In this document: one piece after another, positions 1-64,000 of the stretch
How positions within the stretch are numbered: position 1 is the stretch's first letter
Layout of the letters: each line of letters starts with the position of its first letter
DNA from: a virus
Reading direction: 5' to 3' (one strand)
DNA length: 64,000 nucleotides
IMG/VR virus record: IMGVR_UViG_3300026521_000471
Span: 1-64,000 of that record
The notes under the pieces: model-generated
What the model was told of the DNA's origin: nothing
What the model saw: the letters and a program-made list of their open reading frames with translations, nothing else
The model's database searches: none
Position numbers and translations under genes: made by a program

Positions 1-208
1 TGCTATCACACAAGCAGAGGAAAAAGTTAAAAATGAACTTTCAACAAAAGCTGATTTAGAAGCTGAAAAAGAAAGTCTTGAAAAAGTGCTTATGGAAGTA
101 ATGCAAAAACAAGCTCAAGCACAACAAGCGGATCAACAACCAAATGAAGCATCTGGATACGCTGAAAAGGTTGATGATTCAGATGTAATTGACGCTGAAA
201 TCGAGTAA
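1..208 (+). CDS. dnaK: DnaK (Hsp70), C-terminal end only
   Basis: The last 68 codons of a Hsp70 chaperone gene that begins upstream of the window. What is visible is the end of the helical lid, a Gln/Ala-rich flexible tail and the closing residues DVIDAEIE, the usual end of bacterial DnaK and close to the Campylobacterota form. DnaK binds and releases unfolded proteins in an ATP-driven cycle with GrpE and DnaJ, both of which are encoded directly downstream on the same strand. The ATPase and substrate-binding domains lie outside the window, so integrity cannot be checked. Identification rests on the tail plus the grpE/dnaJ context. Confidence 0.88.
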   Translation, partial: AITQAEEKVKNELSTKADLEAEKESLEKVLMEVMQKQAQAQQADQQPNEASGYAEKVDDSDVIDAEIE

Positions 209-210
209 AT

Positions 211-426
211 TTGAGCTATATCTATTTCAAAGATGGGAAACCTATTTCCCATCGTTCTGCTATAAAAATTCTATTTAATCCGTTGTTAAGAAGATTATTT
301 GGAATTGCTATAGCATCTGAAATAGATAATAATAGATTCAAAAGGTATAAGATTATAAAACAAAGTGAGCCAAAAGATTGGTCATTTAAAATACCTTTTG
401 AATATGATTACAGAATAAAACAATAA
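211..426 (+). CDS. small unknown protein between dnaK and grpE
   Basis: A 71-residue basic protein starting at TTG two bases after the dnaK stop, so probably translationally coupled to it. It contains an Arg/Lys-rich middle and aromatic C-terminus, with no recognisable domain or membrane segment. Its position inside the chaperone operon suggests co-expression with dnaK and grpE, but not a function. The TTG start is the only in-frame start near the beginning of the open frame. Confidence 0.6.
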   Translation: MSYIYFKDGKPISHRSAIKILFNPLLRRLFGIAIASEIDNNRFKRYKIIKQSEPKDWSFKIPFEYDYRIKQ

Positions 427-436
427 GGAGTTAGAA

Positions 437-949
437 ATGGCTACAAAAGTTCACGAAGATTTAACTGAAAATGAAAAATTAGATACAGTTGAAGTGGAAG
501 AAAGAGAGCAACCAGATGCCCCTGATGAAATTACAAAACTTAAAGATAAAGTTAAAGAGTTAGAAGATGAAAATCTAAGAACTCATGCTGAATTTCAGAA
601 TGTGAAGAAAAGACTTGAAAAAGAAAAGTTACAAGCTATCAAACATTCACATGAAAAGTTTTCATTGGATTTACTTGAAGTGTTAGATACTCTTTACTTA
701 GCAGAAACGGCTATTAAAGATGAAAAAGAAAAAGAAGGTATTTCTAATACAATTAAAAAATTAGAAACGGTTTTTAAAAAATATAATATTACAGAAACAC
801 TTTATGATATTTTTGATCCAAATGACCACCAAGCAATTCAAACAGTTGAATCTGATAAAGAAAGTGGTGAAATTGTAGAAGTACACCGTAAAGGTTATAA
901 AATCCATGATAAAATTTTAAGACCTGCTATGGTTTCTGTTGCGAGTTAA
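437..949 (+). CDS. grpE: GrpE nucleotide exchange factor
   Basis: A 170-residue GrpE, which releases ADP from DnaK so that the chaperone can rebind ATP. An acidic N-terminal tail is followed by a long coiled coil (about residues 30-75), a helical bundle, and the C-terminal beta domain that ends GYKIHDKILRPAMVSVAS, matching the family pattern GY-x3-D-x-(V/I)-LRPA-x-V-x-V. The motif DPNDHQAI agrees with the conserved P-x-x-H-x-A signature. Length is typical. The start follows AAGGAG by 5 bases. It lies between dnaK and dnaJ, as in host operons, but with extra small ORFs on each side. Confidence 0.95.
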   Translation: MATKVHEDLTENEKLDTVEVEEREQPDAPDEITKLKDKVKELEDENLRTHAEFQNVKKRLEKEKLQAIKHSHEKFSLDLLEVLDTLYLAETAIKDEKEKEGISNTIKKLETVFKKYNITETLYDIFDPNDHQAIQTVESDKESGEIVEVHRKGYKIHDKILRPAMVSVAS

Positions 950-959
950 GGAGATGATT

Positions 960-1154
960 ATGGAATTTGCTAAAAAGTTTAAGGAAAAGCTTAAAAAATA
1001 TGACGATTTAACCATGAAAGATAAGAAAAGTATTCTCCAATCTAATCTTGAAAAAGTTAAAGGGATTATAACTAGGTTAAAAACTAAAGAAGATAAATTC
1101 CAAAAATCACACCCTCAACATGATCCAAAATATAGTGGTTCTTGGGATTGGTAG
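960..1154 (+). CDS. small basic unknown protein between grpE and dnaJ
   Basis: A 64-residue lysine-rich, mostly helical protein ending SGSWDW. The ATG at 960 is chosen because it follows AAGGAG (948-953), which overlaps the grpE stop; an upstream GTG in the same frame has no ribosome site. No domain is recognised. It sits seven bases before dnaJ, so the five genes from dnaK to dnaJ form one transcription unit. Confidence 0.6.
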   Translation: MEFAKKFKEKLKKYDDLTMKDKKSILQSNLEKVKGIITRLKTKEDKFQKSHPQHDPKYSGSWDW

Positions 1155-1161
1155 GTAAAAT

Positions 1162-1980
1162 ATGAAAGAATTATATAAAACATTAGGTGTTCAGGAGAAT
1201 GCTACTGAACAAGAGATTAAGAAAGCATATAGAAAGTTAGCCAAACAGTATCATCCTGATAAGTGTAAAACTCCTGAGTGCGAGGAAAAGTTTAAAGAAA
1301 TCAACGCAGCTCATGAGGTTCTTTCTGATAAAGAAAAGAGAGCACAATACGATCGAGTAGGTGATGCTGCATTTGGACAGGGTGGCTTTCATCAGTATTC
1401 TCAACAGCATGCTGATGTAGACATTAGTGATATTCTTAATCAGATGTTTGGACAAGGTGGTTTTGGGAGAGGATTTAAGTCTTCATTTGATCCATTTGGA
1501 CAGGCAGGATTTAGTAACCGACCTATAAATTTAGATAGAGTTATTAGGGTTAGGATACCATTAGAGAAAGCTATCACAGGTGGTAAAATGAACATCGAAG
1601 GTGATACAGTTACTATCCCAAAAGGTGTTGGTCAGGGAACTAAATTAAGAGTTAAGGGGAAAGGTCATTCTCACGAAGGGAAAACTGGTGATTTGTACAT
1701 TCAGCTTGTAATTTCACCAGATATGAACTTTGATTTAGAGGGGAATACAATACATACTTCTTTAACTCTTAATATCAAAGAAGCAATCTTTGGGAGTTCT
1801 AAAGAAATTGATTTGTATGGTGAAAAGATAAAAATCAAGACCCCTAAAGATATTAAGTATGGACAACAACTTAGAGTAGCTGGAAAAGGCTTAAAAGGTG
1901 GAAACCTAATAGTACATGTAATTTATGAGTTACCTAAATCAACAGAAATTAAAGAATCTGATTTAAATTTTATAAAATAG
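1162..1980 (+). CDS. dnaJ: DnaJ/CbpA-type co-chaperone without zinc finger
   Basis: A 272-residue Hsp40. The J domain occupies residues 1-65 with the HPD motif at 31-33, which stimulates DnaK ATPase. A Gly/Phe-rich linker follows (about 70-120: [22 protein letters not shown]), then the two beta-barrel client-binding domains with the typical [18 protein letters not shown] and GDLYIQL stretches. The four CxxCxGxG zinc-binding repeats of classical DnaJ are absent, so this is a class II (CbpA-like) protein. A separate small protein with two CxxCxGxG repeats is encoded at 50429-50713. Last gene of the dnaK-grpE-dnaJ unit. Confidence 0.93.
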
Positions 1981-2241
1981 TTAGATGAATTCTTCAGGGA
2001 ATTCATCTTCTAATGCTTCAATCATTTTTATATAAGTTTTTATATATTCCTTTGATTTTATACCTTCATCAACTAAATATACTACCATTTTTTTAGCACT
2101 TTCTACTTCGGCTTTAATAGCTGATCGTCCAATACACTCATATCCCCATATGTTTTGAGCAGTACGAGATTCTGTATCACCGGTTACTGAATCAATGTCA
2201 AATGGATAATTAATATTCACATAATATTCTTTATATTTCAT
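1981..2241 (-). CDS. small protein with C-terminal PExxI tail (FPEEFI)
   Basis: An 86-residue acidic protein of unknown function, converging on dnaJ with no gap (stop to stop). Its last residues are EDEFPEEFI, one of 29 copies of the PExxI tail in this window. The N-terminal half is rich in Tyr and Asn; the rest looks helical. It is the only minus-strand gene between 1 and 6.5 kb. No domain recognised. Confidence 0.7.
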   Translation of the reverse strand: MKYKEYYVNINYPFDIDSVTGDTESRTAQNIWGYECIGRSAIKAEVESAKKMVVYLVDEGIKSKEYIKTYIKMIEALEDEFPEEFI

Positions 2242-2259
2242 TAATCCTCTTTAATTCAA

Positions 2260-2282
2260 ATTAAGTTTTTATATGATATAAT
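2260..2282 (+). promoter_or_regulatory. class A promoter
   Basis: ATTAAG (2260-2265), 11-base gap, TATAAT (2277-2282), ending 31 bases before the start of the gene at 2314. Same box spacing as 14 other sites in the window. Confidence 0.7.
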
Positions 2283-2313
2283 ACCAAATATTAAATTAAA
2301 AAGGTCTTAAAAA

Positions 2314-3339
2314 ATGTACGAACTTAAACCATATTTTTATAAAAAATTAAATATTCCCTCTGAAGAAGATTATATTTCTAAACAGTTCTCAAAAATGCCA
2401 CCATCGAATGATTATAAAGTTATAAAAGAAAAGGAACAAGAACTAAGAAAATATTATTTTAAAATAATCAACTTTATTAGAAACAAGACTAATGCTACGG
2501 ATGAAATAAATAAAAAAATTGAAAAAATGAATTTGATTCATAATTTACCATATTTTAAGAAATTACTATTAGTTACCTTTGTAGAAGAATATGAATTCCA
2601 TTCATCTCATAACCCATTTGATTATGAAACAAAACCTAAATCTTTTAAAGATATAAATGATTATCTATTGATACCTCCATTAGATTATCTCAAAAATTAT
2701 CTTGAAAAAGTTGAATCGTATAATAAGCGGTTTGACAGTTTAATTGAAAAATTGATGGTATCAGTCAATAGTTTTAGTGATAAATTTACTAAGAATAGAA
2801 TTTTAGTAAAATATCTACAAGCGATTAAGCAAGATAATAGGTTGGAATCTATTTTTTATATGGGTGTAATAAAGCCTCATATTAAATTAAAAATTTTTCA
2901 TAAAGAGAATCTTTTATTACCGTTTAATAAAAAGAGATTTGATTTAATAGAAAAACTATTTACTAAATTTGGAAATGGTAATTATTATAAGTATGGTGAA
3001 TTATGGGATGTTTATTATCAAGATGATTTGAATAAGGTATTGCAATTTAATAAAGACGAAGTGTTATCATTATATGATTTAGTAATGTCCGATAAAATTT
3101 CTGCGAGATTGAACCAACGAGTTATTTTGCTTATTTTGATAGAATTATTGAATAAGCATAATGAAAGTGAGTTAGTAGAAAATTTATTTTTGAAATTTTA
3201 TTACGTCTTTAATAAAGTAGTTGTTGGTCGAATGGATTTTGATAGCTATGAAGATGATGATCTTTGGTTTATAAGACAAAATGTATCAACTGAAACTTAT
3301 AACAAGATTGTAGAAATTATAAAGTCGAGAAAAGATTAA
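2314..3339 (+). CDS. unknown 341-residue protein
   Basis: A predicted cytoplasmic, charged, largely helical protein with no recognised domain. The ATG follows AAAAAGG and a class A promoter, so it is probably the first gene of a unit that continues into 3339-3692, whose ATG shares one base with this stop codon. No signal peptide, membrane segment or cysteine cluster is seen. Confidence 0.75.
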   Translation: MYELKPYFYKKLNIPSEEDYISKQFSKMPPSNDYKVIKEKEQELRKYYFKIINFIRNKTNATDEINKKIEKMNLIHNLPYFKKLLLVTFVEEYEFHSSHNPFDYETKPKSFKDINDYLLIPPLDYLKNYLEKVESYNKRFDSLIEKLMVSVNSFSDKFTKNRILVKYLQAIKQDNRLESIFYMGVIKPHIKLKIFHKENLLLPFNKKRFDLIEKLFTKFGNGNYYKYGELWDVYYQDDLNKVLQFNKDEVLSLYDLVMSDKISARLNQRVILLILIELLNKHNESELVENLFLKFYYVFNKVVVGRMDFDSYEDDDLWFIRQNVSTETYNKIVEIIKSRKD

Positions 3340-3692
3340 TGAAATCTGAAAAAATATATACTCCCAACGGTCTTTATTTAACAAAATCTGGAAGATTACA
3401 TATTCCTTGTAAATTCAATGATATTAGAATACCGGATAGTTTAGAAAATAAATATGTTGTAATAGTTGCATATGGTGGAAGAATCAACCTTAAAAAAGTA
3501 GGGAAAGTTATTAAGGAGATAGAACATAATTATGGTTCACAAGCTTGTTTCTTACCTCCTAAATTTTCTACTATTAAATCGTATGAGATTGAATTACTTG
3601 ATGGTACTATCGTTTCGGATATTTATAACGATCAAGTTTATCCTTTAACGGGTGGAGAGTTAGAGGACATATTAAATTTTATACAAGATTAA
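3339..3692 (+). CDS. unknown 117-residue protein
   Basis: Starts on the last base of the preceding gene, which implies coupled translation. Contains a probably beta-rich middle (YVVIVAYGGRINLKKVG) and an acidic C-terminus (GELEDILNFIQD). Not recognised. The class A promoter for the following gene overlaps its stop codon. Confidence 0.7.
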   Translation: MKSEKIYTPNGLYLTKSGRLHIPCKFNDIRIPDSLENKYVVIVAYGGRINLKKVGKVIKEIEHNYGSQACFLPPKFSTIKSYEIELLDGTIVSDIYNDQVYPLTGGELEDILNFIQD

Positions 3693-3710
3693 GTATAAAT
3701 TTAATATAAT
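3688..3710 (+). promoter_or_regulatory. class A promoter
   Basis: ATTAAG (3688-3693), 11-base gap, TATAAT (3705-3710), before the membrane protein gene at 3744. The ATTAAG box overlaps the stop codon of the upstream gene. Confidence 0.65.
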
Positions 3711-3743
3711 TTAATATAATTTAAAAAAATAAGAAGGATTAAA

Positions 3744-4298
3744 ATGGATTTTGGTATTGTAACAGGTTTTTTCGCCGCAATGGTATGGTGGGAGATTATT
3801 ATTTTTGTCGGGTTATTTATGGTATTCTCTGCGTTCGTATTTGATGAACGAGGTAGTATCCCTTTTATTGCTGCAGCAATTATGCTTTTTGTTGATTGGA
3901 CTGGGAAAGGACCAATAATTTCATTCCATTCTACTTTAGATAGTTGGATATGGATTCTAGGATATTTACTAATTGGATTGATTTGGTCTTTCTTTAAATG
4001 GGGTAGATATGTTAAATATGCTATTGACAGATATGATGATGAAGAAGATGTTCGTCGGAAATTAAAGCAATTTTCAAATGACACAATCGCCTATTGGATT
4101 ATTTGGTGGCCATTTAGCTTAATCGGATTTATTTTTGAAGATGCAATTGATTGGGTTATTCATAGATTTAAAGGAGTTTATAATCTTATTGCAGATAAGA
4201 TGATTGTATCTGCTTTAAATTCAAAAAAATTGGATACTAATAGTTCTAATCTTGAAAAAAAAGTTAAAACAAATTTGGAAACTGATTGGAGGACTTAA
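3744..4298 (+). CDS. predicted multi-pass membrane protein
   Basis: A 184-residue Trp-rich protein with four likely membrane segments (about residues 12-32, 38-52, 67-86 and 115-135) separated by a charged cytoplasmic-type loop (KWGRYVKYAIDRYDDEEDVRRK). The tail is lysine-rich and polar. Start after AAGAAGG. Family not recognised; an inner-membrane protein acting on the host envelope is possible. An 8-bp hairpin spans its stop codon. Confidence 0.75.
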   Translation: MDFGIVTGFFAAMVWWEIIIFVGLFMVFSAFVFDERGSIPFIAAAIMLFVDWTGKGPIISFHSTLDSWIWILGYLLIGLIWSFFKWGRYVKYAIDRYDDEEDVRRKLKQFSNDTIAYWIIWWPFSLIGFIFEDAIDWVIHRFKGVYNLIADKMIVSALNSKKLDTNSSNLEKKVKTNLETDWRT

Positions 4299-4307
4299 AT
4301 CCTCCAA
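4286..4307 (+). other. 8-bp hairpin across a stop codon
   Basis: TTGGAGGA (4286-4293), loop CTTAAA, TCCTCCAA (4300-4307). It includes the stop codon of 3744-4298 and ends before the AAGG ribosome site of 4322. There is no T-run, so it is not a standard terminator; an mRNA processing or stability element is possible. Confidence 0.55.
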
Positions 4308-4321
4308 CTAAGGAAATATAA

Positions 4322-4663
4322 ATGTACTATGAAACACATATTACTTACAATAAACCTCTTTCACATATACGTAATCTACTACCAAATTTAAAATCGACAA
4401 AGCAACAAATTATTTCTGTAAAAATTATTAAAACTGAATCAATGACAGAAAATAATAAAGGTGTTTATTGTGTATTAAAAGATTATAATTTTGAAACTAT
4501 TGGTTTTATATCGACTACTCGCAAAGCTGCTTATGATATAGCACTTAAACATTGTGTACTTCCAGAAGAGAATAGTAGACTAATATATGATTTTAAAGCT
4601 ATGGATGATAGAAAAGAAATTTTAGAGACAGTTTCTAAAGATTTTCCAGAGTTATTAATATGA
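4322..4663 (+). CDS. small protein with C-terminal PExxI tail (FPELLI), paralogue of next gene
   Basis: A 113-residue unknown protein ending SKDFPELLI. Its last 50 residues follow the same pattern as the next protein: RKAxxxxALK, a Pro/Glu turn, then FxAxDDxxxIL and the PExxI tail, so the two look like diverged tandem duplicates. The stop overlaps the next start as ATGA. No domain recognised. Confidence 0.75.
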   Translation: MYYETHITYNKPLSHIRNLLPNLKSTKQQIISVKIIKTESMTENNKGVYCVLKDYNFETIGFISTTRKAAYDIALKHCVLPEENSRLIYDFKAMDDRKEILETVSKDFPELLI

Positions 4664-4989
4664 TTACTGTGTTGGAACTATTATATCTTAATCGTACAGA
4701 CCAAACTATTCTACATACATTATATACTGATAATGTTTTGATAGGTATGGATTTATATGAAGTTGATGAAGAATTATCATCAAAAGCGATAACAGAATCA
4801 ACTTCTATTAATGTATCAGATCAGTTTGAAAAACTTATTATTAAAGGTGAACGTAAAGCTGTATTGATAGAAGCATTAAAAACATTTAGACCCCCAAAAG
4901 GGGAATGTGTAGAAAAATTTGATGCCGAAGATGATAAAGAAAAAATACTAAAAATAATTAGTGATGAATATCCAGAACTAATTATTTAA
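4660..4989 (+). CDS. small protein with C-terminal PExxI tail (YPELII), paralogue of previous gene
   Basis: A 109-residue acidic unknown protein starting in a 4-base ATGA overlap with its apparent paralogue. It ends SDEYPELII. The similarity to the preceding protein is clearest over the last 45 residues, including the FDAEDDKEKILK stretch. The N-termini have diverged almost completely. Confidence 0.75.
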   Translation: MITVLELLYLNRTDQTILHTLYTDNVLIGMDLYEVDEELSSKAITESTSINVSDQFEKLIIKGERKAVLIEALKTFRPPKGECVEKFDAEDDKEKILKIISDEYPELII

Positions 4990-4994
4990 AAAAA

Positions 4995-5002
4995 TGTAAA
5001 AT
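4995..5002 (+). promoter_or_regulatory. class B promoter element
   Basis: TGTAAAAT after an A-run, followed by TATATTATATA, 30 bases before the TTG start at 5032. Confidence 0.45.
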
Positions 5003-5031
5003 ATATTATATACCAATAAAAGAGGAAACAA

Positions 5032-5241
5032 TTGACAAAGCAAGAAAAAGAGTTAGTGAAAAAAATTGAGGCTGTAATGGCTAGAAAAAAGATTGATGGA
5101 AATCCACAAGATTTTTATTCAGTTGAAAAAAAATCAACTAACAATTATGAAGGCACAGTTGAAGTCGGAAATATATTTATAATCGCAAAGGGTAAAGATA
5201 TTAAATCGACGATTAAACAGTTATCAAAAGAATTAAATTAG
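5032..5241 (+). CDS. small unknown protein
   Basis: A 69-residue lysine-rich protein starting at TTG after AGAGGAAAC, preceded by a class B promoter. A helical N-terminus is followed by a short beta-like stretch (GTVEVGNIFIIAKG). Not recognised. The next gene follows after nine bases. Confidence 0.65.
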   Translation: MTKQEKELVKKIEAVMARKKIDGNPQDFYSVEKKSTNNYEGTVEVGNIFIIAKGKDIKSTIKQLSKELN

Positions 5242-5250
5242 AAGGTAAGT

Positions 5251-6222
5251 ATGAATACTATCATAGAAACGATTTTAGAAGAAAGATACCCAGAATATAA
5301 AATGTTACCGATCATTGAAGATTTAGATATGGATAATCCACGAGAAGATTTCTGGGATAATCTATCTGAAAAAGAGGTTTATGATATTAATAAAGAATAC
5401 CTAGAAAAAATCGCTAATCCTAAATATGATTATCTTGTGTGTTGGGAACCTGGTAGATTAAATGAAGATGAAAAAATTACCGATTTTAACTCTCTTTATG
5501 AATTTGATTATAGCTGGTGGGATTATCAAAAGCAGGCTAGATATGATAGTGTTACAGAATATAAAGAATGGATGGAAAAGGGTAGCGAATATTGGACACC
5601 TGAAAGAGTAGCTACAACTATTAATGAATTAAATGCAGAATATGAAAATGGTTATTCAATTTATTGTACAGGAGATTGGATTCGTTTAATTGAATATGGT
5701 ATTTTTAGATACGCTCAAATTATCTCTGCTAAATGGTTTATATATTATCGTTTAGAATCTTTAATTTCAGATCTACAAGATAAATATTTGCCATATTCTC
5801 TTAATGAAGAAAAGATGGATTTTACCCAGCTTTTAAATGAACCAGATCCAACTAAGAAATATAAAGCGAACGGTAGAGAATTAGAATTAGAATCTTTACA
5901 AGAAAAAATTAGAGAATATGAGAGAAAACAATTAGGACGAATTATAGATAATGAGATGAAAAAATATAATTTTTCTGGTAAAGTATTTCGAGAAGATAAA
6001 GGTTACAATGAAGGAAAAGATTTTGATCCTTTTACAAGTTATATTTTTTGGGATGAAGAGTCATTAAAAAATATAAATCCTAAATCATTTGTTAAAGATA
6101 TTAATGCTAATTTGGAAGATATTGATAAATTAGAGTCTATTATAAAAGACTTAGAACATATAGTTGAAGATGATTTTATGAGATTTTATAATGCAAATAG
6201 AGATAGATACTTATCAAAATAA
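5251..6222 (+). CDS. unknown 323-residue acidic protein
   Basis: An acidic, Trp/Tyr-rich cytoplasmic protein. Its N-terminus contains a PExxI-like string (ERYPEYKM) near residue 13, at the beginning rather than the end of the protein. The last third is probably coiled coil. The start follows AGAAGG. No catalytic motif recognised. Confidence 0.75.
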   Translation: MNTIIETILEERYPEYKMLPIIEDLDMDNPREDFWDNLSEKEVYDINKEYLEKIANPKYDYLVCWEPGRLNEDEKITDFNSLYEFDYSWWDYQKQARYDSVTEYKEWMEKGSEYWTPERVATTINELNAEYENGYSIYCTGDWIRLIEYGIFRYAQIISAKWFIYYRLESLISDLQDKYLPYSLNEEKMDFTQLLNEPDPTKKYKANGRELELESLQEKIREYERKQLGRIIDNEMKKYNFSGKVFREDKGYNEGKDFDPFTSYIFWDEESLKNINPKSFVKDINANLEDIDKLESIIKDLEHIVEDDFMRFYNANRDRYLSK

Positions 6223-6574
6223 TAAATTATATTATGGTATGAAAGGTTCTGATCAACGTACTAGATTATTGGCATTTAGGCGACAAAAATTCATGAATAC
6301 ATTTCTAGATGATTACCCTGATATTTATTTAAAATTACAAACTAATGAACTTATGTTTCTAAAAATTATATATCAAATGAGAAAATTAAAATTTAATGAT
6401 ATGTCGAAGTTAGTATATTCAATGAATAGTAGTTATTTAGAAGTAGTGAATACTAAAGAGTTTAAACTTTTAATTAAAAGGTTTAAACATTACTTAAAAT
6501 ATGGTGAAAATACAAAAGAAGAGCTAAAAGAAGTTATGAGTATAAATTTTAGAGCTCTTCCATCATATTGGTAA
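6191..6574 (+). CDS. unknown basic protein overlapping the previous gene
   Basis: A 127-residue basic protein that begins inside the end of 5251-6222 (32-base overlap) if the ATG at 6191 is used; an ATG at 6239 would avoid the overlap but has no better ribosome site. It contains DDYPDIYLKL, an internal relative of the PExxI string. Converges on the minus-strand gene at 6576. Confidence 0.55.
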   Translation: MQIEIDTYQNNKLYYGMKGSDQRTRLLAFRRQKFMNTFLDDYPDIYLKLQTNELMFLKIIYQMRKLKFNDMSKLVYSMNSSYLEVVNTKEFKLLIKRFKHYLKYGENTKEELKEVMSINFRALPSYW

Positions 6575-6575
6575 T

Positions 6576-6893
6576 TTACTCGTTATTCTCTGAAGCTGTT
6601 GGAGCCTGAAATTTATCTATTTTCATATACTCGATATAATATTTTTTTATACCATTAACTTCATCTTTTTCATTTTCAAATCCTGCATCAGTAATAGAAA
6701 ATTTATTCATTGGGTTATTCTCTAACTCTCTTAGTGTAAAATTATCTAGTTTTATATACAATCCATCATCATCATCAAATTTTACTTCTGGTGCTTCTGA
6801 GTTAAAAATTCTTTCTAATTCATTTTTAACCATATCGATTTTAATGAAGTTATTTGGATAAATTTTTGTTTCTAGTAGATCTTTTAATTTCAT
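6576..6893 (-). CDS. unknown small acidic protein
   Basis: A 105-residue protein starting MKLKDLLE, an opening also seen in MKLNDILFE at 13283. Acidic middle (KFDDDDGLYIKLDNFTL), no membrane segment. A GATAAATA octamer resembling a T4 late promoter lies about 20 bases upstream of its start. Not recognised. Confidence 0.65.
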   Translation of the reverse strand: MKLKDLLETKIYPNNFIKIDMVKNELERIFNSEAPEVKFDDDDGLYIKLDNFTLRELENNPMNKFSITDAGFENEKDEVNGIKKYYIEYMKIDKFQAPTASENNE

Positions 6894-6917
6894 ATTATTT
6901 CCTTTTTCTTTTATTTA

Positions 6918-7442
6918 TCAAAATACAAATATATCTTGGACATCTTTTGGTAAATATTGTGGATCATCTGTCAATTCATAAAGAATTAAATCTAATTCAT
7001 TTTTAGGTTTGTTCATTATAGATGAAAAATGTTCATAAAATTCACTACCATATTTTTCTAAAGTATCTACAAATAATAATAGTTTTCCTCCACCCATATA
7101 ATCCATTTCTAATTCATTATTTTTAAATCCTGAACTTACAATAATTGTTAAATCTGCATCTAATATATTAAAATTATTAAGATATTCTTCATCAAATTTA
7201 ATATCGTAAGGGTTATATAAATCTCTAATTAATACATTGATATTATCATATACATTATCTATATTTAAACCTATATACCAACTGATAGGTTCATTGACAT
7301 CTTCAAAATACATTTCACTATCATAGTTTGCTTCATATTTTTCAGCTATATTTTGAAAGATTTTATCTAGTTGTTTTTTTACAGGATTAGATGACTTTTC
7401 CAGCCAATTACTTAATTTTTCTATATCGTTCATACTTAACAC
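6918..7442 (-). CDS. unknown acidic protein
   Basis: A 174-residue acidic protein (start ATG at 7442 after AAGGTG) lying upstream of 6576-6893 on the same strand. The sequence alternates helical and beta stretches and contains a glycine turn DYMGGGKLLLFVDTL. It ends PKDVQDIFVF, vaguely like the PExxI tail but lacking PE. Not recognised. Confidence 0.65.
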   Translation of the reverse strand: MLSMNDIEKLSNWLEKSSNPVKKQLDKIFQNIAEKYEANYDSEMYFEDVNEPISWYIGLNIDNVYDNINVLIRDLYNPYDIKFDEEYLNNFNILDADLTIIVSSGFKNNELEMDYMGGGKLLLFVDTLEKYGSEFYEHFSSIMNKPKNELDLILYELTDDPQYLPKDVQDIFVF

Positions 7443-7452
7443 CTTATCTATT

Positions 7453-7475
7453 TTTAAGTATTTATTATGTATAAT
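7453..7475 (+). promoter_or_regulatory. class A promoter
   Basis: TTTAAG (7453-7458), 11-base gap, TATAAT (7470-7475), 27 bases before the ATG at 7503. Lies just upstream of the divergent gene starting at 7442. Confidence 0.75.
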
Positions 7476-7502
7476 TGATAAAATAAATAAAAAGGATAAA
7501 AT

Positions 7503-7829
7503 ATGTGGACATCGGAAAGAATTAAATTAACTGATAATTCTATGCATTTAGTTTCAAGGTTGATTATATGGTTTTTATTTTGGGAATTTATTTTTAGTAT
7601 TGTATTTTTAATTAATGGTAATGCTGACTTTATAGGATTTGGCCTGATTCTAATAACGATTGTTGGTGAATATATTTTAGCAAAGACTAGCCCCAGTAGA
7701 GTTCCAGTTGAGGTATCAAATTATATTGTTTCACTTATCAAAAATAAACCTGCTGTAGTTACCTACTATCTTCCTGATGGTGTTGAAAAAGATGAAGAAG
7801 ATATGAAAAAAAGAATTTATAAACTATGA
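7503..7829 (+). CDS. predicted membrane protein, two segments
   Basis: A 108-residue protein with two membrane segments (about residues 19-37 and 42-61) and a charged C-terminal region likely facing the cytoplasm. Expressed from the class A promoter just upstream. It overlaps the next ATG by four bases. Family not recognised. Confidence 0.7.
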   Translation: MWTSERIKLTDNSMHLVSRLIIWFLFWEFIFSIVFLINGNADFIGFGLILITIVGEYILAKTSPSRVPVEVSNYIVSLIKNKPAVVTYYLPDGVEKDEEDMKKRIYKL

Positions 7830-8257
7830 GAGAATTTATACCATTTGTTAAAGATATTGAAAAAGGTGTAGATTATTTTTGGGTTAGTTTAAAAGATGGA
7901 TGTTTTTATAGAATTAGATTAAATTCACTTACTTCACAAGATAACTACGATATGAGAATAATCGAATTAATAGATATTGGATATTATACTGATAAACCTA
8001 TGGAAGAATTATTGAGTATAAAATCATTTCATAAAAATGAGTTACAAGTACATTATTCATATGATGATGCAAAATTAAATTATCTCCTTTATGCCATTAC
8101 TAATAATATACTATTTGAATTTGAAAAGATGATCGATATAAGTTTTGAGTTGTATGTTATACTAATAAAACGTCCGGAAGTCTATATAAAATATATCGAT
8201 AAACTGATGGTATCTAGTATTTTTAAAACTATGTTAGAAGGTAAGTTTAAGCGATAA
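7826..8257 (+). CDS. unknown 143-residue protein
   Basis: Starts in an ATGA overlap with the membrane protein before it. Probably soluble; contains KRPEVYIKYIDKL, an internal version of the PExxI string. Its 3' end overlaps the minus-strand gene 8247-8411 by 11 bases. Confidence 0.65.
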   Translation: MREFIPFVKDIEKGVDYFWVSLKDGCFYRIRLNSLTSQDNYDMRIIELIDIGYYTDKPMEELLSIKSFHKNELQVHYSYDDAKLNYLLYAITNNILFEFEKMIDISFELYVILIKRPEVYIKYIDKLMVSSIFKTMLEGKFKR

Positions 8258-8411
8258 GTGCTATATAAATAGCCAATAGTAATAAAGCTATACTGTTTAT
8301 ACTTAGAACCACAATTATTATTTTTATACTTTTTTCTAATTGTTCTGCTGTGCTAGTATCTATATTCATTTTTTCTAATTCATCCTTGATTCGTTGTTGT
8401 AATTGTGCCAT
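8247..8411 (-). CDS. small single-pass membrane protein
   Basis: A 54-residue protein starting at 8411 (MAQLQQRIKDELEKM) with a helical N-terminus and a C-terminal membrane segment made almost wholly of Ile, Leu, Val and Ala (about residues 29-53). A tail-anchored arrangement. The start is preceded by AAGGGT on the minus strand. It opens the minus-strand run as its most distal member. Function unknown. Confidence 0.6.
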   Translation of the reverse strand: MAQLQQRIKDELEKMNIDTSTAEQLEKSIKIIIVVLSINSIALLLLAIYIALIA

Positions 8412-8420
8412 TTTATACCC

Positions 8421-8678
8421 TTAAATAAAAAATTCGGGATATTTCTTTATCCCTGTATCTATCAAATATTTATCAGATTTTTTAATAAAATAAAACCCTT
8501 TTTTATAGCTCTTAGCAAGGTAACTATAAAATTCACTTTCTATATTAGTTTCAAATTCTTGAATATTATCAAAATTATGAGTAATATTGAAAACATTTAT
8601 ATATGGTTCTTTCTTATTATCAATATCTATACGTATTTCCATATCACTACCATACTTTAGTTTTATAAACCATTTCAT
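8421..8678 (-). CDS. small protein with C-terminal PExxI tail (YPEFFI)
   Basis: An 85-residue basic/aromatic protein ending IKKYPEFFI. Fourth in a tandem row of PExxI genes read leftwards from 10022; its ATG overlaps the stop of the gene before it by four bases. N-terminus MKWFIKLKYGSDMEIRI looks like a beta strand pair. Function unknown. Confidence 0.7.
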   Translation of the reverse strand: MKWFIKLKYGSDMEIRIDIDNKKEPYINVFNITHNFDNIQEFETNIESEFYSYLAKSYKKGFYFIKKSDKYLIDTGIKKYPEFFI

Positions 8679-9037
8679 ATGAATAGCTCTGGAAATTTAT
8701 TAATTAGATAATATTTATTTTTATTTATGATTGAATATTTCCAATCCAAATAAATAGCTTCCATATAAATCAATGATAGAATATCATCTTCCCCTCGTTT
8801 TTTTAAAAGACCTGTTTCTAAGAATCTTTTTAGTCGAATTTGTTTTTCTAATGATGTAGTCTGTTCGATAATATTAAAGTGTTCATCGAGAGTAATAAGA
8901 GTTAGTTCATAGACACTTTTATCCATATCAAGTAATTCTTGCTTTATACTAGTATTTGATATATCTTGAATAAAAGCCTCTTTATCATCTTCCGTCATAG
9001 AATTATACAGTCGTCTAATACGTTTTAAAAGAATCAT
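8675..9037 (-). CDS. small protein with C-terminal PExxI tail (FPELFI)
   Basis: A 120-residue helical protein ending NKFPELFI. ATGA overlaps link it to both neighbours, so the row 9626 to 8421 is one co-translated unit. No domain recognised. Confidence 0.7.
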   Translation of the reverse strand: MILLKRIRRLYNSMTEDDKEAFIQDISNTSIKQELLDMDKSVYELTLITLDEHFNIIEQTTSLEKQIRLKRFLETGLLKKRGEDDILSLIYMEAIYLDWKYSIINKNKYYLINKFPELFI

Positions 9038-9327
9038 ATAAAATCCTCAGGACACATATTTGCAGCAGTATTTATAAACGGTTTAAGAGTTCTAATAGCA
9101 TCTCTTGACATATTATTTTGTCGTTTATATAATGCTGCAATTATTTTATGAAATTCATTTTCTTCTTCAATTTTTAAAACTTGATATACTACTGTATCAA
9201 ATCCTCCACCAGGATTAAAATGATTTTCTTTTCTTTTATAATTTGTTTCGTATGGTATTTTTGTTATATAAAGATCTAAAATAAAATCAGATTTACCAAT
9301 AACTGCGATTTTCCATAATTTTTTCAT
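9034..9327 (-). CDS. small protein with C-terminal PExxI tail (CPEDFI)
   Basis: A 97-residue basic protein ending NMCPEDFI. It is the only copy with Cys before the Pro. Overlaps both neighbours by four bases. Function unknown. Confidence 0.7.
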   Translation of the reverse strand: MKKLWKIAVIGKSDFILDLYITKIPYETNYKRKENHFNPGGGFDTVVYQVLKIEEENEFHKIIAALYKRQNNMSRDAIRTLKPFINTAANMCPEDFI

Positions 9328-9626
9328 AAGTAATACTCCGGAAATTTATTTAGAGGATATGTTTTATCAAATTCATATTTTAGATTTTCAAGCGTATTGA
9401 CTAGCAAAGTATATTTTGTTGCTATTGAATTATTTAATGTTGGACAATCTAAAGACCCTTTAGCAATTTTTTGCTGAAACGTATATTCTTTAAGAAAACG
9501 ATTAGGTGACATAATTTGTAAGACATCACCCAAATCTTTTTTTTCATATAGAAAATATTTCATATCTATTAATTGTGCATACTTATCTAAAATTAAAAAT
9601 GGTAGATCTATTTTATTTTCTTTCAT
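9324..9626 (-). CDS. small protein with C-terminal PExxI tail (FPEYYL)
   Basis: A 100-residue protein ending NKFPEYYL; the final Ile is replaced by Leu. Starts after AGGAAT on the minus strand, 15 bases from the preceding gene. Function unknown. Confidence 0.7.
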   Translation of the reverse strand: MKENKIDLPFLILDKYAQLIDMKYFLYEKKDLGDVLQIMSPNRFLKEYTFQQKIAKGSLDCPTLNNSIATKYTLLVNTLENLKYEFDKTYPLNKFPEYYL

Positions 9627-9641
9627 AATTCATTCCTATTT

Positions 9642-10022
9642 TTAAACATATAATTCTGGATACTTTTCAGAAAATATTTTATAATGTTTTGTGAAATTAG
9701 TTTGTTTATCAAAATCTTCTAATCGTTTTTTAAGTTCTATATATTTTTTACGTTGTAGTTTAGTAGCATAAGCTTGAGCTTTTTCAAATTCATCTTCAAA
9801 GAAAAAAAGACCAGCACTTGCATCACAACCAAAACCACCTTCAAAATCTAAGAATTTTTTCTTTTTTGTTTCACTAATTGCTATAGTAACAGATGATTTA
9901 TAAGGGAATTGATAATCATCAACATGATGACGATATTTAAGATCCTTTGGAACAATATAAAAAGTGTATGTGCCTAATTTGAGTTCTCTTTTGAGTCTAT
10001 ATTTAAATTCGTGAAAGTTCAT
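9642..10022 (-). CDS. small protein with C-terminal PExxI tail (YPELYV)
   Basis: A 126-residue basic protein ending SEKYPELYV. A beta-rich first half (TYTFYIVPKDLKY, SVTIAISETK) precedes a helical charged second half. First of the five tandem PExxI genes on this strand. Function unknown. Confidence 0.7.
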   Translation of the reverse strand: MNFHEFKYRLKRELKLGTYTFYIVPKDLKYRHHVDDYQFPYKSSVTIAISETKKKKFLDFEGGFGCDASAGLFFFEDEFEKAQAYATKLQRKKYIELKKRLEDFDKQTNFTKHYKIFSEKYPELYV

Positions 10023-10023
10023 C

Positions 10024-10185
10024 CTAACCCCTTTTATAAATAATGAAGATAACTACAATAACCAATGTTGTTATTAAGATTGCAGGTACACCAGCGGCTT
10101 GTGAAGTAACCAATTCAGCTTCACTAACTTCAGCATTATAAAAAATATTAGCAGGGTGCCATGAAAAAGCTGGATTAGTTATCAT
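10024..10185 (-). CDS. small single-pass membrane protein
   Basis: A 53-residue protein starting at 10185 (ATG after AAAAAGGATAAT) with a polar N-terminal 30 residues, one membrane segment (about residues 33-49, VPAILITTLVIVVIFII) and a YKRG tail. By the positive-inside rule the N-terminus faces the periplasm. A small holin-like or spanin-like role is conceivable but unsupported. One base from the following PExxI gene. Confidence 0.6.
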   Translation of the reverse strand: MITNPAFSWHPANIFYNAEVSEAELVTSQAAGVPAILITTLVIVVIFIIYKRG

Positions 10186-10237
10186 AATTATCCTTTTTAA
10201 TTTGGATAATTATAACATAATGAGTCTTAAGGGTAAA

Positions 10238-10996
10238 TTAAAAGATAAATAAATCTGTTACTATTTTTGGACGATATTTTTCATCATTTGTTTCTAAATA
10301 ATATTCACCTAGTAATATATGATTATCATTTAACGATTTAATTTCATCCAAAACCCATGTACGTTTTGAACTATTTGATGGGAGACTTTTATAAATTATC
10401 TCGAGCACTTCTAAATTTTTACTAAATTTCTTAATTAGGCTAATGATGATATTAGATTCATTTAAAGAAATTAATAATGGTATTATACTTTTAGAAATAT
10501 TTCCATTTTTAACAATAGTGCTTAAAATATATCCCTTATCATTAGAAAAGAATGCATCATCTATAGCTCTTTTTAAAAATATTTCCATTTTAGTTTCAGA
10601 TAATGAAGGGGCTATTTTTTGATAAAAATGTATAAGAAAATCAGATTTAGGATTTTGACTTGGATATGCTGAGTTATCATTTTCTATTTTAGATTTTCTT
10701 TCTTCGTCTGCTTTTGAAAATAAGTTATCTATAAATTTTTTAAATTCGTTATCATTTAATCTTTCTATAAAAGGAATTGCGTCATAATTGCTAATTAAAT
10801 CATAAGGGACTTCTTCTATAAACCAATCTTTTACTTTTTTAGAGAGTTCATTATTTTTTAGAATTTTTGAAAAACTATAAAAGTCATCAAATTCAATAGC
10901 CTTTTGTAAAAGTTGATTTTGTTCATCGTCTGAAATTTTACCAATATTGTCTAATTCATAAGAAAAATTCATATCATTTAGTTTGTCTATATTCAT
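10238..10996 (-). CDS. unknown 252-residue acidic protein
   Basis: A helical acidic protein, possibly of repeat (HEAT-like) type judging by the regular Leu/Ile spacing and helix-turn pattern, starting at 10996. An AATAAATA octamer about 23 bases upstream may act as a late promoter. Ends VTDLFIF. Family not recognised. Confidence 0.7.
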   Translation of the reverse strand: MNIDKLNDMNFSYELDNIGKISDDEQNQLLQKAIEFDDFYSFSKILKNNELSKKVKDWFIEEVPYDLISNYDAIPFIERLNDNEFKKFIDNLFSKADEERKSKIENDNSAYPSQNPKSDFLIHFYQKIAPSLSETKMEIFLKRAIDDAFFSNDKGYILSTIVKNGNISKSIIPLLISLNESNIIISLIKKFSKNLEVLEIIYKSLPSNSSKRTWVLDEIKSLNDNHILLGEYYLETNDEKYRPKIVTDLFIF

Positions 10997-11045
10997 TTTT
11001 TAATCCATTTTTATTTTTATTTATTATTGTAAGAATTATAAAAAA

Positions 11046-11053
11046 TGTAAAAT
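11046..11053 (+). promoter_or_regulatory. class B promoter element
   Basis: TGTAAAAT 29 bases before the ATG of the DNA polymerase fragment at 11082. Lies divergent to the minus-strand gene starting at 10996. Confidence 0.5.
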
Positions 11054-11081
11054 AGAGAATATAACTAAAATAGGAGATTAT

Positions 11082-12120
11082 ATGACAAAAGAGGAATTAT
11101 TAAAAAGAAGAAAGGAAATTAAGTCCCAGATGTGGGATATTGAGAAAATATTAAAAGATAAGACATTCGTATCATCAGTTGACTTCGCTTCCATAAACTA
11201 ATGTGGCTTCTCTTGGTAACAAGGGAATGAAACAGAGTGTAAACTGCTGGAAACCCCTAAAGCTCGATTTCCTATTTTTAAAATAGGTGTGAGAACAGAA
11301 ACAATTATCGAGATGACTTAAAAGTGGAAACAGATTTGGGTTGGGTTAATTAAGTTTAACTAAAAATGGGCAATCAGCATCCAAGCTCTCTACCGGTTAG
11401 ATTAATACGTGAGTATTATTAAAGAGAGAAGGTTCAGAGACTATAATCACTCAGTCCTTAATTAAATTTGAAGGATTATTGTATAGTCCAGCGAAAAAAA
11501 TAATTACTAATTATTTCTGTGAAAGCAGATATTTTCGTAGGTACCCGAGCGTGATACGCCTCCTTAATGCCTCTATTGAAAATTTAGTTGGGTTTTTAGA
11601 TAATGACCCAATTGCATATAGAAAATTAGGGCTATCTAAAACTGTTAAGAAAGCAAAAGATATTTCAAAAGAACTAGTACGAACTGATTTACGGGAAAGT
11701 GATTATGTTAAATTTGTAGGTAAGAATGAAGATAAAATTTCATTACGTTTAGATTTATATAATGGAAAATATGCTGAGGCTGATATTACAGAAATTACAG
11801 AAACACCATTTGAACGATATTTTTTAGCAATATTATTTGGTGATGATGAGCAACTATTTAAGTTTCAAGATCAGACTTATACTGCTCAAGAATTTCAGGC
11901 TTTTCTTAAAGAGAATAATTTAAGTTTAAGTGGTAGTGGAGCAATCTATAAAGCCTATAAAATGGGTGATGATAAGAATAACCAAGGTATTATTCCTAGT
12001 TATTTAGAATACCTATTTTTGGAGCGAAAAAAAGTGAAGAAGGTGATGTTTACGCATTACCGACATAAAATTTTATTACAAAAATTTAAAAATGCTATGG
12101 AAGAAGATGGAAGATGGTAA
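11082..12120 (+). CDS. family B DNA polymerase fragment carrying motif A, interrupted by a group I intron
   Basis: Two exons, 11082-11194 and 11541-12120, give a 230-residue protein after splicing. Joining them restores polymerase motif A as SVDFASMYPSVIR, matching the T4 gp43 pattern DxxSLYPSxIR; the Asp is a catalytic metal ligand. Further on, SGSGAIYKAYK and GIIPSYLEYLFLERKKVKK match the T4-type region where the palm passes into the fingers (GVVP...FNQRK in gp43). The protein starts about 35 residues before motif A and stops before motif B (KxxxNSxYG) and motif C (YGDTDS), so exonuclease, rest of palm and thumb must be encoded elsewhere. The start follows AGGAG. A split polymerase or a decayed copy are the alternatives; the intact frame favours a split one. 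Confidence 0.8.
11195..11540 (+). ncRNA. group I intron in DNA polymerase motif A
   Basis: About 346 bases, no ORF. The 5' exon ends CCAT and can pair with GUGG in the intron, placing a U-G wobble at the splice site (P1). Conserved core strings are shared with the tuf intron: CTCTTGGTAACAAGGGA, GGAAACCCCTAAAGCT, ATGGGCAATCAGCA, AGAAGGTTCAGAGACT and GTCCAG. P7 pairs GACTAT with ATAGTC. The intron ends in G. The 3' splice site is set at 11540/11541 because it restores DFASMYPS; 11537/11538 is also in frame but would give DFASIRYPS, one residue too long. Confidence 0.85.
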
Positions 12121-12130
12121 GGGTTAAAAA

Positions 12131-12460
12131 TTGTTTCAAGAAGATGAAGAAGATTTATCTATATTAGAATTTTATAAACGTTTACCATATAATAAAATGA
12201 AAGAATGTGAAATTTTTATAACACCTGAGAAAATATATGGTATTCAATATGCTGATGATGCAGATACACGTATTTTGGCGGAATCATTAAATATTCTCAA
12301 AACATTAAAATCTAATGAGCTTAAAGACAAAATTGAACTCCATAGGACTGAGGGTGTATGGCGAGAGTTTTATACGTTCAAAAATGTAGTAAAAGCAATA
12401 AGAGAATATTTGCAGTTGCGACCAAATTTAATAGAAGAGTATCCAGAATGTATGATTTAA
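12131..12460 (+). CDS. small protein with C-terminal PExxI tail (YPECMI)
   Basis: A 109-residue acidic protein starting at TTG ten bases after the polymerase fragment. Ends NLIEEYPECMI. The next gene starts inside the codons of the tail. No polymerase motif is present, so it is not the missing polymerase part. Confidence 0.65.
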   Translation: MFQEDEEDLSILEFYKRLPYNKMKECEIFITPEKIYGIQYADDADTRILAESLNILKTLKSNELKDKIELHRTEGVWREFYTFKNVVKAIREYLQLRPNLIEEYPECMI

Positions 12461-12690
12461 ACAATTTAAATAAAGGTGATATAATTGAATTTCAAATGTC
12501 CTTTGGAAAACTCCACGGTGTTATAGAAGTTAAAACAGAAGATTTAATACATGTTCGTAGTTTTTCTTTGGATAAAACTGCACATCGATGGTTTATGTTT
12601 TATCAAGAAACTTTTAAACATGTAAAAAATAATTATGGGGCTCAACTTGAAGACGACTTCATTACATCAAATCCTGAGAGGTTTATATGA
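12448..12690 (+). CDS. small protein with C-terminal PExxI tail (NPERFI)
   Basis: An 80-residue protein. ATG at 12448 is chosen: it follows AGAAGAG and overlaps the upstream tail by 13 bases; a longer open frame lacks a ribosome site. N-terminal half looks like a small beta barrel (GDIIEFQMSFGKLHGVIEVK). Ends TSNPERFI, then ATGA into the next gene. Confidence 0.65.
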   Translation: MYDLNNLNKGDIIEFQMSFGKLHGVIEVKTEDLIHVRSFSLDKTAHRWFMFYQETFKHVKNNYGAQLEDDFITSNPERFI

Positions 12691-12938
12691 AGAATATATA
12701 TGAAATAGCCAATGAATGTTATCCTATGTTATTAGTACACCCTGCAACAAACTGGGAACAGGAAATTCATAATTATAGAGCTCTAATTATCATAGAGATT
12801 TCAAAGCATTACCCTGATATTCTTGATAACTGTGAAGATTGCGTTAAAGTTATTCAAAATTCTGATGTACTAGAATATAAATTTAGTGATAAATTTATAA
12901 AACGGATTTTAGAAAAGTATCCTGAAGCATTAATATGA
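12687..12938 (+). CDS. small protein with C-terminal PExxI tail (YPEALI)
   Basis: An 83-residue acidic helical protein, ending LEKYPEALI. Joined by ATGA overlaps to both neighbours. It also carries KHYPDILDN in the middle, a second PE/PD string, suggesting an internal duplication. Function unknown. Confidence 0.7.
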   Translation: MKNIYEIANECYPMLLVHPATNWEQEIHNYRALIIIEISKHYPDILDNCEDCVKVIQNSDVLEYKFSDKFIKRILEKYPEALI

Positions 12939-13246
12939 AGTGTTCTGAAGAAGAAGCGATCGCTGTTAATTTTTTTAGAAAATTACCACCGGAAGTAAAG
13001 GTTGAAATTGATGAATATTTTTTACCTGAATTATCTGATGATACAAAAAATGCCCTTTTAAAAAATATTACTTTAATTGGTGAAGTTTTTAAAATGACAC
13101 CTAATTTAGCAGAATATTATACAAAATACGCTCAAGATTGTGATTACTTTCGATTGTTAGGATTTTGGGAAGAAATTAGTACTGTACTTGTAACTATATT
13201 TAATTCAACTGATTACTATGAAAGATACCCAGAATATTTGGTTTAA
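12935..13246 (+). CDS. small protein with C-terminal PExxI tail (YPEYLV)
   Basis: A 103-residue acidic helical protein ending ERYPEYLV. Last of four tandem PExxI genes behind the polymerase fragment. Starts in an ATGA overlap. Function unknown. Confidence 0.7.
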   Translation: MKCSEEEAIAVNFFRKLPPEVKVEIDEYFLPELSDDTKNALLKNITLIGEVFKMTPNLAEYYTKYAQDCDYFRLLGFWEEISTVLVTIFNSTDYYERYPEYLV

Positions 13247-13249
13247 ATG

Positions 13250-13257
13250 TATAAATA
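13250..13257 (+). promoter_or_regulatory. possible T4-late-like promoter
   Basis: Exact TATAAATA octamer 25 bases before the ATG at 13283. Such octamers also occur by chance in DNA this A+T-rich; position is the supporting point. Confidence 0.4.
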
Positions 13258-13282
13258 AATAAAAAATGAAAAGGTTAATAAT

Positions 13283-13657
13283 ATGAAATTAAATGATATT
13301 CTCTTTGAAAAAGAATTATCGGATTTAGCAAAAGAATTTGATCATGCCAAACAAGAATTAAAAAAAGATACAAATATAAGAATTACATTGGATGAAGTTA
13401 AACAATTTGTTAGAAAGTGGAAAAATTTTACTGATAAATTTGATATTACAAAAAAACGTATCTCTGTTATTAAAAAAACTGGGGATAAATTACTAAAATA
13501 TCTAAATTATAGAATTGATAAAATGGAAGAAGTAAAAACTATTGATAAAAGTGAGATTGAACCTCTTAGAAGTTATTTAGATGAATTAAAATTTGATATA
13601 GATTCACACATTGAAATACAACAAATAAAATATGATTCAACAGCTAGGAGAGTATAA
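13283..13657 (+). CDS. unknown coiled-coil protein
   Basis: A 124-residue lysine- and glutamate-rich, almost wholly helical protein (MKLNDILFE opening) with heptad-like spacing through residues 8-110. It ends at the base before the next start, and both proteins are long-helix proteins of matching character, so they may form a complex. A late-type octamer upstream hints at a virion or assembly role, which is inference only. Confidence 0.7.
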   Translation: MKLNDILFEKELSDLAKEFDHAKQELKKDTNIRITLDEVKQFVRKWKNFTDKFDITKKRISVIKKTGDKLLKYLNYRIDKMEEVKTIDKSEIEPLRSYLDELKFDIDSHIEIQQIKYDSTARRV

Positions 13658-14182
13658 ATGCAATTAGAAGATTTAAATAACGAATTACTATTAGAAAAAA
13701 CTTTTTATAAAATCAATAAAACCCTTAGTAAACATTTAGATAAACTGGAAGATGATGCGAGAGAAGTAAATTTGAATGTAGTTAATCTTTTAGTTAAAAA
13801 AGCAGAAAAGTTTTTGGATGATTTGGATGAAAAACTTAAAGATAAAAATGCTCCTATTCTTGAGTTAGACGACCTTATGGCAAAATATAAGAAACCTTTA
13901 CTTTTTTTCAAAAAACGTTTTGAAGATTTAGTTGATCAATATAGCGACAATGCATTTCAACGAGAAATAATGACTGAGGTTAGAATAATACTTACTAATT
14001 TAATAAATAGAATCGATTCAAGCCTAACTGGATTTGAAGGTGAAATTAAAAGAAAAATTAAAGCTACGGCACAAGAAGTATCTTCAGAAGTTACACAAAA
14101 AGGAAAAGGTATTAGAGTTCCACACGGTCTGGCACAGGATTTACATTCAAAAAAACATTATATTCATAAAGAGAAAAAATAA
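13658..14182 (+). CDS. unknown coiled-coil protein
   Basis: A 174-residue charged helical protein directly behind 13283-13657. Helical through residue 145, then a basic Gly/His-rich tail (GKGIRVPHGLAQDLHSKKHYIHKEKK region). Start ATG after GGAGAG. Family not recognised; the basic tail could bind nucleic acid. Confidence 0.7.
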   Translation: MQLEDLNNELLLEKTFYKINKTLSKHLDKLEDDAREVNLNVVNLLVKKAEKFLDDLDEKLKDKNAPILELDDLMAKYKKPLLFFKKRFEDLVDQYSDNAFQREIMTEVRIILTNLINRIDSSLTGFEGEIKRKIKATAQEVSSEVTQKGKGIRVPHGLAQDLHSKKHYIHKEKK

Positions 14183-14189
14183 TTTTTAT

Positions 14190-14197
14190 TGTAAAAT
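14190..14197 (+). promoter_or_regulatory. class B promoter element
   Basis: TGTAAAAT after TTTTTAT, 31 bases before the ATG at 14228. Confidence 0.5.
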
Positions 14198-14227
14198 AAT
14201 TATAAAAGAATTAAGGGATTGAATTAA

Positions 14228-14611
14228 ATGACTCGTTATAATCTTGAGCTTGATAAAAAGCAATTAGAACTCATTATGAAATCGCTAGATTTTTATTCAA
14301 GAATACAAATGGGTCAAGTTTCAGAATTAGTTAATCCATTTGTACTACCTTTACCAGACGCTAATTATGATGATGTTGAAGAATTAATAATCGAATTAAA
14401 AAAAGCTATGTTTCCAAACTTAGATACCAATTCATACTATGCTATAAAATCAAATCATATACCTGATTCTACTCGTCAAATGATTGATATTATGGAAGTT
14501 ATACGATATAATTTAAATGATAAAAATGGTGATCGACCATATCAATGGTCAAATGAATTAGACGCCCCATCAATTACAAAAATAGGAGAAGATAATGAAA
14601 CTGCATCATAA
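14228..14611 (+). CDS. unknown 127-residue protein
   Basis: Soluble, helical, with no recognised domain; the sequence SLDFYSRIQMGQ near residue 20 and a Pro-rich turn are its main features. Start ATG preceded by AAGGGATTG and a class B promoter. Overlaps the next gene by 17 bases. Confidence 0.7.
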   Translation: MTRYNLELDKKQLELIMKSLDFYSRIQMGQVSELVNPFVLPLPDANYDDVEELIIELKKAMFPNLDTNSYYAIKSNHIPDSTRQMIDIMEVIRYNLNDKNGDRPYQWSNELDAPSITKIGEDNETAS

Positions 14612-15035
14612 AACATTAGCAAAAATTGAGAAACTTTTTAGTATAAGTTTATCATATACCGAGACACAAGAAGAACAGTATAACACATACCCCGATATGA
14701 TGTTTATTATAGAATCTTATGTCGATTTTGTTTCATCATTAAAATTTAGATTGAAAAACAAAGAAGATTATACTCAGGAAAATTACCATGATGAAATCTA
14801 TGAATATGATTCAATGATTAGTGCATGGAGAGAACATTTAGTTTATCAATTGCCAGATGAAAATAATGAAAATCATAATGATTTATACTCTGTTTTATTC
14901 TCAACTTTACAAGCTGTTGACTCTTTAATTGATGATGATCATTTTTATTGGGAAGAAGATGAATCTAATGAAATAGATCTTCAAGATACTGACGAATCTT
15001 CTTCTGAAGAATTTGAGTTAGATAGAACATTCTAA
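14595..15035 (+). CDS. unknown acidic protein
   Basis: A 146-residue protein with a strongly acidic C-terminal half (WEEDESNEIDLQDTDESSSE). Starts inside the preceding gene after AGGAGA. The gene pair probably encodes partners. Not recognised. Confidence 0.7.
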   Translation: MKLHHKTLAKIEKLFSISLSYTETQEEQYNTYPDMMFIIESYVDFVSSLKFRLKNKEDYTQENYHDEIYEYDSMISAWREHLVYQLPDENNENHNDLYSVLFSTLQAVDSLIDDDHFYWEEDESNEIDLQDTDESSSEEFELDRTF

Positions 15036-15041
15036 CTCAAA

Positions 15042-16229
15042 TTATTTCTTTCTCAGTTTATTTTTTAATTCTTCTATTTGCTTAATTTTTTTCTCAGTAA
15101 TATCTTGTTTGATTGAAATATAACCAATCTTTACCCCATCTTTATCATAATATGGTGAAATCACATTATTTGACCAATAAGCACCACCATTTTTCTTTTT
15201 AGATTTAATTTCTCCTACCCAGTTTTTATCCGCTTCAATAGTTTCCCATAATTTCTTAAAAACATTTGCATTCATATCCGGATGTCTTATAATATTATGT
15301 GGTTCGCCTAATAATTCTGTTTTTGAATAGCCTGTTGTTTTACAAAAAGCTGATGATACATCTACAATTACTCCAAATAAATTCGTCTTGGTAAATATGA
15401 CATGTTTTTCAAAATCAGAATGCATACTAGTTAGTTGTGTATTAAGAATATCATTTTGTGTCATTAAGTCCGAAAAATCTTTGCTGTATTCATCGGCGAT
15501 TTTTTCATTTTCAAAATCAGCCCTTTCTTTTATTTTAATCATTGAATATATATAAATTATTCCAGAAATAAGCATGATCATAGAGACAATGAATAAAACA
15601 AATAACTGTAAATGTTTAATATTATCATTAATATCATTTATTGGTATCGTAGCTTCAGTAACCCCTCTAGCATCCCCTATTTTCCATTTAAAATCCCAAG
15701 TCTTTAACGGGTGGTGATTATGGCATTGGACACAAGATTTATTAGTCATATATTCGGTTTTCGCATACGTTAGATAATCTGTCCCGTCCTTTTCCGTTCT
15801 TAAAAATAGTTCCTTATGACCCTTTATATTTTTTAAGACCTTCAGCTGTAATTTTGTCAGAACTCTATCAGATTGATTTTTAAATGGAAAATTACTATAA
15901 ACAGATATACGTAAATTTGGATCGTCTATCATTGAAGCTACATCATGCATAAATGTTGCAGGATACGGTATTGTATTATTATCTTTATGTTCTGTACTAA
16001 ATTTTATACCATTAATATTATATATATCATCAACTACGTATTTGGCATAGTATTCTTTCGTTTTTAAAAGTAGATTTACTACTGATTTAGTTTTATCTTC
16101 TGCTAAATCAACTGCATATTCATGCATTTTATATGGAATAAAGACGTAAAGTGATATTAATGTAACAATATAAGATATAGTCACTCCAATTAAAAATTTA
16201 TTAGAAAACATTTGTAAAATATTTTTCAT
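15042..16229 (-). CDS. membrane sensor: Tll0287-like (DUF3365) haem domain plus PAS, no output domain
   Basis: A 395-residue protein. Membrane segment 1 spans residues 11-32 and segment 2 208-231; between them is a periplasmic domain with the c-type haem motif CVQCH (166-170) and GDARGVTEATIPI, the pattern of the Tll0287-like/DUF3365 family. A PAS domain follows (about 275-380) with IRHPDM and KNGGAYWSNN, the aerotaxis-receptor type common in Campylobacterota. No kinase, GGDEF or chemotaxis domain follows, so output must go through another protein. ATG at 16229 is chosen for its GAGGGA site; an earlier in-frame ATG would overlap the divergent gene. Probably acquired from the host. Confidence 0.85.
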   Translation of the reverse strand: MKNILQMFSNKFLIGVTISYIVTLISLYVFIPYKMHEYAVDLAEDKTKSVVNLLLKTKEYYAKYVVDDIYNINGIKFSTEHKDNNTIPYPATFMHDVASMIDDPNLRISVYSNFPFKNQSDRVLTKLQLKVLKNIKGHKELFLRTEKDGTDYLTYAKTEYMTNKSCVQCHNHHPLKTWDFKWKIGDARGVTEATIPINDINDNIKHLQLFVLFIVSMIMLISGIIYIYSMIKIKERADFENEKIADEYSKDFSDLMTQNDILNTQLTSMHSDFEKHVIFTKTNLFGVIVDVSSAFCKTTGYSKTELLGEPHNIIRHPDMNANVFKKLWETIEADKNWVGEIKSKKKNGGAYWSNNVISPYYDKDGVKIGYISIKQDITEKKIKQIEELKNKLRKK

Positions 16230-16292
16230 AAGTCCCTCAGTTTGTTGATTTATCAACTTATTTATTTTCGGATTTACTTTCTTTAATTTATG

Positions 16293-16315
16293 ATTAAGGT
16301 CTAATATAATATAAT
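16293..16315 (+). promoter_or_regulatory. class A promoter
   Basis: ATTAAG (16293-16298), 11-base gap, TATAAT (16310-16315), 22 bases before the ATG at 16338. Confidence 0.7.
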
Positions 16316-16337
16316 ATAAAAAATTAAAAAAGGATAT

Positions 16338-16736
16338 ATGATGCATATACGTAGTTTAGATTATTTTGATAAAGTGGGTCTGGTAACAAGCGGACTCTCT
16401 ATTTTTATTTCAAGTATTTTTTTACTTATGAGTTTTAGTTATTTAACAGAGAATTATTTAGTTATTTTAGGGTTGGTAAGTATTTCTTTAGTCCTAAATA
16501 ATTACTACCTTACCATAACTACACCAGAAATATTTAAAAAGATTAATGATGATCCCTGGAAATTTATTTTAGAACAAAGACCTATACTCGGACCTATTGC
16601 CGTTTTATTAAGTTTTTTATTAATAGGGACATTAATTAGTGGTAATCTTTTTGCATGGCAAATATATATTATATATTTTATTATGCTTATGCTTATGAAT
16701 CATACCTATTCAAAAAAATATAAACTTAGAGATTAG
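16338..16736 (+). CDS. predicted four-segment membrane protein
   Basis: A 132-residue hydrophobic protein with likely membrane segments at about 13-33, 37-58, 84-101 and 104-124 and a basic C-terminus (KKYKLRD), suggesting both ends in the cytoplasm. Start ATG at 16338 or 16341 after AAAAAGG. Lies divergent to the haem/PAS sensor. Family unknown. Confidence 0.7.
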   Translation: MMHIRSLDYFDKVGLVTSGLSIFISSIFLLMSFSYLTENYLVILGLVSISLVLNNYYLTITTPEIFKKINDDPWKFILEQRPILGPIAVLLSFLLIGTLISGNLFAWQIYIIYFIMLMLMNHTYSKKYKLRD

Positions 16737-16737
16737 T

Positions 16738-17064
16738 ATGAAATTAAAGGATATTAATTATACTGGTATCTTTTTTAATGATGGTATGCATATGACTTGG
16801 AATTATGGATTACCTAGAAAATATCCTAGTAACATTCAATCTGGAGAGCTTGCAGAAGTTACTGTAATTGGGAAATATGAAGATGACCAAGTAGCGTGTT
16901 GGGTTGTTAAATATGGAAGATATACTCATCAACCGTCAGGAACTTTATTGCATGTTACTACTAAAGTTACTAATGGTGGTAAAGCTGTAATGAGTGGTCA
17001 AAGAGCAACAAAGAATGGTTATGAGAAAATTAAATCGTTTAAATTAAAAGGTGTATGGAGATGA
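16738..17064 (+). CDS. unknown 108-residue protein
   Basis: A basic, glycine-rich, mostly beta protein opening MKLKDINY. It contains EVTVIGKYEDDQVACWVVKYG, which could be an OB- or SH3-like barrel, but no family is recognised. Stop overlaps the next ATG. Confidence 0.65.
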   Translation: MKLKDINYTGIFFNDGMHMTWNYGLPRKYPSNIQSGELAEVTVIGKYEDDQVACWVVKYGRYTHQPSGTLLHVTTKVTNGGKAVMSGQRATKNGYEKIKSFKLKGVWR

Positions 17065-17324
17065 ATTTAAAAAAGAGTGACATAGTCTTATTTAATTCTA
17101 ATATGTCTAATAATAAAATAGTTAAAACCACAGGTATTGTTATGGACAATGAAGATATTAATGGTATTATTAGTATTCAAGCTGTTGATGAAGTTGGAAG
17201 TATACGTTCTATTTTTGGAGCCTTTACATCGAATCCAACGGACATCCATAAGAGAAATATTATATCAGTCTTGGGTAATCTAAATGATTTAGTCATAGAA
17301 AAATTCCCTGAATATACAATTTGA
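17061..17324 (+). CDS. small protein with C-terminal PExxI tail (FPEYTI)
   Basis: An 87-residue protein ending IEKFPEYTI. The ATG at 17061 forms an ATGA overlap with the preceding stop; an ATG two codons earlier is the alternative. Function unknown. Confidence 0.7.
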   Translation: MNLKKSDIVLFNSNMSNNKIVKTTGIVMDNEDINGIISIQAVDEVGSIRSIFGAFTSNPTDIHKRNIISVLGNLNDLVIEKFPEYTI

Positions 17325-17337
17325 AAGGTAGGTACAA

Positions 17338-17721
17338 ATGGCACAACAAATAATTATGAGTGAAGATGGACAAGAAGATTTAAATAAAATAAGAGATGTT
17401 TATTTTGATTTAATGAATTATGGTATAATGCATGAAGATACAATTAATTCCATAGAAGAAGCATTCTTAACTTTGGTTACGAGAGATTTAGGAGCAGGTG
17501 GATTGACACTTGAAATGAACGAATCAGAGGATGAATATACTGATGCTTCAGAATTTCTTATAGATAACTACGGGTATTATGGTGTGTTTGAAGTTTTAAG
17601 TTTAGAAGATAATGAAACTCAACAAAAATATGCAAATTATCTTAGAGATATTTTTGCACTTGTTCTATATTCAGACAAATATTTGAATACAGAGGAAATT
17701 ATAGAAAAAATAGAGAGGTAG
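17338..17721 (+). CDS. unknown acidic protein
   Basis: A 127-residue acidic helical protein preceding the RNA ligase by six bases, so probably co-expressed with it. No domain or catalytic motif recognised. Start follows AAAGGTAGG. Confidence 0.7.
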   Translation: MAQQIIMSEDGQEDLNKIRDVYFDLMNYGIMHEDTINSIEEAFLTLVTRDLGAGGLTLEMNESEDEYTDASEFLIDNYGYYGVFEVLSLEDNETQQKYANYLRDIFALVLYSDKYLNTEEIIEKIER

Positions 17722-17727
17722 AACGTT

Positions 17728-18390
17728 ATGAAAAAATATCCAAGAACATTTCATTTTCAGTTTTCTCCAGAAGTACATGATGATGATAAAGTTATATCTA
17801 TGAGATATCTTGGAAATTTTCTACAAGACGAAATAGTTATCCTAGAAAAATTAGATGGTGCTAATAGTTGTCTGAAAGGTCATCAAGGTGTATTTGGAAG
17901 AAGTCATACTTTACCAACTAAAGAACCTTGGTACGACCACCTAAAAGGTTTATACTATTCTAAATTGGATAACCTGAATCCGGACTATTGGTATTTTGGA
18001 GAAAATACCTATGCTATTCATAGCATTAAATATACTAATATGGATAGTTATTTTTATCTATTCGCTATCTATGATACAGTTAATAAAATATGGCTGTCTT
18101 GGGATGATTTAGTAGAAGAAGCAAAAAGAGTTGATATACCTACTGTACCTGTATTATTTAGAGGTACAGTTATCTCAATGGCTGAAGTAAATAAATGGAT
18201 GGATAAACACATTACCGATGAATCTCAATTAGGTGGTGAATTAGAAGGTTTTGTTATGAGAGTAACAAAAGCAATCCCAGGAGATAAATTCAATGAGTTT
18301 GTAGCAAAATACGTTAGAAAAGGTCATGTGCAGACTGATGACCATTGGACAAAAAATTGGAAACCTCAAACTTTAAAGGTAAATAAATGA
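17728..18390 (+). CDS. RNA ligase (Rnl2-like nucleotidyltransferase)
   Basis: A 220-residue ATP-dependent ligase of the covalent nucleotidyltransferase superfamily. Motif I is EKLDGAN with the adenylated Lys at 41; motif III matches WYFGENTYA; motif IV EGFVMRV; motif V KYVRKGH. It would seal RNA breaks by lysine-AMP and RNA-adenylate intermediates. The length fits a minimal ligase domain without the Rnl2 C-terminal domain. It heads a stretch with two nucleotidyltransferase-fold genes (21815, 24928), suggesting a role in RNA end repair, for example of tRNAs cut by host defence nucleases. Confidence 0.88.
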   Translation: MKKYPRTFHFQFSPEVHDDDKVISMRYLGNFLQDEIVILEKLDGANSCLKGHQGVFGRSHTLPTKEPWYDHLKGLYYSKLDNLNPDYWYFGENTYAIHSIKYTNMDSYFYLFAIYDTVNKIWLSWDDLVEEAKRVDIPTVPVLFRGTVISMAEVNKWMDKHITDESQLGGELEGFVMRVTKAIPGDKFNEFVAKYVRKGHVQTDDHWTKNWKPQTLKVNK

Positions 18391-18635
18391 GTGCATCGGA
18401 CTACTTAGATCCAGAAATTAAAGATTTTGTTAGAGGGTATTCTAGAATAAATGTTGAATTAAAAAGAATACCTCCTAAGCTTTTAAAAACTAAGTTGGTT
18501 TCTTCATATGAGTCTGTTTCTTCAGCATCATATTTAGGTGATATTGAAAAAAATAATATGTTATGGTGTATAACTCAAGCTATTGAGGAATTGCATAATG
18601 AGATTTCAGAAGTTTATCCAGAGATTTGTATATGA
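18387..18635 (+). CDS. small protein with C-terminal PExxI tail (YPEICI)
   Basis: An 82-residue helical protein ending SEVYPEICI, starting in an ATGA overlap with the RNA ligase stop. First of four tandem PExxI genes behind the ligase. Function unknown. Confidence 0.7.
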   Translation: MSASDYLDPEIKDFVRGYSRINVELKRIPPKLLKTKLVSSYESVSSASYLGDIEKNNMLWCITQAIEELHNEISEVYPEICI

Positions 18636-18898
18636 ATAATTTATCAAAAATAAAAGAGAAAGTTGAAAATGAATTAGAGAAGGTATCTAGAGAGATCTTC
18701 GATATGAAGATAGTAAATGATATGACAATAAGATTCTTTCAGATGAATTATACTAAATGTGAAATTAAACCTGATTATATTAAATGTATGAAATGTCACA
18801 ATATGGAAGATCCTTTTAAATCAACCAATATAGAGATAATTCTTTCAGACGCTTTTATAAATGAGTTAAAAAAACATTACCCGGAAGATCTAATATGA
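18632..18898 (+). CDS. small protein with C-terminal PExxI tail (YPEDLI)
   Basis: An 88-residue protein ending KKHYPEDLI. ATG at 18632 makes the ATGA overlap. It has CEIKPDYIKCMKCH (one CxxC plus another Cys and His), a possible small zinc site. Function unknown. Confidence 0.7.
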   Translation: MNNLSKIKEKVENELEKVSREIFDMKIVNDMTIRFFQMNYTKCEIKPDYIKCMKCHNMEDPFKSTNIEIILSDAFINELKKHYPEDLI

Positions 18899-19161
18899 AC
18901 ACTTTAAAAGAATACGTGAATTATTGTGCACAACTTTTTAAAGCCTTTAGATTTAAAGAGACTGAAATTAGTACTATATTTTTATCAAAATTACAAAAGA
19001 AGTATCCATTAACTAAAAATCTATCAAAAGATGATTTTGAAATACATTTTGAATACTGTATTAGAGAATGGGATGACGTTAAAACTAGACATTGCTTTAT
19101 TGATATTAAACACTCTCTAGTAGATAAAATTTCTGAGGAGTACCCCGAATCATGCATATAA
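18895..19161 (+). CDS. small protein with C-terminal PExxI tail (YPESCI)
   Basis: An 88-residue protein ending SEEYPESCI. ATGA overlap at its start, ten-base overlap with the next gene at its end. Function unknown. Confidence 0.7.
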   Translation: MNTLKEYVNYCAQLFKAFRFKETEISTIFLSKLQKKYPLTKNLSKDDFEIHFEYCIREWDDVKTRHCFIDIKHSLVDKISEEYPESCI

Positions 19162-19406
19162 AAGATTTTATAGATAGTATGGAACATGCACTACATCAAG
19201 ATAATATAATATCTAAGGAAGAAGTGGTTATAAAATACGTAGAAGCCGTATATCCAAAATTAAAAAATAAAATTCCTAAAAATGATATAATTATTACTGA
19301 AAATAAAATAACATTAAACTTTATCCCTCCAACAAAATATACTGTATCATTTAGAGAAAAGTTTTATGACGCATTTAAAATACATTATCCTGAATACATG
19401 ATTTAA
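19152..19406 (+). CDS. small protein with C-terminal PExxI tail (YPEYMI)
   Basis: An 84-residue protein ending KIHYPEYMI. Its ATG lies within the tail codons of the gene before it. Last of the tandem four; a class A promoter follows. Function unknown. Confidence 0.7.
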   Translation: MHIKDFIDSMEHALHQDNIISKEEVVIKYVEAVYPKLKNKIPKNDIIITENKITLNFIPPTKYTVSFREKFYDAFKIHYPEYMI

Positions 19407-19412
19407 TTTTCA

Positions 19413-19435
19413 TTTAAGCCTTTTTATGTTATAAT
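19413..19435 (+). promoter_or_regulatory. class A promoter
   Basis: TTTAAG (19413-19418), 11-base gap, TATAAT (19430-19435) with a TG just upstream, 29 bases before the ATG at 19465. Confidence 0.8.
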
Positions 19436-19464
19436 CTTATTATAAGAAATAAAAGGAGATTGTT

Positions 19465-19848
19465 ATGGGTTGGTTTGGAACTGGAGCTTTAGATGGTGAT
19501 GATGGAATGGATTTACAAGATGAGTTGTTTAACTTTGTAGGTGTAAATTTTGATGATGATTATAATATTATTCAATCCGATGATGAGGTTAGAGTACTTT
19601 TAGAATCTAAACAAAATGAAATCTATGACTGGTTAAAAAATTATGACTGGGGGAATTATAATCCAGGTTTTAAACAAGCTGTTTACATTCAAGCTGTGGC
19701 TCAAATCTTCATTAATTATGGAGTAAAAATCAATGAAAGAGGGAGACAAGTTTTCCTAAGATTTATTAAAAATGATTTATGGGCTCAAGAAGATTCCAAT
19801 AGAAAAGAATCTATGGATAAACTCTACAATGAAGTAGAAGCAAATTAA
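19465..19848 (+). CDS. unknown protein with DUF4259-like N-terminus
   Basis: A 127-residue acidic protein whose opening MGWFGTGALDGDDGMDL recalls the MGxWGTGxxDNDxAxD start of DUF4259 proteins, a family of unknown function. The rest (helical, with NYDWGNYNPGF) does not obviously match. Strong AGGAG site and its own class A promoter suggest good early expression. Confidence 0.65.
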   Translation: MGWFGTGALDGDDGMDLQDELFNFVGVNFDDDYNIIQSDDEVRVLLESKQNEIYDWLKNYDWGNYNPGFKQAVYIQAVAQIFINYGVKINERGRQVFLRFIKNDLWAQEDSNRKESMDKLYNEVEAN

Positions 19849-19860
19849 AAAGGATTAAAA

Positions 19861-20127
19861 ATGAAATATGAAACACTCTACGCTATGGATATTGTTAATC
19901 CATTTACTAAAACGGTTAAAATGGATGGTTTAAAAGAACTTAATAGTCGTATTGTAAAAGAGGCTTGCTGGGATAAAGTTGGTGAAGATTATTACAAAAT
20001 TTCAGGGAGGGTTGTACTCAATGAAGTTCCAGATACGGATTTAGTTATTAAATTTTTAAATGAACTACACAATCGTCCTACTACAAGAGAAAGAGTAGGT
20101 TTTAAACTAGATGAATCAGGAGTATAA
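19861..20127 (+). CDS. unknown 88-residue protein
   Basis: A small basic/acidic mixed protein starting after AAAAAGG. It ends DESGV one base before the next ATG. No recognisable motif. Part of the unit driven by the promoter at 19413. Confidence 0.65.
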   Translation: MKYETLYAMDIVNPFTKTVKMDGLKELNSRIVKEACWDKVGEDYYKISGRVVLNEVPDTDLVIKFLNELHNRPTTRERVGFKLDESGV

Positions 20128-20128
20128 A

Positions 20129-20470
20129 ATGGAGAATTTTAAAGTTATCATCGCAACAGAAATCGATACTGGAAAAACAGTTTATCTTGGAACAGATGAA
20201 AGAAGTGGAGGATACCCATATTGGTCTTCTACAATATTTGGAGCTAAGCGTTCTATTTCTAATAGAGATATTGAAGAAGTTTCAGCTGATTTTGGTAAGC
20301 AAGAAGGTTATACATATAGAAAAAATCTAGTAAATCCGAGAATTGCCACAATCGGTATAATTTCTGAAGAATCTATTGATCTTACTATGGAAACATCTGA
20401 AGAAAAACTAGCTAAAGTTCTAGCTAAACTTAGTTCAGATGAAATAGAAGTTCTTAAAGAAAATCTTTAA
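20129..20470 (+). CDS. unknown 113-residue protein
   Basis: ATG at 20129 is chosen because it follows AGGAG (20118-20122) inside the preceding gene's end; a longer frame lacks one. N-terminal half beta-rich with a Trp/Tyr/Gly loop (DERSGGYPYWSS), C-terminal half helical and acidic. Not recognised. Confidence 0.65.
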   Translation: MENFKVIIATEIDTGKTVYLGTDERSGGYPYWSSTIFGAKRSISNRDIEEVSADFGKQEGYTYRKNLVNPRIATIGIISEESIDLTMETSEEKLAKVLAKLSSDEIEVLKENL

Positions 20471-20480
20471 GGGTACTATA

Positions 20481-21176
20481 ATGGATTTAATTAGTACAGA
20501 TAACGAGTGGTTTTATACAGATAATATAGAGACTCTTTTTAAGTATATTGATTCGGAGAAAAATACAAATAGAGAGCAGTATCTTTATGAGTCTATTCTA
20601 TCGTATGAAAATCATCCATCACATGTAGAAATTAAGGATAAAGCTTCTTATACTTCTCATATCGTTTCGATAGCCTTAGATGCTGCTAAAAATATTGCTA
20701 TTGGAGATGAGAATAGAATCAAAAGTTTACAAAAACATGGATTTATTTATCTTAACCGTAATGGCGGATATAACTCTATTCTAGGATTTATTGATTTAGA
20801 TGATATGACAATTTCTAATAAATTCAATACTATTGATGACCCAAAAATAGATGGACCTATTTTATTTTTAGAAAACTCGAAAGAGATTGAAAATTTGGAC
20901 ACCTTTAGATCCATCTTAAAATTTGAAAACTATTCATCAATTACGATGCTTAAAGAAAATATGGAAAGAGGGATTATCATACCAACTATTAAAAAATTGA
21001 TAAGTCAGTATGGTAAAATAACTATTTGTTTTTCAACAACTCAAAAAGAATTGTCAGATGAACAATTAAAACTTTTTACATCATTTAAAGATTATATTGA
21101 AAGTATCTATTATATTGGTTCTGAAAAAATAGGTAATCAACTTAATGCACTTAGCATTGAAACTAAGGAAATTTGA
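20481..21176 (+). CDS. unknown 231-residue protein
   Basis: A soluble mixed helix/strand protein. The final stretch (KITICFSTTQKELSDEQLKLF) looks like a Rossmann-type strand-helix. Its stop overlaps the start of the gamma-glutamylcyclotransferase-like gene (TGATG). Family not recognised. Confidence 0.7.
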   Translation: MDLISTDNEWFYTDNIETLFKYIDSEKNTNREQYLYESILSYENHPSHVEIKDKASYTSHIVSIALDAAKNIAIGDENRIKSLQKHGFIYLNRNGGYNSILGFIDLDDMTISNKFNTIDDPKIDGPILFLENSKEIENLDTFRSILKFENYSSITMLKENMERGIIIPTIKKLISQYGKITICFSTTQKELSDEQLKLFTSFKDYIESIYYIGSEKIGNQLNALSIETKEI

Positions 21177-21559
21177 TGGATGAGTTATATTTCGTTTATG
21201 GTACTCTTAAAAAAGGTATGAGAAACCATACAGTTCTCCAAAGGTGTAATGCTGAGTTAATCGCTGAGGTAGAAACAATAGAAAAGTATCCGATGTTTGA
21301 CCTTGGTAATGGATTCCCATTTTTACAAAATAAAGTTGGAGTCGGTTCCATAATTCAAGGAGAGTTATATAAAATCAACTCTAGGTATAGAAAACTTTTA
21401 GATGAGTTTGAAGGGGTTCCAACCCTTTATAAAAAAGGTGTTTTAACAGTAGAAATTGAGAATATTAAATACTCCAATGTAAACTGTTATTTTATAACTG
21501 ATGAATTGTCAGATGAAGAATTAAATCAAGTTGATTTATTCGATAATTGGGAGGAATAA
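21176..21559 (+). CDS. gamma-glutamylcyclotransferase-like (AIG2/GGCT fold) protein
   Basis: A 127-residue protein with the family hallmarks: VYGTLKKGMRNH near the N-terminus (substrate loop), then GELYKI and LLDEFEGVPTLYKK, which contains the conserved acidic residue of the active site. GGCT-fold enzymes release 5-oxoproline from gamma-glutamyl groups; phage members are known but their substrate is not. Starts at ATG 21176 (an upstream TTG is less likely). Sits in the RNA-repair-like stretch. Confidence 0.82.
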   Translation: MDELYFVYGTLKKGMRNHTVLQRCNAELIAEVETIEKYPMFDLGNGFPFLQNKVGVGSIIQGELYKINSRYRKLLDEFEGVPTLYKKGVLTVEIENIKYSNVNCYFITDELSDEELNQVDLFDNWEE

Positions 21560-21560
21560 A

Positions 21561-21812
21561 ATGCAACCAACATTACTAAAAAATAAAGAAACAAAAGAAG
21601 TTATTATCGCTTACAAATTTGACAATCTATGGTGTACCGCAAAAGCATTAGATGCTAATGGTAGAAAAGTAGTAGGAGAAACATCGGACTATTTGATTGA
21701 AGATTTTCATATCTACACAGGATCACTAACAGAAAGTCAAGAAGCAGTAGTTGCTCAAGTACAGAAATGGTTTATTGACGAACTTTTAACTCATTACAAC
21801 TCAAAGGATTAG
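21561..21812 (+). CDS. unknown 83-residue protein
   Basis: ATG at 21561 follows GGGAGGAAT; a longer open frame starting at 21531 lacks a ribosome site. Probably a small alpha/beta protein (EVIIAYKFDNLWCTAKALD). Two bases before the nucleotidyltransferase gene. Not recognised. Confidence 0.65.
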   Translation: MQPTLLKNKETKEVIIAYKFDNLWCTAKALDANGRKVVGETSDYLIEDFHIYTGSLTESQEAVVAQVQKWFIDELLTHYNSKD

Positions 21813-21814
21813 TT

Positions 21815-22450
21815 ATGGAAATGATAGACGTTTTAATCTATGAAATTACTAAATGTCACAAACTAATAAATTTTGATGAAGTAATCACTATTACACCTTA
21901 TGGTTCTAAAGTTTATGGTACTACTACTGAGAAATCAGATTTAGATTTTGTAGTAATTCATTCAGGAACAAACGATGAGCTTTATACCTCTGATTTGATC
22001 GATGTTCATTTCATCTCATTAAACACTTTTAAAGAGTTATTAGACAAACATGATATTATGGCTTTAGAAGTTTATTATTGGAATAAACAACATGTTCCAA
22101 AATCTAAAATTTTAGATTTAGTGGAATTTAAATTAGATAAAGTGAAACTTAGAAAATCTATTTCTGCCATTGTTAATAATTCATGGGTTAAAGCTAAAAA
22201 GAAGATGACATTACCAGAGGAAAATTCTTATATTGGTTTGAAGTCGTTATTTCATTCTTTCAGAATTTTAGATTTTGGTATCCAATTAGCAAAAAGTAAT
22301 AAGATTAATTTCTCATCTAAAAATCAATTTTGGGAAGAATTAAAAGAGTTATGGAGTGCTACTCAAGAGTGGGATAATTTCTATAAGCAATATAAACAAG
22401 AGCACAACCATTTAATGACTGAGTTCAGAAAAGTAGCACCAAAGGAATAG
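21815..22450 (+). CDS. nucleotidyltransferase-fold protein (DNA polymerase beta superfamily)
   Basis: A 211-residue protein with the superfamily core: YGSKVYGTTTEKSDLDFVVI, the GS-x-x-(Y)-GT ... D-x-D pattern that holds the metal ion, followed by a strand carrying the third acidic residue (SDLIDVHFIS). The C-terminal half is helical. Such proteins transfer nucleotides to RNA, proteins or antibiotics. A longer relative is encoded at 24928, and an RNA ligase at 17728, suggesting RNA end processing. Confidence 0.82.
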   Translation: MEMIDVLIYEITKCHKLINFDEVITITPYGSKVYGTTTEKSDLDFVVIHSGTNDELYTSDLIDVHFISLNTFKELLDKHDIMALEVYYWNKQHVPKSKILDLVEFKLDKVKLRKSISAIVNNSWVKAKKKMTLPEENSYIGLKSLFHSFRILDFGIQLAKSNKINFSSKNQFWEELKELWSATQEWDNFYKQYKQEHNHLMTEFRKVAPKE

Positions 22451-22452
22451 AT

Positions 22453-22806
22453 ATGATATATTCAAAAAAAGAGATAGATAATATGATAACCAATAGAAAA
22501 ATACGTGGGGCTAAATTTGATCTTGAACTAGTTCCAAAAGAATTAGCTAGTGAATGGTTGATTGATTTTGAAAATGGTTTTGTTCTTGCAGATACTGAAT
22601 TTGTTAAAGATACAAGACATAGAATATCAGAGTCCTATATTATTAAGAAAATAAGTGAAGAATATCCAGAAATTTTAGTTGCTGCAAATGAAACATTAAT
22701 TAACGGTATTTCTTTAAGTGATATGATTATGAATGAGTGTATAAGAAGTTCGCCTATTCCTAGACAGGAAGATGTAAACAATTATTGTGAAAATTGTACT
22801 GCTTAA
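22453..22806 (+). CDS. unknown protein with internal PExxI-like string
   Basis: A 117-residue protein. SEEYPEILV occurs at about residues 72-80 and is followed by a further 37 residues including three cysteines, so it looks like a PExxI protein with a C-terminal extension. Last gene before the class A promoter at 22813. Function unknown. Confidence 0.7.
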   Translation: MIYSKKEIDNMITNRKIRGAKFDLELVPKELASEWLIDFENGFVLADTEFVKDTRHRISESYIIKKISEEYPEILVAANETLINGISLSDMIMNECIRSSPIPRQEDVNNYCENCTA

Positions 22807-22812
22807 TAATGA

Positions 22813-22835
22813 TTTAAGGTTTATTATTATATAAT
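22813..22835 (+). promoter_or_regulatory. class A promoter
   Basis: TTTAAG (22813-22818), 11-base gap, TATAAT (22830-22835), 30 bases before the ATG at 22866. Confidence 0.8.
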
Positions 22836-22865
22836 TACTTATCTAAACAACAAAAAGGAGATGAG

Positions 22866-23132
22866 ATGACTGATTTAAATTCACCTCAAACTTACGTTGA
22901 AGCTATTAGAAAGGCTTCGGATGAAATGAATATTAGTGCTTTAATTACTATTCATGATGAGTTGGTTAAAACAAATATAACAACAGTAAGTAAAGTTATG
23001 AAAGTGATTAAAAAAGACCCTGTTGATTATGAAGTATTTGCTAATGCTTCTGCAATGTCAAAAAATGCAAAAAATGGTGTTTTTAAATTGATTGTCGCTC
23101 AAGCTCTTCAAAGAGAAAATATAGGAGGCTAA
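22866..23132 (+). CDS. unknown 88-residue protein, possible paralogue of 24354
   Basis: A helical protein whose course (short helix, AxxI..IxDxLxx.D/N..xxx.I, then YExxAxxxxK and a C-terminal basic helix) resembles the 76-residue protein at 24354-24584; each follows a class A promoter at the head of a unit. Strong AAAAAGGAGATGAG ribosome site. Function unknown. Confidence 0.7.
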   Translation: MTDLNSPQTYVEAIRKASDEMNISALITIHDELVKTNITTVSKVMKVIKKDPVDYEVFANASAMSKNAKNGVFKLIVAQALQRENIGG

Positions 23133-23134
23133 CA

Positions 23135-23191
23135 ATGGCTTTAACATTAGATGAAATGAATACTATTATCGCATACCTATCAAAGAAGTAA
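23135..23191 (+). CDS. possible 18-residue peptide
   Basis: ATG TAA frame of 18 codons (MALTLDEMNTIIAYLSKK) with an excellent AGGAGG site seven bases upstream, directly between two genes. The site is too far from the next ATG (23195) to serve it directly, so either this peptide is made or it serves translational coupling. Confidence 0.5.
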   Translation: MALTLDEMNTIIAYLSKK

Positions 23192-23194
23192 GTG

Positions 23195-23569
23195 ATGACA
23201 GTACAATCAAATAAATCAAAGAAAAAGACTGAAAACCAAGGTGTTAAAAAAATTAAATCGTTCTATAATGAATATGGTGCTGGACCAATTCTATTGGTAT
23301 TATTGGTATTTGCAGTCTTATTTGGCGCAGTTATGGATGAACAAAATAAACTTGAGTTGGAGAAGTATAAAGTATCCGTAATTAAAAAATCGAAACCCCG
23401 TTTACTCCTTCCAAAAAGAGCGTTTATTAATGATGAAGAGGTAATCACAAATTATACTTTAGTAAAGATGGATGATGAATATAAAATTGATGTTTTAGAT
23501 AGTAAAAATAATCATGTAAAATTTGTACCTCTTTTTGAAGTTAAAGTTGTAGAAAAAATTAAGGATTAG
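23195..23569 (+). CDS. predicted single-pass membrane protein
   Basis: A 124-residue protein with a lysine-rich cytoplasmic N-terminus, one membrane segment (about residues 28-47, GPILLVLLVFAVLFGAVM) and a charged extracytoplasmic domain. Start at ATG 23195, possibly GTG 23192, immediately behind the short peptide. Followed by another membrane protein four bases later. Family unknown. Confidence 0.65.
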   Translation: MTVQSNKSKKKTENQGVKKIKSFYNEYGAGPILLVLLVFAVLFGAVMDEQNKLELEKYKVSVIKKSKPRLLLPKRAFINDEEVITNYTLVKMDDEYKIDVLDSKNNHVKFVPLFEVKVVEKIKD

Positions 23570-23573
23570 AAAG

Positions 23574-24068
23574 ATGACTATAAAATCGCCAAAAATATTT
23601 AAAATGCCTTCATTCGATAATATAAATTTGAATAAAATGTTTTTATTTATGCTTGTATTTGCAACAATACTCTTAACAACATTAAGTATGATTTTACCAT
23701 TAGAAACAATTGCTAAATTAAATTTTTTTAGTTTTTTATTCTTATGTGCAACAGGTTATTTTTTCATTGTAGATTATGATAAACTAGGTCTAACACATAA
23801 GAACCATATTATAATTATTATATCCTTATTTTTCATGTTAATTATTACGAGTTTGAATATTCATTCTTCACATAAAACTATGTTTGTGGATATGATAAAA
23901 AAAGAGCATCCTCAACTTTCAACAGATTTTAGCAACTGTTCTGGAAAGAAAAATATTATTTTAGAGGATTATAAATTAATACGTGAAAATTCAAGATATT
24001 ATATTGTTAATGACGGTATAAAATATAATTTAGATGATGTAGCTAAATACGAATATGAGGAATTTTAG
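23574..24068 (+). CDS. predicted three-segment membrane protein
   Basis: A 164-residue protein with membrane segments at about 18-40, 47-63 and 76-96 and a C-terminal soluble region (NCSGKKNIILEDYKLIRE), similar in plan to the small domain of the gene before it. Start after AGAAAG. Co-expressed with 23195-23569. Family unknown. Confidence 0.65.
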   Translation: MTIKSPKIFKMPSFDNINLNKMFLFMLVFATILLTTLSMILPLETIAKLNFFSFLFLCATGYFFIVDYDKLGLTHKNHIIIIISLFFMLIITSLNIHSSHKTMFVDMIKKEHPQLSTDFSNCSGKKNIILEDYKLIRENSRYYIVNDGIKYNLDDVAKYEYEEF

Positions 24069-24302
24069 ATGGAAATTATTTTAAAAGTTCGTGAAGGAAT
24101 TCATAAGAAGCCTAGTTTCTTTAATAAAAAAACATTCCAAAAAGTTATCCAATGTGAAGATTGTAAGTTTACAATTTCTGAGGATGAGGGGTATTTTTAT
24201 CAACCTTGTCCTAATTGTGGTGGAAGATTTTCTGGCTTTCTGTCATTTACAGGAATATGGAAAGATACAGCATGGGTAGAAAGAGTTGGAGTTAAGAATT
24301 AA
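24069..24302 (+). CDS. small zinc-ribbon protein
   Basis: A 77-residue protein starting on the base after the preceding stop. CEDC (about residues 29-32) and CPNCGG (47-52) form a two-knuckle zinc ribbon; basic N-terminus, Trp-containing C-terminus. Could bind nucleic acid or protein. Exact family not recognised. Confidence 0.7.
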   Translation: MEIILKVREGIHKKPSFFNKKTFQKVIQCEDCKFTISEDEGYFYQPCPNCGGRFSGFLSFTGIWKDTAWVERVGVKN

Positions 24303-24308
24303 TTTTTC

Positions 24309-24331
24309 TTTAAGCGAAATTGGTATATAAT
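24309..24331 (+). promoter_or_regulatory. class A promoter
   Basis: TTTAAG (24309-24314), 11-base gap, TATAAT (24326-24331), 22 bases before the ATG at 24354. Confidence 0.75.
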
Positions 24332-24353
24332 AAAAGAAATTAAAGGGTATATT

Positions 24354-24584
24354 ATGGATCTAATAGAAAAAATGATAGAAGCAGCAAAAGATTCAAATTC
24401 AATCGATGCAATTGCTATTGAAGATGATCTTCTTAGAATGGATGTTGAAAAAGCTAAGGGTATTCTTTTAGAATTTAAACAAAACCATAACATTAAGTTA
24501 TATTATGAATTCGCTAAATTATTACCTAAAAAAGATATTTTTAAAAAAATCTTGGCACACGAGAAAAAACAGGCTCACAAATGA
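24354..24584 (+). CDS. unknown 76-residue protein, possible paralogue of 22866
   Basis: A charged helical protein; see the gene at 22866 for the shared pattern. It overlaps the next gene by four bases and opens the unit that contains the large nucleotidyltransferase-fold gene. Function unknown. Confidence 0.7.
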   Translation: MDLIEKMIEAAKDSNSIDAIAIEDDLLRMDVEKAKGILLEFKQNHNIKLYYEFAKLLPKKDIFKKILAHEKKQAHK

Positions 24585-24931
24585 AAGTAGCAATTATTAA
24601 ATCGACTAATGAAGCAATGCATAACTTAATAGTTGATACTCTTAATGATATAAATGATAATATTGAAATTATTGAAATAGATGAGACAAACCTAGATATT
24701 ATCGCTGATGGTGTTTTAGCTACATCAGTAAGAGATATTGAAATGTTAGATCAAATGATGACTCATAATGATTACGGTATGCTTATAACGGGGGGCAAAA
24801 TAGTCAACGGTGTAGTACCCAGTACACAGCAACACGTTTTAAAATATAGTAAAAAAATTTTATGGCGTGATAAAATACATTTTAAAAAAGTACTTAATGA
24901 AATGTATAAAGTTTTAAAAGGAAAGAGATGA
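24581..24931 (+). CDS. unknown 116-residue alpha/beta protein
   Basis: Starts MKVAIIKSTNEAMHNLIVDTL and alternates strands and helices, including DYGMLITGGKIVNG, like a small Rossmann or receiver-type fold, but no family is recognised. ATGA overlaps on both sides tie it to 24354 and 24928. Confidence 0.7.
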   Translation: MKVAIIKSTNEAMHNLIVDTLNDINDNIEIIEIDETNLDIIADGVLATSVRDIEMLDQMMTHNDYGMLITGGKIVNGVVPSTQQHVLKYSKKILWRDKIHFKKVLNEMYKVLKGKR

Positions 24932-26436
24932 AATTTACTTATCAGGGAAAACAATACACACTTATTTTATTTACTTTAGCAGGTTCAAGATTCTATGGAA
25001 CGCATTTCAATGGAAAAGGTACTGATAGAGAACATCCACTAAAACCTGATTATGTATCCGATAGTGACTATCGCGGAATCTTTGTCGCCGACGTAGATAC
25101 AAAAATCGGTTTAATGGGAACTATCGAACAAATCGAAGTTAAAAAAGGTAAAAATGGTATCGTTCCAAAAGAGCAACAAGAACTGATTAAAGAGTTAAAT
25201 GAAAAACTTGGTTTAGATATGCCGATGGATGAGGATATTACTCTTTATGAAACAAGAAAATTTGTAAGTATGGCTATTGAGAATAACCCAAACATCCTTG
25301 ATTTACTTTTTGCTGATGATGAAGCTATCATTTATTCTAATAAAAGAGGTAGAAAACTTCTTAAAAATAAAGATATTTTTCTAAGTAAAAAAACAAAACA
25401 TACTTTTTCAGGCTATGCAGCGAGCCAGTTAGGACGTATCCGTGGACATTACAAAATGCTTACAAAATACCCAAAAGTAAATACTGTAATTAGACAATTA
25501 AAACAAGCTTTTGAAGATAAAGTTATTGATTTTAATTGGATTACAGATCACTTCGGTGGTAACGTTTCACAATTCGTAACGGGCATGACACAAGAAGAAG
25601 CTTCAGAATTAGGTAAAATTCCATCAATTTCTTGGGAAGATTTTATCAAAGATAGAGAAGCAGATTTCTCAACTTTCTCTGATGGTGCAAAGTATATGGA
25701 TTATTCTGATGAAGAATATGAAGAAATGAAGAACTCTGTCATGTTTAAGGGTGAGTGGAATCTTTATAGAAAACCTCAAGCAATCGATTACTGTACTGCT
25801 AAAGATTTGAAAGCTCATAAACTTGATATGAATGATGGTGTATGGAGTTTAGATGGGGAAAGAGTAGTTACAAAGGAAGATGGTGAAATTATGACTATTA
25901 GAGAATTTCTTTTAACTGAAGCATCTTTTAGAACTATCTCTAAAACTCAATTTAATATCTTTACACCACCTGAAGGAAAATACAACGGTGGTATCTTTGC
26001 TAGAAATGGTAAACTTCGTTCAAATGATCCTAAAGAAGTTGGTGAATTTGTATTCCAACTTAGTTTCAATGAAAATGAATTTAAAAAACAAACGGATGCT
26101 ATAGCAAAACTTTGGGAGTGGCGTGTTAAAAGAAATGAAAAAAGAAGTATTTTAGAGGAAGCTTTCGGTTATGATACTAAACACGCAGCACATCTTGTAA
26201 GATTACTATTAGGTGCTAAAAATATCCTTGAAAAAGGTACTTATGAACCTCGGTTGAAAGGTAAAAACCTTAAATTAGTTAGAGATGTTTTAGCGGGAAA
26301 ATACACTTATAATGAAGTGGTAAAAATGGGAGAAGAATTAGAGAAAGAATTAGAACCTCTCTATGAAGCTTCTACTTTACCATTTAGTGCTGATAAAGTA
26401 AAAGCAAATGAGCTGCTACTAAAGCTTAGTAAGTGA
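24928..26436 (+). CDS. large nucleotidyltransferase-fold protein (COG3541-like)
   Basis: A 502-residue protein of the DNA polymerase beta superfamily. GSRFYGTHF (about residues 15-23) followed by DYVSDSDYRGIFV (43-55) gives the GS...SDxDxRG signature of the predicted nucleotidyltransferases grouped as COG3541. A long helical region follows, with no second catalytic domain recognised. Family members occur in large phages and are proposed to act in RNA repair. Base composition is somewhat richer in G+C than its neighbours. Overlaps 24581-24931 by four bases. Confidence 0.82.
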   Translation: MKFTYQGKQYTLILFTLAGSRFYGTHFNGKGTDREHPLKPDYVSDSDYRGIFVADVDTKIGLMGTIEQIEVKKGKNGIVPKEQQELIKELNEKLGLDMPMDEDITLYETRKFVSMAIENNPNILDLLFADDEAIIYSNKRGRKLLKNKDIFLSKKTKHTFSGYAASQLGRIRGHYKMLTKYPKVNTVIRQLKQAFEDKVIDFNWITDHFGGNVSQFVTGMTQEEASELGKIPSISWEDFIKDREADFSTFSDGAKYMDYSDEEYEEMKNSVMFKGEWNLYRKPQAIDYCTAKDLKAHKLDMNDGVWSLDGERVVTKEDGEIMTIREFLLTEASFRTISKTQFNIFTPPEGKYNGGIFARNGKLRSNDPKEVGEFVFQLSFNENEFKKQTDAIAKLWEWRVKRNEKRSILEEAFGYDTKHAAHLVRLLLGAKNILEKGTYEPRLKGKNLKLVRDVLAGKYTYNEVVKMGEELEKELEPLYEASTLPFSADKVKANELLLKLSK

Positions 26437-26443
26437 CTGAAAC

Positions 26444-26806
26444 ATGAAATTTATTAATTTTTATAATAATTTAGATTTACAAACTGGGCACAAACTTTCA
26501 TTCTTTGTTGAAATGATTTTAGTGCCCTCTATACTTTCTTTGGTTATCACATTTGGTTTTGATAGTATTTTCTTTCTTACGTCTATAATTGATAATTCAT
26601 GGACTATTTATATTGTAGCGTTGATAGTGAATTATATAATTGTAGTTGGATTATTTTTACTTTGTGCTATTGTTTATATTATTATATCTTCAGAAATATT
26701 AGATTTCAAATTATCGAAAACTAGTTTTTTAAACTTTAAACGCATGATTAAGAAAGCATCACAAGAAGAATTAATAGAATCTAAAGTAAATTTAACTCCA
26801 GAATGA
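26444..26806 (+). CDS. predicted membrane protein, two segments
   Basis: A 120-residue hydrophobic protein with segments at about 21-44 and 55-87 and a basic cytoplasmic C-terminus. The start ATG lies seven bases after the previous stop and has only a weak ribosome site. Family unknown. Confidence 0.65.
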   Translation: MKFINFYNNLDLQTGHKLSFFVEMILVPSILSLVITFGFDSIFFLTSIIDNSWTIYIVALIVNYIIVVGLFLLCAIVYIIISSEILDFKLSKTSFLNFKRMIKKASQEELIESKVNLTPE

Positions 26807-26841
26807 AAATTGTTTAATAAATAAAAGAAAAAGGGTTAATT

Positions 26842-28137
26842 GTGGAAAATATTGATATAGGTATTATTGATGTAGAATCTTTAAAAACCTTAAATAAAAT
26901 TTTAGAATCAAAAAAAGAATATATTATAAATTATTGGCTAGATGATGAAAAACTCAAGCCAATTTTTGAGATGTTGGAAATAGAAAAAGAAACATTTAAA
27001 AGCAAATACGCATATCATATTTTTCATCATTTTCAATCCATTGATTATGATAATATGTATTTTAAAACATATATCGATGAAATGGAAGACAAACAGCATT
27101 TAATAAAATATTTTTACCGATTAATCGCTCATCTAAAGAATAAGATTATATTATTTTTAATACAGTATAACATAGATAACAATGATAAAATATTTATGGA
27201 TGATTCACTGCTATATACGATTGATAATGCTATATCTGAATTATTAGATTCTATAACAAAACATCTTCAAAGAGATTATACTGCAAATACAAAAAAATTA
27301 AAGATATTAGAAAATGCTGCATTAGTTACTAGAACTGATAAAGACGGTAGCATATTATTTATGAGCCCACCATTATTAGAGTTACTAGGATATTCAGAAG
27401 AGGAAATGCTTGGAGCAGGTTTTAATAAAATCAGACATCCCAGAGTTTCTTCTAAATTTTATGAAAAACTATGGAGGACATTAAAATCTGGTAAACCTTT
27501 CAAAGGGACTATTAAAAATTTAACTAAGAATAGAAAAGAAGTAATATTTCATACACAAATTGTTCCTGATTTTAATTTTGATGGAGAAATAGTTGGTTAT
27601 ACAGCTATAAAAACAGATTTAACCGATAAAACAAGAGCAAGAACTGACACATTAACAGGTCTTTTAAATCGTTCAGCATTTAATGATCGATTATCTGAAC
27701 TTATAGATAGATATAACAATTTTCATATTCCAGTTTCTTTAATAATGATTGATATTGATTATTTTAGTGAAGTAAATAATAACTACGGTCATATTACTGG
27801 TGATAAAACTCTAAAACATTTTGTTAAACTAATTAAAGAGATAATTAGACCTACTGATACATTTGCAAGATGGGGAGGGGAAGAATTTATTATAATTCAA
27901 AATAATACATTAGATAATTCTATTAAAACTGCTGAAAGAATAAGAAAACATATAGCAGAAAGCACGTTCCCAGAAGTAGGACAAAAAACATGTAGTCTAG
28001 GTGTGGCAGAATTTAATAATAGTTATGCAGATATAGATTCATTTATAAATGAACTTGATAAAGCATTATATTATTCAAAAGAACATGGACGTAATAAGGT
28101 CTCATACGTAGTTAAAAATGGTATAGAATCTGTTTAA
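26842..28137 (+). CDS. diguanylate cyclase: helical sensor, PAS and GGDEF
   Basis: A 431-residue signalling protein starting at GTG after AAAAAGGG. Residues 1-150 are a helical sensor region. A PAS domain (about 158-262) carries IRHPRVSSKFYEKLW. The GGDEF domain (about 268-425) has DTLTGLLNR, IDIDYF, GGEEF at 345-349, and RPTD at 336-339, the RxxD inhibitory site exactly five residues before GGEEF. The usual FKxxND is FSEVNN here. It should make cyclic-di-GMP from two GTP and be product-inhibited. Rare in phages and probably host-derived; it could alter motility or attachment of the infected cell. Confidence 0.9.
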   Translation: MENIDIGIIDVESLKTLNKILESKKEYIINYWLDDEKLKPIFEMLEIEKETFKSKYAYHIFHHFQSIDYDNMYFKTYIDEMEDKQHLIKYFYRLIAHLKNKIILFLIQYNIDNNDKIFMDDSLLYTIDNAISELLDSITKHLQRDYTANTKKLKILENAALVTRTDKDGSILFMSPPLLELLGYSEEEMLGAGFNKIRHPRVSSKFYEKLWRTLKSGKPFKGTIKNLTKNRKEVIFHTQIVPDFNFDGEIVGYTAIKTDLTDKTRARTDTLTGLLNRSAFNDRLSELIDRYNNFHIPVSLIMIDIDYFSEVNNNYGHITGDKTLKHFVKLIKEIIRPTDTFARWGGEEFIIIQNNTLDNSIKTAERIRKHIAESTFPEVGQKTCSLGVAEFNNSYADIDSFINELDKALYYSKEHGRNKVSYVVKNGIESV

Positions 28138-28166
28138 AATGTATAATTCATATAAAGGATTAATAC

Positions 28167-28868
28167 ATGGTTAAACACAATTTAGAATTAAAATATTTTC
28201 ATGGATGTAATAATTGTAGAGATTGCTGCAATGGTAAATTGTTTTCAATGGGAGATGTCACATACTCAGATTTCACTAATATAATAAAATTGTTTCCTAC
28301 TGCTTTTAATATAAAAACAAAAAAGATGGTATTTTTTTACTCTTTGTTTCCATTTTTAGGATGTCATTATTTTAGGGATGGAAATTGTACCATTTATGAA
28401 ACCATTGATAGACCTAATACCTGTATAAACTATCCATTCGGTATAGATTCAAATCATACTATTCAATATGATCCCATACATTGTCCAGAATTAAATGATA
28501 ATATCTCTAAAACCCCTACAATTATAAACAATGAAATAAATCCAGACATAATGAATAATTTTTTTACGGAAAAACAGTATTTATCAAACATTAATAACCA
28601 TGATAAAATATTAGATGATTTTACTAAAATGGTATTTGAAACAGAATCGCTTTTGGATTTTCCAACATTTAAAACTTTAGACGGAGATATTATTAATATA
28701 AATGAATTAGAGGCTAATAGAGATATGAAAATATTGGATACTGATAATTTTTTAAAAATACTTAAACGACAAAAATTAGAGATGTATAGTCGATTTGTAT
28801 ATGGTCATTTATTTTCACTAGATAACTTACCACAATTTGGCACTAGATTATTAGAACAACTTAAATAA
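28167..28868 (+). CDS. YkgJ-type CxxCxxCC metal-cluster protein
   Basis: A 233-residue protein with CNNCRDCC at residues 16-23, then a further conserved pattern of single cysteines (GCHYF, GNCTIYE, RPNTCINYPFG, HCPE), the layout of the YkgJ/PF03692 family, thought to bind zinc or an iron-sulphur cluster. The second half (residues 120-233) has no recognised domain. It follows the diguanylate cyclase by 29 bases on the same strand. Confidence 0.82.
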   Translation: MVKHNLELKYFHGCNNCRDCCNGKLFSMGDVTYSDFTNIIKLFPTAFNIKTKKMVFFYSLFPFLGCHYFRDGNCTIYETIDRPNTCINYPFGIDSNHTIQYDPIHCPELNDNISKTPTIINNEINPDIMNNFFTEKQYLSNINNHDKILDDFTKMVFETESLLDFPTFKTLDGDIININELEANRDMKILDTDNFLKILKRQKLEMYSRFVYGHLFSLDNLPQFGTRLLEQLK

Positions 28869-28913
28869 TTATTAAGGTAGATTTATGTATTATGTTTGAA
28901 AAAGGTTAAATGC

Positions 28914-29219
28914 ATGAATCAAATAAAAGATAGAATTCCGTCAGAAGTTGCTATGAGCAATTTTGTAATTATATATCATAAAGGTAGAAAAGTTTTTAGA
29001 ATATTTGATCAAAGTCGTAGAAGTAAATGGAATAAGGTTTTAAAATATTGTCAAAAATCATTAGAATATGCTGCATCTGATGAAATGATTACTAGAACTT
29101 TAAACGAATATGAAAAAAATCAAGCTTTATACGCTATATTTTATACAGATAATACTGATGAATTAGAAATACGTTCAATGGATGATATGTATAAACAGCA
29201 TCCAGAAATTTTCATCTAA
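28914..29219 (+). CDS. small protein with C-terminal PExxI tail (HPEIFI)
   Basis: A 101-residue basic protein ending YKQHPEIFI. ATG at 28914 follows AAAAAGG and is preferred to an upstream TTG. Single copy between larger genes. Function unknown. Confidence 0.7.
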   Translation: MNQIKDRIPSEVAMSNFVIIYHKGRKVFRIFDQSRRSKWNKVLKYCQKSLEYAASDEMITRTLNEYEKNQALYAIFYTDNTDELEIRSMDDMYKQHPEIFI

Positions 29220-29223
29220 AAAA

Positions 29224-29231
29224 TGTAAAAT
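29224..29231 (+). promoter_or_regulatory. class B promoter element
   Basis: TGTAAAAT after an A-run; 56 bases before the ATG at 29288, further than usual. Confidence 0.35.
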
Positions 29232-29287
29232 TCTAAAAAACAGTTGTACTCTGAATAGAGACACTATCAAAATTTAAGGTCATTATT

Positions 29288-30892
29288 ATGGCAAAATATG
29301 AAATAGATTTAAATGGTAATCCATTTAGTGAATTCGCTCAAGGTGAGGAAAAGATTAGAGTTACAAAATTACTTACAAATAATTGGCATACCGAACAGGA
29401 TGTCTTTAGAATATCTAAAGTCAAAAATTCAAAGCCTAAACATTCAGTTGATATTACAGAAGTAAATTTTAAAAAAATATATAAAGCATCAAAAGATCTA
29501 CCAAACTATACCTTTGAGATTGGTGGTGCTATAGAATCAGTTGAAGGCCCATTTATCATTGTTGACATTTATGATAATAGTTTACTTTATACTGTTGGAT
29601 TAGGTCGAACAGCTCCAATTAGATTAGGTTATAAACTTGATGAAGGTGAGAAATATATACATAAAGATAAGTTTGAGCTTGCTCTTCATAATAAGTTAAA
29701 GGGACGTGATTGGATTATTTGGGAAAATGGTGATTTCTTCCTATTATTTCACTTTGAAGACAAAGTATATAAGAAAATAAAATTTGATAGGAATTTTAAT
29801 CCTGCAAGTTTTTACCCTAGTTCACCTATTGTAGGAAATCCCGAGTACATTGTTAAACCGTATCAAATAGATAAAGCGATATTTATAGAGGATGTCACTT
29901 ATAATGATTCTCCTCAAGCATTAGATTCAGAAGAACGAGATTTGAATAATCCATATCAATCATATAATATTCCATTTAATAGTGAAGATCCTAGATTTGC
30001 AATACTAAATCAATATATTTTTAATAAATATCCAAATGATTTTGTTTCTAGTCAATGGTCAACATCATCATGGGCGGATAAATTTAATAAAGAAATGGAT
30101 AGAGAAATTGGATGGTTTAATTCTAAATATGACTTAATACAACCATTAAAAGAGTTTAACTACTCGCCTTTTAGAATTAGTATCATTTCATTCGATAATA
30201 TAGAAATGTACGTTAGTTTATTTGAAAAAAAAGCCGATGAAATATGGACTTGTTGTAATAAAACATTAGAGGAATTTATTTATCCTGGTAAATATAAACA
30301 TGAAAAGCAATTTTTACATATTTCTATAAAAGATAGAAAATCATCAGATGAATATAAAGAATATATCAATCCATCACCTTTAAAAGAAGGATACCTTAAA
30401 CTTAAAAATTCTCCATCTAGTAATTTTGAGTTGGTAAAAGATAGAATCAAGCCGATACATGAATTTGATGAGCCCATGATTTATTGCCTATACAGGGAAT
30501 TAAAAGACGATGAAGTTGAAGATAGATTGGCTTTAGATTTCAAACCACGATTTAAACAAAATGATAAGGTTGAGTTAAAAGAATCTCAATGGGAGGATAT
30601 AACTGATCATATAGAAACTATTGATAATTCTAAACTTACATTAGATGAGCAATATAAAATTATGGAAGATATTATCAAAGACGATTCATTGTTACAAAAT
30701 GCGGAATTGAAAATAGAAAACAATAAACTCATGCTAAATAAGAATTTATCATACCGAAATAGAATTTATTATATTACAAAAGTAGTATTTCGTGATGGGT
30801 ATTTCCTTTATTATGGTTATACACCTCAAAATATAAAAGATGATAAATATTTTTATGTTTCTGATATTGAAGTTAAATGTAAAATAGATTAA
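29288..30892 (+). CDS. unknown 534-residue protein
   Basis: One of the largest unknown proteins in the window. Acidic, aromatic-rich, no membrane segment, signal peptide or catalytic motif recognised. Alternating beta-rich blocks (FIIVDIYDNSLLYTVGLG; DWIIWENGDFFLLFHFEDKVY) suggest a multidomain soluble protein. The last 90 residues mention no known fold. A hairpin follows its stop codon. Confidence 0.75.
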   Translation: MAKYEIDLNGNPFSEFAQGEEKIRVTKLLTNNWHTEQDVFRISKVKNSKPKHSVDITEVNFKKIYKASKDLPNYTFEIGGAIESVEGPFIIVDIYDNSLLYTVGLGRTAPIRLGYKLDEGEKYIHKDKFELALHNKLKGRDWIIWENGDFFLLFHFEDKVYKKIKFDRNFNPASFYPSSPIVGNPEYIVKPYQIDKAIFIEDVTYNDSPQALDSEERDLNNPYQSYNIPFNSEDPRFAILNQYIFNKYPNDFVSSQWSTSSWADKFNKEMDREIGWFNSKYDLIQPLKEFNYSPFRISIISFDNIEMYVSLFEKKADEIWTCCNKTLEEFIYPGKYKHEKQFLHISIKDRKSSDEYKEYINPSPLKEGYLKLKNSPSSNFELVKDRIKPIHEFDEPMIYCLYRELKDDEVEDRLALDFKPRFKQNDKVELKESQWEDITDHIETIDNSKLTLDEQYKIMEDIIKDDSLLQNAELKIENNKLMLNKNLSYRNRIYYITKVVFRDGYFLYYGYTPQNIKDDKYFYVSDIEVKCKID

Positions 30893-30897
30893 AATAT

Positions 30898-30921
30898 AAA
30901 TACCCTTAAAAGAGGGTATTT
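30898..30921 (+). terminator. hairpin, possible terminator or ribosome-site mask
   Basis: Nine-base stem AAATACCCT (30898-30906) / AGGGTATTT (30913-30921), loop TAAAAG, followed after ATGGA by seven T. Lies right behind the 534-residue gene. The downstream arm contains the GAGGG that would serve the small ORF at 30922. Confidence 0.55.
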
Positions 30922-30996
30922 ATGGATTTTTTTATTTTCATTTTATATAGTCTAGCAGCTTATAATGTTTTTCTTATAGCTCCGCTTTTTTTTTAA
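30922..30996 (+). CDS. possible 24-residue hydrophobic peptide
   Basis: ATG to TAA, MDFFIFILYSLAAYNVFLIAPLFF: almost wholly apolar, enough for one membrane helix. GAGGG lies five bases upstream but inside a hairpin. An exact TATAAATA octamer (30895-30902) lies just upstream, too close for a leader of normal length. Could be a toxin-like or membrane peptide, or chance. Confidence 0.35.
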   Translation: MDFFIFILYSLAAYNVFLIAPLFF

Positions 30997-31050
30997 AATC
31001 CTTTCTATTCTTGGATTTGTCTATATAAATTATTTGATATGGTGAGATAG

Positions 31051-31215
31051 ATGTATGAAGTTATAGCAATATCAAAAGATAATCATAAGTACAGAGTAAT
31101 ACTAAATTGTAATATTAAAGATATTCCATCAGTATTCAAAGATTTTATTATTGATAAAGGGTGGGATCATTATGAATATAAAATACATTCTATTAATGAG
31201 ATAACCGATGACTAG
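31051..31215 (+). CDS. small unknown protein
   Basis: A 54-residue protein (opening MYEVIAISKDNHKYRV) with a GGTGAG ribosome site. Beta-rich first half, then a short helix. It overlaps the thioredoxin-fold gene by eight bases, which supports it as a real gene. Function unknown. Confidence 0.6.
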   Translation: MYEVIAISKDNHKYRVILNCNIKDIPSVFKDFIIDKGWDHYEYKIHSINEITDD

Positions 31216-31555
31216 AATTGATAATAATTCATTCAAAGAAGCATTGGATAATATTTTAAATAAAAGTAGGATAGCTGTAATATTATCTGGTAGATTAAAC
31301 TGTATAAACTGCCAATTAACAAAAGCTAATATCCTAAATTATTTAAAAAAAAATCCAAAGACAAATATAGATTTTTTATATTTAAATGGTAGCATAGATG
31401 ATATTTTAGAGTCCTCTTATTATCAAATGGAAGAGCTTAATGAATACCCTAAAACTGCTATATTTTCAAGTTCAAATAATCCAACTTTTAAAGAAGGTAT
31501 TATTACAGAAGAAGATTTGTCTAAGATTGAACAATTAAAGAAAAACTGTTTATAA
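31208..31555 (+). CDS. thioredoxin-fold protein
   Basis: A 115-residue protein with a strand (IAVILSG) leading into the redox motif CINC (residues 32-35) at the start of a helix, then FLYLNG and YPKTAIF, the latter placing a Pro next to the active site as in thioredoxins. It could reduce disulphides, for instance in nucleotide metabolism, or act as a partner of an unknown enzyme. Starts inside the preceding small gene. Confidence 0.78.
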   Translation: MTRIDNNSFKEALDNILNKSRIAVILSGRLNCINCQLTKANILNYLKKNPKTNIDFLYLNGSIDDILESSYYQMEELNEYPKTAIFSSSNNPTFKEGIITEEDLSKIEQLKKNCL

Positions 31556-31590
31556 CCGATATAGGAATTATAACGATTAAAGGAAAGAAA

Positions 31591-31818
31591 ATGAATGGGA
31601 TTAACTCGTATAATCAAATTTCTCATACGTATAAAGTAAATGATGTAGCTACGCATAAAAAAGAGAATAACATTGCAGATAATACAAAAGAACCTATGTC
31701 AAAAGAAGATATTATAAGTTCTAAGGATTTATCACCGGAACAAAAACTAGATATGTTAGGAATAAAGAAGATGTCGTCTGACGAATTAGCGAAAAAATTA
31801 GCTGATGAATTAATATAG
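31591..31818 (+). CDS. small unknown polar protein
   Basis: A 75-residue protein, largely disordered for 45 residues, then a short helical part (SPEQKLDMLGIKKMSSDELAKK region). Start after AAAGGAAAG. Ends at the next class A promoter. Not recognised. Confidence 0.65.
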   Translation: MNGINSYNQISHTYKVNDVATHKKENNIADNTKEPMSKEDIISSKDLSPEQKLDMLGIKKMSSDELAKKLADELI

Positions 31819-31819
31819 A

Positions 31820-31842
31820 TTTAAGAATAATTTTCATATAAT
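31820..31842 (+). promoter_or_regulatory. class A promoter
   Basis: TTTAAG (31820-31825), 11-base gap, TATAAT (31837-31842). Its TATAAT ends only six bases before the ATG at 31849, so the transcript would be leaderless or the real start is downstream. Confidence 0.6.
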
Positions 31843-31848
31843 TACAGT

Positions 31849-32268
31849 ATGAAAAAATTATTTAAAACTTCATTTTTTAGTATAAAAGTTAGTGATTCAA
31901 GACAGTCTATGTTTGGAAAAGGTGTTCAAGTTGCTGATATAACAATTCGTAGTAGCAATGAAATAGAGCTTAATCCATTAGAGAATCAATGGCATATACC
32001 AGTCAAAGTACCCTTCTGGTACGTAATACTTGAAACGATAAGTCAGTTAGAAGATGAATTTCATATCAATTTAGAGAAGCCAGTTTATGGTAATCTCACT
32101 ATGATTGAAAACAAAGAAACTGGATTATATAGTATTTCTGATCTAATATCAGAATATAATAATATACAGGAAAATCATCCTGATCTAATTTTAAAATACT
32201 ATCATGTAAATATTAATAACTTAAATATCTTTGATTCTAATGGTGCTTATACCAATATCAACATTTAA
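31849..32268 (+). CDS. unknown 139-residue protein
   Basis: Beta-rich with EIELNPLENQWHIPVKVPFWYV, and an internal PE/PD string ENHPDLILKYYHV. Unlike most genes here it has no clear ribosome site before ATG 31849 and a promoter -10 box almost adjacent, consistent with a leaderless message. Family unknown. Confidence 0.65.
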   Translation: MKKLFKTSFFSIKVSDSRQSMFGKGVQVADITIRSSNEIELNPLENQWHIPVKVPFWYVILETISQLEDEFHINLEKPVYGNLTMIENKETGLYSISDLISEYNNIQENHPDLILKYYHVNINNLNIFDSNGAYTNINI

Positions 32269-32305
32269 TTTGTATAATTAAATTATAAACCAACAAGGAA
32301 TAAAA

Positions 32306-33604
32306 ATGGCAAAAAAAACATACACAGTTATTGAACGTAATGGACATAAATATAATCTTTTAGCACTACCAGATACAAATTTTTTTAAGTTTGAAATAAT
32401 TAATTTGTGGGGTTCTAATATCGAACGTTTGTATGAAACAAAGTTTGGTAAAAATGTTTATGGTATCTCTCACTTTATAGAACACTTAGGTTTTAGAAAC
32501 CCCAAAGATTTCAGTACAGCAGAACTTTTAAACCATTTGAAAAACGACGGTACTTATAATGCTTCAACAGATTATGACCGCATCAATTATTGGTTTCAAA
32601 CTACAATGGATAGAGTTGATTTAGCTATAAAATTAGTTGCAAACTATGCTTTAAATACATTAGATAATATCCCATCAGATGAATTTGAAATCGAAAAGAA
32701 AGTAGTGTATAATGAAGCGAAACGTTATGCTGATGATGACCAAACGATGTTTTGGTTTAATAGTACTAGAGCACTAACAGGTTATAAAGAAGAAGATAAT
32801 ATTATAGGTATTCCTGAAACAATTGACACTTTTGAAATTGATGATTGTATAAGAATTAAAGATTTATTTTTAAGTAATGCACAAAATATTTTTAATGTTA
32901 CTTACGATCCAAGTATTCTAACTGCCAATGAAGTAATCGATAAGATAGAGCTTGAACTACATAGACATAAACCATTAGGTATTATGGATAAAATTTCTGA
33001 AGAAGAATATAAAGGAGTTGTAATTCAACCTAAACATATCAAAACTACGTTGAGTAATGAGAGTGAACAACATATAACTTATCTAAATTTTGATATTGTT
33101 GAAAATATAGAGGTTGCAAGAGCCGGAAATCAATATTTAGCAAGATATGCCGAAGGAACTTCTTTAGATGATGTAATTAGAGAGCAGAACGGTCTAACTT
33201 ATGGAATTACGTTAGGTGCAGCAAACATTTCGTATAAACCATATACTTATTTTGGGTGTGATGTTTCAAAAGGCGATGAGGAACTACTACTTAAATTATT
33301 TAAAGAAAGTATTAATGCTTCAGTTGATGCTTGGAATGAGAAAACACATAAAAAATTTATGGACGCTAAAAAATTGAAAAGAGTTATGAATTTATTAGAC
33401 CAAAAAAATTATGGTGGTTGGCATAATAATGGGACATGGTATCCAGAGATTATTGAAGAAATGAAAGAAGTATTAGCAACAGATTTAGATAATGCATATG
33501 AAGTCGCAGATGAAAAATATGCTACTGTTGAAAGAGTAAGAGATTATTTAGAAAAATTTAGAAAAGCAGTCAATGAAGATGATTTTGCATTAGTAACAAA
33601 TTGA
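32306..33604 (+). CDS. M16-type (pitrilysin/insulinase) zinc peptidase homologue
   Basis: A 432-residue protein with the inverted zinc motif HFIEH at residues 56-60 (HxxEH, Glu-59 catalytic) and E130/E137 in EIEKKVVYNEAKRY, at the distance expected for the third zinc ligand and the preceding conserved Glu. The surrounding pattern (GISHFIEHLGF, YNASTDYDRINYWF) follows M16 enzymes such as mitochondrial processing peptidase. The second half holds an inactive-like repeat (RYAEGTSLDDVIREQNGLTYG), also typical. Cytoplasmic, no signal peptide. A phage role in processing virion or host peptides is possible. Confidence 0.85.
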   Translation: MAKKTYTVIERNGHKYNLLALPDTNFFKFEIINLWGSNIERLYETKFGKNVYGISHFIEHLGFRNPKDFSTAELLNHLKNDGTYNASTDYDRINYWFQTTMDRVDLAIKLVANYALNTLDNIPSDEFEIEKKVVYNEAKRYADDDQTMFWFNSTRALTGYKEEDNIIGIPETIDTFEIDDCIRIKDLFLSNAQNIFNVTYDPSILTANEVIDKIELELHRHKPLGIMDKISEEEYKGVVIQPKHIKTTLSNESEQHITYLNFDIVENIEVARAGNQYLARYAEGTSLDDVIREQNGLTYGITLGAANISYKPYTYFGCDVSKGDEELLLKLFKESINASVDAWNEKTHKKFMDAKKLKRVMNLLDQKNYGGWHNNGTWYPEIIEEMKEVLATDLDNAYEVADEKYATVERVRDYLEKFRKAVNEDDFALVTN

Positions 33605-33619
33605 AGATAAAGGATTAAA

Positions 33620-33820
33620 ATGGAACCAAATTCTTGGAACGATTATTTAATGAGAAATACTCATTTAGTAGATGAATTATCGACGTATGTTTCAAATACA
33701 ATGGATAAAACTGAGTTAGAAGCTGAAAACATAAAGTTAAAATATACACTACGTGAAATTCTTTCTAAGGTGGGTACAACCCACCCAGATTTATTAATAA
33801 AATATAGTGAATTTGTTTAA
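33620..33820 (+). CDS. small unknown protein with near-terminal PD string
   Basis: A 66-residue acidic helical protein. It contains THPDLLI, a version of the PExxI tail, followed by KYSEFV before the stop, as if the tail had been extended by six codons. Start after AAAGGA. Function unknown. Confidence 0.65.
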   Translation: MEPNSWNDYLMRNTHLVDELSTYVSNTMDKTELEAENIKLKYTLREILSKVGTTHPDLLIKYSEFV

Positions 33821-33822
33821 AT

Positions 33823-34041
33823 ATGTGTAAATATGATATAAAATCTATAAATCCTAGATATAATATTACTAAAAAGACCGATGATAGAGACATTAATGAA
33901 ATCTATAACGATTAATATGGTATAAGAGATGATGACAACGACTTTATAAATATAATTGATATTTTCGCAACCACATTAACATGGTTTATATATTTGAGTT
34001 TACTTTTATCAATTTCCTTCTATTTTTTAAGTAAGACTTAA
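33823..34041 (+). pseudogene. small membrane-protein gene broken by one in-frame TAA
   Basis: Starting at ATG 33823 (MCKYDIKSINPRYN), the frame is open for 30 codons, meets TAA at 33913-33915, and continues in the same frame for 41 further codons to TAA at 34039-34041. The second part holds a clear membrane segment (FATTLTWFIYLSLLLSISFYFL, shortened here). One nonsense change would explain this; every confident gene here uses TAA as a true stop, so recoding is unlikely. Confidence 0.6.
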
Positions 34042-34059
34042 GCACTTTTATTATATAAT
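34037..34059 (+). promoter_or_regulatory. class A promoter
   Basis: CTTAAG (34037-34042), 11-base gap, TATAAT (34054-34059), 25 bases before the ATG at 34085. Confidence 0.7.
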
Positions 34060-34084
34060 TTATAATTAAATTAAGGAGAATAGT

Positions 34085-34453
34085 ATGGATTACAATACTG
34101 TTACAGAAAAAGTGTTAGAAGGTTTATCAATAGGTGAAGAATTATTTTATTTTGAAGTTCCTACTTGCAAAATAGATTATATAGAAATCCCTCAAATTAT
34201 CAAAATCATTAAAAAAGATGACGACTCATTTTTTTGTCCCACATATGATTTAAATCGTAGTAAAGATACATTACTTAATCTTTTTTCAAAAGAAAATAAA
34301 TCGATTATGATTGCTAGAAGTGAATTGGAAGCTAAACAATTATTCTTATCGTATTATGAAAACTACTTAGAATCTCTTAGAGGAGAATTAGAATTTCTTG
34401 AAGAAGCAATACCAAATCTTAAAAAAACAGATTTTTTAAAAGATCTCCAGTAA
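34085..34453 (+). CDS. unknown 122-residue acidic protein
   Basis: Starts after AAGGAGAATAGT with its own class A promoter. N-terminal half strand-rich, C-terminal half a long acidic helix (ARSELEAKQLFLSYYENYLE). Not recognised. Confidence 0.7.
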   Translation: MDYNTVTEKVLEGLSIGEELFYFEVPTCKIDYIEIPQIIKIIKKDDDSFFCPTYDLNRSKDTLLNLFSKENKSIMIARSELEAKQLFLSYYENYLESLRGELEFLEEAIPNLKKTDFLKDLQ

Positions 34454-34466
34454 TTTAGGATACCCT

Positions 34467-35093
34467 ATGAAGATCAAAAGTAACTTAAAATCTAAAGGTC
34501 GTAGATCCAATATCTTATTCGATAAAATGAGAGAATATATTTCATTACAACCAATACTAATCCGAAGTTTAGTAATTGGTGTGATTTTAATGATTTCATA
34601 CTTTATATGGTCATATTCTGGATTATTAGCAATAGGTTTTTTTGTATTGGCTAGTATTTTAACAGGACAGGCGGACCCAGGTGATAAACTGGGTATGGGT
34701 TTTCTCTCTATTTTAGCTATTTTTTCATTCGGTTTATTTGATGTTTATAAAGTATCCGAGGATAAAATTCCCATAGAGTTTAATAAAGTTGTTTATACAG
34801 ATAGTACAGAGAAAATTGTGCTATATGCCAATAAGCCCATTAACGAAGCTTTAGTAGTACATCCAGAATCAAAACTGTATTATGATTTTAAATTATATGA
34901 CCAAAATTTATCAGCATACATTAAAGAAGAATCTAGAAGATCACATTGGGCTAATCTTTTAAATCTCGAACCAACCACATATCAATACGATTTAATAATA
35001 AATGCTGGAAAGAAACAAATTAAAATTACTTCTTGGAAAAGTTCAAAAACAAAAATGTTATTTGGGAGAATAAATCATGAAAAAAATAATTAA
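34467..35093 (+). CDS. predicted membrane protein with extracytoplasmic domain
   Basis: A 208-residue protein: basic N-terminus, membrane segments at about 27-46, 49-66 and 75-93, then a soluble domain (residues 100-208, KVVYTDSTEKIVLYANKP). Overlaps the lipoprotein gene by 17 bases, so the two are probably made together and act at the envelope. Family unknown. Confidence 0.7.
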   Translation: MKIKSNLKSKGRRSNILFDKMREYISLQPILIRSLVIGVILMISYFIWSYSGLLAIGFFVLASILTGQADPGDKLGMGFLSILAIFSFGLFDVYKVSEDKIPIEFNKVVYTDSTEKIVLYANKPINEALVVHPESKLYYDFKLYDQNLSAYIKEESRRSHWANLLNLEPTTYQYDLIINAGKKQIKITSWKSSKTKMLFGRINHEKNN

Positions 35094-35415
35094 TTTAGGA
35101 TTAATATTTATTTTACTTGTATCGTTTACAGGTTGTGCTGATAGAAAAACCATCAATAATGTTACTTATGACACATACGGATTATTCAATGCCAATTCTA
35201 AGGAAAATCCGAATATTGAATATGAACTATCAGTAGGTAATGTTATTTGGGGAGTATTATTATTTGAAACACTTATAGCTCCAATTTATTTTTTCGGTTT
35301 TTCATTATGGGAGCCAGTCGGTCCAAAAATAACCAATCCAAACCTTAAAGGTGTAATTCGAGGCAATCCCGAAATGGTTAATGATACACCAAATGTTATA
35401 ATATATAAAAATTAG
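35077..35415 (+). CDS. predicted lipoprotein
   Basis: A 112-residue protein with a signal peptide MKKIINLGLIFILLVSFTGC; the lipobox is SFTGC with Cys-20 as the lipid-modified residue. The mature part has a second apolar stretch (GVLLFETLIAPIYFFGFSLW). Resembles small conserved bacterial lipoproteins of unknown function. A phage lipoprotein could block superinfection or aid lysis; neither is shown. Confidence 0.75.
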   Translation: MKKIINLGLIFILLVSFTGCADRKTINNVTYDTYGLFNANSKENPNIEYELSVGNVIWGVLLFETLIAPIYFFGFSLWEPVGPKITNPNLKGVIRGNPEMVNDTPNVIIYKN

Positions 35416-35424
35416 GACTTTGAT

Positions 35425-35607
35425 ATGAAAAAAGACTTTTTACTAATGAGTATAGAATCAGCTTGTAAGAATAGAACCCTTGTTTTACAAGATTTAGCAA
35501 AATATGGTGTGGATGAGAAACATCGTCCACAACTAGAAGAAAATCTGGAATACTTTTTGTTACGGTATAAAGAATTAACAGGAAATAATTTTGTCTTAAC
35601 TTCTTAA
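35425..35607 (+). CDS. small unknown helical protein
   Basis: A 60-residue protein with one leucine-rich helix pair; no motif recognised. Starts nine bases after the lipoprotein gene. It ends seven bases before a class A promoter. Confidence 0.6.
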   Translation: MKKDFLLMSIESACKNRTLVLQDLAKYGVDEKHRPQLEENLEYFLLRYKELTGNNFVLTS

Positions 35608-35613
35608 ATTTCC

Positions 35614-35635
35614 TTTAAGGTTATTATGGTATAAT
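35614..35635 (+). promoter_or_regulatory. class A promoter
   Basis: TTTAAG (35614-35619), 10-base gap, TATAAT (35630-35635), 30 bases before the ATG at 35666. The only site with a 10-base gap. Confidence 0.75.
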
Positions 35636-35665
35636 TATAGTAATCAAAGAAAAAAAGGTGAAATT

Positions 35666-35986
35666 ATGAAAATCGTTACAAAAGCATCAACACTAGGAAA
35701 AGGTATTGTACATAATACACAAGTTGAATTAAAATCAGAATGTGATAAAGTATTTTATTTCTATACACCACAATTAGAAAAAGCTGATGTAGAACCTACT
35801 TATTATTCTCCAATGGCGAAACATATTCCAGATTACATTGAATTTATTAAAAATAATTCAGATAAAAAAATAGGGATTATCTTAGAGTCTAGAAAAGATG
35901 ATTTTAGTACACGAGATTTGATTTTAGAGCAGATTAAATTGCTGGACAATACAAATGTGATTATCCACAATCTAATTCAGAAATAA
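35666..35986 (+). CDS. unknown 106-residue protein
   Basis: An alpha/beta protein with a final strand-helix-strand (KKIGIILESRKDDF, NVIIHNLI). Start after AAAAAAGGTG. Precedes 35996-36766 by nine bases; both follow one class A promoter. Not recognised. Confidence 0.7.
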   Translation: MKIVTKASTLGKGIVHNTQVELKSECDKVFYFYTPQLEKADVEPTYYSPMAKHIPDYIEFIKNNSDKKIGIILESRKDDFSTRDLILEQIKLLDNTNVIIHNLIQK

Positions 35987-35995
35987 GGATTAAAA

Positions 35996-36766
35996 ATGAG
36001 ATATGGTATAGAGAAATTTGATGATGTGATCGCAGTTTATGTATCGCCAACTTTAGATGATAATGAATATTCAATAAGTGATGTTGAAAATACTTCAAAA
36101 CAATATACTTTAGAAAAAGATATAGAATCTATTCCAGGATATAGTACTGATTTTGAAATTGATGGAAGTGCAGAGAATACTATTTTTATTGTTTCTACAA
36201 AATCATTTTCAGAGATCGAGGAATTAATTGTTTCTAATCTCAAACACACTCTAGTATCAAATGATAAACATTTGAAAAAACTATCAAGAGAAGCTAAGAG
36301 TGAATCATCTTCAGATACACCAATAGATTTAGAAACTTATGAGGGTTTAAAAAAATATTTAGAAACACAAAAATACACTATCAAAAAAGCCAAAGAACTT
36401 TTAAATACCGAAACAGCTAAAAATCATTTAGATTTAATTGCGATTGTTCTTGATAAGATCTTTATGAAGTATAGTACAGAAGAAAAGTTTTTTAAATCTA
36501 TTGAATGGTTATCTGATTTTGATTTATCAAATGAAATTGAAAGTATTATTGAATACCGTTCAAAAGCAAAAGATGGTTATGCTGATGATAATAAAATGTC
36601 GACAATTCTTAGTAGATATGTTGGAGCTTCATCAAATGTTGAAGTATTAGAGAAAATAAAAGATAAGTTGGAGCCTGTTAAAAATGACCAATTCTTTTCA
36701 GGGGTTTATGAAGATGCAGATAACCAAATAAAAATACTTAAAGATTTATTTTTTAAGTTGGATTAA
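35996..36766 (+). CDS. unknown 256-residue helical protein
   Basis: Acidic; N-terminal strand-rich 75 residues, then a long helical region with a Ser/Glu linker (SREAKSESSSDTP). Family unknown. The next class A promoter box overlaps its stop codon. It precedes the metallopeptidase/VWA gene. Confidence 0.7.
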   Translation: MRYGIEKFDDVIAVYVSPTLDDNEYSISDVENTSKQYTLEKDIESIPGYSTDFEIDGSAENTIFIVSTKSFSEIEELIVSNLKHTLVSNDKHLKKLSREAKSESSSDTPIDLETYEGLKKYLETQKYTIKKAKELLNTETAKNHLDLIAIVLDKIFMKYSTEEKFFKSIEWLSDFDLSNEIESIIEYRSKAKDGYADDNKMSTILSRYVGASSNVEVLEKIKDKLEPVKNDQFFSGVYEDADNQIKILKDLFFKLD

Positions 36767-36784
36767 GTTAGTATTCGATATAAT
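36762..36784 (+). promoter_or_regulatory. class A promoter
   Basis: ATTAAG (36762-36767), 11-base gap, TATAAT (36779-36784), 29 bases before the ATG at 36814. Confidence 0.75.
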
Positions 36785-36813
36785 AACAGAAGAAATCTAA
36801 AAGGATTAGTATA

Positions 36814-38268
36814 ATGAATGAAAATGATGTTAAAGAAGAAATTAAAGAAGCTTGGAAAGATTTAAAAAACGGTACAAAAGTTAAAGCTAAGCTTACTGAA
36901 AAAATGGATGAGAAGCTCGACGGTTTAGTAGCAGCAGCAAAAGCTGGAAATTGGAAAACTCAGCTGGAAGAAGCAATAGTACAGATGATTACTTATAATT
37001 ATTCAAGTAATGAAAGTTTAATGTGGTATGGACATTTAGTAACTCAATGTGAAATAAAAAGAGATTTAACTATGCCAAGTCCTGCTGGGGTAAGATTTAT
37101 GTTTAATAAATACGAGATGTTTATTAATCCTTTACTTTTTGGTTTATATTCAACCGATGAACAAATTGCTATATTGAAACATGAAATGTTACATATTATC
37201 AATTTGCACATTGTAAGACAAAAAGATAGAGACCATAAAAAATGGAATTATGGTACTGATTTATCTATCAACCAATTAATCCCAAACATTCCTGAAGATG
37301 GATTACAACCTGAAAAATTTGATTTTGCAAAAAACCTTAATGCAGAACAGTATTATGATATGATACCTACAAACTATGAGAGTGAAGAACCTCAAGAAGG
37401 TAATGAAGACGGTGAGGGTGGTGGAAGTTGTTCTGCACAAGGTTCCGGAGATGGAGAGCCACAAGATGGTGATGGTTCTGGAAACGGTGATGGTTCTGAT
37501 GTAATTGATGATGAGAAAAAACTTAAAGATCTAATCTCCCAAGCATTAAATGCAGCTCAAGAAGGAATGATTGGTGATCATGGTAAGTGGCAAAATTCTG
37601 AAGGTGATGAACAGGCCGCAAAAGAAATTACAAGACAGATGTGTGAAACAGCTACTAATAAATCCAGAGGTATGACACCAGGTGAAGTAGAAGGAGCAAT
37701 CCAATTACTTAAAATGCAGGAGCAAATTAACTGGAAGAAAGAGCTGAGAAGAATTGTTGGTAATAGAAAAGCATTTTCTAAACTTACAATTAAGAAAAAT
37801 GATAGAAGATTTCCAGGTCGTAAGGATTTAAGAGGTAAAACAAAAGATCATACAAAAGATATTGTAGTTATCTTAGATGTATCGGGTTCTATGAGTGATG
37901 AGGAAGTTCTCTATGGTTTAAATGAAATTAAGGCTATTGCAGAAAAAGCTAGAGCTGGGGTTACTATTATTCAAGTTGATACAGAGCCAAAAATTGTAGA
38001 AGATTTTGATCCAAAAGCAAAAACTTTTAATCGTAGAGGTTATGGTGGTACTTATATGACTCCTGGAATTGAAATGATTAAGGAACAGAAATTAAAATGT
38101 GACTGTATTTTGTGTATAACTGATGGTTACATTGAATCAACTTTTGATATTGATTTACCAAGAGTACCATTTATTTTCTTAGTTACACAAGATGCAGATA
38201 ATTTATCTATTGATGTAGGTTCATATCCGAGAATGAAAAAACATACATTGAAAATTGGTGATAAGTAG
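36814..38268 (+). CDS. metallopeptidase-like plus VWA domain protein (DUF2201 type)
   Basis: A 484-residue protein. The N-terminal domain has the zinc motif HEMLH at residues 123-127 (HExxH) in the DUF2201 putative metallopeptidase setting. A Gly/Asp/Glu-rich low-complexity linker follows (about 188-235), and the C-terminal von Willebrand A domain has the metal-ion site DVSGSMS at 355-361 and later GGTYMTPG. Bacterial relatives work with MoxR-type AAA ATPases; none is seen in this window. Role in phage unknown. Confidence 0.88.
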   Translation: MNENDVKEEIKEAWKDLKNGTKVKAKLTEKMDEKLDGLVAAAKAGNWKTQLEEAIVQMITYNYSSNESLMWYGHLVTQCEIKRDLTMPSPAGVRFMFNKYEMFINPLLFGLYSTDEQIAILKHEMLHIINLHIVRQKDRDHKKWNYGTDLSINQLIPNIPEDGLQPEKFDFAKNLNAEQYYDMIPTNYESEEPQEGNEDGEGGGSCSAQGSGDGEPQDGDGSGNGDGSDVIDDEKKLKDLISQALNAAQEGMIGDHGKWQNSEGDEQAAKEITRQMCETATNKSRGMTPGEVEGAIQLLKMQEQINWKKELRRIVGNRKAFSKLTIKKNDRRFPGRKDLRGKTKDHTKDIVVILDVSGSMSDEEVLYGLNEIKAIAEKARAGVTIIQVDTEPKIVEDFDPKAKTFNRRGYGGTYMTPGIEMIKEQKLKCDCILCITDGYIESTFDIDLPRVPFIFLVTQDADNLSIDVGSYPRMKKHTLKIGDK

Positions 38269-38275
38269 AGTTATT

Positions 38276-38524
38276 ATGTGGGCTTATAAGTTTACAGATT
38301 CAAGAGGAAATGATTACTATGAGTTTCCTTTTGAAATATCTAGTTCAACATTTCTTAATTCAAATGAATATCAAATAGTAAATACTGAAAGAGAAGCTGT
38401 TAAAGAATTTAAAAAAGCAATTGATTTCAATATACCATATAAAGCTCATTATGAAGATATGCAAAAACTTAATAAAGAATTGGCTAAATTATATCTTAAA
38501 AAGTATCCGGAGATATTTATATAA
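38276..38524 (+). CDS. small protein with C-terminal PExxI tail (YPEIFI)
   Basis: An 82-residue protein ending KKYPEIFI. ATG 38276 is chosen; a longer frame would overlap the VWA gene. First of five tandem PExxI genes. Here the codons of the tail contain GGAG, which can serve as the ribosome site of the next gene. Function unknown. Confidence 0.7.
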   Translation: MWAYKFTDSRGNDYYEFPFEISSSTFLNSNEYQIVNTEREAVKEFKKAIDFNIPYKAHYEDMQKLNKELAKLYLKKYPEIFI

Positions 38525-38865
38525 TGTATCATTTTAAATTAAAACTTAGAGATATTCACAAAAATGCGTATAGATCATTTTTATTTCCAGAAAAAGCACC
38601 TAAAAATTCTACTAGTCATTGTGCGAAAATCAATTCGTTATATACAGAAGGTTGGTTTGCTGATAAATCATTGATAGAATCTGAAATCCACTTTATTAAA
38701 TCTGTTAAATTTTTTTTAAATGGTGCAATTAAAGATTTAAAGAAAAATAACACTTATACAGGGTGGGATGAATCATATCTTAAAGATGATGTTGCATTTT
38801 TAGAAAATGTATGGAAATTAACAATTCAAAAATATGCGGATAAATATCCGGAGCTAGTATTATGA
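38524..38865 (+). CDS. small protein with C-terminal PExxI tail (YPELVL)
   Basis: A 113-residue basic protein ending DKYPELVL; starts on the last base of the previous stop codon. Function unknown. Confidence 0.7.
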   Translation: MYHFKLKLRDIHKNAYRSFLFPEKAPKNSTSHCAKINSLYTEGWFADKSLIESEIHFIKSVKFFLNGAIKDLKKNNTYTGWDESYLKDDVAFLENVWKLTIQKYADKYPELVL

Positions 38866-39101
38866 GTTTTATCAAATTCACATTTAAAAATAACAGCTAT
38901 GCTATAGGACGTTTATTTTCAAAGATTGGAAAAGATAACTGGGCAAATATTGAAATAGTTAAGCCGTATAATGGTAGAAATGAGACTTTAAAAAAATATT
39001 ATACTAAGGGTAGAACATTTCAAGCTGATACATCTAGTACTTCAGATTATGTTAAAACTGCATTTATAGATCCAAAGTCTCACCCAGAATATTTTATTTA
39101 A
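38862..39101 (+). CDS. small protein with C-terminal PExxI tail (HPEYFI)
   Basis: A 79-residue basic protein ending KSHPEYFI, in an ATGA overlap with the preceding gene. Strand-rich N-terminus (FIKFTFKNNSYAIGRLF). Function unknown. Confidence 0.7.
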   Translation: MSFIKFTFKNNSYAIGRLFSKIGKDNWANIEIVKPYNGRNETLKKYYTKGRTFQADTSSTSDYVKTAFIDPKSHPEYFI

Positions 39102-39112
39102 AAAGGTTGTTG

Positions 39113-39469
39113 ATGTATTTCTCATATCAAGCACATACTTTAGATGGAAAATCTCTTAAAATTTATTTACCATTACCAACTAAAAAATCACAATATGAAG
39201 ATAGACTGAAATTTTATAAACAAATAGATGATAGAAAATTATATGTCGTGAAAGATACTAAAGATATTATTAGAGAATGTCATATACATAATACTTTAAA
39301 AGAATCAATAAATTATATAAGAAAAGATCTAATATATTCGATTGAATGGATAAGTGATGATAAAAATGCACCTCCTGGTAATCCTGATGTTTATGTGGCT
39401 AAATGTAGAGATGCTTTAACTGAATTAGAAAATAAATATATCAATAAATTCCCGGAGATATTCTTATGA
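39113..39469 (+). CDS. small protein with C-terminal PExxI tail (FPEIFL)
   Basis: A 118-residue protein ending NKFPEIFL. ATG 39113 follows AAAGG at a good distance, preferred to TTG 39107. Function unknown. Confidence 0.7.
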   Translation: MYFSYQAHTLDGKSLKIYLPLPTKKSQYEDRLKFYKQIDDRKLYVVKDTKDIIRECHIHNTLKESINYIRKDLIYSIEWISDDKNAPPGNPDVYVAKCRDALTELENKYINKFPEIFL

Positions 39470-39654
39470 TTGTAGATGTAGATAAAAAGGCAATCCAACA
39501 ACAAATAAAGTTTTTAGTTAAAATAATAAACCAATATCAAAAAAGATTAGAAACTGAACCTCAATTTTTAACTAGAGAAGTTGAAGAAAATTTAGAAAGA
39601 GCTAAAGCAAAATATGATTATATTATTAAAGAATATCCAGACTTAATCATCTAG
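39466..39654 (+). CDS. small protein with C-terminal PExxI-type tail (YPDLII)
   Basis: A 62-residue, single long-helix protein ending KEYPDLII, with Asp in place of Glu. Starts in an ATGA overlap and its end overlaps the convergent HDOD gene by 12 bases. Function unknown. Confidence 0.65.
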   Translation: MIVDVDKKAIQQQIKFLVKIINQYQKRLETEPQFLTREVEENLERAKAKYDYIIKEYPDLII

Positions 39655-41301
39655 ACTATTTTTTAAATCTAATATATTACCGAATGATTTTTTATGAGTT
39701 ATTTGAGCAAAAATATTTTTCATATCATTACCTGAAAGATGACCTCGTTCTGCTTCTCTCATTAAATTTTTTGTTATTTTAAACTCGCCATTATATTTAA
39801 ATAATTCAAATGCTAAATTTATAATATGACCTTGTATTTGTAACGTATTAGAAGCACTAGCATATCCAAATTCTCTGGCTACTGCAATAATTTTTTTCAT
39901 GTTTTGTGGCATATTCCAAATACTAAAAAGCTTCTCAACAGCGTGTAAATTATTAAATCCTAATAGATTCATTTCTAAACTAGTTATAGATTTTGACGAT
40001 TTTTGTAAATTTTTAAAACGATCTACTCTCTCATTAATAATTAAAGCCTGATTTGTCAGGAGCATACCTAGTGGTAATATATGCATAACAGCAGTTAAAT
40101 CATCTTTATCATCTTGGGGTATATCTATAAATTTAATCCATTCTGAAACAAATTTAACTCGGTATTTTGAAACTTCAATTAACTCTTCTAATGAAATATC
40201 ATATGCGTCTAAATATAAACTGTCAAATGTTTCGTTAGCTACCTCTGTTATTGCTAATGCCCCTATTTGTTTTTTACCTAGTAATGATACAGCAATAGAG
40301 ATTTTTGATACTCGATTTGGTAGGCCTATATACGGGGAATTAATTTCCCGTAAAATAATTGCTGAGAACATTGGATCTTGTTCAACAACTTTTACTATTT
40401 GGTTGATATTTGAATTGCTATCAAAACACAATTCTTTTAACTTAGTTAATGTACTAGGTAAAGGTTCAATTGCTTCAGCTAGTTCAACTAATGTAATCTG
40501 CCCTTTATTAATAGGTATTTCAATCTCCGTATTACTACGTTCATATTTTTTAACAATCATAGTCTTAAAATCAGCCATTTTCATATTATGTGTATTATAA
40601 ACATTTTCGATTGCTAATTTTTCTTTAACTAAGTTTAAAGAACTTTCTTTACTGAATTTACTCAAAACATATAAATTTTCAAAATCGAATTCAATATCAT
40701 TTAAACAAACTATGAGATCTATGATATGCCCATCGGGGTATTTTAAATCAGTTATTAAAATTTTTTTACCGGGCATTTTTATAAGGTCAATTGCCTCGGA
40801 TTTAGTAGAAACACTATCCACAAATTTAAATTTTGTACTAAGAATTTCTGTTAATAATTTTGATACTTTTGGATCTCGATTAAGGATCACAATATCATAA
40901 TATTCATTAAGTTTTGGGGAAGTGTAATTTTTACATTGAACGATTGGCGCAGTATCAAATTCAATAGCATAAAATTCTGGATCTTCATGTTGTTGAATTT
41001 GAGTTACCCACCTTTCAATTTGAATAGAAAAGTTTTCAAACCAATTAATCACATCTTGATTAAAAGCACAAGTATAATTTTTTATAAAAAACAAAATATC
41101 TTCTGTTTTTTCAAGGAGAATAGAAATTTCTTCAAATTTATGATAGTAAGTAATAGCTTTTAATGAATGTATCGACCTAAATAATGTGTCGATCAATTTT
41201 GATGAATTAATTTCATCATTTCTAAAATCAATAATAGTGTTATTAATAATTATAGACAAATTATCTAATCTTATAATATAATCTTCAAGTTCTTCAGTCA
41301 T
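39643..41301 (-). CDS. signalling protein: Hpt, degenerate receiver and HDOD domains
   Basis: A 552-residue protein. Residues 1-105 form an Hpt-like helical bundle with FRSIHSLKAI (His-45 as candidate phosphate carrier). Residues about 133-255 resemble a response-regulator receiver: the phosphate acceptor would be Asp-185 in LITDLKYPDG, but the acidic pocket is NRD and the conserved Lys context is weak. An HDOD domain (about 268-470) follows, with LPSTLTKLKEL and EQDPMFSAIILREINSPYIG. HDOD proteins regulate motility and cyclic-di-GMP-linked processes in many bacteria. Unusual for a phage; probably host-derived. Confidence 0.85.
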   Translation of the reverse strand: MTEELEDYIIRLDNLSIIINNTIIDFRNDEINSSKLIDTLFRSIHSLKAITYYHKFEEISILLEKTEDILFFIKNYTCAFNQDVINWFENFSIQIERWVTQIQQHEDPEFYAIEFDTAPIVQCKNYTSPKLNEYYDIVILNRDPKVSKLLTEILSTKFKFVDSVSTKSEAIDLIKMPGKKILITDLKYPDGHIIDLIVCLNDIEFDFENLYVLSKFSKESSLNLVKEKLAIENVYNTHNMKMADFKTMIVKKYERSNTEIEIPINKGQITLVELAEAIEPLPSTLTKLKELCFDSNSNINQIVKVVEQDPMFSAIILREINSPYIGLPNRVSKISIAVSLLGKKQIGALAITEVANETFDSLYLDAYDISLEELIEVSKYRVKFVSEWIKFIDIPQDDKDDLTAVMHILPLGMLLTNQALIINERVDRFKNLQKSSKSITSLEMNLLGFNNLHAVEKLFSIWNMPQNMKKIIAVAREFGYASASNTLQIQGHIINLAFELFKYNGEFKITKNLMREAERGHLSGNDMKNIFAQITHKKSFGNILDLKNSLDD

Positions 41302-41325
41302 TACATTAAAAACCTATTTTAATTT

Positions 41326-41333
41326 TATTTATA
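41326..41333 (-). promoter_or_regulatory. possible T4-late-like promoter
   Basis: TATAAATA on the minus strand, 25 bases upstream of the HDOD gene start at 41301. Confidence 0.4.
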
Positions 41334-41382
41334 ATGAATATGCAATATTTTCCCAGTCAATGTCATTCCATGTCAAATACAT
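41329..41382 (-). CDS. possible 17-residue peptide
   Basis: MYLTWNDIDWENIAYSL with a near-perfect AGGAGGG site on the minus strand. Too small to judge by composition; the ribosome site is the only support. Its stop codon overlaps the late-type octamer for the HDOD gene. Confidence 0.4.
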   Translation of the reverse strand: MYLTWNDIDWENIAYSL

Positions 41383-41469
41383 TTTACCCTCCTATTTTTG
41401 GTATCTATAAAATATTTATATTAATTATAATATATTTTAAGCAAAAATCTGATTAAATTTTAAGCAAAA

Positions 41470-42027
41470 TTATTTACGTTTCATTATAATTTGCCCTTTA
41501 ACATTAACTAATGATTTTTTTCTAGTTAATTTATGCTCCCTTATAAAAATTTTAGAACGATATTCATAAGCATTATAAATTTCATCTCCAATTTTCAAAC
41601 TTATAAGTTGTTCTCTATAAAGTGATGCTAATCGTTCATCTGTTATATTCCATATTTCACCAAAATGAGCAAGTCGTACTCTTTCAGCAAGTACTTGAAA
41701 ATCATCAATACTAATATTTTTCTTTTTTAATTCTTCTTCTTTTTCTGGAGTAATTACAAATCTTTTATTTTTATCTTCATGAAAAACTAACTTAGTGTAT
41801 GCTGGATATTTTACAGCATCAACTTTTGTATGACCAAATCGTAATATCGGTTGTTTATTTTTAAAACGTTCAATATAGTCAATATCCATAAGATGCCAGG
41901 TATTTTGATGTTCAAAATTTGGATATGAAATAGCAATAAGTGACCACTCTTTTTTATCATGATATTTATAAAATTCATTCTTTAATTCGAGAAGTATTTC
42001 GTTTAAATTATGATAATATTCATTCAT
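41470..42027 (-). CDS. unknown basic 185-residue protein
   Basis: A soluble basic protein, strand-rich in its first 90 residues, ending with a very basic stretch (REHKLTRKKSLVNVKGQIIMKRK region). Divergent from tuf. Start ATG 42027 after AAAGGGAAA. Family unknown; the basic tail may bind RNA or DNA. Confidence 0.7.
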   Translation of the reverse strand: MNEYYHNLNEILLELKNEFYKYHDKKEWSLIAISYPNFEHQNTWHLMDIDYIERFKNKQPILRFGHTKVDAVKYPAYTKLVFHEDKNKRFVITPEKEEELKKKNISIDDFQVLAERVRLAHFGEIWNITDERLASLYREQLISLKIGDEIYNAYEYRSKIFIREHKLTRKKSLVNVKGQIIMKRK

Positions 42028-42050
42028 ATATTTCCCTTTTTATTTTAAAT

Positions 42051-42058
42051 TATTTATA
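42051..42058 (-). promoter_or_regulatory. possible T4-late-like promoter
   Basis: TATAAATA on the minus strand, 24 bases upstream of the ATG at 42027; back to back with the tuf promoter. Confidence 0.4.
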
Positions 42059-42060
42059 TT

Positions 42061-42078
42061 TTTTTTGTAAAATATAAT
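42061..42078 (+). promoter_or_regulatory. class B promoter of tuf
   Basis: TTTTTTG directly followed by TAAAATATAAT (TATAAT at 42073-42078), 31 bases before the tuf ATG. A T-tract ending in G upstream of the -10 is the arrangement described for Campylobacter promoters. Confidence 0.65.
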
Positions 42079-42109
42079 ATACCAAAAAAATTAAATTTAA
42101 GGATGAAAT

Positions 42110-43682
42110 ATGGCAAAAGAGAAATTTGTTAGGGGTGAAAAACCTCATGTTAATGTGGGAACAGTAGGGCATAGACTATGTGCCATCTCTTGGTAACAAG
42201 GGATTAAAAAGAGTTTAAATTGTCTGGAAACCCCTAAAGCTTCTTTTACTAAAACAGAGCCAGAAATGGCATATGGTATAGTTAATGAAAATTAGAAAGA
42301 AAAAAGAAGATGGAATATGTGGAAACGCTAAGTTCTTTATAATGGGCAATCAGCAGCCAAGTTACCTAACTCAAATATATTGAGATTTCTATGTGAATAG
42401 AATTTAAGGTAGAAGGTTCAGAGACTGTAATAACTCAGTCCGTTAATCTTAATTGAATTTCGGATTATGGTACAGTCCAGACTACAACAACTTTACTTAG
42501 TTAGTTGGCTTATGAAAGTAAGTGTAGTAATTGGTAGATCATGGCAAGACTACTTTAACTGCAGCAATTACAGCAGTAATGGCAGTTAAAAACGGTGCAG
42601 CATTTATGGATTACGATCAAATCGATAATGCACCAGAAGAAAGAGAAAGAGGTATCACTATTGCTACTTCTCATGTTGAATATGAAACTGATAAAAGACA
42701 TTATGCTCATGTTGATTGTCCAGGTCACGCAGATTATGTTAAAAATATGATTACTGGTGCTGCACAAATGGATGGTGCTATTCTTGTTATTGCTGCTACT
42801 GATGGACCTATGGCTCAAACGAGAGAACATATCCTTCTTTCAAAACAAGTTGGTGTACCAGCAATTGTTGTTTTTATGAACAAAGAGGACCAACTTGATG
42901 ATGAAGATAAAGATGAAATGGCTGAACTTGTAGAAATGGAGATTAGAGAACTTCTTGACCAATACGGTTTTGATGGTGATAACACTCCTGTTATTCTTGG
43001 TAGTGCATTTCAAGCTCTTGAAGAAGCAAAAACCGGTACTTTAGGTGAGTGGTCAGAAAAGATTGTACAACTTATGGATTCAGTAGATGAGTGGATTCCA
43101 GAACCAGTTAGAGATACTGATAAGGATTTCTTAATGCCTATTGAAGATGTATTCTCAATTGCAGGTAGAGGTACAGTTGTTACTGGTAAAATTGAGAGAG
43201 GTACAATCAAACTTGGTGAAACAGTAGAAATTGTAGGTATTAAAGACACTCAAACATCAACTGTTACAGGAATTGAGATGTTCCGTAAAGAGATGGAAGA
43301 AGGTTTAGCTGGGGATAATGCAGGTATTCTTCTAAGAGGAATTTCAAAAGATGATGTTGAAAGAGGTCAAGTTCTTTGTAAACCTGGTTCAATAACACCA
43401 CATACAAAGTTCAAAGCGGAAGTTTATGTTCTAAGTAAAGATGAGGGTGGTCGTCATACTCCATTCTTTAATAATTATAGACCTCAGTTCTATTTCTATA
43501 CATCTGATATTACTGGTGCAATTACACTAGAAGAAGGTGTTGAAATGGCTATGCCTGGTGATAATGTGACTATTACGGTAGAACTTATTGCTCCAATGGC
43601 TATCGAAAAAGGAACAACTTTTGCTATTAGAGAAGGTGGTAGAACTGTCGGCTCTGGTATGATTGGAGAAATTATCGAGTAA
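42110..43682 (+). CDS. tuf: elongation factor Tu, interrupted by a group I intron
   Basis: Exons 42110-42172 and 42534-43682 join to a 403-residue EF-Tu, the GTPase that brings aminoacyl-tRNA to the ribosome. Splicing restores GTVGHVDHGKTT (G1). Other motifs are intact: RGITIATSH (G2 region), DCPGHADYV (G3), NKED (G4) and GSAF (G5); domains 2 and 3 follow to [14 protein letters not shown]. The form [16 protein letters not shown] is that of Campylobacterota. Without splicing, translation stops soon after codon 21. Base composition is richer in G+C than the neighbours, in keeping with a host origin or codon selection. It could replace host EF-Tu under stress or defence attack. Confidence 0.95.
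42173..42533 (+). ncRNA. group I intron in the P-loop codons of tuf
   Basis: 361 bases, no ORF. The exon ends GGCAT; GGCAU pairs with GUGCC in the intron, placing U-G at the 5' splice site (P1). CUAU just before it can pair with the first exon-2 bases GUAG (P10). The core shares long strings with the polymerase intron. P7 pairs GACTGT with ACAGTC, whereas the other intron has GACTAT with ATAGTC: a paired substitution that supports the helix. The intron ends in G, and exon 2 continues in frame as VDHGKT. Confidence 0.92.
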
Positions 43683-43706
43683 ATCTCCTCTCGATAATTT
43701 TTTTGT
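43670..43706 (+). terminator. intrinsic terminator of tuf
   Basis: Ten-base stem AATTATCGAG (43670-43679) / CTCGATAATT (43690-43699), ten-base loop, then a T-run. The upstream arm lies in the last tuf codons. The T-run also forms the T-tract of the next class B promoter. Confidence 0.8.
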
Positions 43707-43711
43707 AAAAT
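43704..43711 (+). promoter_or_regulatory. class B promoter element
   Basis: TGTAAAAT directly behind the tuf terminator T-run, 28 bases before the actin-like gene. Confidence 0.55.
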
Positions 43712-43738
43712 AAGTAATAAACTAAAGGAATTTAATAA

Positions 43739-44713
43739 ATGATAGATTATACAAGATGGAACACATTTCTACCAGTAGATTTGGGCTATGGAGATGTTAA
43801 AATCGCCCTTAAAAAAGAAGATGGTACTTTAATGATTGCTAAGTATCCGTCAGCAGTAGCTAAAGTCAATCCAAAGAGATTTGGTGCCGGCGAAGCAGTT
43901 GAATTTGAAGGCGATTATTACTTAATTGGCGAGAATGCTATAAACTACAAACCCGTAGAAATGAATGATTATGAAACATTAGAAAAGTACGCACCATTAC
44001 TTATTTTTCATGCATTTAGAAAATATGGAGAATTCAATACTATTGTAACAGGACTTTCAATTAGACAAGAGGATAATTCTCAATCATTTAAAGATAGGCT
44101 TTCTAGTTTTGAAATTGATGGTCAAGAATATAATATGGATGTAAAATTACTACCCCAAGGTATTGGAGCTAAAATTGTAGTACAAAAACAATTTAATGAA
44201 ATCCAAAACTATTTAGTTTGTGATGGTGGCTTTAATACTGTTGATTTAGTTCCTGTATTTGATGGAAAAGCAGATTTACACTCTGTTGATGCTTTAGAAA
44301 ATAGAGGCATTATTGAGGTTGTAAATGAATTAATTGAATATATTGCAGGTGAGTATAATATAGAACTATCACCAAAAGAAGCTAAGTATGCCTTAGATAA
44401 TCAACGCATTGATATTTATGGAAAAGAAATTGATTTAACAGATATTATTGCACATATTACAACAGATTATTCTAAAGACTTAGTAAGACAAATAGAAAGA
44501 AAGTTTAAAAAATCATGGCATAAATTCCAAAAAGTTATTATTGTTGGTGGGTTATCTCATTTTGTAGATGCTTCTGTTTATGAACATTTAGCAACTGTAC
44601 CTAAAGGTGAATACTTTAATGCTGTTGGGTTCCACCAATACGCTGATGAAAAATTAGGGGATACGACACCTCAAAAACCAAAGGTTACTAGAAGACGAGT
44701 GAGTAAACTCTAA
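43739..44713 (+). CDS. ParM/StbA-like actin homologue
   Basis: A 324-residue actin-fold ATPase. Phosphate-1 loop VDLGYGDVKIA (about residues 14-24), phosphate-2 LVCDGGFNTVDLVPV (about 160-174) and adenosine motif KVIIVGGLSHFV (about 263-274) are in the order of plasmid ParM/StbA proteins. Such proteins form dynamic filaments that push DNA apart; phage members position or segregate phage DNA. No adjacent ParR-like DNA-binding gene is evident. The tail is basic (TRRRVSKL). Confidence 0.88.
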   Translation: MIDYTRWNTFLPVDLGYGDVKIALKKEDGTLMIAKYPSAVAKVNPKRFGAGEAVEFEGDYYLIGENAINYKPVEMNDYETLEKYAPLLIFHAFRKYGEFNTIVTGLSIRQEDNSQSFKDRLSSFEIDGQEYNMDVKLLPQGIGAKIVVQKQFNEIQNYLVCDGGFNTVDLVPVFDGKADLHSVDALENRGIIEVVNELIEYIAGEYNIELSPKEAKYALDNQRIDIYGKEIDLTDIIAHITTDYSKDLVRQIERKFKKSWHKFQKVIIVGGLSHFVDASVYEHLATVPKGEYFNAVGFHQYADEKLGDTTPQKPKVTRRRVSKL

Positions 44714-44729
44714 TCTTCACTAATTTTTA

Positions 44730-44752
44730 TTTAAGGCTTTATACGATATAAT
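44730..44752 (+). promoter_or_regulatory. class A promoter
   Basis: TTTAAG (44730-44735), 11-base gap, TATAAT (44747-44752), 30 bases before the ATG at 44783. Confidence 0.8.
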
Positions 44753-44782
44753 ACATATACAAATCAATTAAAGGGACAGTTT

Positions 44783-45436
44783 ATGGCTTGTATTAAAGTT
44801 TTAAATAATTTAAGTGCTTTTTCAAAAAGCACTAAACTATATAAAAAAATAGATGGAGCGGATAAAACTCCATCTATAAACTACACACTACATTTTTCAA
44901 AACATCTTAACACTCCAAGAAAAATATCAAATTCAAAAGGTTATCAGTCAAGAATAGTTGATGGGTTAAGATTAAAAAGTTTTAAAATAATCATTGAAGA
45001 TATTTTACCTAAATTAATAGAAAAGGGAGAGGGAAAATATGTTATTTCATTACTTAAATCGGATAATGGTCCAATTCTAAATTTATTAATAGCATTTGAA
45101 AAAAATAAATTTATTGAAAACGAATGGTTTATATTATTAATAACTACCTTAGTTAAAAATGAATCAATGATGTCATTTAAAGATATTCCTGTTGATAATA
45201 GATTGTTTTCTAATATTATTTTTGATGATTTAATGGAAGTACCTATTATTGAACAGACTAAAAATAAACAAGCACAAGAACAATTTAAAAAAAATAAAAA
45301 GAATCAGTATGATCCTGAATACGTCAAGCGAAAATTATTACGACCTGGATTACGTATTAAAAAGAAAGTAAATCCAGGTATTAAACGTAGAGGTTTACGT
45401 ATTGTTAAAAAAAGAAGTGAAAAATATGATGTTTGA
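44783..45436 (+). CDS. unknown protein with very basic C-terminus
   Basis: A 217-residue protein: polar N-terminus, helical middle (about 70-150), then a Lys/Arg-rich last 60 residues with the near-repeats RPGLRIKKKVNPG and RRGLRIVKKR. The basic tail suggests nucleic acid or ribosome binding, possibly with the actin-like protein encoded upstream as a filament adaptor (speculative). Overlaps the next gene. Confidence 0.7.
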   Translation: MACIKVLNNLSAFSKSTKLYKKIDGADKTPSINYTLHFSKHLNTPRKISNSKGYQSRIVDGLRLKSFKIIIEDILPKLIEKGEGKYVISLLKSDNGPILNLLIAFEKNKFIENEWFILLITTLVKNESMMSFKDIPVDNRLFSNIIFDDLMEVPIIEQTKNKQAQEQFKKNKKNQYDPEYVKRKLLRPGLRIKKKVNPGIKRRGLRIVKKRSEKYDV

Positions 45437-45785
45437 ATATAGTCCAGAATATAAAGTCGAACCAATCAGTACAAAATTCAATGACGATGAATTTTATTAT
45501 ATCGGGTATATAAACCAAAATGGAAAGGTTGATATTTTAGAAATTATGATAGGAGAATTATATTCTGAATCATCACCATATTCACATAGCAAAAGATATT
45601 ATGTAAAAGTGTTAATTCCCCAAGAATACTACAAAAGTTTCTTTCATAAATGGATGGATTTAACACATACAAAATATTATTTAAACGATACTAAAATTGA
45701 TATTGCGTTTATACACCTCGCTGAGAAAACCCAATGGCTAAAGACCATTGGGATGAATCAGCAATTATTTGACATTTTACATTAA
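45426..45785 (+). CDS. unknown 119-residue protein
   Basis: ATG at 45426 (or 45429) lies inside the end of the previous gene, after AGAAGTG. Mixed strand/helix with an acidic start (FEYSPEYKVEPI). Last gene before the TnpB element. Not recognised. Confidence 0.65.
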   Translation: MMFEYSPEYKVEPISTKFNDDEFYYIGYINQNGKVDILEIMIGELYSESSPYSHSKRYYVKVLIPQEYYKSFFHKWMDLTHTKYYLNDTKIDIAFIHLAEKTQWLKTIGMNQQLFDILH

Positions 45786-45790
45786 TTTAT

Positions 45791-45798
45791 TGTAAAAT
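45791..45798 (+). promoter_or_regulatory. class B promoter element before tnpB
   Basis: TGTAAAAT 35 bases before the tnpB start. Probably belonged to the phage gene now interrupted by the element, since it lies outside the element. Confidence 0.5.
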
Positions 45799-45832
45799 AA
45801 GTATATAGATATAGAGTTTAAGGAGGATTGAG

Positions 45833-47023
45833 TTGAAATTTCATCGTAATTACAAATTCAGATTACAACCAAATACTGAACAATCCGATTTCCTTAATCA
45901 TTATTTCTTTACTGCAAATCAAGCCTGGAACTTTGCTTTGAATTTAAAAATCAAAGACCTTTCTGTCAATTCTTCTCTGCCGAAGGCAGATAGGAAATAC
46001 TTAAAGTTCAAAGATATTTATTCTCTTACAAAAGAACACCTTAAAGAACGAGGAATTAAATACAATTCAGGTGTAATTCAAGATGAACTAAGAAAATTAG
46101 ATGATACGTTTTCTCGATTCCATAAGAAAATTGGTGGATTTCCTAAATTCAAGTCCTCAAAGAAAATCGAACAATCAATCATCATCAGGAATCAAGCAAC
46201 TTATTGGGATGAAATGGAATTGGAGATCTTCAGAAAGAAAATCAGAACTAAATTCCATCGAGAAATTCCTTTGGAATCTAAATTTACTGGTGGTATTGTA
46301 AAAAGAGAGTCAGATGGAAACTATTATTTTATTGCTAATTTGATCATTAATGATAAAAATCAATATCCAAAAACAGGAACAGAATGTGCTCTTGATTTGA
46401 ATGTAGAAAATATAGCTATTTCAGATTCAAATGGAAATCGAAGATTGATTAAATTGGAGGATTTTTCAAAAAGTAAATATTCAAAGAACTTTTTAAAGTT
46501 ACAAAGAAAACTTTCAAAAAGATACAAAGAAAAGAACTTTTCTAAAAATACCAAACGATTACAAAAGAAATCAAATCGAATGTACAAGAAAATCAAAAAC
46601 AAAAAAGAGGATTTTTTTCACAAGCTCAGTAATGAGCTGACTAATCAATATGATAGAATCACAATAGAAGATCTGGAAATCAAAAAGATGAAAGAATCGA
46701 AATCAAATCGACTCAATCGTCTGATTTCAGATGTAAGTTGGGGTTCGTTGATACAAAAAATCAAATATAAACAAGAACAAAAGAACAAATTGATTAGAGA
46801 ATTAAATCCAGCTTTTAGCAGTCAGAGATGCTTCAAATGTGGTCATATCAGTAAGAACAATAGAAAAACGCAAAGCGTTTTTAATTGTGAAAACTGTGGA
46901 TACACTACTCATGCAGACCTGAATGCTTCAGATAATCTCTTAGATTATGATAATTGGTCTCTGGAACAGATGACCTTGATCCAGCAATGGAATCAGAATC
47001 TTTGTATCGAGAATGTCAGTTAA
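45833..47023 (+). CDS. tnpB: TnpB (IS200/IS605-type RNA-guided nuclease)
   Basis: A 396-residue TnpB, ancestor-type relative of Cas12. The RuvC-like catalytic residues are Asp-188 (CALDLNVENIAI), Glu-279 (ITIEDL) and Asp-362 (HADLNASDN). The zinc finger has CFKC (333-336) and CENC (352-355). The N-terminal OB-like part opens MKFHRNYKFRLQPN, as is normal. Length is typical and no residue is missing, so it should be active. Starts at TTG after AGGAGG. No tnpA transposase gene lies next to it, so movement would need help in trans or rely on DNA cutting and repair. Confidence 0.93.
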   Translation: MKFHRNYKFRLQPNTEQSDFLNHYFFTANQAWNFALNLKIKDLSVNSSLPKADRKYLKFKDIYSLTKEHLKERGIKYNSGVIQDELRKLDDTFSRFHKKIGGFPKFKSSKKIEQSIIIRNQATYWDEMELEIFRKKIRTKFHREIPLESKFTGGIVKRESDGNYYFIANLIINDKNQYPKTGTECALDLNVENIAISDSNGNRRLIKLEDFSKSKYSKNFLKLQRKLSKRYKEKNFSKNTKRLQKKSNRMYKKIKNKKEDFFHKLSNELTNQYDRITIEDLEIKKMKESKSNRLNRLISDVSWGSLIQKIKYKQEQKNKLIRELNPAFSSQRCFKCGHISKNNRKTQSVFNCENCGYTTHADLNASDNLLDYDNWSLEQMTLIQQWNQNLCIENVS

Positions 47024-47100
47024 TTCTGAAATTCGATGATTGGAGTGCCTCTCGGCACTCCCTTAGAAGCCCAATCGTCTTTAGCGGTTGGGTAGTTCAC
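47024..47100 (+). ncRNA. IS605-type right end and probable omega (guide) RNA scaffold
   Basis: Directly behind tnpB: hairpin GGAGTGCC/GGCACTCC (47042-47061), then CCCAATCG (47070-47077) / CGGTTGGG (47085-47092), ending GGTAGTTCAC at 47100. This is the structured right end of IS605-type elements from which the guide RNA scaffold derives; the RNA probably starts inside tnpB. The guide would be the flanking bases from 47101 (AAAAGACACACC...). Confidence 0.75.
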
Positions 47101-47101
47101 A

Positions 47102-47335
47102 AAAGACACACCATTAGAAGCCGAAATAGCCTTTTATTCAATATTGCAACGCCCTCATAAAGATTTCATGGAAATTATTAAAAGGTCAGAAGAAGGTTTC
47201 GCTATTAAATATCCGGATATTTATTTAAATAGGGTTCTTACTAAACAAAAAATGACCTGTTCACATCCTCCATTTTTAGAAGGAAAATCTATAAAGATAA
47301 TCAATAATTCTGCGAGTTTTATTTCATATAATTAA
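47102..47335 (+). pseudogene. 3' part of a gene interrupted by the TnpB element
   Basis: The frame is open from the very edge of the element: KDTPLEAEIAFYSILQRPHKDF and on to TAA at 47335, about 78 codons, without a plausible start near its beginning. It contains IKYPDIYLNR, an internal PE/PD string. Joining the base after 45832 to 47101 would fuse it in frame to TTG AG(A) at 45828-45832, suggesting the original start lay there. A shortened product from ATG 47168 remains possible. Confidence 0.6.
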
Positions 47336-47342
47336 AAAAAAT

Positions 47343-47350
47343 TGTAAAAT
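47343..47350 (+). promoter_or_regulatory. class B promoter element
   Basis: TGTAAAAT 28 bases before the ATG of the phosphoribosyltransferase gene at 47378. Confidence 0.5.
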
Positions 47351-47377
47351 TATTAATAAATATATTAAGGATTTACA

Positions 47378-47833
47378 ATGGCTGATAAAATCTATATGGA
47401 TTGGGCTACATTTGATAATGATGTGCAAATATTTATAGATTACTTGCACTCTTTTAATAGATTAGATAATGCAGTTATCTTATCTTTAAAACGAGGAGCA
47501 TTTCCTACTTCAACTACTCTTTCAAATAAATTAAATATACCTATTTCGGTAGTATCTTTCCAAACCAGGGATGGTAAAGATACCGAACCTACTTTTTTAG
47601 AACCGGATATTTTTAAAGATGCTAAAAACATTATCATCCCTGATGATATTTATGATACTGGTAAAACTATTGAAATAGTAATTGAAAAACTAATAAATGA
47701 CTATGGATTTAAATTAGAAAATTTAACAGGTTTATTTCATTATAGATCCGATAATATTTTTAAATCATCATTAAAATTTTATAGAAGTATTCGATACAAT
47801 GAAAACAAATGGGTTGTTATGCCATGGGAATAG
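47378..47833 (+). CDS. type I phosphoribosyltransferase (xanthine/hypoxanthine-like)
   Basis: A 151-residue enzyme with the PRPP-binding loop IIIPDDIYDTGKT (residues 85-97), an N-terminal LSLKRGAFPTSTTLSNKL loop and the C-terminal WVVMPWE, which matches the W-(I/V)-V-x-PWE ending of xanthine-guanine type enzymes. It would attach phosphoribose to a base, probably a purine. Base specificity cannot be read from sequence; it is not of the nicotinamide type. Starts a unit that includes the NMN-adenylyltransferase-like gene. Confidence 0.88.
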   Translation: MADKIYMDWATFDNDVQIFIDYLHSFNRLDNAVILSLKRGAFPTSTTLSNKLNIPISVVSFQTRDGKDTEPTFLEPDIFKDAKNIIIPDDIYDTGKTIEIVIEKLINDYGFKLENLTGLFHYRSDNIFKSSLKFYRSIRYNENKWVVMPWE

Positions 47834-48207
47834 ATAATATTGATGAATTTAAAAAGATAATATCAGACTGTGGTTCTATTTCTAAAAATTTTTCAGATAA
47901 AGATATTAATGGCGAATTATCCATAGAAGACCTTTTACAAAAAGGATTTGATAAACATATAGGTTCATTTGAAATTCCAGAAACTATTAAAAATATTATG
48001 GAAATAGATGAAATAAATGCAATAATAACATGGTATTTATCTTGGAAAATATCTTGCCCAATAGAAGAACAAAATACATGTACTATCAGAGATACTTTTG
48101 GTTATAAAGAAAGTATAAAAGTAATAATAGCAATAAATTTTTACAAATATCTAAGAAATAAGGGTTATGACCCCGATATTGTCGAAATTTTTTTAAAACA
48201 ACAATAA
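47824..48207 (+). CDS. unknown 127-residue protein
   Basis: ATG at 47824 overlaps the end of the phosphoribosyltransferase gene by ten bases. Helical, acidic first half and a mixed second half (IDEINAIITWYLSWKISC). Not recognised. Confidence 0.6.
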   Translation: MGIDNIDEFKKIISDCGSISKNFSDKDINGELSIEDLLQKGFDKHIGSFEIPETIKNIMEIDEINAIITWYLSWKISCPIEEQNTCTIRDTFGYKESIKVIIAINFYKYLRNKGYDPDIVEIFLKQQ

Positions 48208-48232
48208 ATATAAATATAAGGAAATTAAGGCA

Positions 48233-48598
48233 ATGAATATGAATCAAAATAGAGTAGAGCACAAACAAAGTGTTGCAGAAGAATTTATTAGACAAGTTTT
48301 ATTCGTTAAGGATGATGATAAAGTACTTGCTGTATTCCCATTTTATCATGAAATAAGTGACTTAGAATATAATTCATTAGTCGAAAGTTTTTATGAAACA
48401 TCTGATGAAGAAGACCCTAAAATTCCAAAGAGACATGAATTTTGTTTAATGAATGAGGAAGAATTTGGATGGGGTTGGATACATAGTAAAATGATTCAAT
48501 ATTTGGATGTAGCTGAATTTGATGAATATGATACTTTTAGAAACGCTTTAGTCGATTCAAAAGTAATCAAAAGTACATTTATTCTAAATGAGGAATAA
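48233..48598 (+). CDS. unknown acidic protein
   Basis: A 121-residue protein rich in Glu and Phe; FCLMNEEEFGWGWIHSKM is its most distinctive stretch. Two bases before the adenylyltransferase-like gene. Start after AAGGCA. Not recognised. Confidence 0.65.
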   Translation: MNMNQNRVEHKQSVAEEFIRQVLFVKDDDKVLAVFPFYHEISDLEYNSLVESFYETSDEEDPKIPKRHEFCLMNEEEFGWGWIHSKMIQYLDVAEFDEYDTFRNALVDSKVIKSTFILNEE

Positions 48599-48600
48599 CT

Positions 48601-49119
48601 ATGGCTGTATTAGGAAGCCCAAATTATAGAGTAGGACTTATTATCGCTAATGCTCAACCATTTCATAATGGGCATTTAAAAATTATAGGTGATGCGTTAA
48701 TGATGTGTGATGAAGTCATAATTTCATTTAAAGATTATGATACATCATATTTTAATTATGATATTAATCAACAAATTGCAAGAAAAGTTTTTGACCTCAA
48801 TCCAAGAATAGCATTTTTTGGAACTGAATATGATCCTTTATTAGGCACACCTAAACATTTTATTTCTAGAACTCTTGATAAGTTGGAAGAAGCTAATTAT
48901 AATATGCCAACACATTTTTTTACAAATTATGATTTATGGGTTGAACCTGCAAAAGAATTACAACTAGAAACCATAAGAGTATCAACTTTAGCAGATACAA
49001 ATTCATTAGATATAATCAATTCTATCGAATCAAAAACAGATCTATGGAAAGAGAAAGTCCCTTACTCGGCTATTGATATTATCGAAACGTATATAGCTAC
49101 TAAAAATAGAAATTTTTAA
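48601..49119 (+). CDS. NMN adenylyltransferase-like (NadM-type) nucleotidylyltransferase
   Basis: A 172-residue protein with the cytidylyltransferase-like fold: VGLIIANAQPFHNGHLKII gives the HxGH motif at residues 22-25, preceded by the Q-PFH pattern of NadM and bifunctional phage NadM/Nudix proteins. The later ISTxxR-type motif is less clear. It would join NMN or NaMN with ATP to make a dinucleotide. With the NAD kinase at 52252 it suggests phage support of host NAD(P). Other nucleotidylyl acceptors are possible. Confidence 0.82.
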   Translation: MAVLGSPNYRVGLIIANAQPFHNGHLKIIGDALMMCDEVIISFKDYDTSYFNYDINQQIARKVFDLNPRIAFFGTEYDPLLGTPKHFISRTLDKLEEANYNMPTHFFTNYDLWVEPAKELQLETIRVSTLADTNSLDIINSIESKTDLWKEKVPYSAIDIIETYIATKNRNF

Positions 49120-49125
49120 ATTAAT

Positions 49126-49133
49126 TGTAAAAT
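49126..49133 (+). promoter_or_regulatory. class B promoter element
   Basis: TGTAAAAT, 28 bases before the ATG at 49161. Confidence 0.5.
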
Positions 49134-49160
49134 ATTCCATATAAAACTGAAGGGATTTTA

Positions 49161-49961
49161 ATGGATTTAACTTATAAAAACAAAGAGGGTATTTCACTTA
49201 ATGATATTGTGAATGCCTTAAATTCAAAAAAACTAGCAAAGAAAGAAATCATTACAAGCGTCTCTGCTAAAAAATCAATCGATACGCTTCTTAAAAAATT
49301 ACTAGAAAATAATATTATTATTAAGGAACAAAGTGGTCGGTCAGTTTTTTATAAATTAAATGAAAGTAAAATCGATTATAAAACTAATCAACTTAATGAG
49401 ATGAAATCGGTTGTTTCAAAAGATAATCAGATAACAAAAATTATTGAAGTAGAACCCATAAAAGAAGATAAAAAAATTTCGGATGAAGTAGATGAAGAAA
49501 ATTTAAATTACCTTAAAAAAGAAATGGAAAGTAAATTAGGAAAAGAAGTTACTGCTATTTTACATCATAGAAATGAGCCTAAAGAAAAAGTAGAAGTTTC
49601 TAATCCTAAAAAAATTTATGATGATTTGGAAGAAGAAATATTAAAAGAGAATCCATATCGATTCGTTTTAAATTTTTTTAATACTACATTGAACAACGAA
49701 AAAGCTACAGGTTATTTTAGAAGACGAGATAGCTATGTTGTAAAATCAATATATAATAAATTTAAGACAAAAGCCGATAAGATTAAAGAATATGATGTTG
49801 ATCAACAACACCAACCATTTTATAGAGCATTTACTATTGTTAATGGTATTGTAAAGATTTATCATATAGATATGAATCGTATGATAAGAGCAAGCTATGA
49901 AATATTTAAAATAAAAGATGAAGATATGAAATTTTTTAAGGGTGAAAATAATGAAAATTAA
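49161..49961 (+). CDS. unknown protein with possible winged-helix N-terminus
   Basis: A 266-residue protein. Residues 1-75 (NKEGISLNDIVNALNSKK ... LLENNIIIKEQSGRSVFYKLNE) resemble a winged helix: three helices and a beta hairpin. A charged linker follows, then a C-terminal domain with aromatic patches (FYRAFTIVNGIVKIYHID). Could be a transcription regulator, but no family is recognised. Confidence 0.65.
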   Translation: MDLTYKNKEGISLNDIVNALNSKKLAKKEIITSVSAKKSIDTLLKKLLENNIIIKEQSGRSVFYKLNESKIDYKTNQLNEMKSVVSKDNQITKIIEVEPIKEDKKISDEVDEENLNYLKKEMESKLGKEVTAILHHRNEPKEKVEVSNPKKIYDDLEEEILKENPYRFVLNFFNTTLNNEKATGYFRRRDSYVVKSIYNKFKTKADKIKEYDVDQQHQPFYRAFTIVNGIVKIYHIDMNRMIRASYEIFKIKDEDMKFFKGENNEN

Positions 49962-50220
49962 AAGTGATGCACCATCTAATCCAAAAGATTTAACTCTTCA
50001 TGAAGAGTTAAGTGAACGAGGTATATCTATAACTCTTTTTTGGATTTTTATAATGTCATTTGGCATGATATTAATGTGGGTGGCTCTTATGAGTCCACAA
50101 ATAACAGGTTTAGTAGCATTTATAGTCTTCTTCATAGGTTTAAATAGAGTAGATGCTTCTATTGATTGGTTTAGAGGAATAGATGATAAAGTTTCAATTA
50201 GTGAAAAGGATATAATATAA
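49951..50220 (+). CDS. predicted membrane protein, two segments
   Basis: An 89-residue protein with two membrane segments (about 25-47 and 50-67) and charged ends. ATG 49951 overlaps the preceding stop. The next gene starts on its last base. Family unknown. Confidence 0.65.
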   Translation: MKIKSDAPSNPKDLTLHEELSERGISITLFWIFIMSFGMILMWVALMSPQITGLVAFIVFFIGLNRVDASIDWFRGIDDKVSISEKDII

Positions 50221-50426
50221 TGGCTAAAAAAATATGTATGGAACACTTAAATGGTGAATGTAGAAATCCTGCAAAAGGAATAGTACCAGGTTTAACACCT
50301 ATTGAGGGATTAGAGTGTCCTCATTGCTTGAGAGAAGATGGGAAAGATGGAAACGGCAACCAATTAATACCCGAAGAAAAAGCTAAAAAAGTTTTTGAAA
50401 TATTAAAAGATAAAATTGAAGAATAA
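50220..50426 (+). CDS. small Cys-containing protein
   Basis: A 68-residue protein with CMEHLNGEC near the N-terminus and CPHC further on, a likely C-x8-C...CxxC zinc site, then a charged helix. Neighbour of another small zinc protein. Not recognised. Confidence 0.65.
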   Translation: MAKKICMEHLNGECRNPAKGIVPGLTPIEGLECPHCLREDGKDGNGNQLIPEEKAKKVFEILKDKIEE

Positions 50427-50428
50427 CT

Positions 50429-50713
50429 ATGAATACTAGTAGAGAAAGTTTTCAATTAGATTTAGAACGTACTACATCAACAGAATTAGAAGAAGTCGTA
50501 ATATGTTCAAAATGTAATGGTTATGGTTCTTCACAATTAAAAGGTGATTTTATTGTTTACGGGAATGATACAGATCTTAAACAAAATAATATTTGTTCAT
50601 CTTGCAATGGTACTGGAAAATTAATCAAACAAACCGTAGTATCATTTGTATCATTTGACCCAAATTTAGCAATAAAAACACATATCGTTTCAAATCCAGA
50701 AAATTTTATTTAA
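50429..50713 (+). CDS. small DnaJ-type zinc-finger protein with PExxI tail (NPENFI)
   Basis: A 94-residue protein with CSKCNGYGSSQ (about residues 27-37) and CSSCNGTGKL (about 56-65), two CxxCxGxG repeats as in the DnaJ cysteine-rich domain, which needs two such pairs per zinc. The phage DnaJ at 1162 lacks this domain. It ends VSNPENFI, the PExxI tail. Could bind a client or partner protein; two-repeat stand-alone proteins also occur with tryptophan-regulatory and other roles. Confidence 0.75.
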   Translation: MNTSRESFQLDLERTTSTELEEVVICSKCNGYGSSQLKGDFIVYGNDTDLKQNNICSSCNGTGKLIKQTVVSFVSFDPNLAIKTHIVSNPENFI

Positions 50714-50714
50714 T

Positions 50715-50737
50715 TTTAAAGTATAACATAGTATAAT
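50715..50737 (+). promoter_or_regulatory. class A promoter
   Basis: TTTAAA (50715-50720), 11-base gap, TATAAT (50732-50737), 20 bases before the ATG at 50758. One mismatch in the upstream box. Confidence 0.6.
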
Positions 50738-50757
50738 TAAAGAAAATAGGATTATGC

Positions 50758-51024
50758 ATGTTTATCAAAATGGAATTTGAAGATGATTATTATTTGATCG
50801 TGCCACCAGACTCAATAAATAATAATTTTTTAATTAAAGTAATATCTGAAAAAGATAAAATTGATTTTCCACATCTACATAATCATATTTATAATAATAA
50901 AATTAAGGCTGAAATTGAATGTCTTAAATTGGAAATAATGCGTACTAATAACGAAGAAACTAAATCTAGATTTAGAGAAATGTTATCTGTCTATACAAAA
51001 TTATATCCTGAATATATTATATAA
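50758..51024 (+). CDS. small protein with C-terminal PExxI tail (YPEYII)
   Basis: An 88-residue protein ending KLYPEYII; strand-rich start, helical second half. First of three tandem PExxI genes leading into the DNA glycosylase-like gene. Function unknown. Confidence 0.7.
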   Translation: MFIKMEFEDDYYLIVPPDSINNNFLIKVISEKDKIDFPHLHNHIYNNKIKAEIECLKLEIMRTNNEETKSRFREMLSVYTKLYPEYII

Positions 51025-51035
51025 GAAGGTGATTT

Positions 51036-51410
51036 ATGAAACGAACATTAACAAGTACATTTGATAATATGGTTGCATTGATTAAAAGAAAAGAACCTCA
51101 TATCGATGCCATTAAAAAAGCAGAAGAAGAATTCAAGAATCAAAATATCAAATTAAAATACTATGTTACTACAATAGGTATGCCAAAATTATCAGATATA
51201 GCAGAAGGTACATTAGTCAAAACACCTGCTAAGTATTTTGATAATTTGATACAAGCAAAATTATTTCAAGATAAAATAATTTTAGATGAAAGTAAGAAAA
51301 ATATTGATGAGCGACATATTTGGTTTGATAGTATTACAAATGATGAACTAAATTTTGTCAAAAATGAATTTAATAATCTAATAAAGAATTATCCAGAATA
51401 TGCAATTTAA
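51036..51410 (+). CDS. small protein with C-terminal PExxI tail (YPEYAI)
   Basis: A 124-residue basic protein ending IKNYPEYAI. The next gene's ATG lies inside its tail codons. Start after AGAAGGTG. Function unknown. Confidence 0.7.
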   Translation: MKRTLTSTFDNMVALIKRKEPHIDAIKKAEEEFKNQNIKLKYYVTTIGMPKLSDIAEGTLVKTPAKYFDNLIQAKLFQDKIILDESKKNIDERHIWFDSITNDELNFVKNEFNNLIKNYPEYAI

Positions 51411-51651
51411 TAATATAGAAATAGGTTCTATAATTATTACAAAGTATGGTGCATTTAAAGTATTTGCTTCCCCAAGTATGAAACAAATCAATGGAAATAA
51501 TATATTATCCATACCATCAATAAACTTATTACATAAGGCATCAAAACCATTTGATATTGGTATTAAATATATACCTATTAGTCATATAATAGAGAAATTT
51601 AATATCTCTATCAATGAATTTATAAAAGAATACCCGGAGAAAATTATATGA
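51400..51651 (+). CDS. small protein with C-terminal PExxI tail (YPEKII)
   Basis: An 83-residue protein ending KEYPEKII, joined by an ATGA overlap to the glycosylase-like gene. N-terminal half strand-rich (IGSIIITKYGAFKVF). Function unknown. Confidence 0.7.
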   Translation: MQFNNIEIGSIIITKYGAFKVFASPSMKQINGNNILSIPSINLLHKASKPFDIGIKYIPISHIIEKFNISINEFIKEYPEKII

Positions 51652-52262
51652 AATTAGATGATATTACTATGAGTGAATTTGACTGGTGTATCCACGCTAT
51701 TTTAGTTGCTGGAAAATCAGCAAAATTTGGAACTTCAAAAATTACTATATTAAAAAAATTTGCAAGTAATATGGATTTAACCATGGAAGATTATTTATTT
51801 AAGTTGTGGAATGAAGATAAATTGATTGATAAATTGAAAGAAATTAAAACTGGTAAATATCAGTTACTTGGTAAAACTTTCGATTACTTGTTTAAGAATA
51901 AATTAAATATTTTTTCAAATTTAGATACTACTGAATTAGAAAAAATCCCTGGTATTGGAATGAAGTCATCAAGATTTTTAAAGTCATTAGTTGAATCAAA
52001 TCATAATGATTTCGCAATATTGGATGTTCATATTTTGAAATGGATGAAAACATTAGACTTAAACTTAGAAATTAAAATACCTAGTTCAACACCTAATAAA
52101 AAGGAATATTTAATATTAGAAAAAGTCTTTATAGCTGAGGCAAATAAAAGAGGCAAAACTTCATTTGAATTAGATAGAGAAATATGGTATAATTATACTA
52201 AAGATTCAGGTTTGCAAAAGTTGGAAAAAAATAAAGTTGAGGGTATAAACTATGAAAATTAA
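51648..52262 (+). CDS. HhH-GPD DNA glycosylase-like protein
   Basis: A 204-residue helical protein with the helix-hairpin-helix LEKIPGIGMKSSRFL (about residues 98-111) and AILDVHILKWM after it. Lys-106 sits where endonuclease III and OGG1-type enzymes have the lyase Lys, and Asp-126 where they have the catalytic Asp, so it may be a bifunctional glycosylase/AP lyase removing damaged or modified bases. No iron-sulphur cysteines are seen. The stop overlaps the NAD kinase start. Confidence 0.8.
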   Translation: MKLDDITMSEFDWCIHAILVAGKSAKFGTSKITILKKFASNMDLTMEDYLFKLWNEDKLIDKLKEIKTGKYQLLGKTFDYLFKNKLNIFSNLDTTELEKIPGIGMKSSRFLKSLVESNHNDFAILDVHILKWMKTLDLNLEIKIPSSTPNKKEYLILEKVFIAEANKRGKTSFELDREIWYNYTKDSGLQKLEKNKVEGINYEN

Positions 52263-53031
52263 AGCTGTTTTTAATAGAGATGATAAAAGACAACAAACAT
52301 ATATAAAATATTTAGAAAGAACTTTTCCAGAAATAATCAATGAGCCTAACCCAGATTTATTTTTGGTTGTTGGTGGTGACGGTGCTATGCTACATGCTCA
52401 TAAAGAGTATGGTCATTTAGGAAAACCATTTCTAGGAAAAGGTTTTGGGACTCTTAATTTCATTATGAATCATTTTGAAAATGATTTTGAAATTATTGAT
52501 GGATTACTAGAAGGAACTATGGTTCCAACCATAATAAAGACTGAAAAAATTAAGGTTATAGTCAAGAAAACCAACGGTAAAAAAATTATAAAAGAGGCAA
52601 TAAATGATATTGTGATTGGTAATGATATAATGGATTATCATCATTTTCAAATTGATTCGGAAAGAGGATCTTTTGAAAGATTTAACTTTTCTGGATTAGG
52701 TATTTGTATTTCAACTCCATTAGGTTCAACAGCATTTAACCTTAATAATGGTGGTAAAGTTTTGCCACCAGATGCTGAAATGTGGAGCATTACATCCGTA
52801 GTATCTGACCATAATGTGAATGAAGTTATGATGGCTCAAACAGTTGATATAAAAATAAAAAGTTCTAGACATTCACCAACATTGTACGTTGATGGAACAG
52901 CAACAGCAATACCATTAGAATACGGTGATAAAATTAAGTTAAAAAAATTTAAGCATAAGTTTAAACTCGCTTTTATCGAACCAAAGGTATTCTTTAAAAA
53001 AAGAATGAAACTTATTCAAAAAAAGAGATAA
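52252..53031 (+). CDS. nadK: NAD kinase
   Basis: A 259-residue protein of the NAD kinase family, which makes NADP from NAD and ATP. GGDGAML (residues 41-47) contains the catalytic Asp of the GGDGT/N motif, and STPLGSTAFNL matches the substrate-binding (T)PTGSTAY motif; VDGTATAIPLEYGDKIKL agrees with the C-terminal region. Length is slightly short, as in compact bacterial enzymes. A phage NAD kinase would raise NADPH for deoxynucleotide synthesis. Overlaps the glycosylase-like gene by 11 bases. Confidence 0.92.
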   Translation: MKIKAVFNRDDKRQQTYIKYLERTFPEIINEPNPDLFLVVGGDGAMLHAHKEYGHLGKPFLGKGFGTLNFIMNHFENDFEIIDGLLEGTMVPTIIKTEKIKVIVKKTNGKKIIKEAINDIVIGNDIMDYHHFQIDSERGSFERFNFSGLGICISTPLGSTAFNLNNGGKVLPPDAEMWSITSVVSDHNVNEVMMAQTVDIKIKSSRHSPTLYVDGTATAIPLEYGDKIKLKKFKHKFKLAFIEPKVFFKKRMKLIQKKR

Positions 53032-53038
53032 CTTTTTG

Positions 53039-53046
53039 TATAAATA
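53039..53046 (+). promoter_or_regulatory. possible T4-late-like promoter
   Basis: Exact TATAAATA 27 bases before the ATG at 53074. Confidence 0.45.
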
Positions 53047-53073
53047 AAGTAAAATATACAAAGAGGTAAATTT

Positions 53074-53505
53074 ATGTCATGGATTTCAGACCATCATATC
53101 GATGTTGAGTGGTGTATCGTTGGACCAATTACAATCTTATATCATGCAAATCTATCGGTGAATACATCAGTAACTTATGATGAACGATCTGTTTTTGGTT
53201 CACATGGTGCTTATGCTGTATGGACTGGAACAGCTCCTAGGAGTTACTCATTATCGACTAATTTAGTTGGAGCGAATTCTGGAGAAGTAGCATTTAATAT
53301 GGGGTTAATTTATCTTGCGTACGATTGGACTCAACAGAGTCCCCCGAAATGCGAAGAATTAAAGGCTCCAGCGCCAGAGATATTTAATACTAAAGTTAGA
53401 ATAGAAAGTTATGATGCAAGTATTGAAGAGGGTACACATTTGGATATGAATATACCAATCCAAATATCATTAAGTTTATCACTTAAAGAATGTAAACCAA
53501 TTTAA
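53074..53505 (+). CDS. unknown protein, possibly virion component
   Basis: A 143-residue, Trp- and Ser/Thr-rich, strand-rich protein (SLSTNLVGANSGEVAFNMG; MNIPIQISLSLSLKECKPI). The beta-rich character with evenly spaced strands, and a late-type octamer upstream, fit a tail or baseplate component, but no family is recognised, so this is inference. Base composition is slightly richer in G+C than the neighbours. Confidence 0.65.
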   Translation: MSWISDHHIDVEWCIVGPITILYHANLSVNTSVTYDERSVFGSHGAYAVWTGTAPRSYSLSTNLVGANSGEVAFNMGLIYLAYDWTQQSPPKCEELKAPAPEIFNTKVRIESYDASIEEGTHLDMNIPIQISLSLSLKECKPI

Positions 53506-53524
53506 ATAAAATAAAGGATAGTTA

Positions 53525-53917
53525 ATGGGATTATATACAAGTTTTAGTACATCAGATTATTATGATGAACCAATTACAAAAAAGCAACCAGTACAAAAAA
53601 CTGAAGCACCAAAAAAAGTAGAACAGAAAGTTGAACCGATTAAAGAGGAAGTAAAAAAATCTCTTTATGCTCAAGCAACAGAAATAGCAACATCTTCAAT
53701 AGAATATAAAGGACCAGATTTTAGAGATATTTATAGAGTTGGTCAGTTAGTTGCAATACAAGGTCCTAATGGTAATTACCGAACAACTAAAGGTAGAATA
53801 GCTGAAATAGTAGCAGAGAATCTAATGTATGTATATATGGAAGATACATATAAAGATGCAACAGATCAATGGCTTGTTGATTTTGTAACAGATAAAGACA
53901 CGATTACACTTCTATAA
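53525..53917 (+). CDS. unknown protein with Lys/Pro/Glu linker
   Basis: A 130-residue protein: short polar start, a Lys/Glu/Pro/Val linker (residues 20-50) and a small beta domain (VGQLVAIQGPNGNYRTTKGRIAEIV) resembling an SH3-like or KOW-type barrel. Follows 53074-53505 by 19 bases, so probably co-transcribed. Not recognised. Confidence 0.65.
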   Translation: MGLYTSFSTSDYYDEPITKKQPVQKTEAPKKVEQKVEPIKEEVKKSLYAQATEIATSSIEYKGPDFRDIYRVGQLVAIQGPNGNYRTTKGRIAEIVAENLMYVYMEDTYKDATDQWLVDFVTDKDTITLL

Positions 53918-54152
53918 TTCTTTCTTCAAAAAACCAACTTATTTTTATTTTTTTTGTAAAATATATTATGAAATTTGTATAAATAAAAATAAGGTTGGAA
54001 ATTTCAACCGATTTTTAAACAGTCTATAAGACTTTAAACAAATTGACACAAAGTTATCAAAAATCAATTTTTTTATTGTAAAATGATAACAAGTCCAAGC
54101 GACTTTAAGCAATAAAATATTAGTGCATTGCACTTTAAACAAGGAGACCATT
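53918..54152 (+). promoter_or_regulatory. ssb leader: promoters, repeats and hairpin
   Basis: A 235-base gap before ssb. It holds class B elements TGTAAAAT at 53955-53962 and 54077-54084; a late-type octamer TATAAATA at 53978; GGTTG/CAACC (53993-54009) followed by a T-rich run; and GTTATCA (54053) with TGATAAC (54084) around the second promoter. Three near-identical 11-mers ACTTTAA(A/G)CAA lie at 54031, 54102 and 54132, the last ending at the AAGGAG site. T4 gp32 represses its own mRNA by binding the leader; this leader may do likewise. Confidence 0.55.
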
Positions 54153-55091
54153 ATGGCAATTAATTTAAGAAAAACAGTAAACAAATCAAAGCTAAAAGCT
54201 AAATTTGAAGCAGAAGCTCAAGGTGGAAATCAAGGGTCATCAGACTTTTTACCATACTTTAAACTGAAAAATAAAGATTCAGTTACTCTACGATTCCTTT
54301 CGGATGCAAATCCAGATAATCAAGACTTTTTTACATATACAGAAGAAGTATTCAATTTCAATGGCAAAAATATGAAATTTGATGGACCATCAAAAGATTG
54401 TCCAGCTTCTAAAATTTCAGCAGATTTATTTGCAGAAGCTAAATCATTGGGTGAAGAAACTCCCGAAGGTAAAGAAGTTAGAGAAAGAGCACTTAAATTC
54501 TATAAAAAGAGAAAATATCTTGCAAATGCATATATCGTTGATGCACCTGAGTATTTTTGGATTGAAACTGGATTAGATCCAGATAATATTCAAGATAGAG
54601 TTAAAGTAGTTTCACTACCTAAAAAAGTTTATGATACTATTAAAGATACTGTTATGGATGAAGATTTTGATGATGTAGAATTCTATAACTTTGGTGATGA
54701 TGTTGTAAACTTCAAACTAACAGTTAAGAAAAATGCAGGTGGTTACAATGATTATTCTGCTTCTAAGTTTGAAATCAAACCTAAAGAATTAGATGTTGAT
54801 GATGATGAACTTGAAATTATTGCTGAAAGCTTAAAAGATTTATCAACTCTTTTCAAAACACATTCATTAGATGAATTCAATGAAGCAATTGAAATTGAAA
54901 TGTCGGATGATGAAGACGAGGATGAAGAAGAAGCTCCAGCTCCTAAAAAAAGAGCTACTAAGAAAAAAGCTCCTGTTGTAGAAGATGACGAAGATGATGA
55001 AGACGAGGATGAAGAAGAAGCTCCTAAGAAAGATATTAAATCATTAAGAAGTGGAATCTTAAACAAACTTAAAATTCAAGAAGAGTCGTAA
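54153..55091 (+). CDS. T4 gp32-like single-stranded DNA-binding protein
   Basis: A 312-residue gp32-type protein that coats single-stranded DNA in replication and recombination. The N-terminal basic segment (INLRKTVNKSKLKAKFEAEA) for cooperative binding, then SDFLPYFKLKNKDSVTLRFLSDANPDNQDF, follow the T4-family pattern, the latter split here only for length. The zinc-binding cysteines of T4 gp32 are mostly absent (SKDCPAS only). The C-terminal third is highly acidic with two DEDEDEEEAP-type blocks separated by KKRATKKKAP, then a basic helix. ATG 54153 is chosen for its AAGGAG site. Confidence 0.88.
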   Translation: MAINLRKTVNKSKLKAKFEAEAQGGNQGSSDFLPYFKLKNKDSVTLRFLSDANPDNQDFFTYTEEVFNFNGKNMKFDGPSKDCPASKISADLFAEAKSLGEETPEGKEVRERALKFYKKRKYLANAYIVDAPEYFWIETGLDPDNIQDRVKVVSLPKKVYDTIKDTVMDEDFDDVEFYNFGDDVVNFKLTVKKNAGGYNDYSASKFEIKPKELDVDDDELEIIAESLKDLSTLFKTHSLDEFNEAIEIEMSDDEDEDEEEAPAPKKRATKKKAPVVEDDEDDEDEDEEEAPKKDIKSLRSGILNKLKIQEES

Positions 55092-55096
55092 AAATC

Positions 55097-55336
55097 ATGG
55101 AAGAAGAATTTAAGGACAAACGAACAAAAAATGGGTGGGTTCTTAATTTGGTGAAAGTGAATGATATTCACATCACCTCTTCTTTATATGATGATGGTGG
55201 TTCTTTTGTTGAAAGTAAAACTTTTAATCTGAATTATGAAAATGATATGGATATTCTAAGAAAATATATTGAATTATTTGAAGAAAATCCAGAAAAAAAT
55301 AAAAAAACAATGCTAAGATTAATTCTTAGATCATAA
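55097..55336 (+). CDS. small unknown protein
   Basis: A 79-residue mixed-charge protein (strand-rich first half, helical second half with ENPEKNKKTMLRLILRS), five bases behind ssb and therefore probably co-transcribed. Not recognised. Confidence 0.65.
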   Translation: MEEEFKDKRTKNGWVLNLVKVNDIHITSSLYDDGGSFVESKTFNLNYENDMDILRKYIELFEENPEKNKKTMLRLILRS

Positions 55337-55346
55337 GGACTTTTTT

Positions 55347-55679
55347 ATGGAAAAAAATGAAAACCAACCTATTATTCTTAAAGGAGTTTATACTTTTACA
55401 TTTGGTAGAAATATATACACAATAAGATTGTCAGATATTAAAAAAATTACCTTATTAGAGCATAACTTTATGGAAAAAAGAGATGATACTGAAGATGTAA
55501 AAAAAAGTTTATATATTTTTTCTGTTATGGGTGATCAAATTCAAGGTGTAGTTGATGATAATGGTAAGCCTATGTATGAAACTATAATGGAAGTTAAAGC
55601 TGAAGAACCAGATTATGCATCCCTTTATAACATTTATGAAGATTTAGTTAAATGTTGGGATGCTTATTTAGATAGATAA
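55347..55679 (+). CDS. unknown 110-residue protein
   Basis: Strand-rich start (LKGVYTFTFGRNIYTIRLSDI) and acidic helical end (YASLYNIYEDLVKCWDAYLD). Third gene of the ssb unit. Not recognised. Confidence 0.65.
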   Translation: MEKNENQPIILKGVYTFTFGRNIYTIRLSDIKKITLLEHNFMEKRDDTEDVKKSLYIFSVMGDQIQGVVDDNGKPMYETIMEVKAEEPDYASLYNIYEDLVKCWDAYLDR

Positions 55680-55681
55680 TA

Positions 55682-56368
55682 TTAATTAGAATTTAAAAAT
55701 TTATTAATTTTTAATTTTGGAATAGTAAAATGTTCTGTATCTAATATATTTTCTTCGGAAAAAATATTAAATTTTACGGTTGAATTATCCGTCGTAACAT
55801 AAGTAAATACCAATGGATATGTTTGAATATCTACTCCAGCTACTGAATTTGGAAGTGTAAAATTTAATTGCTCTTTAAAATTTTTTTGAGTAATATCTTT
55901 ACCTTCCAATTCATCTGTACTAACAATTACATTCCCATATTCAGTTTCAAACTCCATACTATCAAATTTTCCACTCAATACTTTTTTCATATTTTTAAAA
56001 TTCATTTCAGAATATGGTATATTATAAGATTCTAAAATAGATTCAACTAGATGTTTATTTTTTAAAGTATAATTCAATGTAATTGAATAATCTATATAAT
56101 TGGCAGATGAAATAAAATTTGGAATGATGTTATTTGAAGACTCCTCATCATTATAAAATGTTTTCATATCAATTTCATATTGATAACTATTGTAATATTT
56201 CGGTAATTCTGCAAAAAGTTTTGTAAAATGTTTAATGTAAGTTGATTTAAGAATCTTGGAAACCTTTTTATTGTTTATCAAATACGCTAATATTTGAGCT
56301 TGTAACAATTTATTATCAAGTTTTTCAATTTTCTTAATCATTGCCGTGCCTTTATTTTCTTTTTTCAT
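55682..56368 (-). CDS. unknown 228-residue protein
   Basis: A single minus-strand gene converging on the ssb unit. Basic helical N-terminus, then a strand-rich part (FETEYGNVIVSTDELEG; PLVFTYVTTDNSTVKFNIF). Start ATG 56368 is not well supported by a ribosome site; an ATG at 56341 is an alternative. Not recognised. Confidence 0.65.
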   Translation of the reverse strand: MKKENKGTAMIKKIEKLDNKLLQAQILAYLINNKKVSKILKSTYIKHFTKLFAELPKYYNSYQYEIDMKTFYNDEESSNNIIPNFISSANYIDYSITLNYTLKNKHLVESILESYNIPYSEMNFKNMKKVLSGKFDSMEFETEYGNVIVSTDELEGKDITQKNFKEQLNFTLPNSVAGVDIQTYPLVFTYVTTDNSTVKFNIFSEENILDTEHFTIPKLKINKFLNSN

Positions 56369-56427
56369 AAAATTATTTATGTTTAAAAAATAGAGATTAG
56401 TAAAACTTTCTATAAATTAGGAAAAAA

Positions 56428-56841
56428 ATGAATAAACCAATAATATATTTAGCAGGAAATATGACTCCATCACCAGAATCTTATAATAAATGGACAAAAA
56501 ATATAGAAGATAGCTTAAAATATAAATTTAGATGTACAGCATCACATTTTAAAAGTGGTAATAATTTTATAGTTCAACAAGATTTAGGACGTTTAAAAAA
56601 TGCTCATATTCTTATTGTTAATTTAGGAGTTAGTGATATTTCAAACCATTTAACGGGATTAGTAGTTGAATGTTATGAAGCATTTAAGCAGAACAAACCT
56701 GTTTATGCATTTGTATCTAATGATTTAATTAGAAGTAATCAAGCTGATTCACCGTGGATACAATCTTTTATCACTCACGAATTTAATAGTCAAAGCGAAA
56801 TGATAAATTATTTAATTAACGATGATAATTTAATAGTTTAA
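56428..56841 (+). CDS. nucleoside 2-deoxyribosyltransferase-like protein
   Basis: A 137-residue protein with the family plan: IYLAGNM at the N-terminus (nucleotide loop), DLGRLKNAHILIVNLG in the middle, and LTGLVVECYEAFKQNKPVYAF, where the Glu is the expected nucleophile. These enzymes exchange bases between deoxynucleosides; related DUF4406 proteins are common in phages. Suggests salvage together with the phosphoribosyltransferase at 47378. The next gene's frame begins at its stop. Confidence 0.8.
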   Translation: MNKPIIYLAGNMTPSPESYNKWTKNIEDSLKYKFRCTASHFKSGNNFIVQQDLGRLKNAHILIVNLGVSDISNHLTGLVVECYEAFKQNKPVYAFVSNDLIRSNQADSPWIQSFITHEFNSQSEMINYLINDDNLIV

Positions 56842-56870
56842 TGTATAATGAATATAAAAAAGGAGTAGTT

Positions 56871-57494
56871 ATGGATGATAAAGCCAAGGATTTTGGAAGC
56901 ATCTGGGGAATTTCAGATGAAGTGATTAAAAAACAAAAAGAAGTAAAAGAAGAAATTTTATCAGAAGAAACAAATGAGGCAAAAGTTGCAGATAATATCA
57001 AAGGATATGTAATAAATGATGTTGGTAATATTGTAGCACAATTTGGTTTCTTTATTGATAGTCAGGATGAAGAAACTATTGATGTATTTGTTAGTAAAGA
57101 CGGTTTCTTATCAAAAATTTACAATGAAGATACTAATATTATTTTGGGATATGGACATCCATTAGGATTTACAGGTATGGTTGATCCAGAAAAATCTCAA
57201 ATTTTACACTTAGGACCAAAGGCTGCAAATGGGGGTGATATTATTATTAGTGTTTCAAATGATGAACTTCTCCAAGCTCAAGGAATGGTTATTATAATTA
57301 GAGATAATGATATAGATATAAATTTATTATCAGAAGATATTAAAGATAGTTATATTGAAAATGTAGAAGATGCAAAAGAACCAATGGGTGAATTGAATGA
57401 AATTGAACAAGCGTACAATAATTACATGATTCATATTTATAGTATTTTAGGTGAATCAGGTCCAGAAGTAGAAGAGGAAGAAGTTTATGAGTAG
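56871..57494 (+). CDS. unknown acidic protein
   Basis: A 207-residue acidic protein; ATG 56871 follows AAAAAGGAG, and a longer frame from 56841 lacks a site. A strand-rich core (GYVINDVGNIVAQFGFFID; LGYGHPLGFTGMV) is followed by a helical acidic end. Overlaps the next gene by eight bases. Not recognised. Confidence 0.7.
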   Translation: MDDKAKDFGSIWGISDEVIKKQKEVKEEILSEETNEAKVADNIKGYVINDVGNIVAQFGFFIDSQDEETIDVFVSKDGFLSKIYNEDTNIILGYGHPLGFTGMVDPEKSQILHLGPKAANGGDIIISVSNDELLQAQGMVIIIRDNDIDINLLSEDIKDSYIENVEDAKEPMGELNEIEQAYNNYMIHIYSILGESGPEVEEEEVYE

Positions 57495-58218
57495 TTTTTT
57501 ATCAGATACAGAAGTAATTAACAGTAATTTAAATTTAGAACCTAGCAATATTGAAATGACTGTTTTAAAAGCCGCTTTTCTACCTTATTATGTGGATCCA
57601 GTCAGTATGCGATTGACTGTTGTTTTGAAACGTAGTATTTTAAAAGGTATGGCTGCAAGAACAGATATAAAAATGGGATTGACAGCTTTAAAAATTGAAT
57701 TGCCAGAAGAAACACCTTTAACCATTGAGGAAGCTTATGATACATTACATATAAATGCAACTTTACAAGATCCTATACCATTCGGGAGTGTAATGCCTAA
57801 TCCAGAAAATTCTACCGAAACAATAGAAATGGTTTTAGCCCACATTGATCCACCACAACTGTTAGATGAATCAAGAGGCATTTTATTTCAAAAGGAAGGG
57901 GAATACGAAATCGGTATTGTTGCCTTTGATGAATTATTAGAAGCTATACAAAAAGGATTTATCCAAGATGTTATTACTAGAATGATGCTGAGCGAATTAT
58001 ATATTTTAGCAATTGATGAGGCTCAAAATCAAGAGCAAAATCCTCAGCAAATGTATGAATCTAAAAGTAGTGAAGGAGTTATTGGTGCAGGAAATAATTA
58101 CCCTAATACAACAACACCTATTTCAGAAAATGATTTACCATCAACTACTGATATTCCAGAAGAAATATTAGAACAAAATCAACAAATGGATTTTGGAGCA
58201 ATATACGCAAAAAAATAA
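57487..58218 (+). CDS. unknown protein with Nudix-like features
   Basis: A 243-residue protein. KAAFLPYYVDPVSMRLTVVLKRS, and later EIGIVAFDELLEAIQKGFIQDVITRMML, resemble the first strand and the last helix (GxIxDxxTxxAL) of Nudix hydrolases, but the catalytic box GX5EX7REUXEEXGU is not present between them. It may be an inactive Nudix-fold protein. The last 70 residues are a Gln/Asn/Pro-rich tail. Low certainty. Confidence 0.55.
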   Translation: MSSFLSDTEVINSNLNLEPSNIEMTVLKAAFLPYYVDPVSMRLTVVLKRSILKGMAARTDIKMGLTALKIELPEETPLTIEEAYDTLHINATLQDPIPFGSVMPNPENSTETIEMVLAHIDPPQLLDESRGILFQKEGEYEIGIVAFDELLEAIQKGFIQDVITRMMLSELYILAIDEAQNQEQNPQQMYESKSSEGVIGAGNNYPNTTTPISENDLPSTTDIPEEILEQNQQMDFGAIYAKK

Positions 58219-58234
58219 ATATTTACAACTTTTA

Positions 58235-58312
58235 TATAAATAAAAGTAACATTAAAAAGAAAGCATTTATATGATTTTAAAATGAATAATATTTTTATTG
58301 TTCATATAAATA
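58235..58312 (+). promoter_or_regulatory. two possible T4-late-like promoters
   Basis: Exact TATAAATA octamers at 58235-58242 and 58305-58312, the second 35 bases before the ATG at 58348. The gap between genes here is otherwise featureless A+T-rich DNA. Confidence 0.5.
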
Positions 58313-58347
58313 ATTTTGAAATTTAATTATAATTAAGGAGAGTCAAA

Positions 58348-59172
58348 ATGACACAAGGTACAGATTTAGAAGTAATTGCATTCGTAGACGCTGGTATAGC
58401 TAGCGGTAATATAGATATGATGAGAGGGATCGCTGAAACAGTAACGGATTTAAGCGATGAGCAAATTAAAGGGTTATTATTTTCAGGTTCATTAGAAGTA
58501 GCTACTTCTATGATTGGTAAATTATCTGCAGGTTCAACAATTTTTGCTGAAATCGCACAAACAGCTTTAAGTGAAACTGAAATTGCAGGCGGAGCATTTG
58601 TAAAATATTTTGATGAGAATAATGCGGTTTTAGATACATTTATCGTAGTTAAACCTTCTTGTGACATTGATTTAGAAACAGCTCAAGATGCAGCATTAAG
58701 ATATGCAAAAGATAATATCGCACAAATTATTTTAGGACTTAACTTAGATAATTTAGATACTACTTCTACAACAGTTGCTGGTTTGGTTATGGAAATTGAA
58801 AAAGCATTACTTTCTAATCAAAATGCACCAACTGATGTTGTAACTCCATATTTAACTAACCCATCAGATACTTTAAGAGCTAAAGCATTTGTACATGCTA
58901 ATACTGATAATGCTGAAATCATTAATGTTATGACTGCTGAAGATACTGCTGGAAATAATATCGATGGATTTAAATTAGCAATGATTGAAGATTTAAATAC
59001 TGATGCTATGATTCAATCAAATGCAGCAATCGTTACATATTTATTAGGTGAAAATCAATCAACACCAGTAAGATATGCAATGTTTAAAAGTTATATTACT
59101 GTGGTTCTTAATGGTGGAACTGCTATTCCAGGTCTTGATACAGAAGCATTAATCGCTGCTTACGTAGGTTAA
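58348..59172 (+). CDS. unknown, probably abundant protein
   Basis: A 274-residue Ala/Thr/Ile-rich acidic protein with no Trp and few basic residues, resembling a self-assembling or structural protein in composition. AAGGAG site, two late-type octamers upstream and a strong terminator downstream point to a high-level single-gene transcript. No membrane segment. Family not recognised; virion or shell-like role is inference. Confidence 0.7.
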   Translation: MTQGTDLEVIAFVDAGIASGNIDMMRGIAETVTDLSDEQIKGLLFSGSLEVATSMIGKLSAGSTIFAEIAQTALSETEIAGGAFVKYFDENNAVLDTFIVVKPSCDIDLETAQDAALRYAKDNIAQIILGLNLDNLDTTSTTVAGLVMEIEKALLSNQNAPTDVVTPYLTNPSDTLRAKAFVHANTDNAEIINVMTAEDTAGNNIDGFKLAMIEDLNTDAMIQSNAAIVTYLLGENQSTPVRYAMFKSYITVVLNGGTAIPGLDTEALIAAYVG

Positions 59173-59200
59173 TCTTTATTTGTAAAATTTAATTTACTTT

Positions 59201-59228
59201 AAAGGGGAGTTAAACTCCCCTTTTTTTA
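59201..59228 (+). terminator. intrinsic terminator
   Basis: Stem AAAGGGGAG (59201-59209) / CTCCCCTTT (59215-59223), loop TTAAA, continuing into T-run. The strongest terminator in the window, 28 bases after 58348-59172. A TGTAAAAT (59181) lies between. Confidence 0.88.
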
Positions 59229-59255
59229 TGTTCGCATTTTCATCATTTATTTTTT

Positions 59256-59278
59256 TTTAAGGTAGATTATATTATAAT
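59256..59278 (+). promoter_or_regulatory. class A promoter
   Basis: TTTAAG (59256-59261), 11-base gap, TATAAT (59273-59278), 30 bases before the ATG at 59309, just behind the terminator. Confidence 0.82.
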
Positions 59279-59308
59279 AAACTATTCAAAAAAATAAAGG
59301 ATTACAAA

Positions 59309-60442
59309 ATGGCAGAACATTTAATAGATGGTGAAGAATTTGTCGATGTACAATCAGTTGAAGAAAGTAAACCAAAGAAAGCAAAAAGAAAATCAAAAAA
59401 GAAAAAAGTAGAAACTGTTGCTCCCGCAGAGATAATGGATGAAACGGAAGATAAAATTGCTGAAATTCAACTCAAAATCGTTACTTTAAATGATGAGGCT
59501 GATTCAATTACAACCCAGGCATTATCAAATGCCAAAACTTCTGATCTAACACAATATCAAGAAACTCTTGTGACTGCTATTCTAGCTATTCAAGAAGCAA
59601 CGGGAGAGAAAATTGATGATGAAGAAGGCTTAATTGGGGGTCTTTGGAGCAAATTTACTTCAAGTTTTGGTTTGGCAAAAAAAATTCAACGTTCAGTAGA
59701 AGAAACTTTTATTGAAAATGCTTCTTTGCAAGAGAATATTGATAGAATTTTTGATAGTTTAGAGGGGTCTATTCAAGCTACTGAATCCGACTTCGTTACT
59801 CTTTCACATTTACAAGATTCTTTGACGAGAAGTGTTGATTATGGAGCTGAGCTTGTAAGTGAGATTACGAATCTTATTTCTGAATTGTCAGACAGTAATG
59901 ATGATCTAATGGAGCGTGCTAAACTAGACGGTCTTCTGAGAGAGCTAAAATCTATTAACTTAGTAAACTCTAATACTGCAGATCAAATTAGAGCACAAAT
60001 TACAACTACGGGTGGATTAGCACAAAACCTTAGAGAGGTTAGACCTATTCTTAAAAATCTTATTAAATCTCAAACCTTAGTTGCCCTTCAAAATGCAAGA
60101 ATGGGACAAGCAAAAGAAGTAAGAGATTTAGTTTCGGGTGTTGTTAATGATTTCATTACTAGAAATAATGCAAATACTAATGCTACTATCCTTGACGCTA
60201 TTGAATATAGTGGTAAAACTGTTATTGAAAAAGAAACAGTAGAAGAACTAGGTACACAACATGAACAATTTGTTAAAGAGTTACAACATATTGTGACAGA
60301 TCTTAATAGACAAAAAATCGAATACAATAAAACAGTAGATAGAGTTACTACACAGTTAGGTAAAGGGCTTACAGAATTACCTAGATTAATGGCCGGTGAA
60401 ACTTCTAGACCTGCTATTTCATCTGGAAAAACTGAGGCTTAA
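59309..60442 (+). CDS. TelA-like (toxic anion resistance family) protein
   Basis: A 377-residue helical protein. After a basic linker (residues 20-35, KPKKAKRKSKKKK) comes a long helical domain; LREVRPILKNLIKSQTLVALQNARMGQAKEVRDLV (split here by function: RPxLxxLIxSQxLVALQ and NARxGQAKxVxDLV) resembles the TelA signature of a helix pair near the C-terminus. TelA was linked to tellurite resistance but its biochemical role is unknown; phage copies are seen beside other ter-type genes. The next two genes probably belong to the same unit. Confidence 0.7.
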   Translation: MAEHLIDGEEFVDVQSVEESKPKKAKRKSKKKKVETVAPAEIMDETEDKIAEIQLKIVTLNDEADSITTQALSNAKTSDLTQYQETLVTAILAIQEATGEKIDDEEGLIGGLWSKFTSSFGLAKKIQRSVEETFIENASLQENIDRIFDSLEGSIQATESDFVTLSHLQDSLTRSVDYGAELVSEITNLISELSDSNDDLMERAKLDGLLRELKSINLVNSNTADQIRAQITTTGGLAQNLREVRPILKNLIKSQTLVALQNARMGQAKEVRDLVSGVVNDFITRNNANTNATILDAIEYSGKTVIEKETVEELGTQHEQFVKELQHIVTDLNRQKIEYNKTVDRVTTQLGKGLTELPRLMAGETSRPAISSGKTEA

Positions 60443-60447
60443 AGGTT

Positions 60448-61047
60448 ATGGGATATAGAGTCCCTCGACCCAAGAAACCGAATTTTGATAAATTTTCAAA
60501 TAACTTAAATACAAAAATAGAGACCGGTTTAAAAGAACGAATTTCTGAGCATATTAATAACTCGGTTAATTTTAAAGATGATTTACTTAAATACGTAAAA
60601 CCACAAGATAACATAAAAGGACACTCAATGAATCAATTCTTAACATTAGATATTGGTAGTAATAAAGCTACAATAGATCTTTCAAAAGTTCGTAAGCAAG
60701 GACTAATATTTGAAAAATCAATGTTTGGTAAAAAGCCTAAAATCGTTATTTATTATAATGACCGTCCAGATACACCAGAAGTAAATTTTGAACTTAATTC
60801 TGAAGAAGAAGCTGAAAAAGTGTACAACGATATTCAAAAAAAATTAAATCGTTGGGCTGAAGACTCAAATTCTGCAAGATTACAATTACTTGAAAAAGAA
60901 CTAGATATTATGAAAGAGCAAAAAGAAGCTCTCCTTGAAGAAAAACAGGTTCTAATGGATGTATTTAATCAATTTAAAGAAATGATGCAAATTATGGAAG
61001 ATGATACAAAAACTTCATCATTAGTTGATGTTATTAAAGAAATGTAG
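60448..61047 (+). CDS. unknown protein with C-terminal coiled coil
   Basis: A 199-residue protein: basic Pro-rich start, a helical part, a strand-rich centre (QFLTLDIGSNKATIDLSKV; PKIVIYYNDRP) of a possible PH-like or SHOCT-like domain, then a coiled coil (about 130-185, rich in Glu and Lys). Five bases after the TelA-like gene. Function unknown. Confidence 0.7.
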   Translation: MGYRVPRPKKPNFDKFSNNLNTKIETGLKERISEHINNSVNFKDDLLKYVKPQDNIKGHSMNQFLTLDIGSNKATIDLSKVRKQGLIFEKSMFGKKPKIVIYYNDRPDTPEVNFELNSEEEAEKVYNDIQKKLNRWAEDSNSARLQLLEKELDIMKEQKEALLEEKQVLMDVFNQFKEMMQIMEDDTKTSSLVDVIKEM

Positions 61048-61048
61048 A

Positions 61049-62554
61049 ATGGAAAATATTGAGTATAGACCTAGATTTAAATCATATCATATCAATATAC
61101 CAACTATTATAGGTGGAGTTATAGACTATTCGCCTATAATGGATAAAATCGCTTCACCAAATATAAAATTTACTGATAATTTTAATAATAATTTCGATAA
61201 GCAAATAGTAATATCTAATCTTAATAATTTAAGTACCGATTTACTTATCGAAATTAGTATTTATTATAGAGGTGAGGTTTTAAACGTTAGATCTATAATC
61301 AATAGATACGATTTAATAGATATTAGTGAGCCGATAATTCTATTAAATGACCATTTAGAAAGAATGCTTTATAGTTTAAAAGAAGCTATGTATAATTTAT
61401 CACCCTTTAAGGATGAATTAGATAGAATATATAGAGAATTATATATGAATAGAACATTAATAAGCAATGATTATCTTGTTAATCGAGAATTTGAATTAAA
61501 GAAACGCATTGATAACTTAGAAGATATAATGAATAAAGAATTTGAAAGGATGATTATGAGTGAAACATATTTTGAATCTAGTCAATCTATCGACAAACCT
61601 CAAATTTCAAAAGAAGAAGAAACATTTGAAGAAATTGAGTCTAGACTTTTATCTAGTTCAGACACATTTAAATTAACTATCAAAACTATTAAAAGATTAG
61701 ATAAAGAGCGAACTGATAAATTTGTATTACCCTTAGAAAGAGGTAAAGATGGTGATGTTGATAAATTTGAACATTTAACAAAACAGCCATTTAGCTTCTT
61801 AAATTATAATGGTGCAACTTTCTGTGTGAATTTAAATACAGGTATTCATAGTGATTGGGATGAAGATAAAGATGAGAGTGTTTGGATAAGTAGCGTGAAA
61901 CGGTATTATGATTTATATAGTGAGAATACTAAAAAAATCAATACTAAAAAAACAGAAATTTATGAACGTATCTCAAAAGTTTCTGACTCATTCAAAGTGT
62001 TATCTGAACAAATAGATTATCTTAAAAAACAGTTTGAAGATAGAAGTAAGAAGTTTAAGAATTCAACATATGTAAAATTTTTAGGTGAACGAACTATTAA
62101 AAATATTGAAACTATACGCACTGCAGAATCTATTGCCAAAAGAAAATTAGAGGTACTAAAAAATAAAAATTTAATCAAGCGACCTATAGCTTTTTTTGAA
62201 AGAGCCGCAACATTATATCTTGGTAAAACAGGCGAAGATATTATGACCGATATGTATAAATTGGGTTATACAAGTAAAGATATTCATATATTAGCTATCG
62301 AATATTTATTCTTTTTACTAAAGGTAGTTAAATTAAATGAGGAAGGTGGACATTATACATCACCAATTTTACCTATTCTAAATGGTGAAGACACTAATAG
62401 TCTATCTTATATTGAACCAGATCTTCTTAGACTTATGGCAAATCATATGTTTATTCATACTATAAACATTACAACTGATTATAAATTTGATGACCCAGTT
62501 AAAAAAGAAGAAGATCCTATTGAAATTCCTAGTATAGTTTACGTTATGGAATAA
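61049..62554 (+). CDS. unknown 501-residue protein
   Basis: A large charged, mainly helical protein. ATG 61049 lies one base behind the previous stop; an upstream frame start at 61025 would overlap more and has no better site. Two coiled-coil parts (about 105-175 and 290-370) surround a middle domain (LERGKDGDVDKFEHLTKQPFSFL, abbreviated). Third gene of the TelA-like unit, so a partner role is likely. No family recognised. Confidence 0.7.
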   Translation: MENIEYRPRFKSYHINIPTIIGGVIDYSPIMDKIASPNIKFTDNFNNNFDKQIVISNLNNLSTDLLIEISIYYRGEVLNVRSIINRYDLIDISEPIILLNDHLERMLYSLKEAMYNLSPFKDELDRIYRELYMNRTLISNDYLVNREFELKKRIDNLEDIMNKEFERMIMSETYFESSQSIDKPQISKEEETFEEIESRLLSSSDTFKLTIKTIKRLDKERTDKFVLPLERGKDGDVDKFEHLTKQPFSFLNYNGATFCVNLNTGIHSDWDEDKDESVWISSVKRYYDLYSENTKKINTKKTEIYERISKVSDSFKVLSEQIDYLKKQFEDRSKKFKNSTYVKFLGERTIKNIETIRTAESIAKRKLEVLKNKNLIKRPIAFFERAATLYLGKTGEDIMTDMYKLGYTSKDIHILAIEYLFFLLKVVKLNEEGGHYTSPILPILNGEDTNSLSYIEPDLLRLMANHMFIHTINITTDYKFDDPVKKEEDPIEIPSIVYVME

Positions 62555-62566
62555 AAAAGGGTTATA

Positions 62567-62899
62567 ATGATTAATTCAATAGATTTTACAAAAGTACGAC
62601 CCAACCAAACATTATACTTGGTTCGATATAGTCAAAAAGAACATCCTGATGTAATTGATATAAAGTTTAAAGGATATGATAAGACAAAGCAAATTATAGA
62701 ATATGAGTATGAAACCCCAAAAGGATTAAAACTTAAACGTATTCCAATACGCAAGGCTAATTTCCGTATTTTTATAGATTCTGATGAGATGGCTAGAACA
62801 TTATATGATTGCTTTGAAAAACGAGAGATTAAACCGTCTGAAAAATATACTGAAATATTTAATCAAAGTCAAAATAATAGACCAGAAATATGGATATAA
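62567..62899 (+). CDS. small protein with C-terminal PExxI tail (RPEIWI)
   Basis: A 110-residue basic protein ending NNRPEIWI, with Arg before the Pro. Strand-rich first half (TLYLVRYSQKEHPDVIDIKF) with an internal HPDVIDI string. Overlaps the next start by ten bases. Function unknown. Confidence 0.7.
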   Translation: MINSIDFTKVRPNQTLYLVRYSQKEHPDVIDIKFKGYDKTKQIIEYEYETPKGLKLKRIPIRKANFRIFIDSDEMARTLYDCFEKREIKPSEKYTEIFNQSQNNRPEIWI

Positions 62900-63198
62900 T
62901 ACCTGTAAGTTATGATAATGGTATAGGACGATTGTTAGTTTCTATTGAATCTATAACTGGGACATTTGCATATCAAAAAGTTATTAATAGACATATAATA
63001 GAAACGCTTAATTGGTTTTATGATGATATAGCATACACACCCCATAAAATAATTAAGGGATTGATTATAGAAAAAGCAGCACTTGAAAAGAATATTATAT
63101 TATGTCATTCATCAAAATATTATGCAGCTATTCTATTTACTATAAATCATTTAGAAAATAAATTCCCAGTTGAAACATATCCAGAATTATATATTTAA
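62890..63198 (+). CDS. small protein with C-terminal PExxI tail (YPELYI)
   Basis: A 102-residue protein starting inside the tail codons of its neighbour and ending ETYPELYI. Function unknown. A class A promoter follows. Confidence 0.7.
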   Translation: MDIIPVSYDNGIGRLLVSIESITGTFAYQKVINRHIIETLNWFYDDIAYTPHKIIKGLIIEKAALEKNIILCHSSKYYAAILFTINHLENKFPVETYPELYI

Positions 63199-63204
63199 TC
63201 TTTT

Positions 63205-63227
63205 TATAAGGTTTGATTATTTATAAT
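63205..63227 (+). promoter_or_regulatory. class A promoter
   Basis: TATAAG (63205-63210), 11-base gap, TATAAT (63222-63227), 23 bases before the ATG at 63251. One mismatch in the upstream box. Confidence 0.6.
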
Positions 63228-63250
63228 TAATTATAAAGAAGGAGATAGAA

Positions 63251-63427
63251 ATGGACAGAACTAAATATACTGAAGAAATATTTAATGAGATAAAAAAATT
63301 ATCTGAAAGAGATTTACGAGTCGGACAAACCTTTGAAATTATAAGAGGACAGGCTGGAGATTTATTTTCTATGGAAAATTATAAATTGCTTGAACTCTTA
63401 AAAAATCTAAATGCATCCTTTAAATGA
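63251..63427 (+). CDS. small unknown protein
   Basis: A 58-residue charged helical protein (opening MDRTKYTEEIFNEIKK) with an AAGGAG site and its own class A promoter. Its stop overlaps the next ATG by one base. Function unknown. Confidence 0.65.
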   Translation: MDRTKYTEEIFNEIKKLSERDLRVGQTFEIIRGQAGDLFSMENYKLLELLKNLNASFK

Positions 63428-64000
63428 TGAAATTAACACTTTCAGAACTTATTAATTTAATTGATGAAAATAACAGTCCATTTTATATTCTTGTAGCCGG
63501 TTCAGTAGGTAGTGGAAAATCTTATTTAGTTAATCAATATTTATCTCATTTAAAATTAATTGATCCGGATATGTTTACAATGCAATTGGGGGATGGGATA
63601 TATGATAGTAAAAATGTTGCTAAATCTATGAGTTTAGTTAAGAAAACAGTAAAAACATATTTAGATGATAAAATATCATTTATTCAACAAGGAACTTCAG
63701 CTAACTTACAATCAACAATTAATAAATTAATATTAGCAAAAGAAAAAGGGTATAATACTGTATTATTTTACGTCGATACCATTCCTGATAAAGCAGAAGA
63801 ATATATTAAAATGAGAGTATCAAATAATGGTCATGGTTCAACAATTACTAAAGATAAAATAAATCGTACTTATGAAGGATCGAATTTTACTTATCGATTT
63901 TTAACTTCTGAAGTTAAAAATGTCTTTTCAATAGAAGAAAAAGAAAGAATTGATGAAATATTGAATAAATTTAAGTTATCCAGAGATAAATTGAGAAGTA
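63427..64000 (+). CDS. P-loop kinase/zeta-like ATPase, 5' part
   Basis: The first 191 codons of a gene running out of the window. Walker A is GSVGSGKS (about residues 25-32) after strand FYILVA; LIDPDMF is a possible Walker B-like aspartate and IQQGTSA a following switch region, the layout of zeta-toxin and polynucleotide-kinase-type small-molecule or protein kinases. A substrate cannot be named. The end is missing. Confidence 0.75.
   Translation, partial: MKLTLSELINLIDENNSPFYILVAGSVGSGKSYLVNQYLSHLKLIDPDMFTMQLGDGIYDSKNVAKSMSLVKKTVKTYLDDKISFIQQGTSANLQSTINKLILAKEKGYNTVLFYVDTIPDKAEEYIKMRVSNNGHGSTITKDKINRTYEGSNFTYRFLTSEVKNVFSIEEKERIDEILNKFKLSRDKLRS

Follow-up and report, generated by a model that had tools for sequence, protein, structure and literature searches.

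The probable 3′ part of a compact phage Hsp70 operon of Campylobacterota ancestry

Main

Phages lambda and P1 are the textbook users of host DnaK, DnaJ and GrpE, and most chaperone-carrying phages encode one co-factor and borrow the host DnaK. What does a cluster of Hsp70 genes at the very start of a viral contig represent, and what would such genes do for a phage? The window (the whole stretch of DNA analysed, 64,000 nucleotides) comprises bases 1–64000 of a 224,467-bp IMG/VR record (IMGVR_UViG_3300026521_000471), classed as linear, a class that is often a fragment. A preliminary description of it reported dnaK, grpE and dnaJ together, as a complete Hsp70 triad in host-like order with extra small open reading frames (ORFs) between the genes.

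The chaperone locus

The locus is laid out as follows.

2–208, + strand: last 68 residues of DnaK (Hsp70), the gene continuing beyond the contig start; 79% identical to the end of the DnaK of a related contig, L013
211–426, + strand: doubtful 71-residue ORF with a TTG start; no family; no homologue in L013 or in a second related contig, L014
437–949, + strand: grpE, nucleotide exchange factor, 170 residues (PF01025, E = 9e-41)
960–1154, + strand: gene for a small protein of 64 residues, between grpE and dnaJ; Shine–Dalgarno sequence AAGGAG at 948
1162–1980, + strand: class-B (CbpA-type) J-protein, 272 residues (PF00226, 2.7e-28; PF01556, 1.8e-24)

The grpE and J-protein genes are intact, whereas dnaK is represented by its last 68 residues only. 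No profile recognises the 2–208 stretch, and its identity rests on alignment to phage and host DnaK ends: it ends in DDSDVIDAEIE, has the same DSDVIDAEIE end as the 614-residue spliced DnaK of L013, and terminates in the VIDAEIE common to phage and host DnaKs. Neither a second Hsp70 match nor a 5′ part of dnaK was found anywhere in the 224-kb record. The window dnaK stops at the contig end, and nothing shows the gene itself to be broken. Because it is cut at base 1 and there is no other Hsp70 match, a complete triad is seen in relatives only, two of which have the whole locus.

The PF01025 match spans residues 19–169 of GrpE, a full-length domain, and the protein matches solved GrpE structures, aligning with those of E. 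coli and Geobacillus; it is 94% identical to the L013 protein and 72–73% to that of L014. The J-protein has an intact HPD motif, a G/F-like region and two C-terminal β-domains and lacks a zinc finger (PF00684, the mark of a class A DnaJ, gave no match at E up to 10), and is thus class B. Its nearest solved structures are those of Thermus DnaJ2. The locus is like that of Thermus thermophilus in this class-B protein and in gene order (dnaK–grpE–dnaJ, the order of the Thermus operon) but differs in sequence ancestry, which is Campylobacterota. As for small ORFs between the genes, that at 960–1154 holds up, with its Shine–Dalgarno sequence and an L013 homologue (8253–8405) that keeps the C-terminal KSHPQHxPKxxGxWDW, although L014 lacks it; that at 211–426 is unsupported. 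The 960–1154 ORF was also considered as a DafA-like factor and rejected; it has no PDB match and thus no link to Thermus DafA.

Related phage contigs

L013 (IMG/VR 3300026512_000571, 9.7 kb) carries hsp20, dnaK, grpE, a small ORF and dnaJ. L014 (G001; 3300026484_000351, 96.8 kb) carries hsp20, an unbroken dnaK of 619 residues, grpE and dnaJ; genes for terminase and a neck protein lie on this contig too. In a third contig, L163 (G104; 3300028534_000019, 100.9 kb), dnaK is directly followed by dnaJ, ~5 kb downstream of the terminase gene, and GrpE was not found in the 100.9-kb fragment; the full set is therefore dispensable in at least one relative. Protein identity across the separate phage contigs is 61–94%.

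In L013, a 1,307-nt group I intron (5223–6529) splits dnaK after codon 223; it carries a GIY-YIG endonuclease ORF with matches to PF01541 and SegE, and splicing it out in silico restores the 614-residue DnaK. Rfam at the gathering score returned no introns, and a permissive search returned group I introns in L013 dnaK (RF00028, E = 4.5e-7 and 1.4e-4, both short of that score) and in the window EF-Tu gene. The phosphate-binding ATPase motifs, the linker DVLLLDVT and the substrate-binding domain of DnaK are intact in L014, L013 (spliced) and L163. The phage DnaKs have GGKD where hosts have GGDD, and a lid ~7 residues shorter.

G104 has a second, divergent Hsp70 gene (70934–72796; L170 10934–12796), directly after the tmRNA gene, whose product is 38% identical to the phage DnaK; this phage therefore has two Hsp70s. 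The L013 contig also lies inside JAMOPB010000327.1 (L082), from a metagenome-assembled genome labelled Candidatus Cloacimonadota, and is identical where compared, probably a binning error.

Gene order and ancestry

The gene order is not host-like. In the 40-odd loci of Campylobacterota compared, grpE lies upstream of dnaK, and neither a CbpA-type dnaJ nor hspR is close by; hspR is absent from all 53 host dnaK loci, and cbpA adjoins hspR in 30 of 30 Campylobacterota genomes. Because the phage ‘dnaJ’ is of CbpA type and hosts hold grpE–dnaK and cbpA–hspR apart, the phage dnaK–grpE–dnaJ operon is a new assembly of two separate host loci.

A link to Campylobacterota is borne out by maximum-likelihood trees (quick search, SH-aLRT support without bootstrap). 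In these, the phage DnaKs fall into a single clade within Campylobacterota, beside Nautiliaceae; the DnaK of Lak-A1 and those of other huge phages branch elsewhere. The three phage J-proteins cluster with Campylobacterota CbpA (SH-aLRT 95) and not with the J-proteins of other phages. GrpE is closest to that of Arcobacteraceae, in a tree with long branches. Campylobacterota ancestry of the phage Hsp70 genes is thus supported.

The pairing of cbpA with hspR also bears on a quite different role, in which the J-protein or DnaK would induce host heat-shock genes by titrating the heat-shock machinery of the host: a phage CbpA could disturb HspR control, and Rki of phage RB43 acts in this manner on E. 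coli DnaK (PMC3486835). Rki, however, is no general co-chaperone, whereas the window J-protein has the full CbpA architecture, and the phage supplies DnaK and GrpE too rather than a lone J-protein. We consider such a takeover improbable.

Selection and transcription

The chaperone genes are under purifying selection, with dN/dS (Nei–Gojobori) of about 0.1–0.15: between the window and L013, 0.12 for GrpE and 0.12 for the DnaK tail; between L013 and L014, 0.15 for DnaK; and 0.08 for the J-domain. The J-protein is a mosaic: its first 85 residues are nearly the same in the window and L013, and synonymous sites are saturated in its C-terminal half, as if its client-binding domains had been exchanged. 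With the J-domain near-identical and the C-terminal half divergent, client binding may change fast and need not be fixed on virion proteins.

Fast divergence confined to the C-terminal half would also fit a contest over changing clients, in which the phage J-protein or DnaK misleads or bypasses defence proteins that sense or need host DnaJ or DnaK. bNACHT25 requires host DnaJ for detection of a phage coat protein (PMC12169576), and the moraphage authors put forward this idea for phage heat-shock proteins (PMC12619734). A decoy would have no need, however, of GrpE, Hsp20 or a catalytically intact DnaK, and we regard counter-defence as unlikely.

A TTAAGT-N-TATAAT element, presumably a Campylobacter-type promoter motif, lies upstream of hsp20 in both L013 and L014. 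It occurs in 16 of 294 upstream regions of the window record, against a shuffled mean of 3.1 (maximum 7), and in none of the coding sequence. Its position before hsp20 and its enrichment upstream of genes point to transcription of the operon by the host polymerase. As this promoter appears to be of host type and is possibly early, a purely late role in virion folding is less favoured. A T4-like late promoter, TATAAATA, precedes the operon in L013 only; genome-wide its 30 occurrences barely exceed those in shuffled sequence (mean 17.7, maximum 28).

Phage nature of the record

The record is phage DNA, from a large virus of Campylobacterota bacteria. It encodes matches to RIIB (E = 1.2e-80) and an endolysin (E = 1.6e-34), PhoH, DnaB, nrdB and homing endonuclease genes, and 22 tRNA genes at ~67.8–83.8 kb. 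Terminase, neck-protein and gp6-like baseplate genes are found on the related contigs, and 23 and 12 proteins are common to the window record and related contigs by BLAST; on the 224,467-bp window record itself no virion structural gene was recognised. Searches of that record for terminase (PF03237), T4-type capsid (PF07068) and tail sheath (PF04984) returned none, the capsid search being weak as the PF07068 control matched nowhere. The predicted structure of one product tried as a virion protein (L005:4984–7131) had a pLDDT of 36.

This lack of a recognised terminase, T4-type capsid or tail-sheath gene is what would be expected if the chaperone genes were chance host cargo, or the contig host DNA miscalled as viral. 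Against this stand a gene order unlike any host locus, phage-only clades, low dN/dS, the 61–94% identity between separate phage contigs, and RIIB, endolysin and other phage-type genes on the window contig. A host chromosome, which would have undone the preliminary description, is ruled out by the gene order, the clades, RIIB and the endolysin, and passing cargo or misassembly is largely refuted and highly improbable.

Another gene of the record, a Rep3-family initiator at 204069–204524 (E = 1.5e-15; a replication initiation PHROG), raises the prospect that the chaperones remodel a phage initiator at replication start-up. Chaperone-dependent initiators are established: host DnaK, DnaJ and GrpE act in this way on P1 RepA, F RepE and lambda P. 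Rep3 is, however, absent from the related contigs G001 and G002 and from six of the seven DnaK-encoding huge or Lak phages, within the limits that fragments set to this search, and W03 gave only a sub-threshold match containing stops. Start-up of replication, missing its Rep3 in related contigs, therefore leaves the shared operon unexplained, and we think it very improbable. A general link to Rep3 was rejected, the strong match being confined to the window contig.

The record has further gene sets of its own. Six phrog_10773 paralogues lie at contig 97868–129322 (L005 17868 to L007 9322); in Xanthomonas phage X1, a relative carries the annotation queuine tRNA-ribosyltransferase. This one phage possibly has many DpdA/TGT-like enzymes. 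Large ORFs of L008–L012 contain an RNA-repair-like set of domains (Hen1 N-terminal, PNKP ligase, RNA ligase, TROVE/Ro and Thg1). Signalling genes of PAS/Tll0287, GGDEF, HDOD, chemoreceptor-like and GGDEF/EAL types are located at window 15042–16346, 26842–28137 and 39643–41301, L004 15026–17212 and L008 11851–14028. A TnpB/IS605 OrfB-type gene lies at window 45833–47023.

Wider protein quality control

A phage EF-Tu, noted in the preliminary description, is present outside the chaperone operon.

42110–43682, + strand: EF-Tu gene (PF00009, 6.8e-56), associated with the chaperone operon
42110–42172, + strand: exon 1
42173–42533, + strand: group I intron
42534–43682, + strand: exon 2

The intron is 361 nt long, has no ORF and splits the GTP-binding motif (GH|VDHGKT). 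Its RF00028 match (E = 6.7e-5) falls short of the gathering score, and the spliced reading restores GHVDHGKTT. EF-Tu matches in annotated phage records seem, as judged by eye, to be mostly host sequence.

The same record carries a GroEL gene (contig 121726–123351; L007 1726–3351; phrog_5725, E = 8.8e-145) that adjoins a NADAR-domain gene, a tmRNA on the minus strand (contig 181437–181818; L010 1437–1818) with the tag ANTKLYIPQTARVAA (ARAGORN), and an SmpB gene (L009 3031–3480). G104 likewise has a tmRNA, with the tag ANNTDYTGNTVLSA, and an SmpB homologue. A MoxR-like ATPase and a metallopeptidase–vWA protein are common to all three phages and match a pair described previously (PMC7824862). With GroEL, tmRNA, SmpB and EF-Tu on the window record, protein production and quality control is therefore a general theme. 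Conceivably, though with rather low likelihood, these genes may form a near-complete phage proteostasis network, combining trans-translation (tmRNA, SmpB and EF-Tu) with folding (Hsp20, DnaK/GrpE/J-protein and GroEL), in which proteins bearing the phage tmRNA tag would take another route than those bearing the host one. If so, the infected cell would run on phage-controlled protein quality control.

Proposed role

Folding support for phage proteins is the most economical role for the chaperone genes. The window probably holds the 3′ portion of an Hsp70 operon that belongs to the phage, was captured from Campylobacterota and is kept by purifying selection as a self-sufficient folding machine for phage proteins. 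The sequences show which genes are present and that they are intact in relatives, along with their ancestry, the selection on them, the catalytic motifs and a promoter-like element; expression of the operon, its working as a set and the identity of its clients are inferred. During infection, host RNA polymerase would read the operon from the host-type sigma70 promoter. The phage J-protein would bring clients to the phage DnaK and trigger ATP hydrolysis, phage GrpE would release ADP from DnaK, and Hsp20 would keep unfolding proteins for DnaK/GrpE/J-protein. Such a cycle would run regardless of how abundant host DnaK is or which side it serves, and its clients would be the phage's own abundant or hard-to-fold proteins.

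Relation to known systems

Among annotated phage records, Lak megaphages and several huge phages encode DnaK; five of the seven checked also encode GrpE, and all seven a J-domain protein. The Prevotella phages Lak-A1 and Lak-B4 encode DnaK, GrpE and a J-domain protein, as the window group does, but grpE of Lak-B4 lies ~20 kb from its dnaK–dnaJ pair and that of Lak-A1 farther from its own, whereas the window group is compact; the Lak-A1 DnaK falls outside Campylobacterota and was therefore acquired independently. The huge phages LR756502, LR745206 and LR756504 also have all three genes, but with dnaK ~10 kb or more from grpE and dnaJ and a DnaK of different ancestry. The word ‘unusual’ in the preliminary description holds for the compact operon; all three genes together, at separate positions, already occur in Lak phages and further huge phages.

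Huge phages are already known to encode EF-Tu, tmRNA and SmpB (PMC7162821); the main text of that 2020 paper uses none of the words chaperone, DnaK and GrpE. In 2021, a survey covering 224 jumbo phages found J-proteins only, with recruitment of host Hsp70 as their predicted role (PMC7824862). Lone phage J-proteins such as RB43 Rki (PMC3486835, PMC7824862) share the J-domain protein with the window group but recruit or hijack host DnaK, whereas the window group brings DnaK and GrpE along. In the available text on the moraphages (2025, PMC12619734), phage DnaK, DnaJ and Hsp20 are of host origin, as here, but the genes derive from Flavobacteriales, GrpE is unmentioned in the main text and no operon is described; the window group is of Campylobacterota origin and has GrpE. 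In the literature searched, a compact hsp20–dnaK–grpE–cbpA operon of Campylobacterota origin appears to be undescribed.

In this phage group the whole Hsp70 cycle is phage-owned, in one compact operon put together from two host loci, which suggests selection for a matched, self-sufficient set. It also suggests that, during infection, host DnaK is in short supply, acts against the phage or is under surveillance.

What the first reader, a model, noticed from the sequence alone, without database searches (positions are those of the whole stretch)
45828..47335. TnpB element with guide RNA interrupting a phage gene; empty site can be rebuilt
tnpB is intact and followed by an IS605-type right end. 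The frame directly after the end (KDTPLEAEIAFYS...) is open but start-less. Joining 45832 to 47101 gives TTG AGA AAA GAC in frame, and leaves TTGAG beside the element, close to the TTGAT target motif of ISDra2. The guide (from AAAAGACACACC) would thus direct cutting of the empty gene in phages lacking the element, a homing-like drive. There is almost no left end and no tnpA.
Basis: partly seen in the sequence, partly recalled or inferred. Interest (0 to 1): 0.72.

Follow-up and report, generated by a model that had tools for sequence, protein, structure and literature searches.

The report
TnpB jumping gene in jumbo phage
A small "jumping gene" that carries an RNA-guided DNA cutter sits inside a gene of a giant bacterial virus, and its guide points exactly at the virus's uninterrupted version of that gene; it is a clean new example of a known kind of element, with a different left edge and recognition motif from those first proposed.

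Summary
It is a TnpB-only IS200/IS605-family insertion (IS1341-type) at 45713-47100, 1388 bp, in a 224-kb phage record. Three phage copies (this one and two in a second, 290-kb phage record) fix the ends: each follows TTTAT and ends in ...GGGTAGTTCAC. Helicobacter IS605 elements share the right end and the left-end spacing. So a normal left end with a hairpin exists about 100 bp upstream of the proposed edge, and the target motif is TTTAT, not TTGAG. Joining 45712 to 47101 gives one in-frame 173-aa gene with TTTAT directly 5' of the guide target, the layout needed for TnpB to cut the empty site. TnpB keeps its catalytic residues and is under purifying selection. No TnpA was found in either phage record. 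No phage with the uninterrupted gene was found, so cutting and homing stay inferred. New member of a known kind; modest interest.

The parts
45426..45712 (+). 5' part of the interrupted phage gene (96 codons from ATG; then read into the element to a stop at 45783-45785)
   Evidence: Open frame with positive codon score, other frames negative; joins in frame to 47101
45708..45712 (+). Left flank / inferred target motif and TAM, TTTAT
   Evidence: Identical 5' of all three phage copies at unrelated sites; Helicobacter IS605 relatives have TTTAA (two) or TTGAA (one) at the same spacing
45713..47100 (+). Whole element, 1388 bp, TnpB-only IS200/IS605 (IS1341-type)
   Evidence: Sequence shared with L002 and L032 only between these ends
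45720..45762 (+). Left-end stem-loop; inner hairpin 45730-45752 is the reverse complement of the one in L002
   Evidence: DNA fold z = -4.06; orientation compared
45769..45798 (+). Promoter-like site TTGACA-18-TAAAAT upstream of tnpB
   Evidence: 11 of 12 consensus matches; conserved in L002
45833..47023 (+). tnpB, 396 aa, TTG start behind AGGAGG; RuvC residues D188, E279, D362 and four-Cys zinc finger present
   Evidence: Pfam PF12323, PF01385, PF07282; alignment to ISDra2 TnpB 8h1j; dN 0.049 vs dS 0.250 against L002
46970..47100 (+). Right end / guide-RNA scaffold (5' limit approximate); hairpins at 47042-47061 and 47070-47092, ends TTCAC
   Evidence: RNA fold z = -4.0; last 80 nt 99-100% identical in three copies; terminal hairpin shared with Helicobacter IS605
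47101..47116 (+). Inferred guide, AAAAGACACACCATTA (about 16 nt, as in ISDra2)
   Evidence: First non-shared base after the right end; guide length by analogy with ISDra2 (PMC8612924)
47101..47335 (+). 3' part of the interrupted phage gene (DTPLEAEIAFYS... to TAA)
   Evidence: Open, start-less, positive codon score only in this frame

Best explanation
A TnpB-only IS200/IS605-family element inserted 3' of a TTTAT inside a phage gene and split it. Shown by sequence: the ends, the motif, an intact and selected tnpB, a folded right end, and an in-frame empty site. Inferred: a Y1 transposase acting in trans (from the host or a co-resident element) placed it by peel-and-paste; TnpB matures a guide RNA from the 3' end of its own transcript, with the flank AAAAGACACACCATTA as the guide; TnpB then cuts TTTAT+AAAAGACACACCATTA, that is, the uninterrupted gene on sister genomes that lost the element or on co-infecting phages that lack it; repair from the element-bearing copy restores or spreads the element.
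For: Three phage copies at unrelated sites, all with TTTAT on the left and TTCAC at the right end. Same left spacing (11 nt from flank to AGAAA.CCC) and right end in Helicobacter IS605 with tnpA. Frame-perfect join into a 173-aa ORF with coding-like codon use on both sides. Catalytic residues present; dN/dS about 0.2. Structured right end, z = -4.0. Rebuilt site places the inferred TAM directly beside the guide match, as required for ISDra2 TnpB (PMC8612924); TTTAT is the flank assigned to solo-tnpB elements of S. islandicus (PMC10640517).
Against: No uninterrupted homologue of the gene was found, so the empty site rests on frame and shared ends. No transposase in either phage. No expression or cleavage data. 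The left-end hairpin of this copy is flipped relative to its relatives, so mobility of this copy is doubtful.
Confidence: 0.85

Rival explanations
1. One reading: the element begins at 45832 beside TTGAG, has almost no left end, and the gene's start codon was the TTG of that site.
For: The join 45832/47101 does read in frame, and TTGAG resembles the ISDra2 motif TTGAT.
Against: 120 bp upstream of tnpB are shared with the L002 copy (9 of 120 differ) and partly with L032; TTGAG is therefore internal. The upstream ORF supplies the missing 5' part of the gene.
Confidence: 0.01
2. A decayed, immobile insertion whose TnpB no longer matters: a passenger in a dead phage gene.
For: No tnpA; left-end hairpin flipped; a relative in the second phage has already lost most of tnpB.
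Against: tnpB is full length with dN/dS about 0.2, catalytic residues in place, and the guide scaffold is nearly invariant. Selection could however reflect the past.
Confidence: 0.1
3. TnpB co-opted by the phage as a weapon or regulator against competing phages rather than as a selfish element.
For: Guide points at a phage gene, so phages with the empty allele would be cut; TnpB is intact.
Against: The guide is simply the insertion flank, and the element has ordinary IS ends and has moved to other sites; the insertion costs the phage a gene; no target-bearing rival phage was found.
Confidence: 0.04

Closest known systems
TnpB-only IS200/IS605 elements (IS1341 group), e.g. ISCaje1-3 in Campylobacter phages CP220/CPt10 (PMC2853527)
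   Same: TnpB as the only gene, no tnpA, LE and RE present, size in the published 1252-1393 bp band of short IS1341 elements (PMC9956272); related copies at different sites of two phages
   Different: Flank TTTAT instead of ATTTT; a jumbo-phage record; sits inside a gene that can be rebuilt in frame
Helicobacter IS605 (tnpA + tnpB; L038, L039, L040)
   Same: Right end up to 94% identical over 34 nt, same 11-nt left spacing, CTTTAG loop, ends TTCAC
   Different: Carries tnpA; flank TTTAA (or TTGAA) instead of TTTAT; the Helicobacter phage TnpBs matched are only about 30% identical
ISDra2 TnpB
   Same: RuvC triad, zinc finger, right-end guide RNA layout, pentanucleotide flank
   Different: TTGAT motif, has tnpA; low sequence identity
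PATE (palindrome-associated element)
   Same: The third phage copy (L032) keeps both ends and has lost nearly all of tnpB, like the PATE of PMC7290912
   Different: The window copy itself keeps tnpB and is not a PATE

Membership tests
IS200/IS605 family, TnpB-only (IS1341 group) | TnpB with RuvC triad and zinc finger as the only gene | tested here: met
IS200/IS605 family, TnpB-only (IS1341 group) | No tnpA remnant in the element | tested here: met
   No Y1_Tnp match in the whole record; only 120 bp lie between the left edge and tnpB
IS200/IS605 family, TnpB-only (IS1341 group) | Subterminal hairpins at both ends, no terminal inverted repeats | tested here: met
IS200/IS605 family, TnpB-only (IS1341 group) | Insertion 3' of a fixed tetra/pentanucleotide without target duplication | tested here: met
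   TTTAT at three of three phage copies; right flanks of the three copies share nothing with each other and do not repeat TTTAT
IS200/IS605 family, TnpB-only (IS1341 group) | Mobilised by a Y1 transposase in trans | not testable with these tools
   Inferred from copies at unrelated sites
Active TnpB RNA-guided nuclease | Guide RNA from right end plus flank; TAM-dependent cutting | not testable with these tools
   Layout fits; needs RNA and cleavage data
IStron (group I intron plus IS) | Group I intron inside the element that splices it out of the mRNA | tested here: not met
   No intron match in 45600-47350 at E up to 10, while the same kind of search finds one at 42180-42497
TldR-like nuclease-dead TnpB regulator | RuvC catalytic residues lost | tested here: not met
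   D188, E279, D362 present
Homing element | Occupies the same allelic site in relatives, with empty alleles known | tested here: inconclusive
   Copies are at different sites and no empty allele was found

The most novel reading that the evidence does not exclude
In jumbo phages a TnpB-only element whose left end may no longer be recognised by a transposase (flipped hairpin) is kept and spread between co-infecting phages only by guide-directed cutting of the empty gene, that is, RNA-guided homing has replaced transposition.
Probability: 0.12. Interest if true: 0.55.

Novelty: new member of a known kind. Interest (0 to 1): 0.3.

Why it matters
It is an exactly bounded case in a jumbo phage where the motif, the guide and the empty gene can all be written down from sequence, so phage-versus-phage TnpB homing can be tested directly. 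TnpB-driven spread has been shown for plasmids (PMC11870625) and TnpB-only elements are known in phages (PMC2853527); in the limited literature search made here I did not find the drive tested between phages.

Tried and rejected
Looked for uninterrupted homologues with each half and with the joined protein in viral contigs and phage records and with the empty-site 17-mer: its eight hits are in genes without detectable similarity to the joined protein. Searched genome contigs twice for TnpB relatives: none. Right-end and left-end DNA patterns in viral contigs gave only the second phage's two copies. Rfam has no family that matches the guide scaffold. My first version of the joined protein (...FIHKD...) put the left edge 4 bp too far right; the third copy and the reading frame corrected it to 45712/45713. 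A class-level search around Helicobacter genomes was not possible. The interrupted protein has no convincing family match, in parts or joined; its function is unknown. An IStron and a nuclease-dead TnpB regulator were considered and rejected.

Full report
What was claimed.

What is there. The window is the first 64 kb of a 224,467-bp virus record. tnpB (45833-47023, TTG start behind AGGAGG) has all three Pfam domains of the family.

Boundaries. A 93%-identical TnpB lies in a second virus record of 289,880 bp (L002) in unrelated surroundings: two genes from the window's neighbourhood, EF-Tu and the ParM-like protein, are absent there. Alignment shows shared sequence from TTTATACAC at 45708 to TTCAC at 47100 (plus one chance A) and none outside. 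The same record holds a third, 0.35-kb copy (L032) that keeps both ends but has lost nearly all of tnpB. The three left edges read TTTAT|ACACCTCGCTGAG, TTTAT|ACACGTCGCTGAG and TTTAT|GCACCACGCTGAG. The three right edges all end ...GGTTGGGTAGTTCAC and then differ: AAAAGACAC, ACTATTATA, TATACTAAA. Where exactly the flank ends and the element begins on the left rests on two further facts. Helicobacter IS605 elements have the same 11-nt distance from their left flank (TTTAA in two of three, TTGAA in one) to AGAAATCCC. And with the right edge fixed at 47100, a left edge after 45712 restores the reading frame, whereas an edge after TTTATACAC (45716) runs into a stop. The element is therefore 45713-47100, 1388 bp.

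Left end. Far from being almost absent, it carries a stem-loop (45720-45762) that folds better as DNA than all 200 shuffles and a TTGACA-18-TAAAAT promoter-like site. TTGAG at 45828-45832 is internal to the element.

The interrupted gene. The frame starting at ATG 45426 runs open into the element, where it meets a stop at 45783. Joined at 45712/47101 it continues to 47335 as a 173-aa protein. Codon-usage scores are positive in the expected frame on both sides and negative in all other frames; the element-derived tail of the upstream frame is negative. At this base composition the chance of 77 codons staying open is about 6e-4. The protein has no convincing relative, so its function is unknown, and the empty site is supported by frame and by the shared element ends, not by an observed empty allele.

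Nuclease and guide. TnpB aligns over most of its length with ISDra2 TnpB, with D188, E279, D362 and four cysteines in place. Between the two full copies dN is 0.049 and dS 0.250. Right end plus guide folds at z = -4.0. The last 80 nt are 99-100% identical in all three copies, and the terminal hairpin shows paired changes against a Helicobacter element (CCCAATCG/CGGTTGGG against CCCACCCG/CGGGTGGG). In ISDra2 the guide RNA is the right end plus about 16 nt of flank, and TnpB cuts that flank when it lies next to the TAM (PMC8612924). Here the rebuilt site reads TTTAT-AAAAGACACACCATTA, the inferred TAM directly beside the guide match. TTTAT has been assigned as flank of solo-tnpB elements of Sulfolobus islandicus (PMC10640517).

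How it got there and what it does. No Y1 transposase was found in either phage record, yet the three copies occupy three unrelated sites with the same motif. That is the mark of transposition, most simply by a TnpA acting in trans, as argued for other IS605 sets (PMC7290912). Homing alone would have left the copies at one allelic site. Once in place, TnpB and its guide would cut genomes that carry the empty gene: sister genomes after excision, or co-infecting phages without the element. Such a drive has been shown for plasmids (PMC11870625), not here.

A detail on mobility. The inner left hairpin of the window copy (CCCAATGGCTAAAGACCATTGGG) is exactly the reverse complement of that of L002. 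L032, the Helicobacter left ends and all right ends carry the CTTTAG loop. A conserved loop pentanucleotide was proposed as the TnpA recognition feature in another IS605 set (PMC7290912), so this copy may be immobile. This is inference.

Origin. The best-ranked plasmid TnpBs are from Campylobacter (33%), the better phage hits include Helicobacter phages, and the right end best matches Helicobacter. A Campylobacterota host is plausible, not shown.

Verdict. A well-bounded new TnpB-only IS200/IS605 element in a jumbo phage. A very similar situation, TnpB-only elements at different sites of related phages, is published for Campylobacter phages CP220 and CPt10 (PMC2853527).

Noticed in passing
42110-43682 (intron about 42173-42533): A group I intron (Rfam Intron_gpI, 27.1 bits, E = 7.8e-5, below the family's gathering score of 50) splits a phage-encoded EF-Tu gene inside its P-loop: [21 protein letters not shown] | VDHGKTTLT. 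The 5' exon end GGCAT pairs with GTGCC just inside the intron, with the usual U-G at the splice site (by eye). A phage EF-Tu gene interrupted at the P-loop by an intron deserves its own look.
   Followed up: partly
L002:536-13165 and window 6918-7442, 10238-10996 (- strand): At least 11 genes in a row in the second phage (mostly dissimilar, some ankyrin-like by eye) end in the same C-terminal motif, LPxEVKDIFIF-like; two minus-strand genes of the window end the same way (QYLPKDVQDIFVF, KYRPKIVTDLFIF). Looks like a shared C-terminal tag of unknown purpose.
   Followed up: no
45730-45752: The left-end hairpin is inverted (loop CTAAAGA) relative to L002 and L032 (loop TCTTTAG), an exact flip of a perfect inverted repeat against L002.
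   Followed up: partly
15042-16346 (-), 26842-28137 (+), 39643-41301 (-): The phage encodes bacterial-type signalling proteins: a Tll0287-like/PAS sensor with a CxxCH motif, a PAS-GGDEF protein and an HDOD protein.
   Followed up: no
437-1980, 52252-53031: GrpE and DnaJ chaperone genes and an NAD kinase-like gene in the phage.
   Followed up: no
L032:326-675: A 0.35-kb derivative of the same element in the second phage keeps both ends but joins the first about 30 codons of tnpB to its last codons in frame, a PATE-like non-autonomous copy with an intact guide scaffold.
   Followed up: yes
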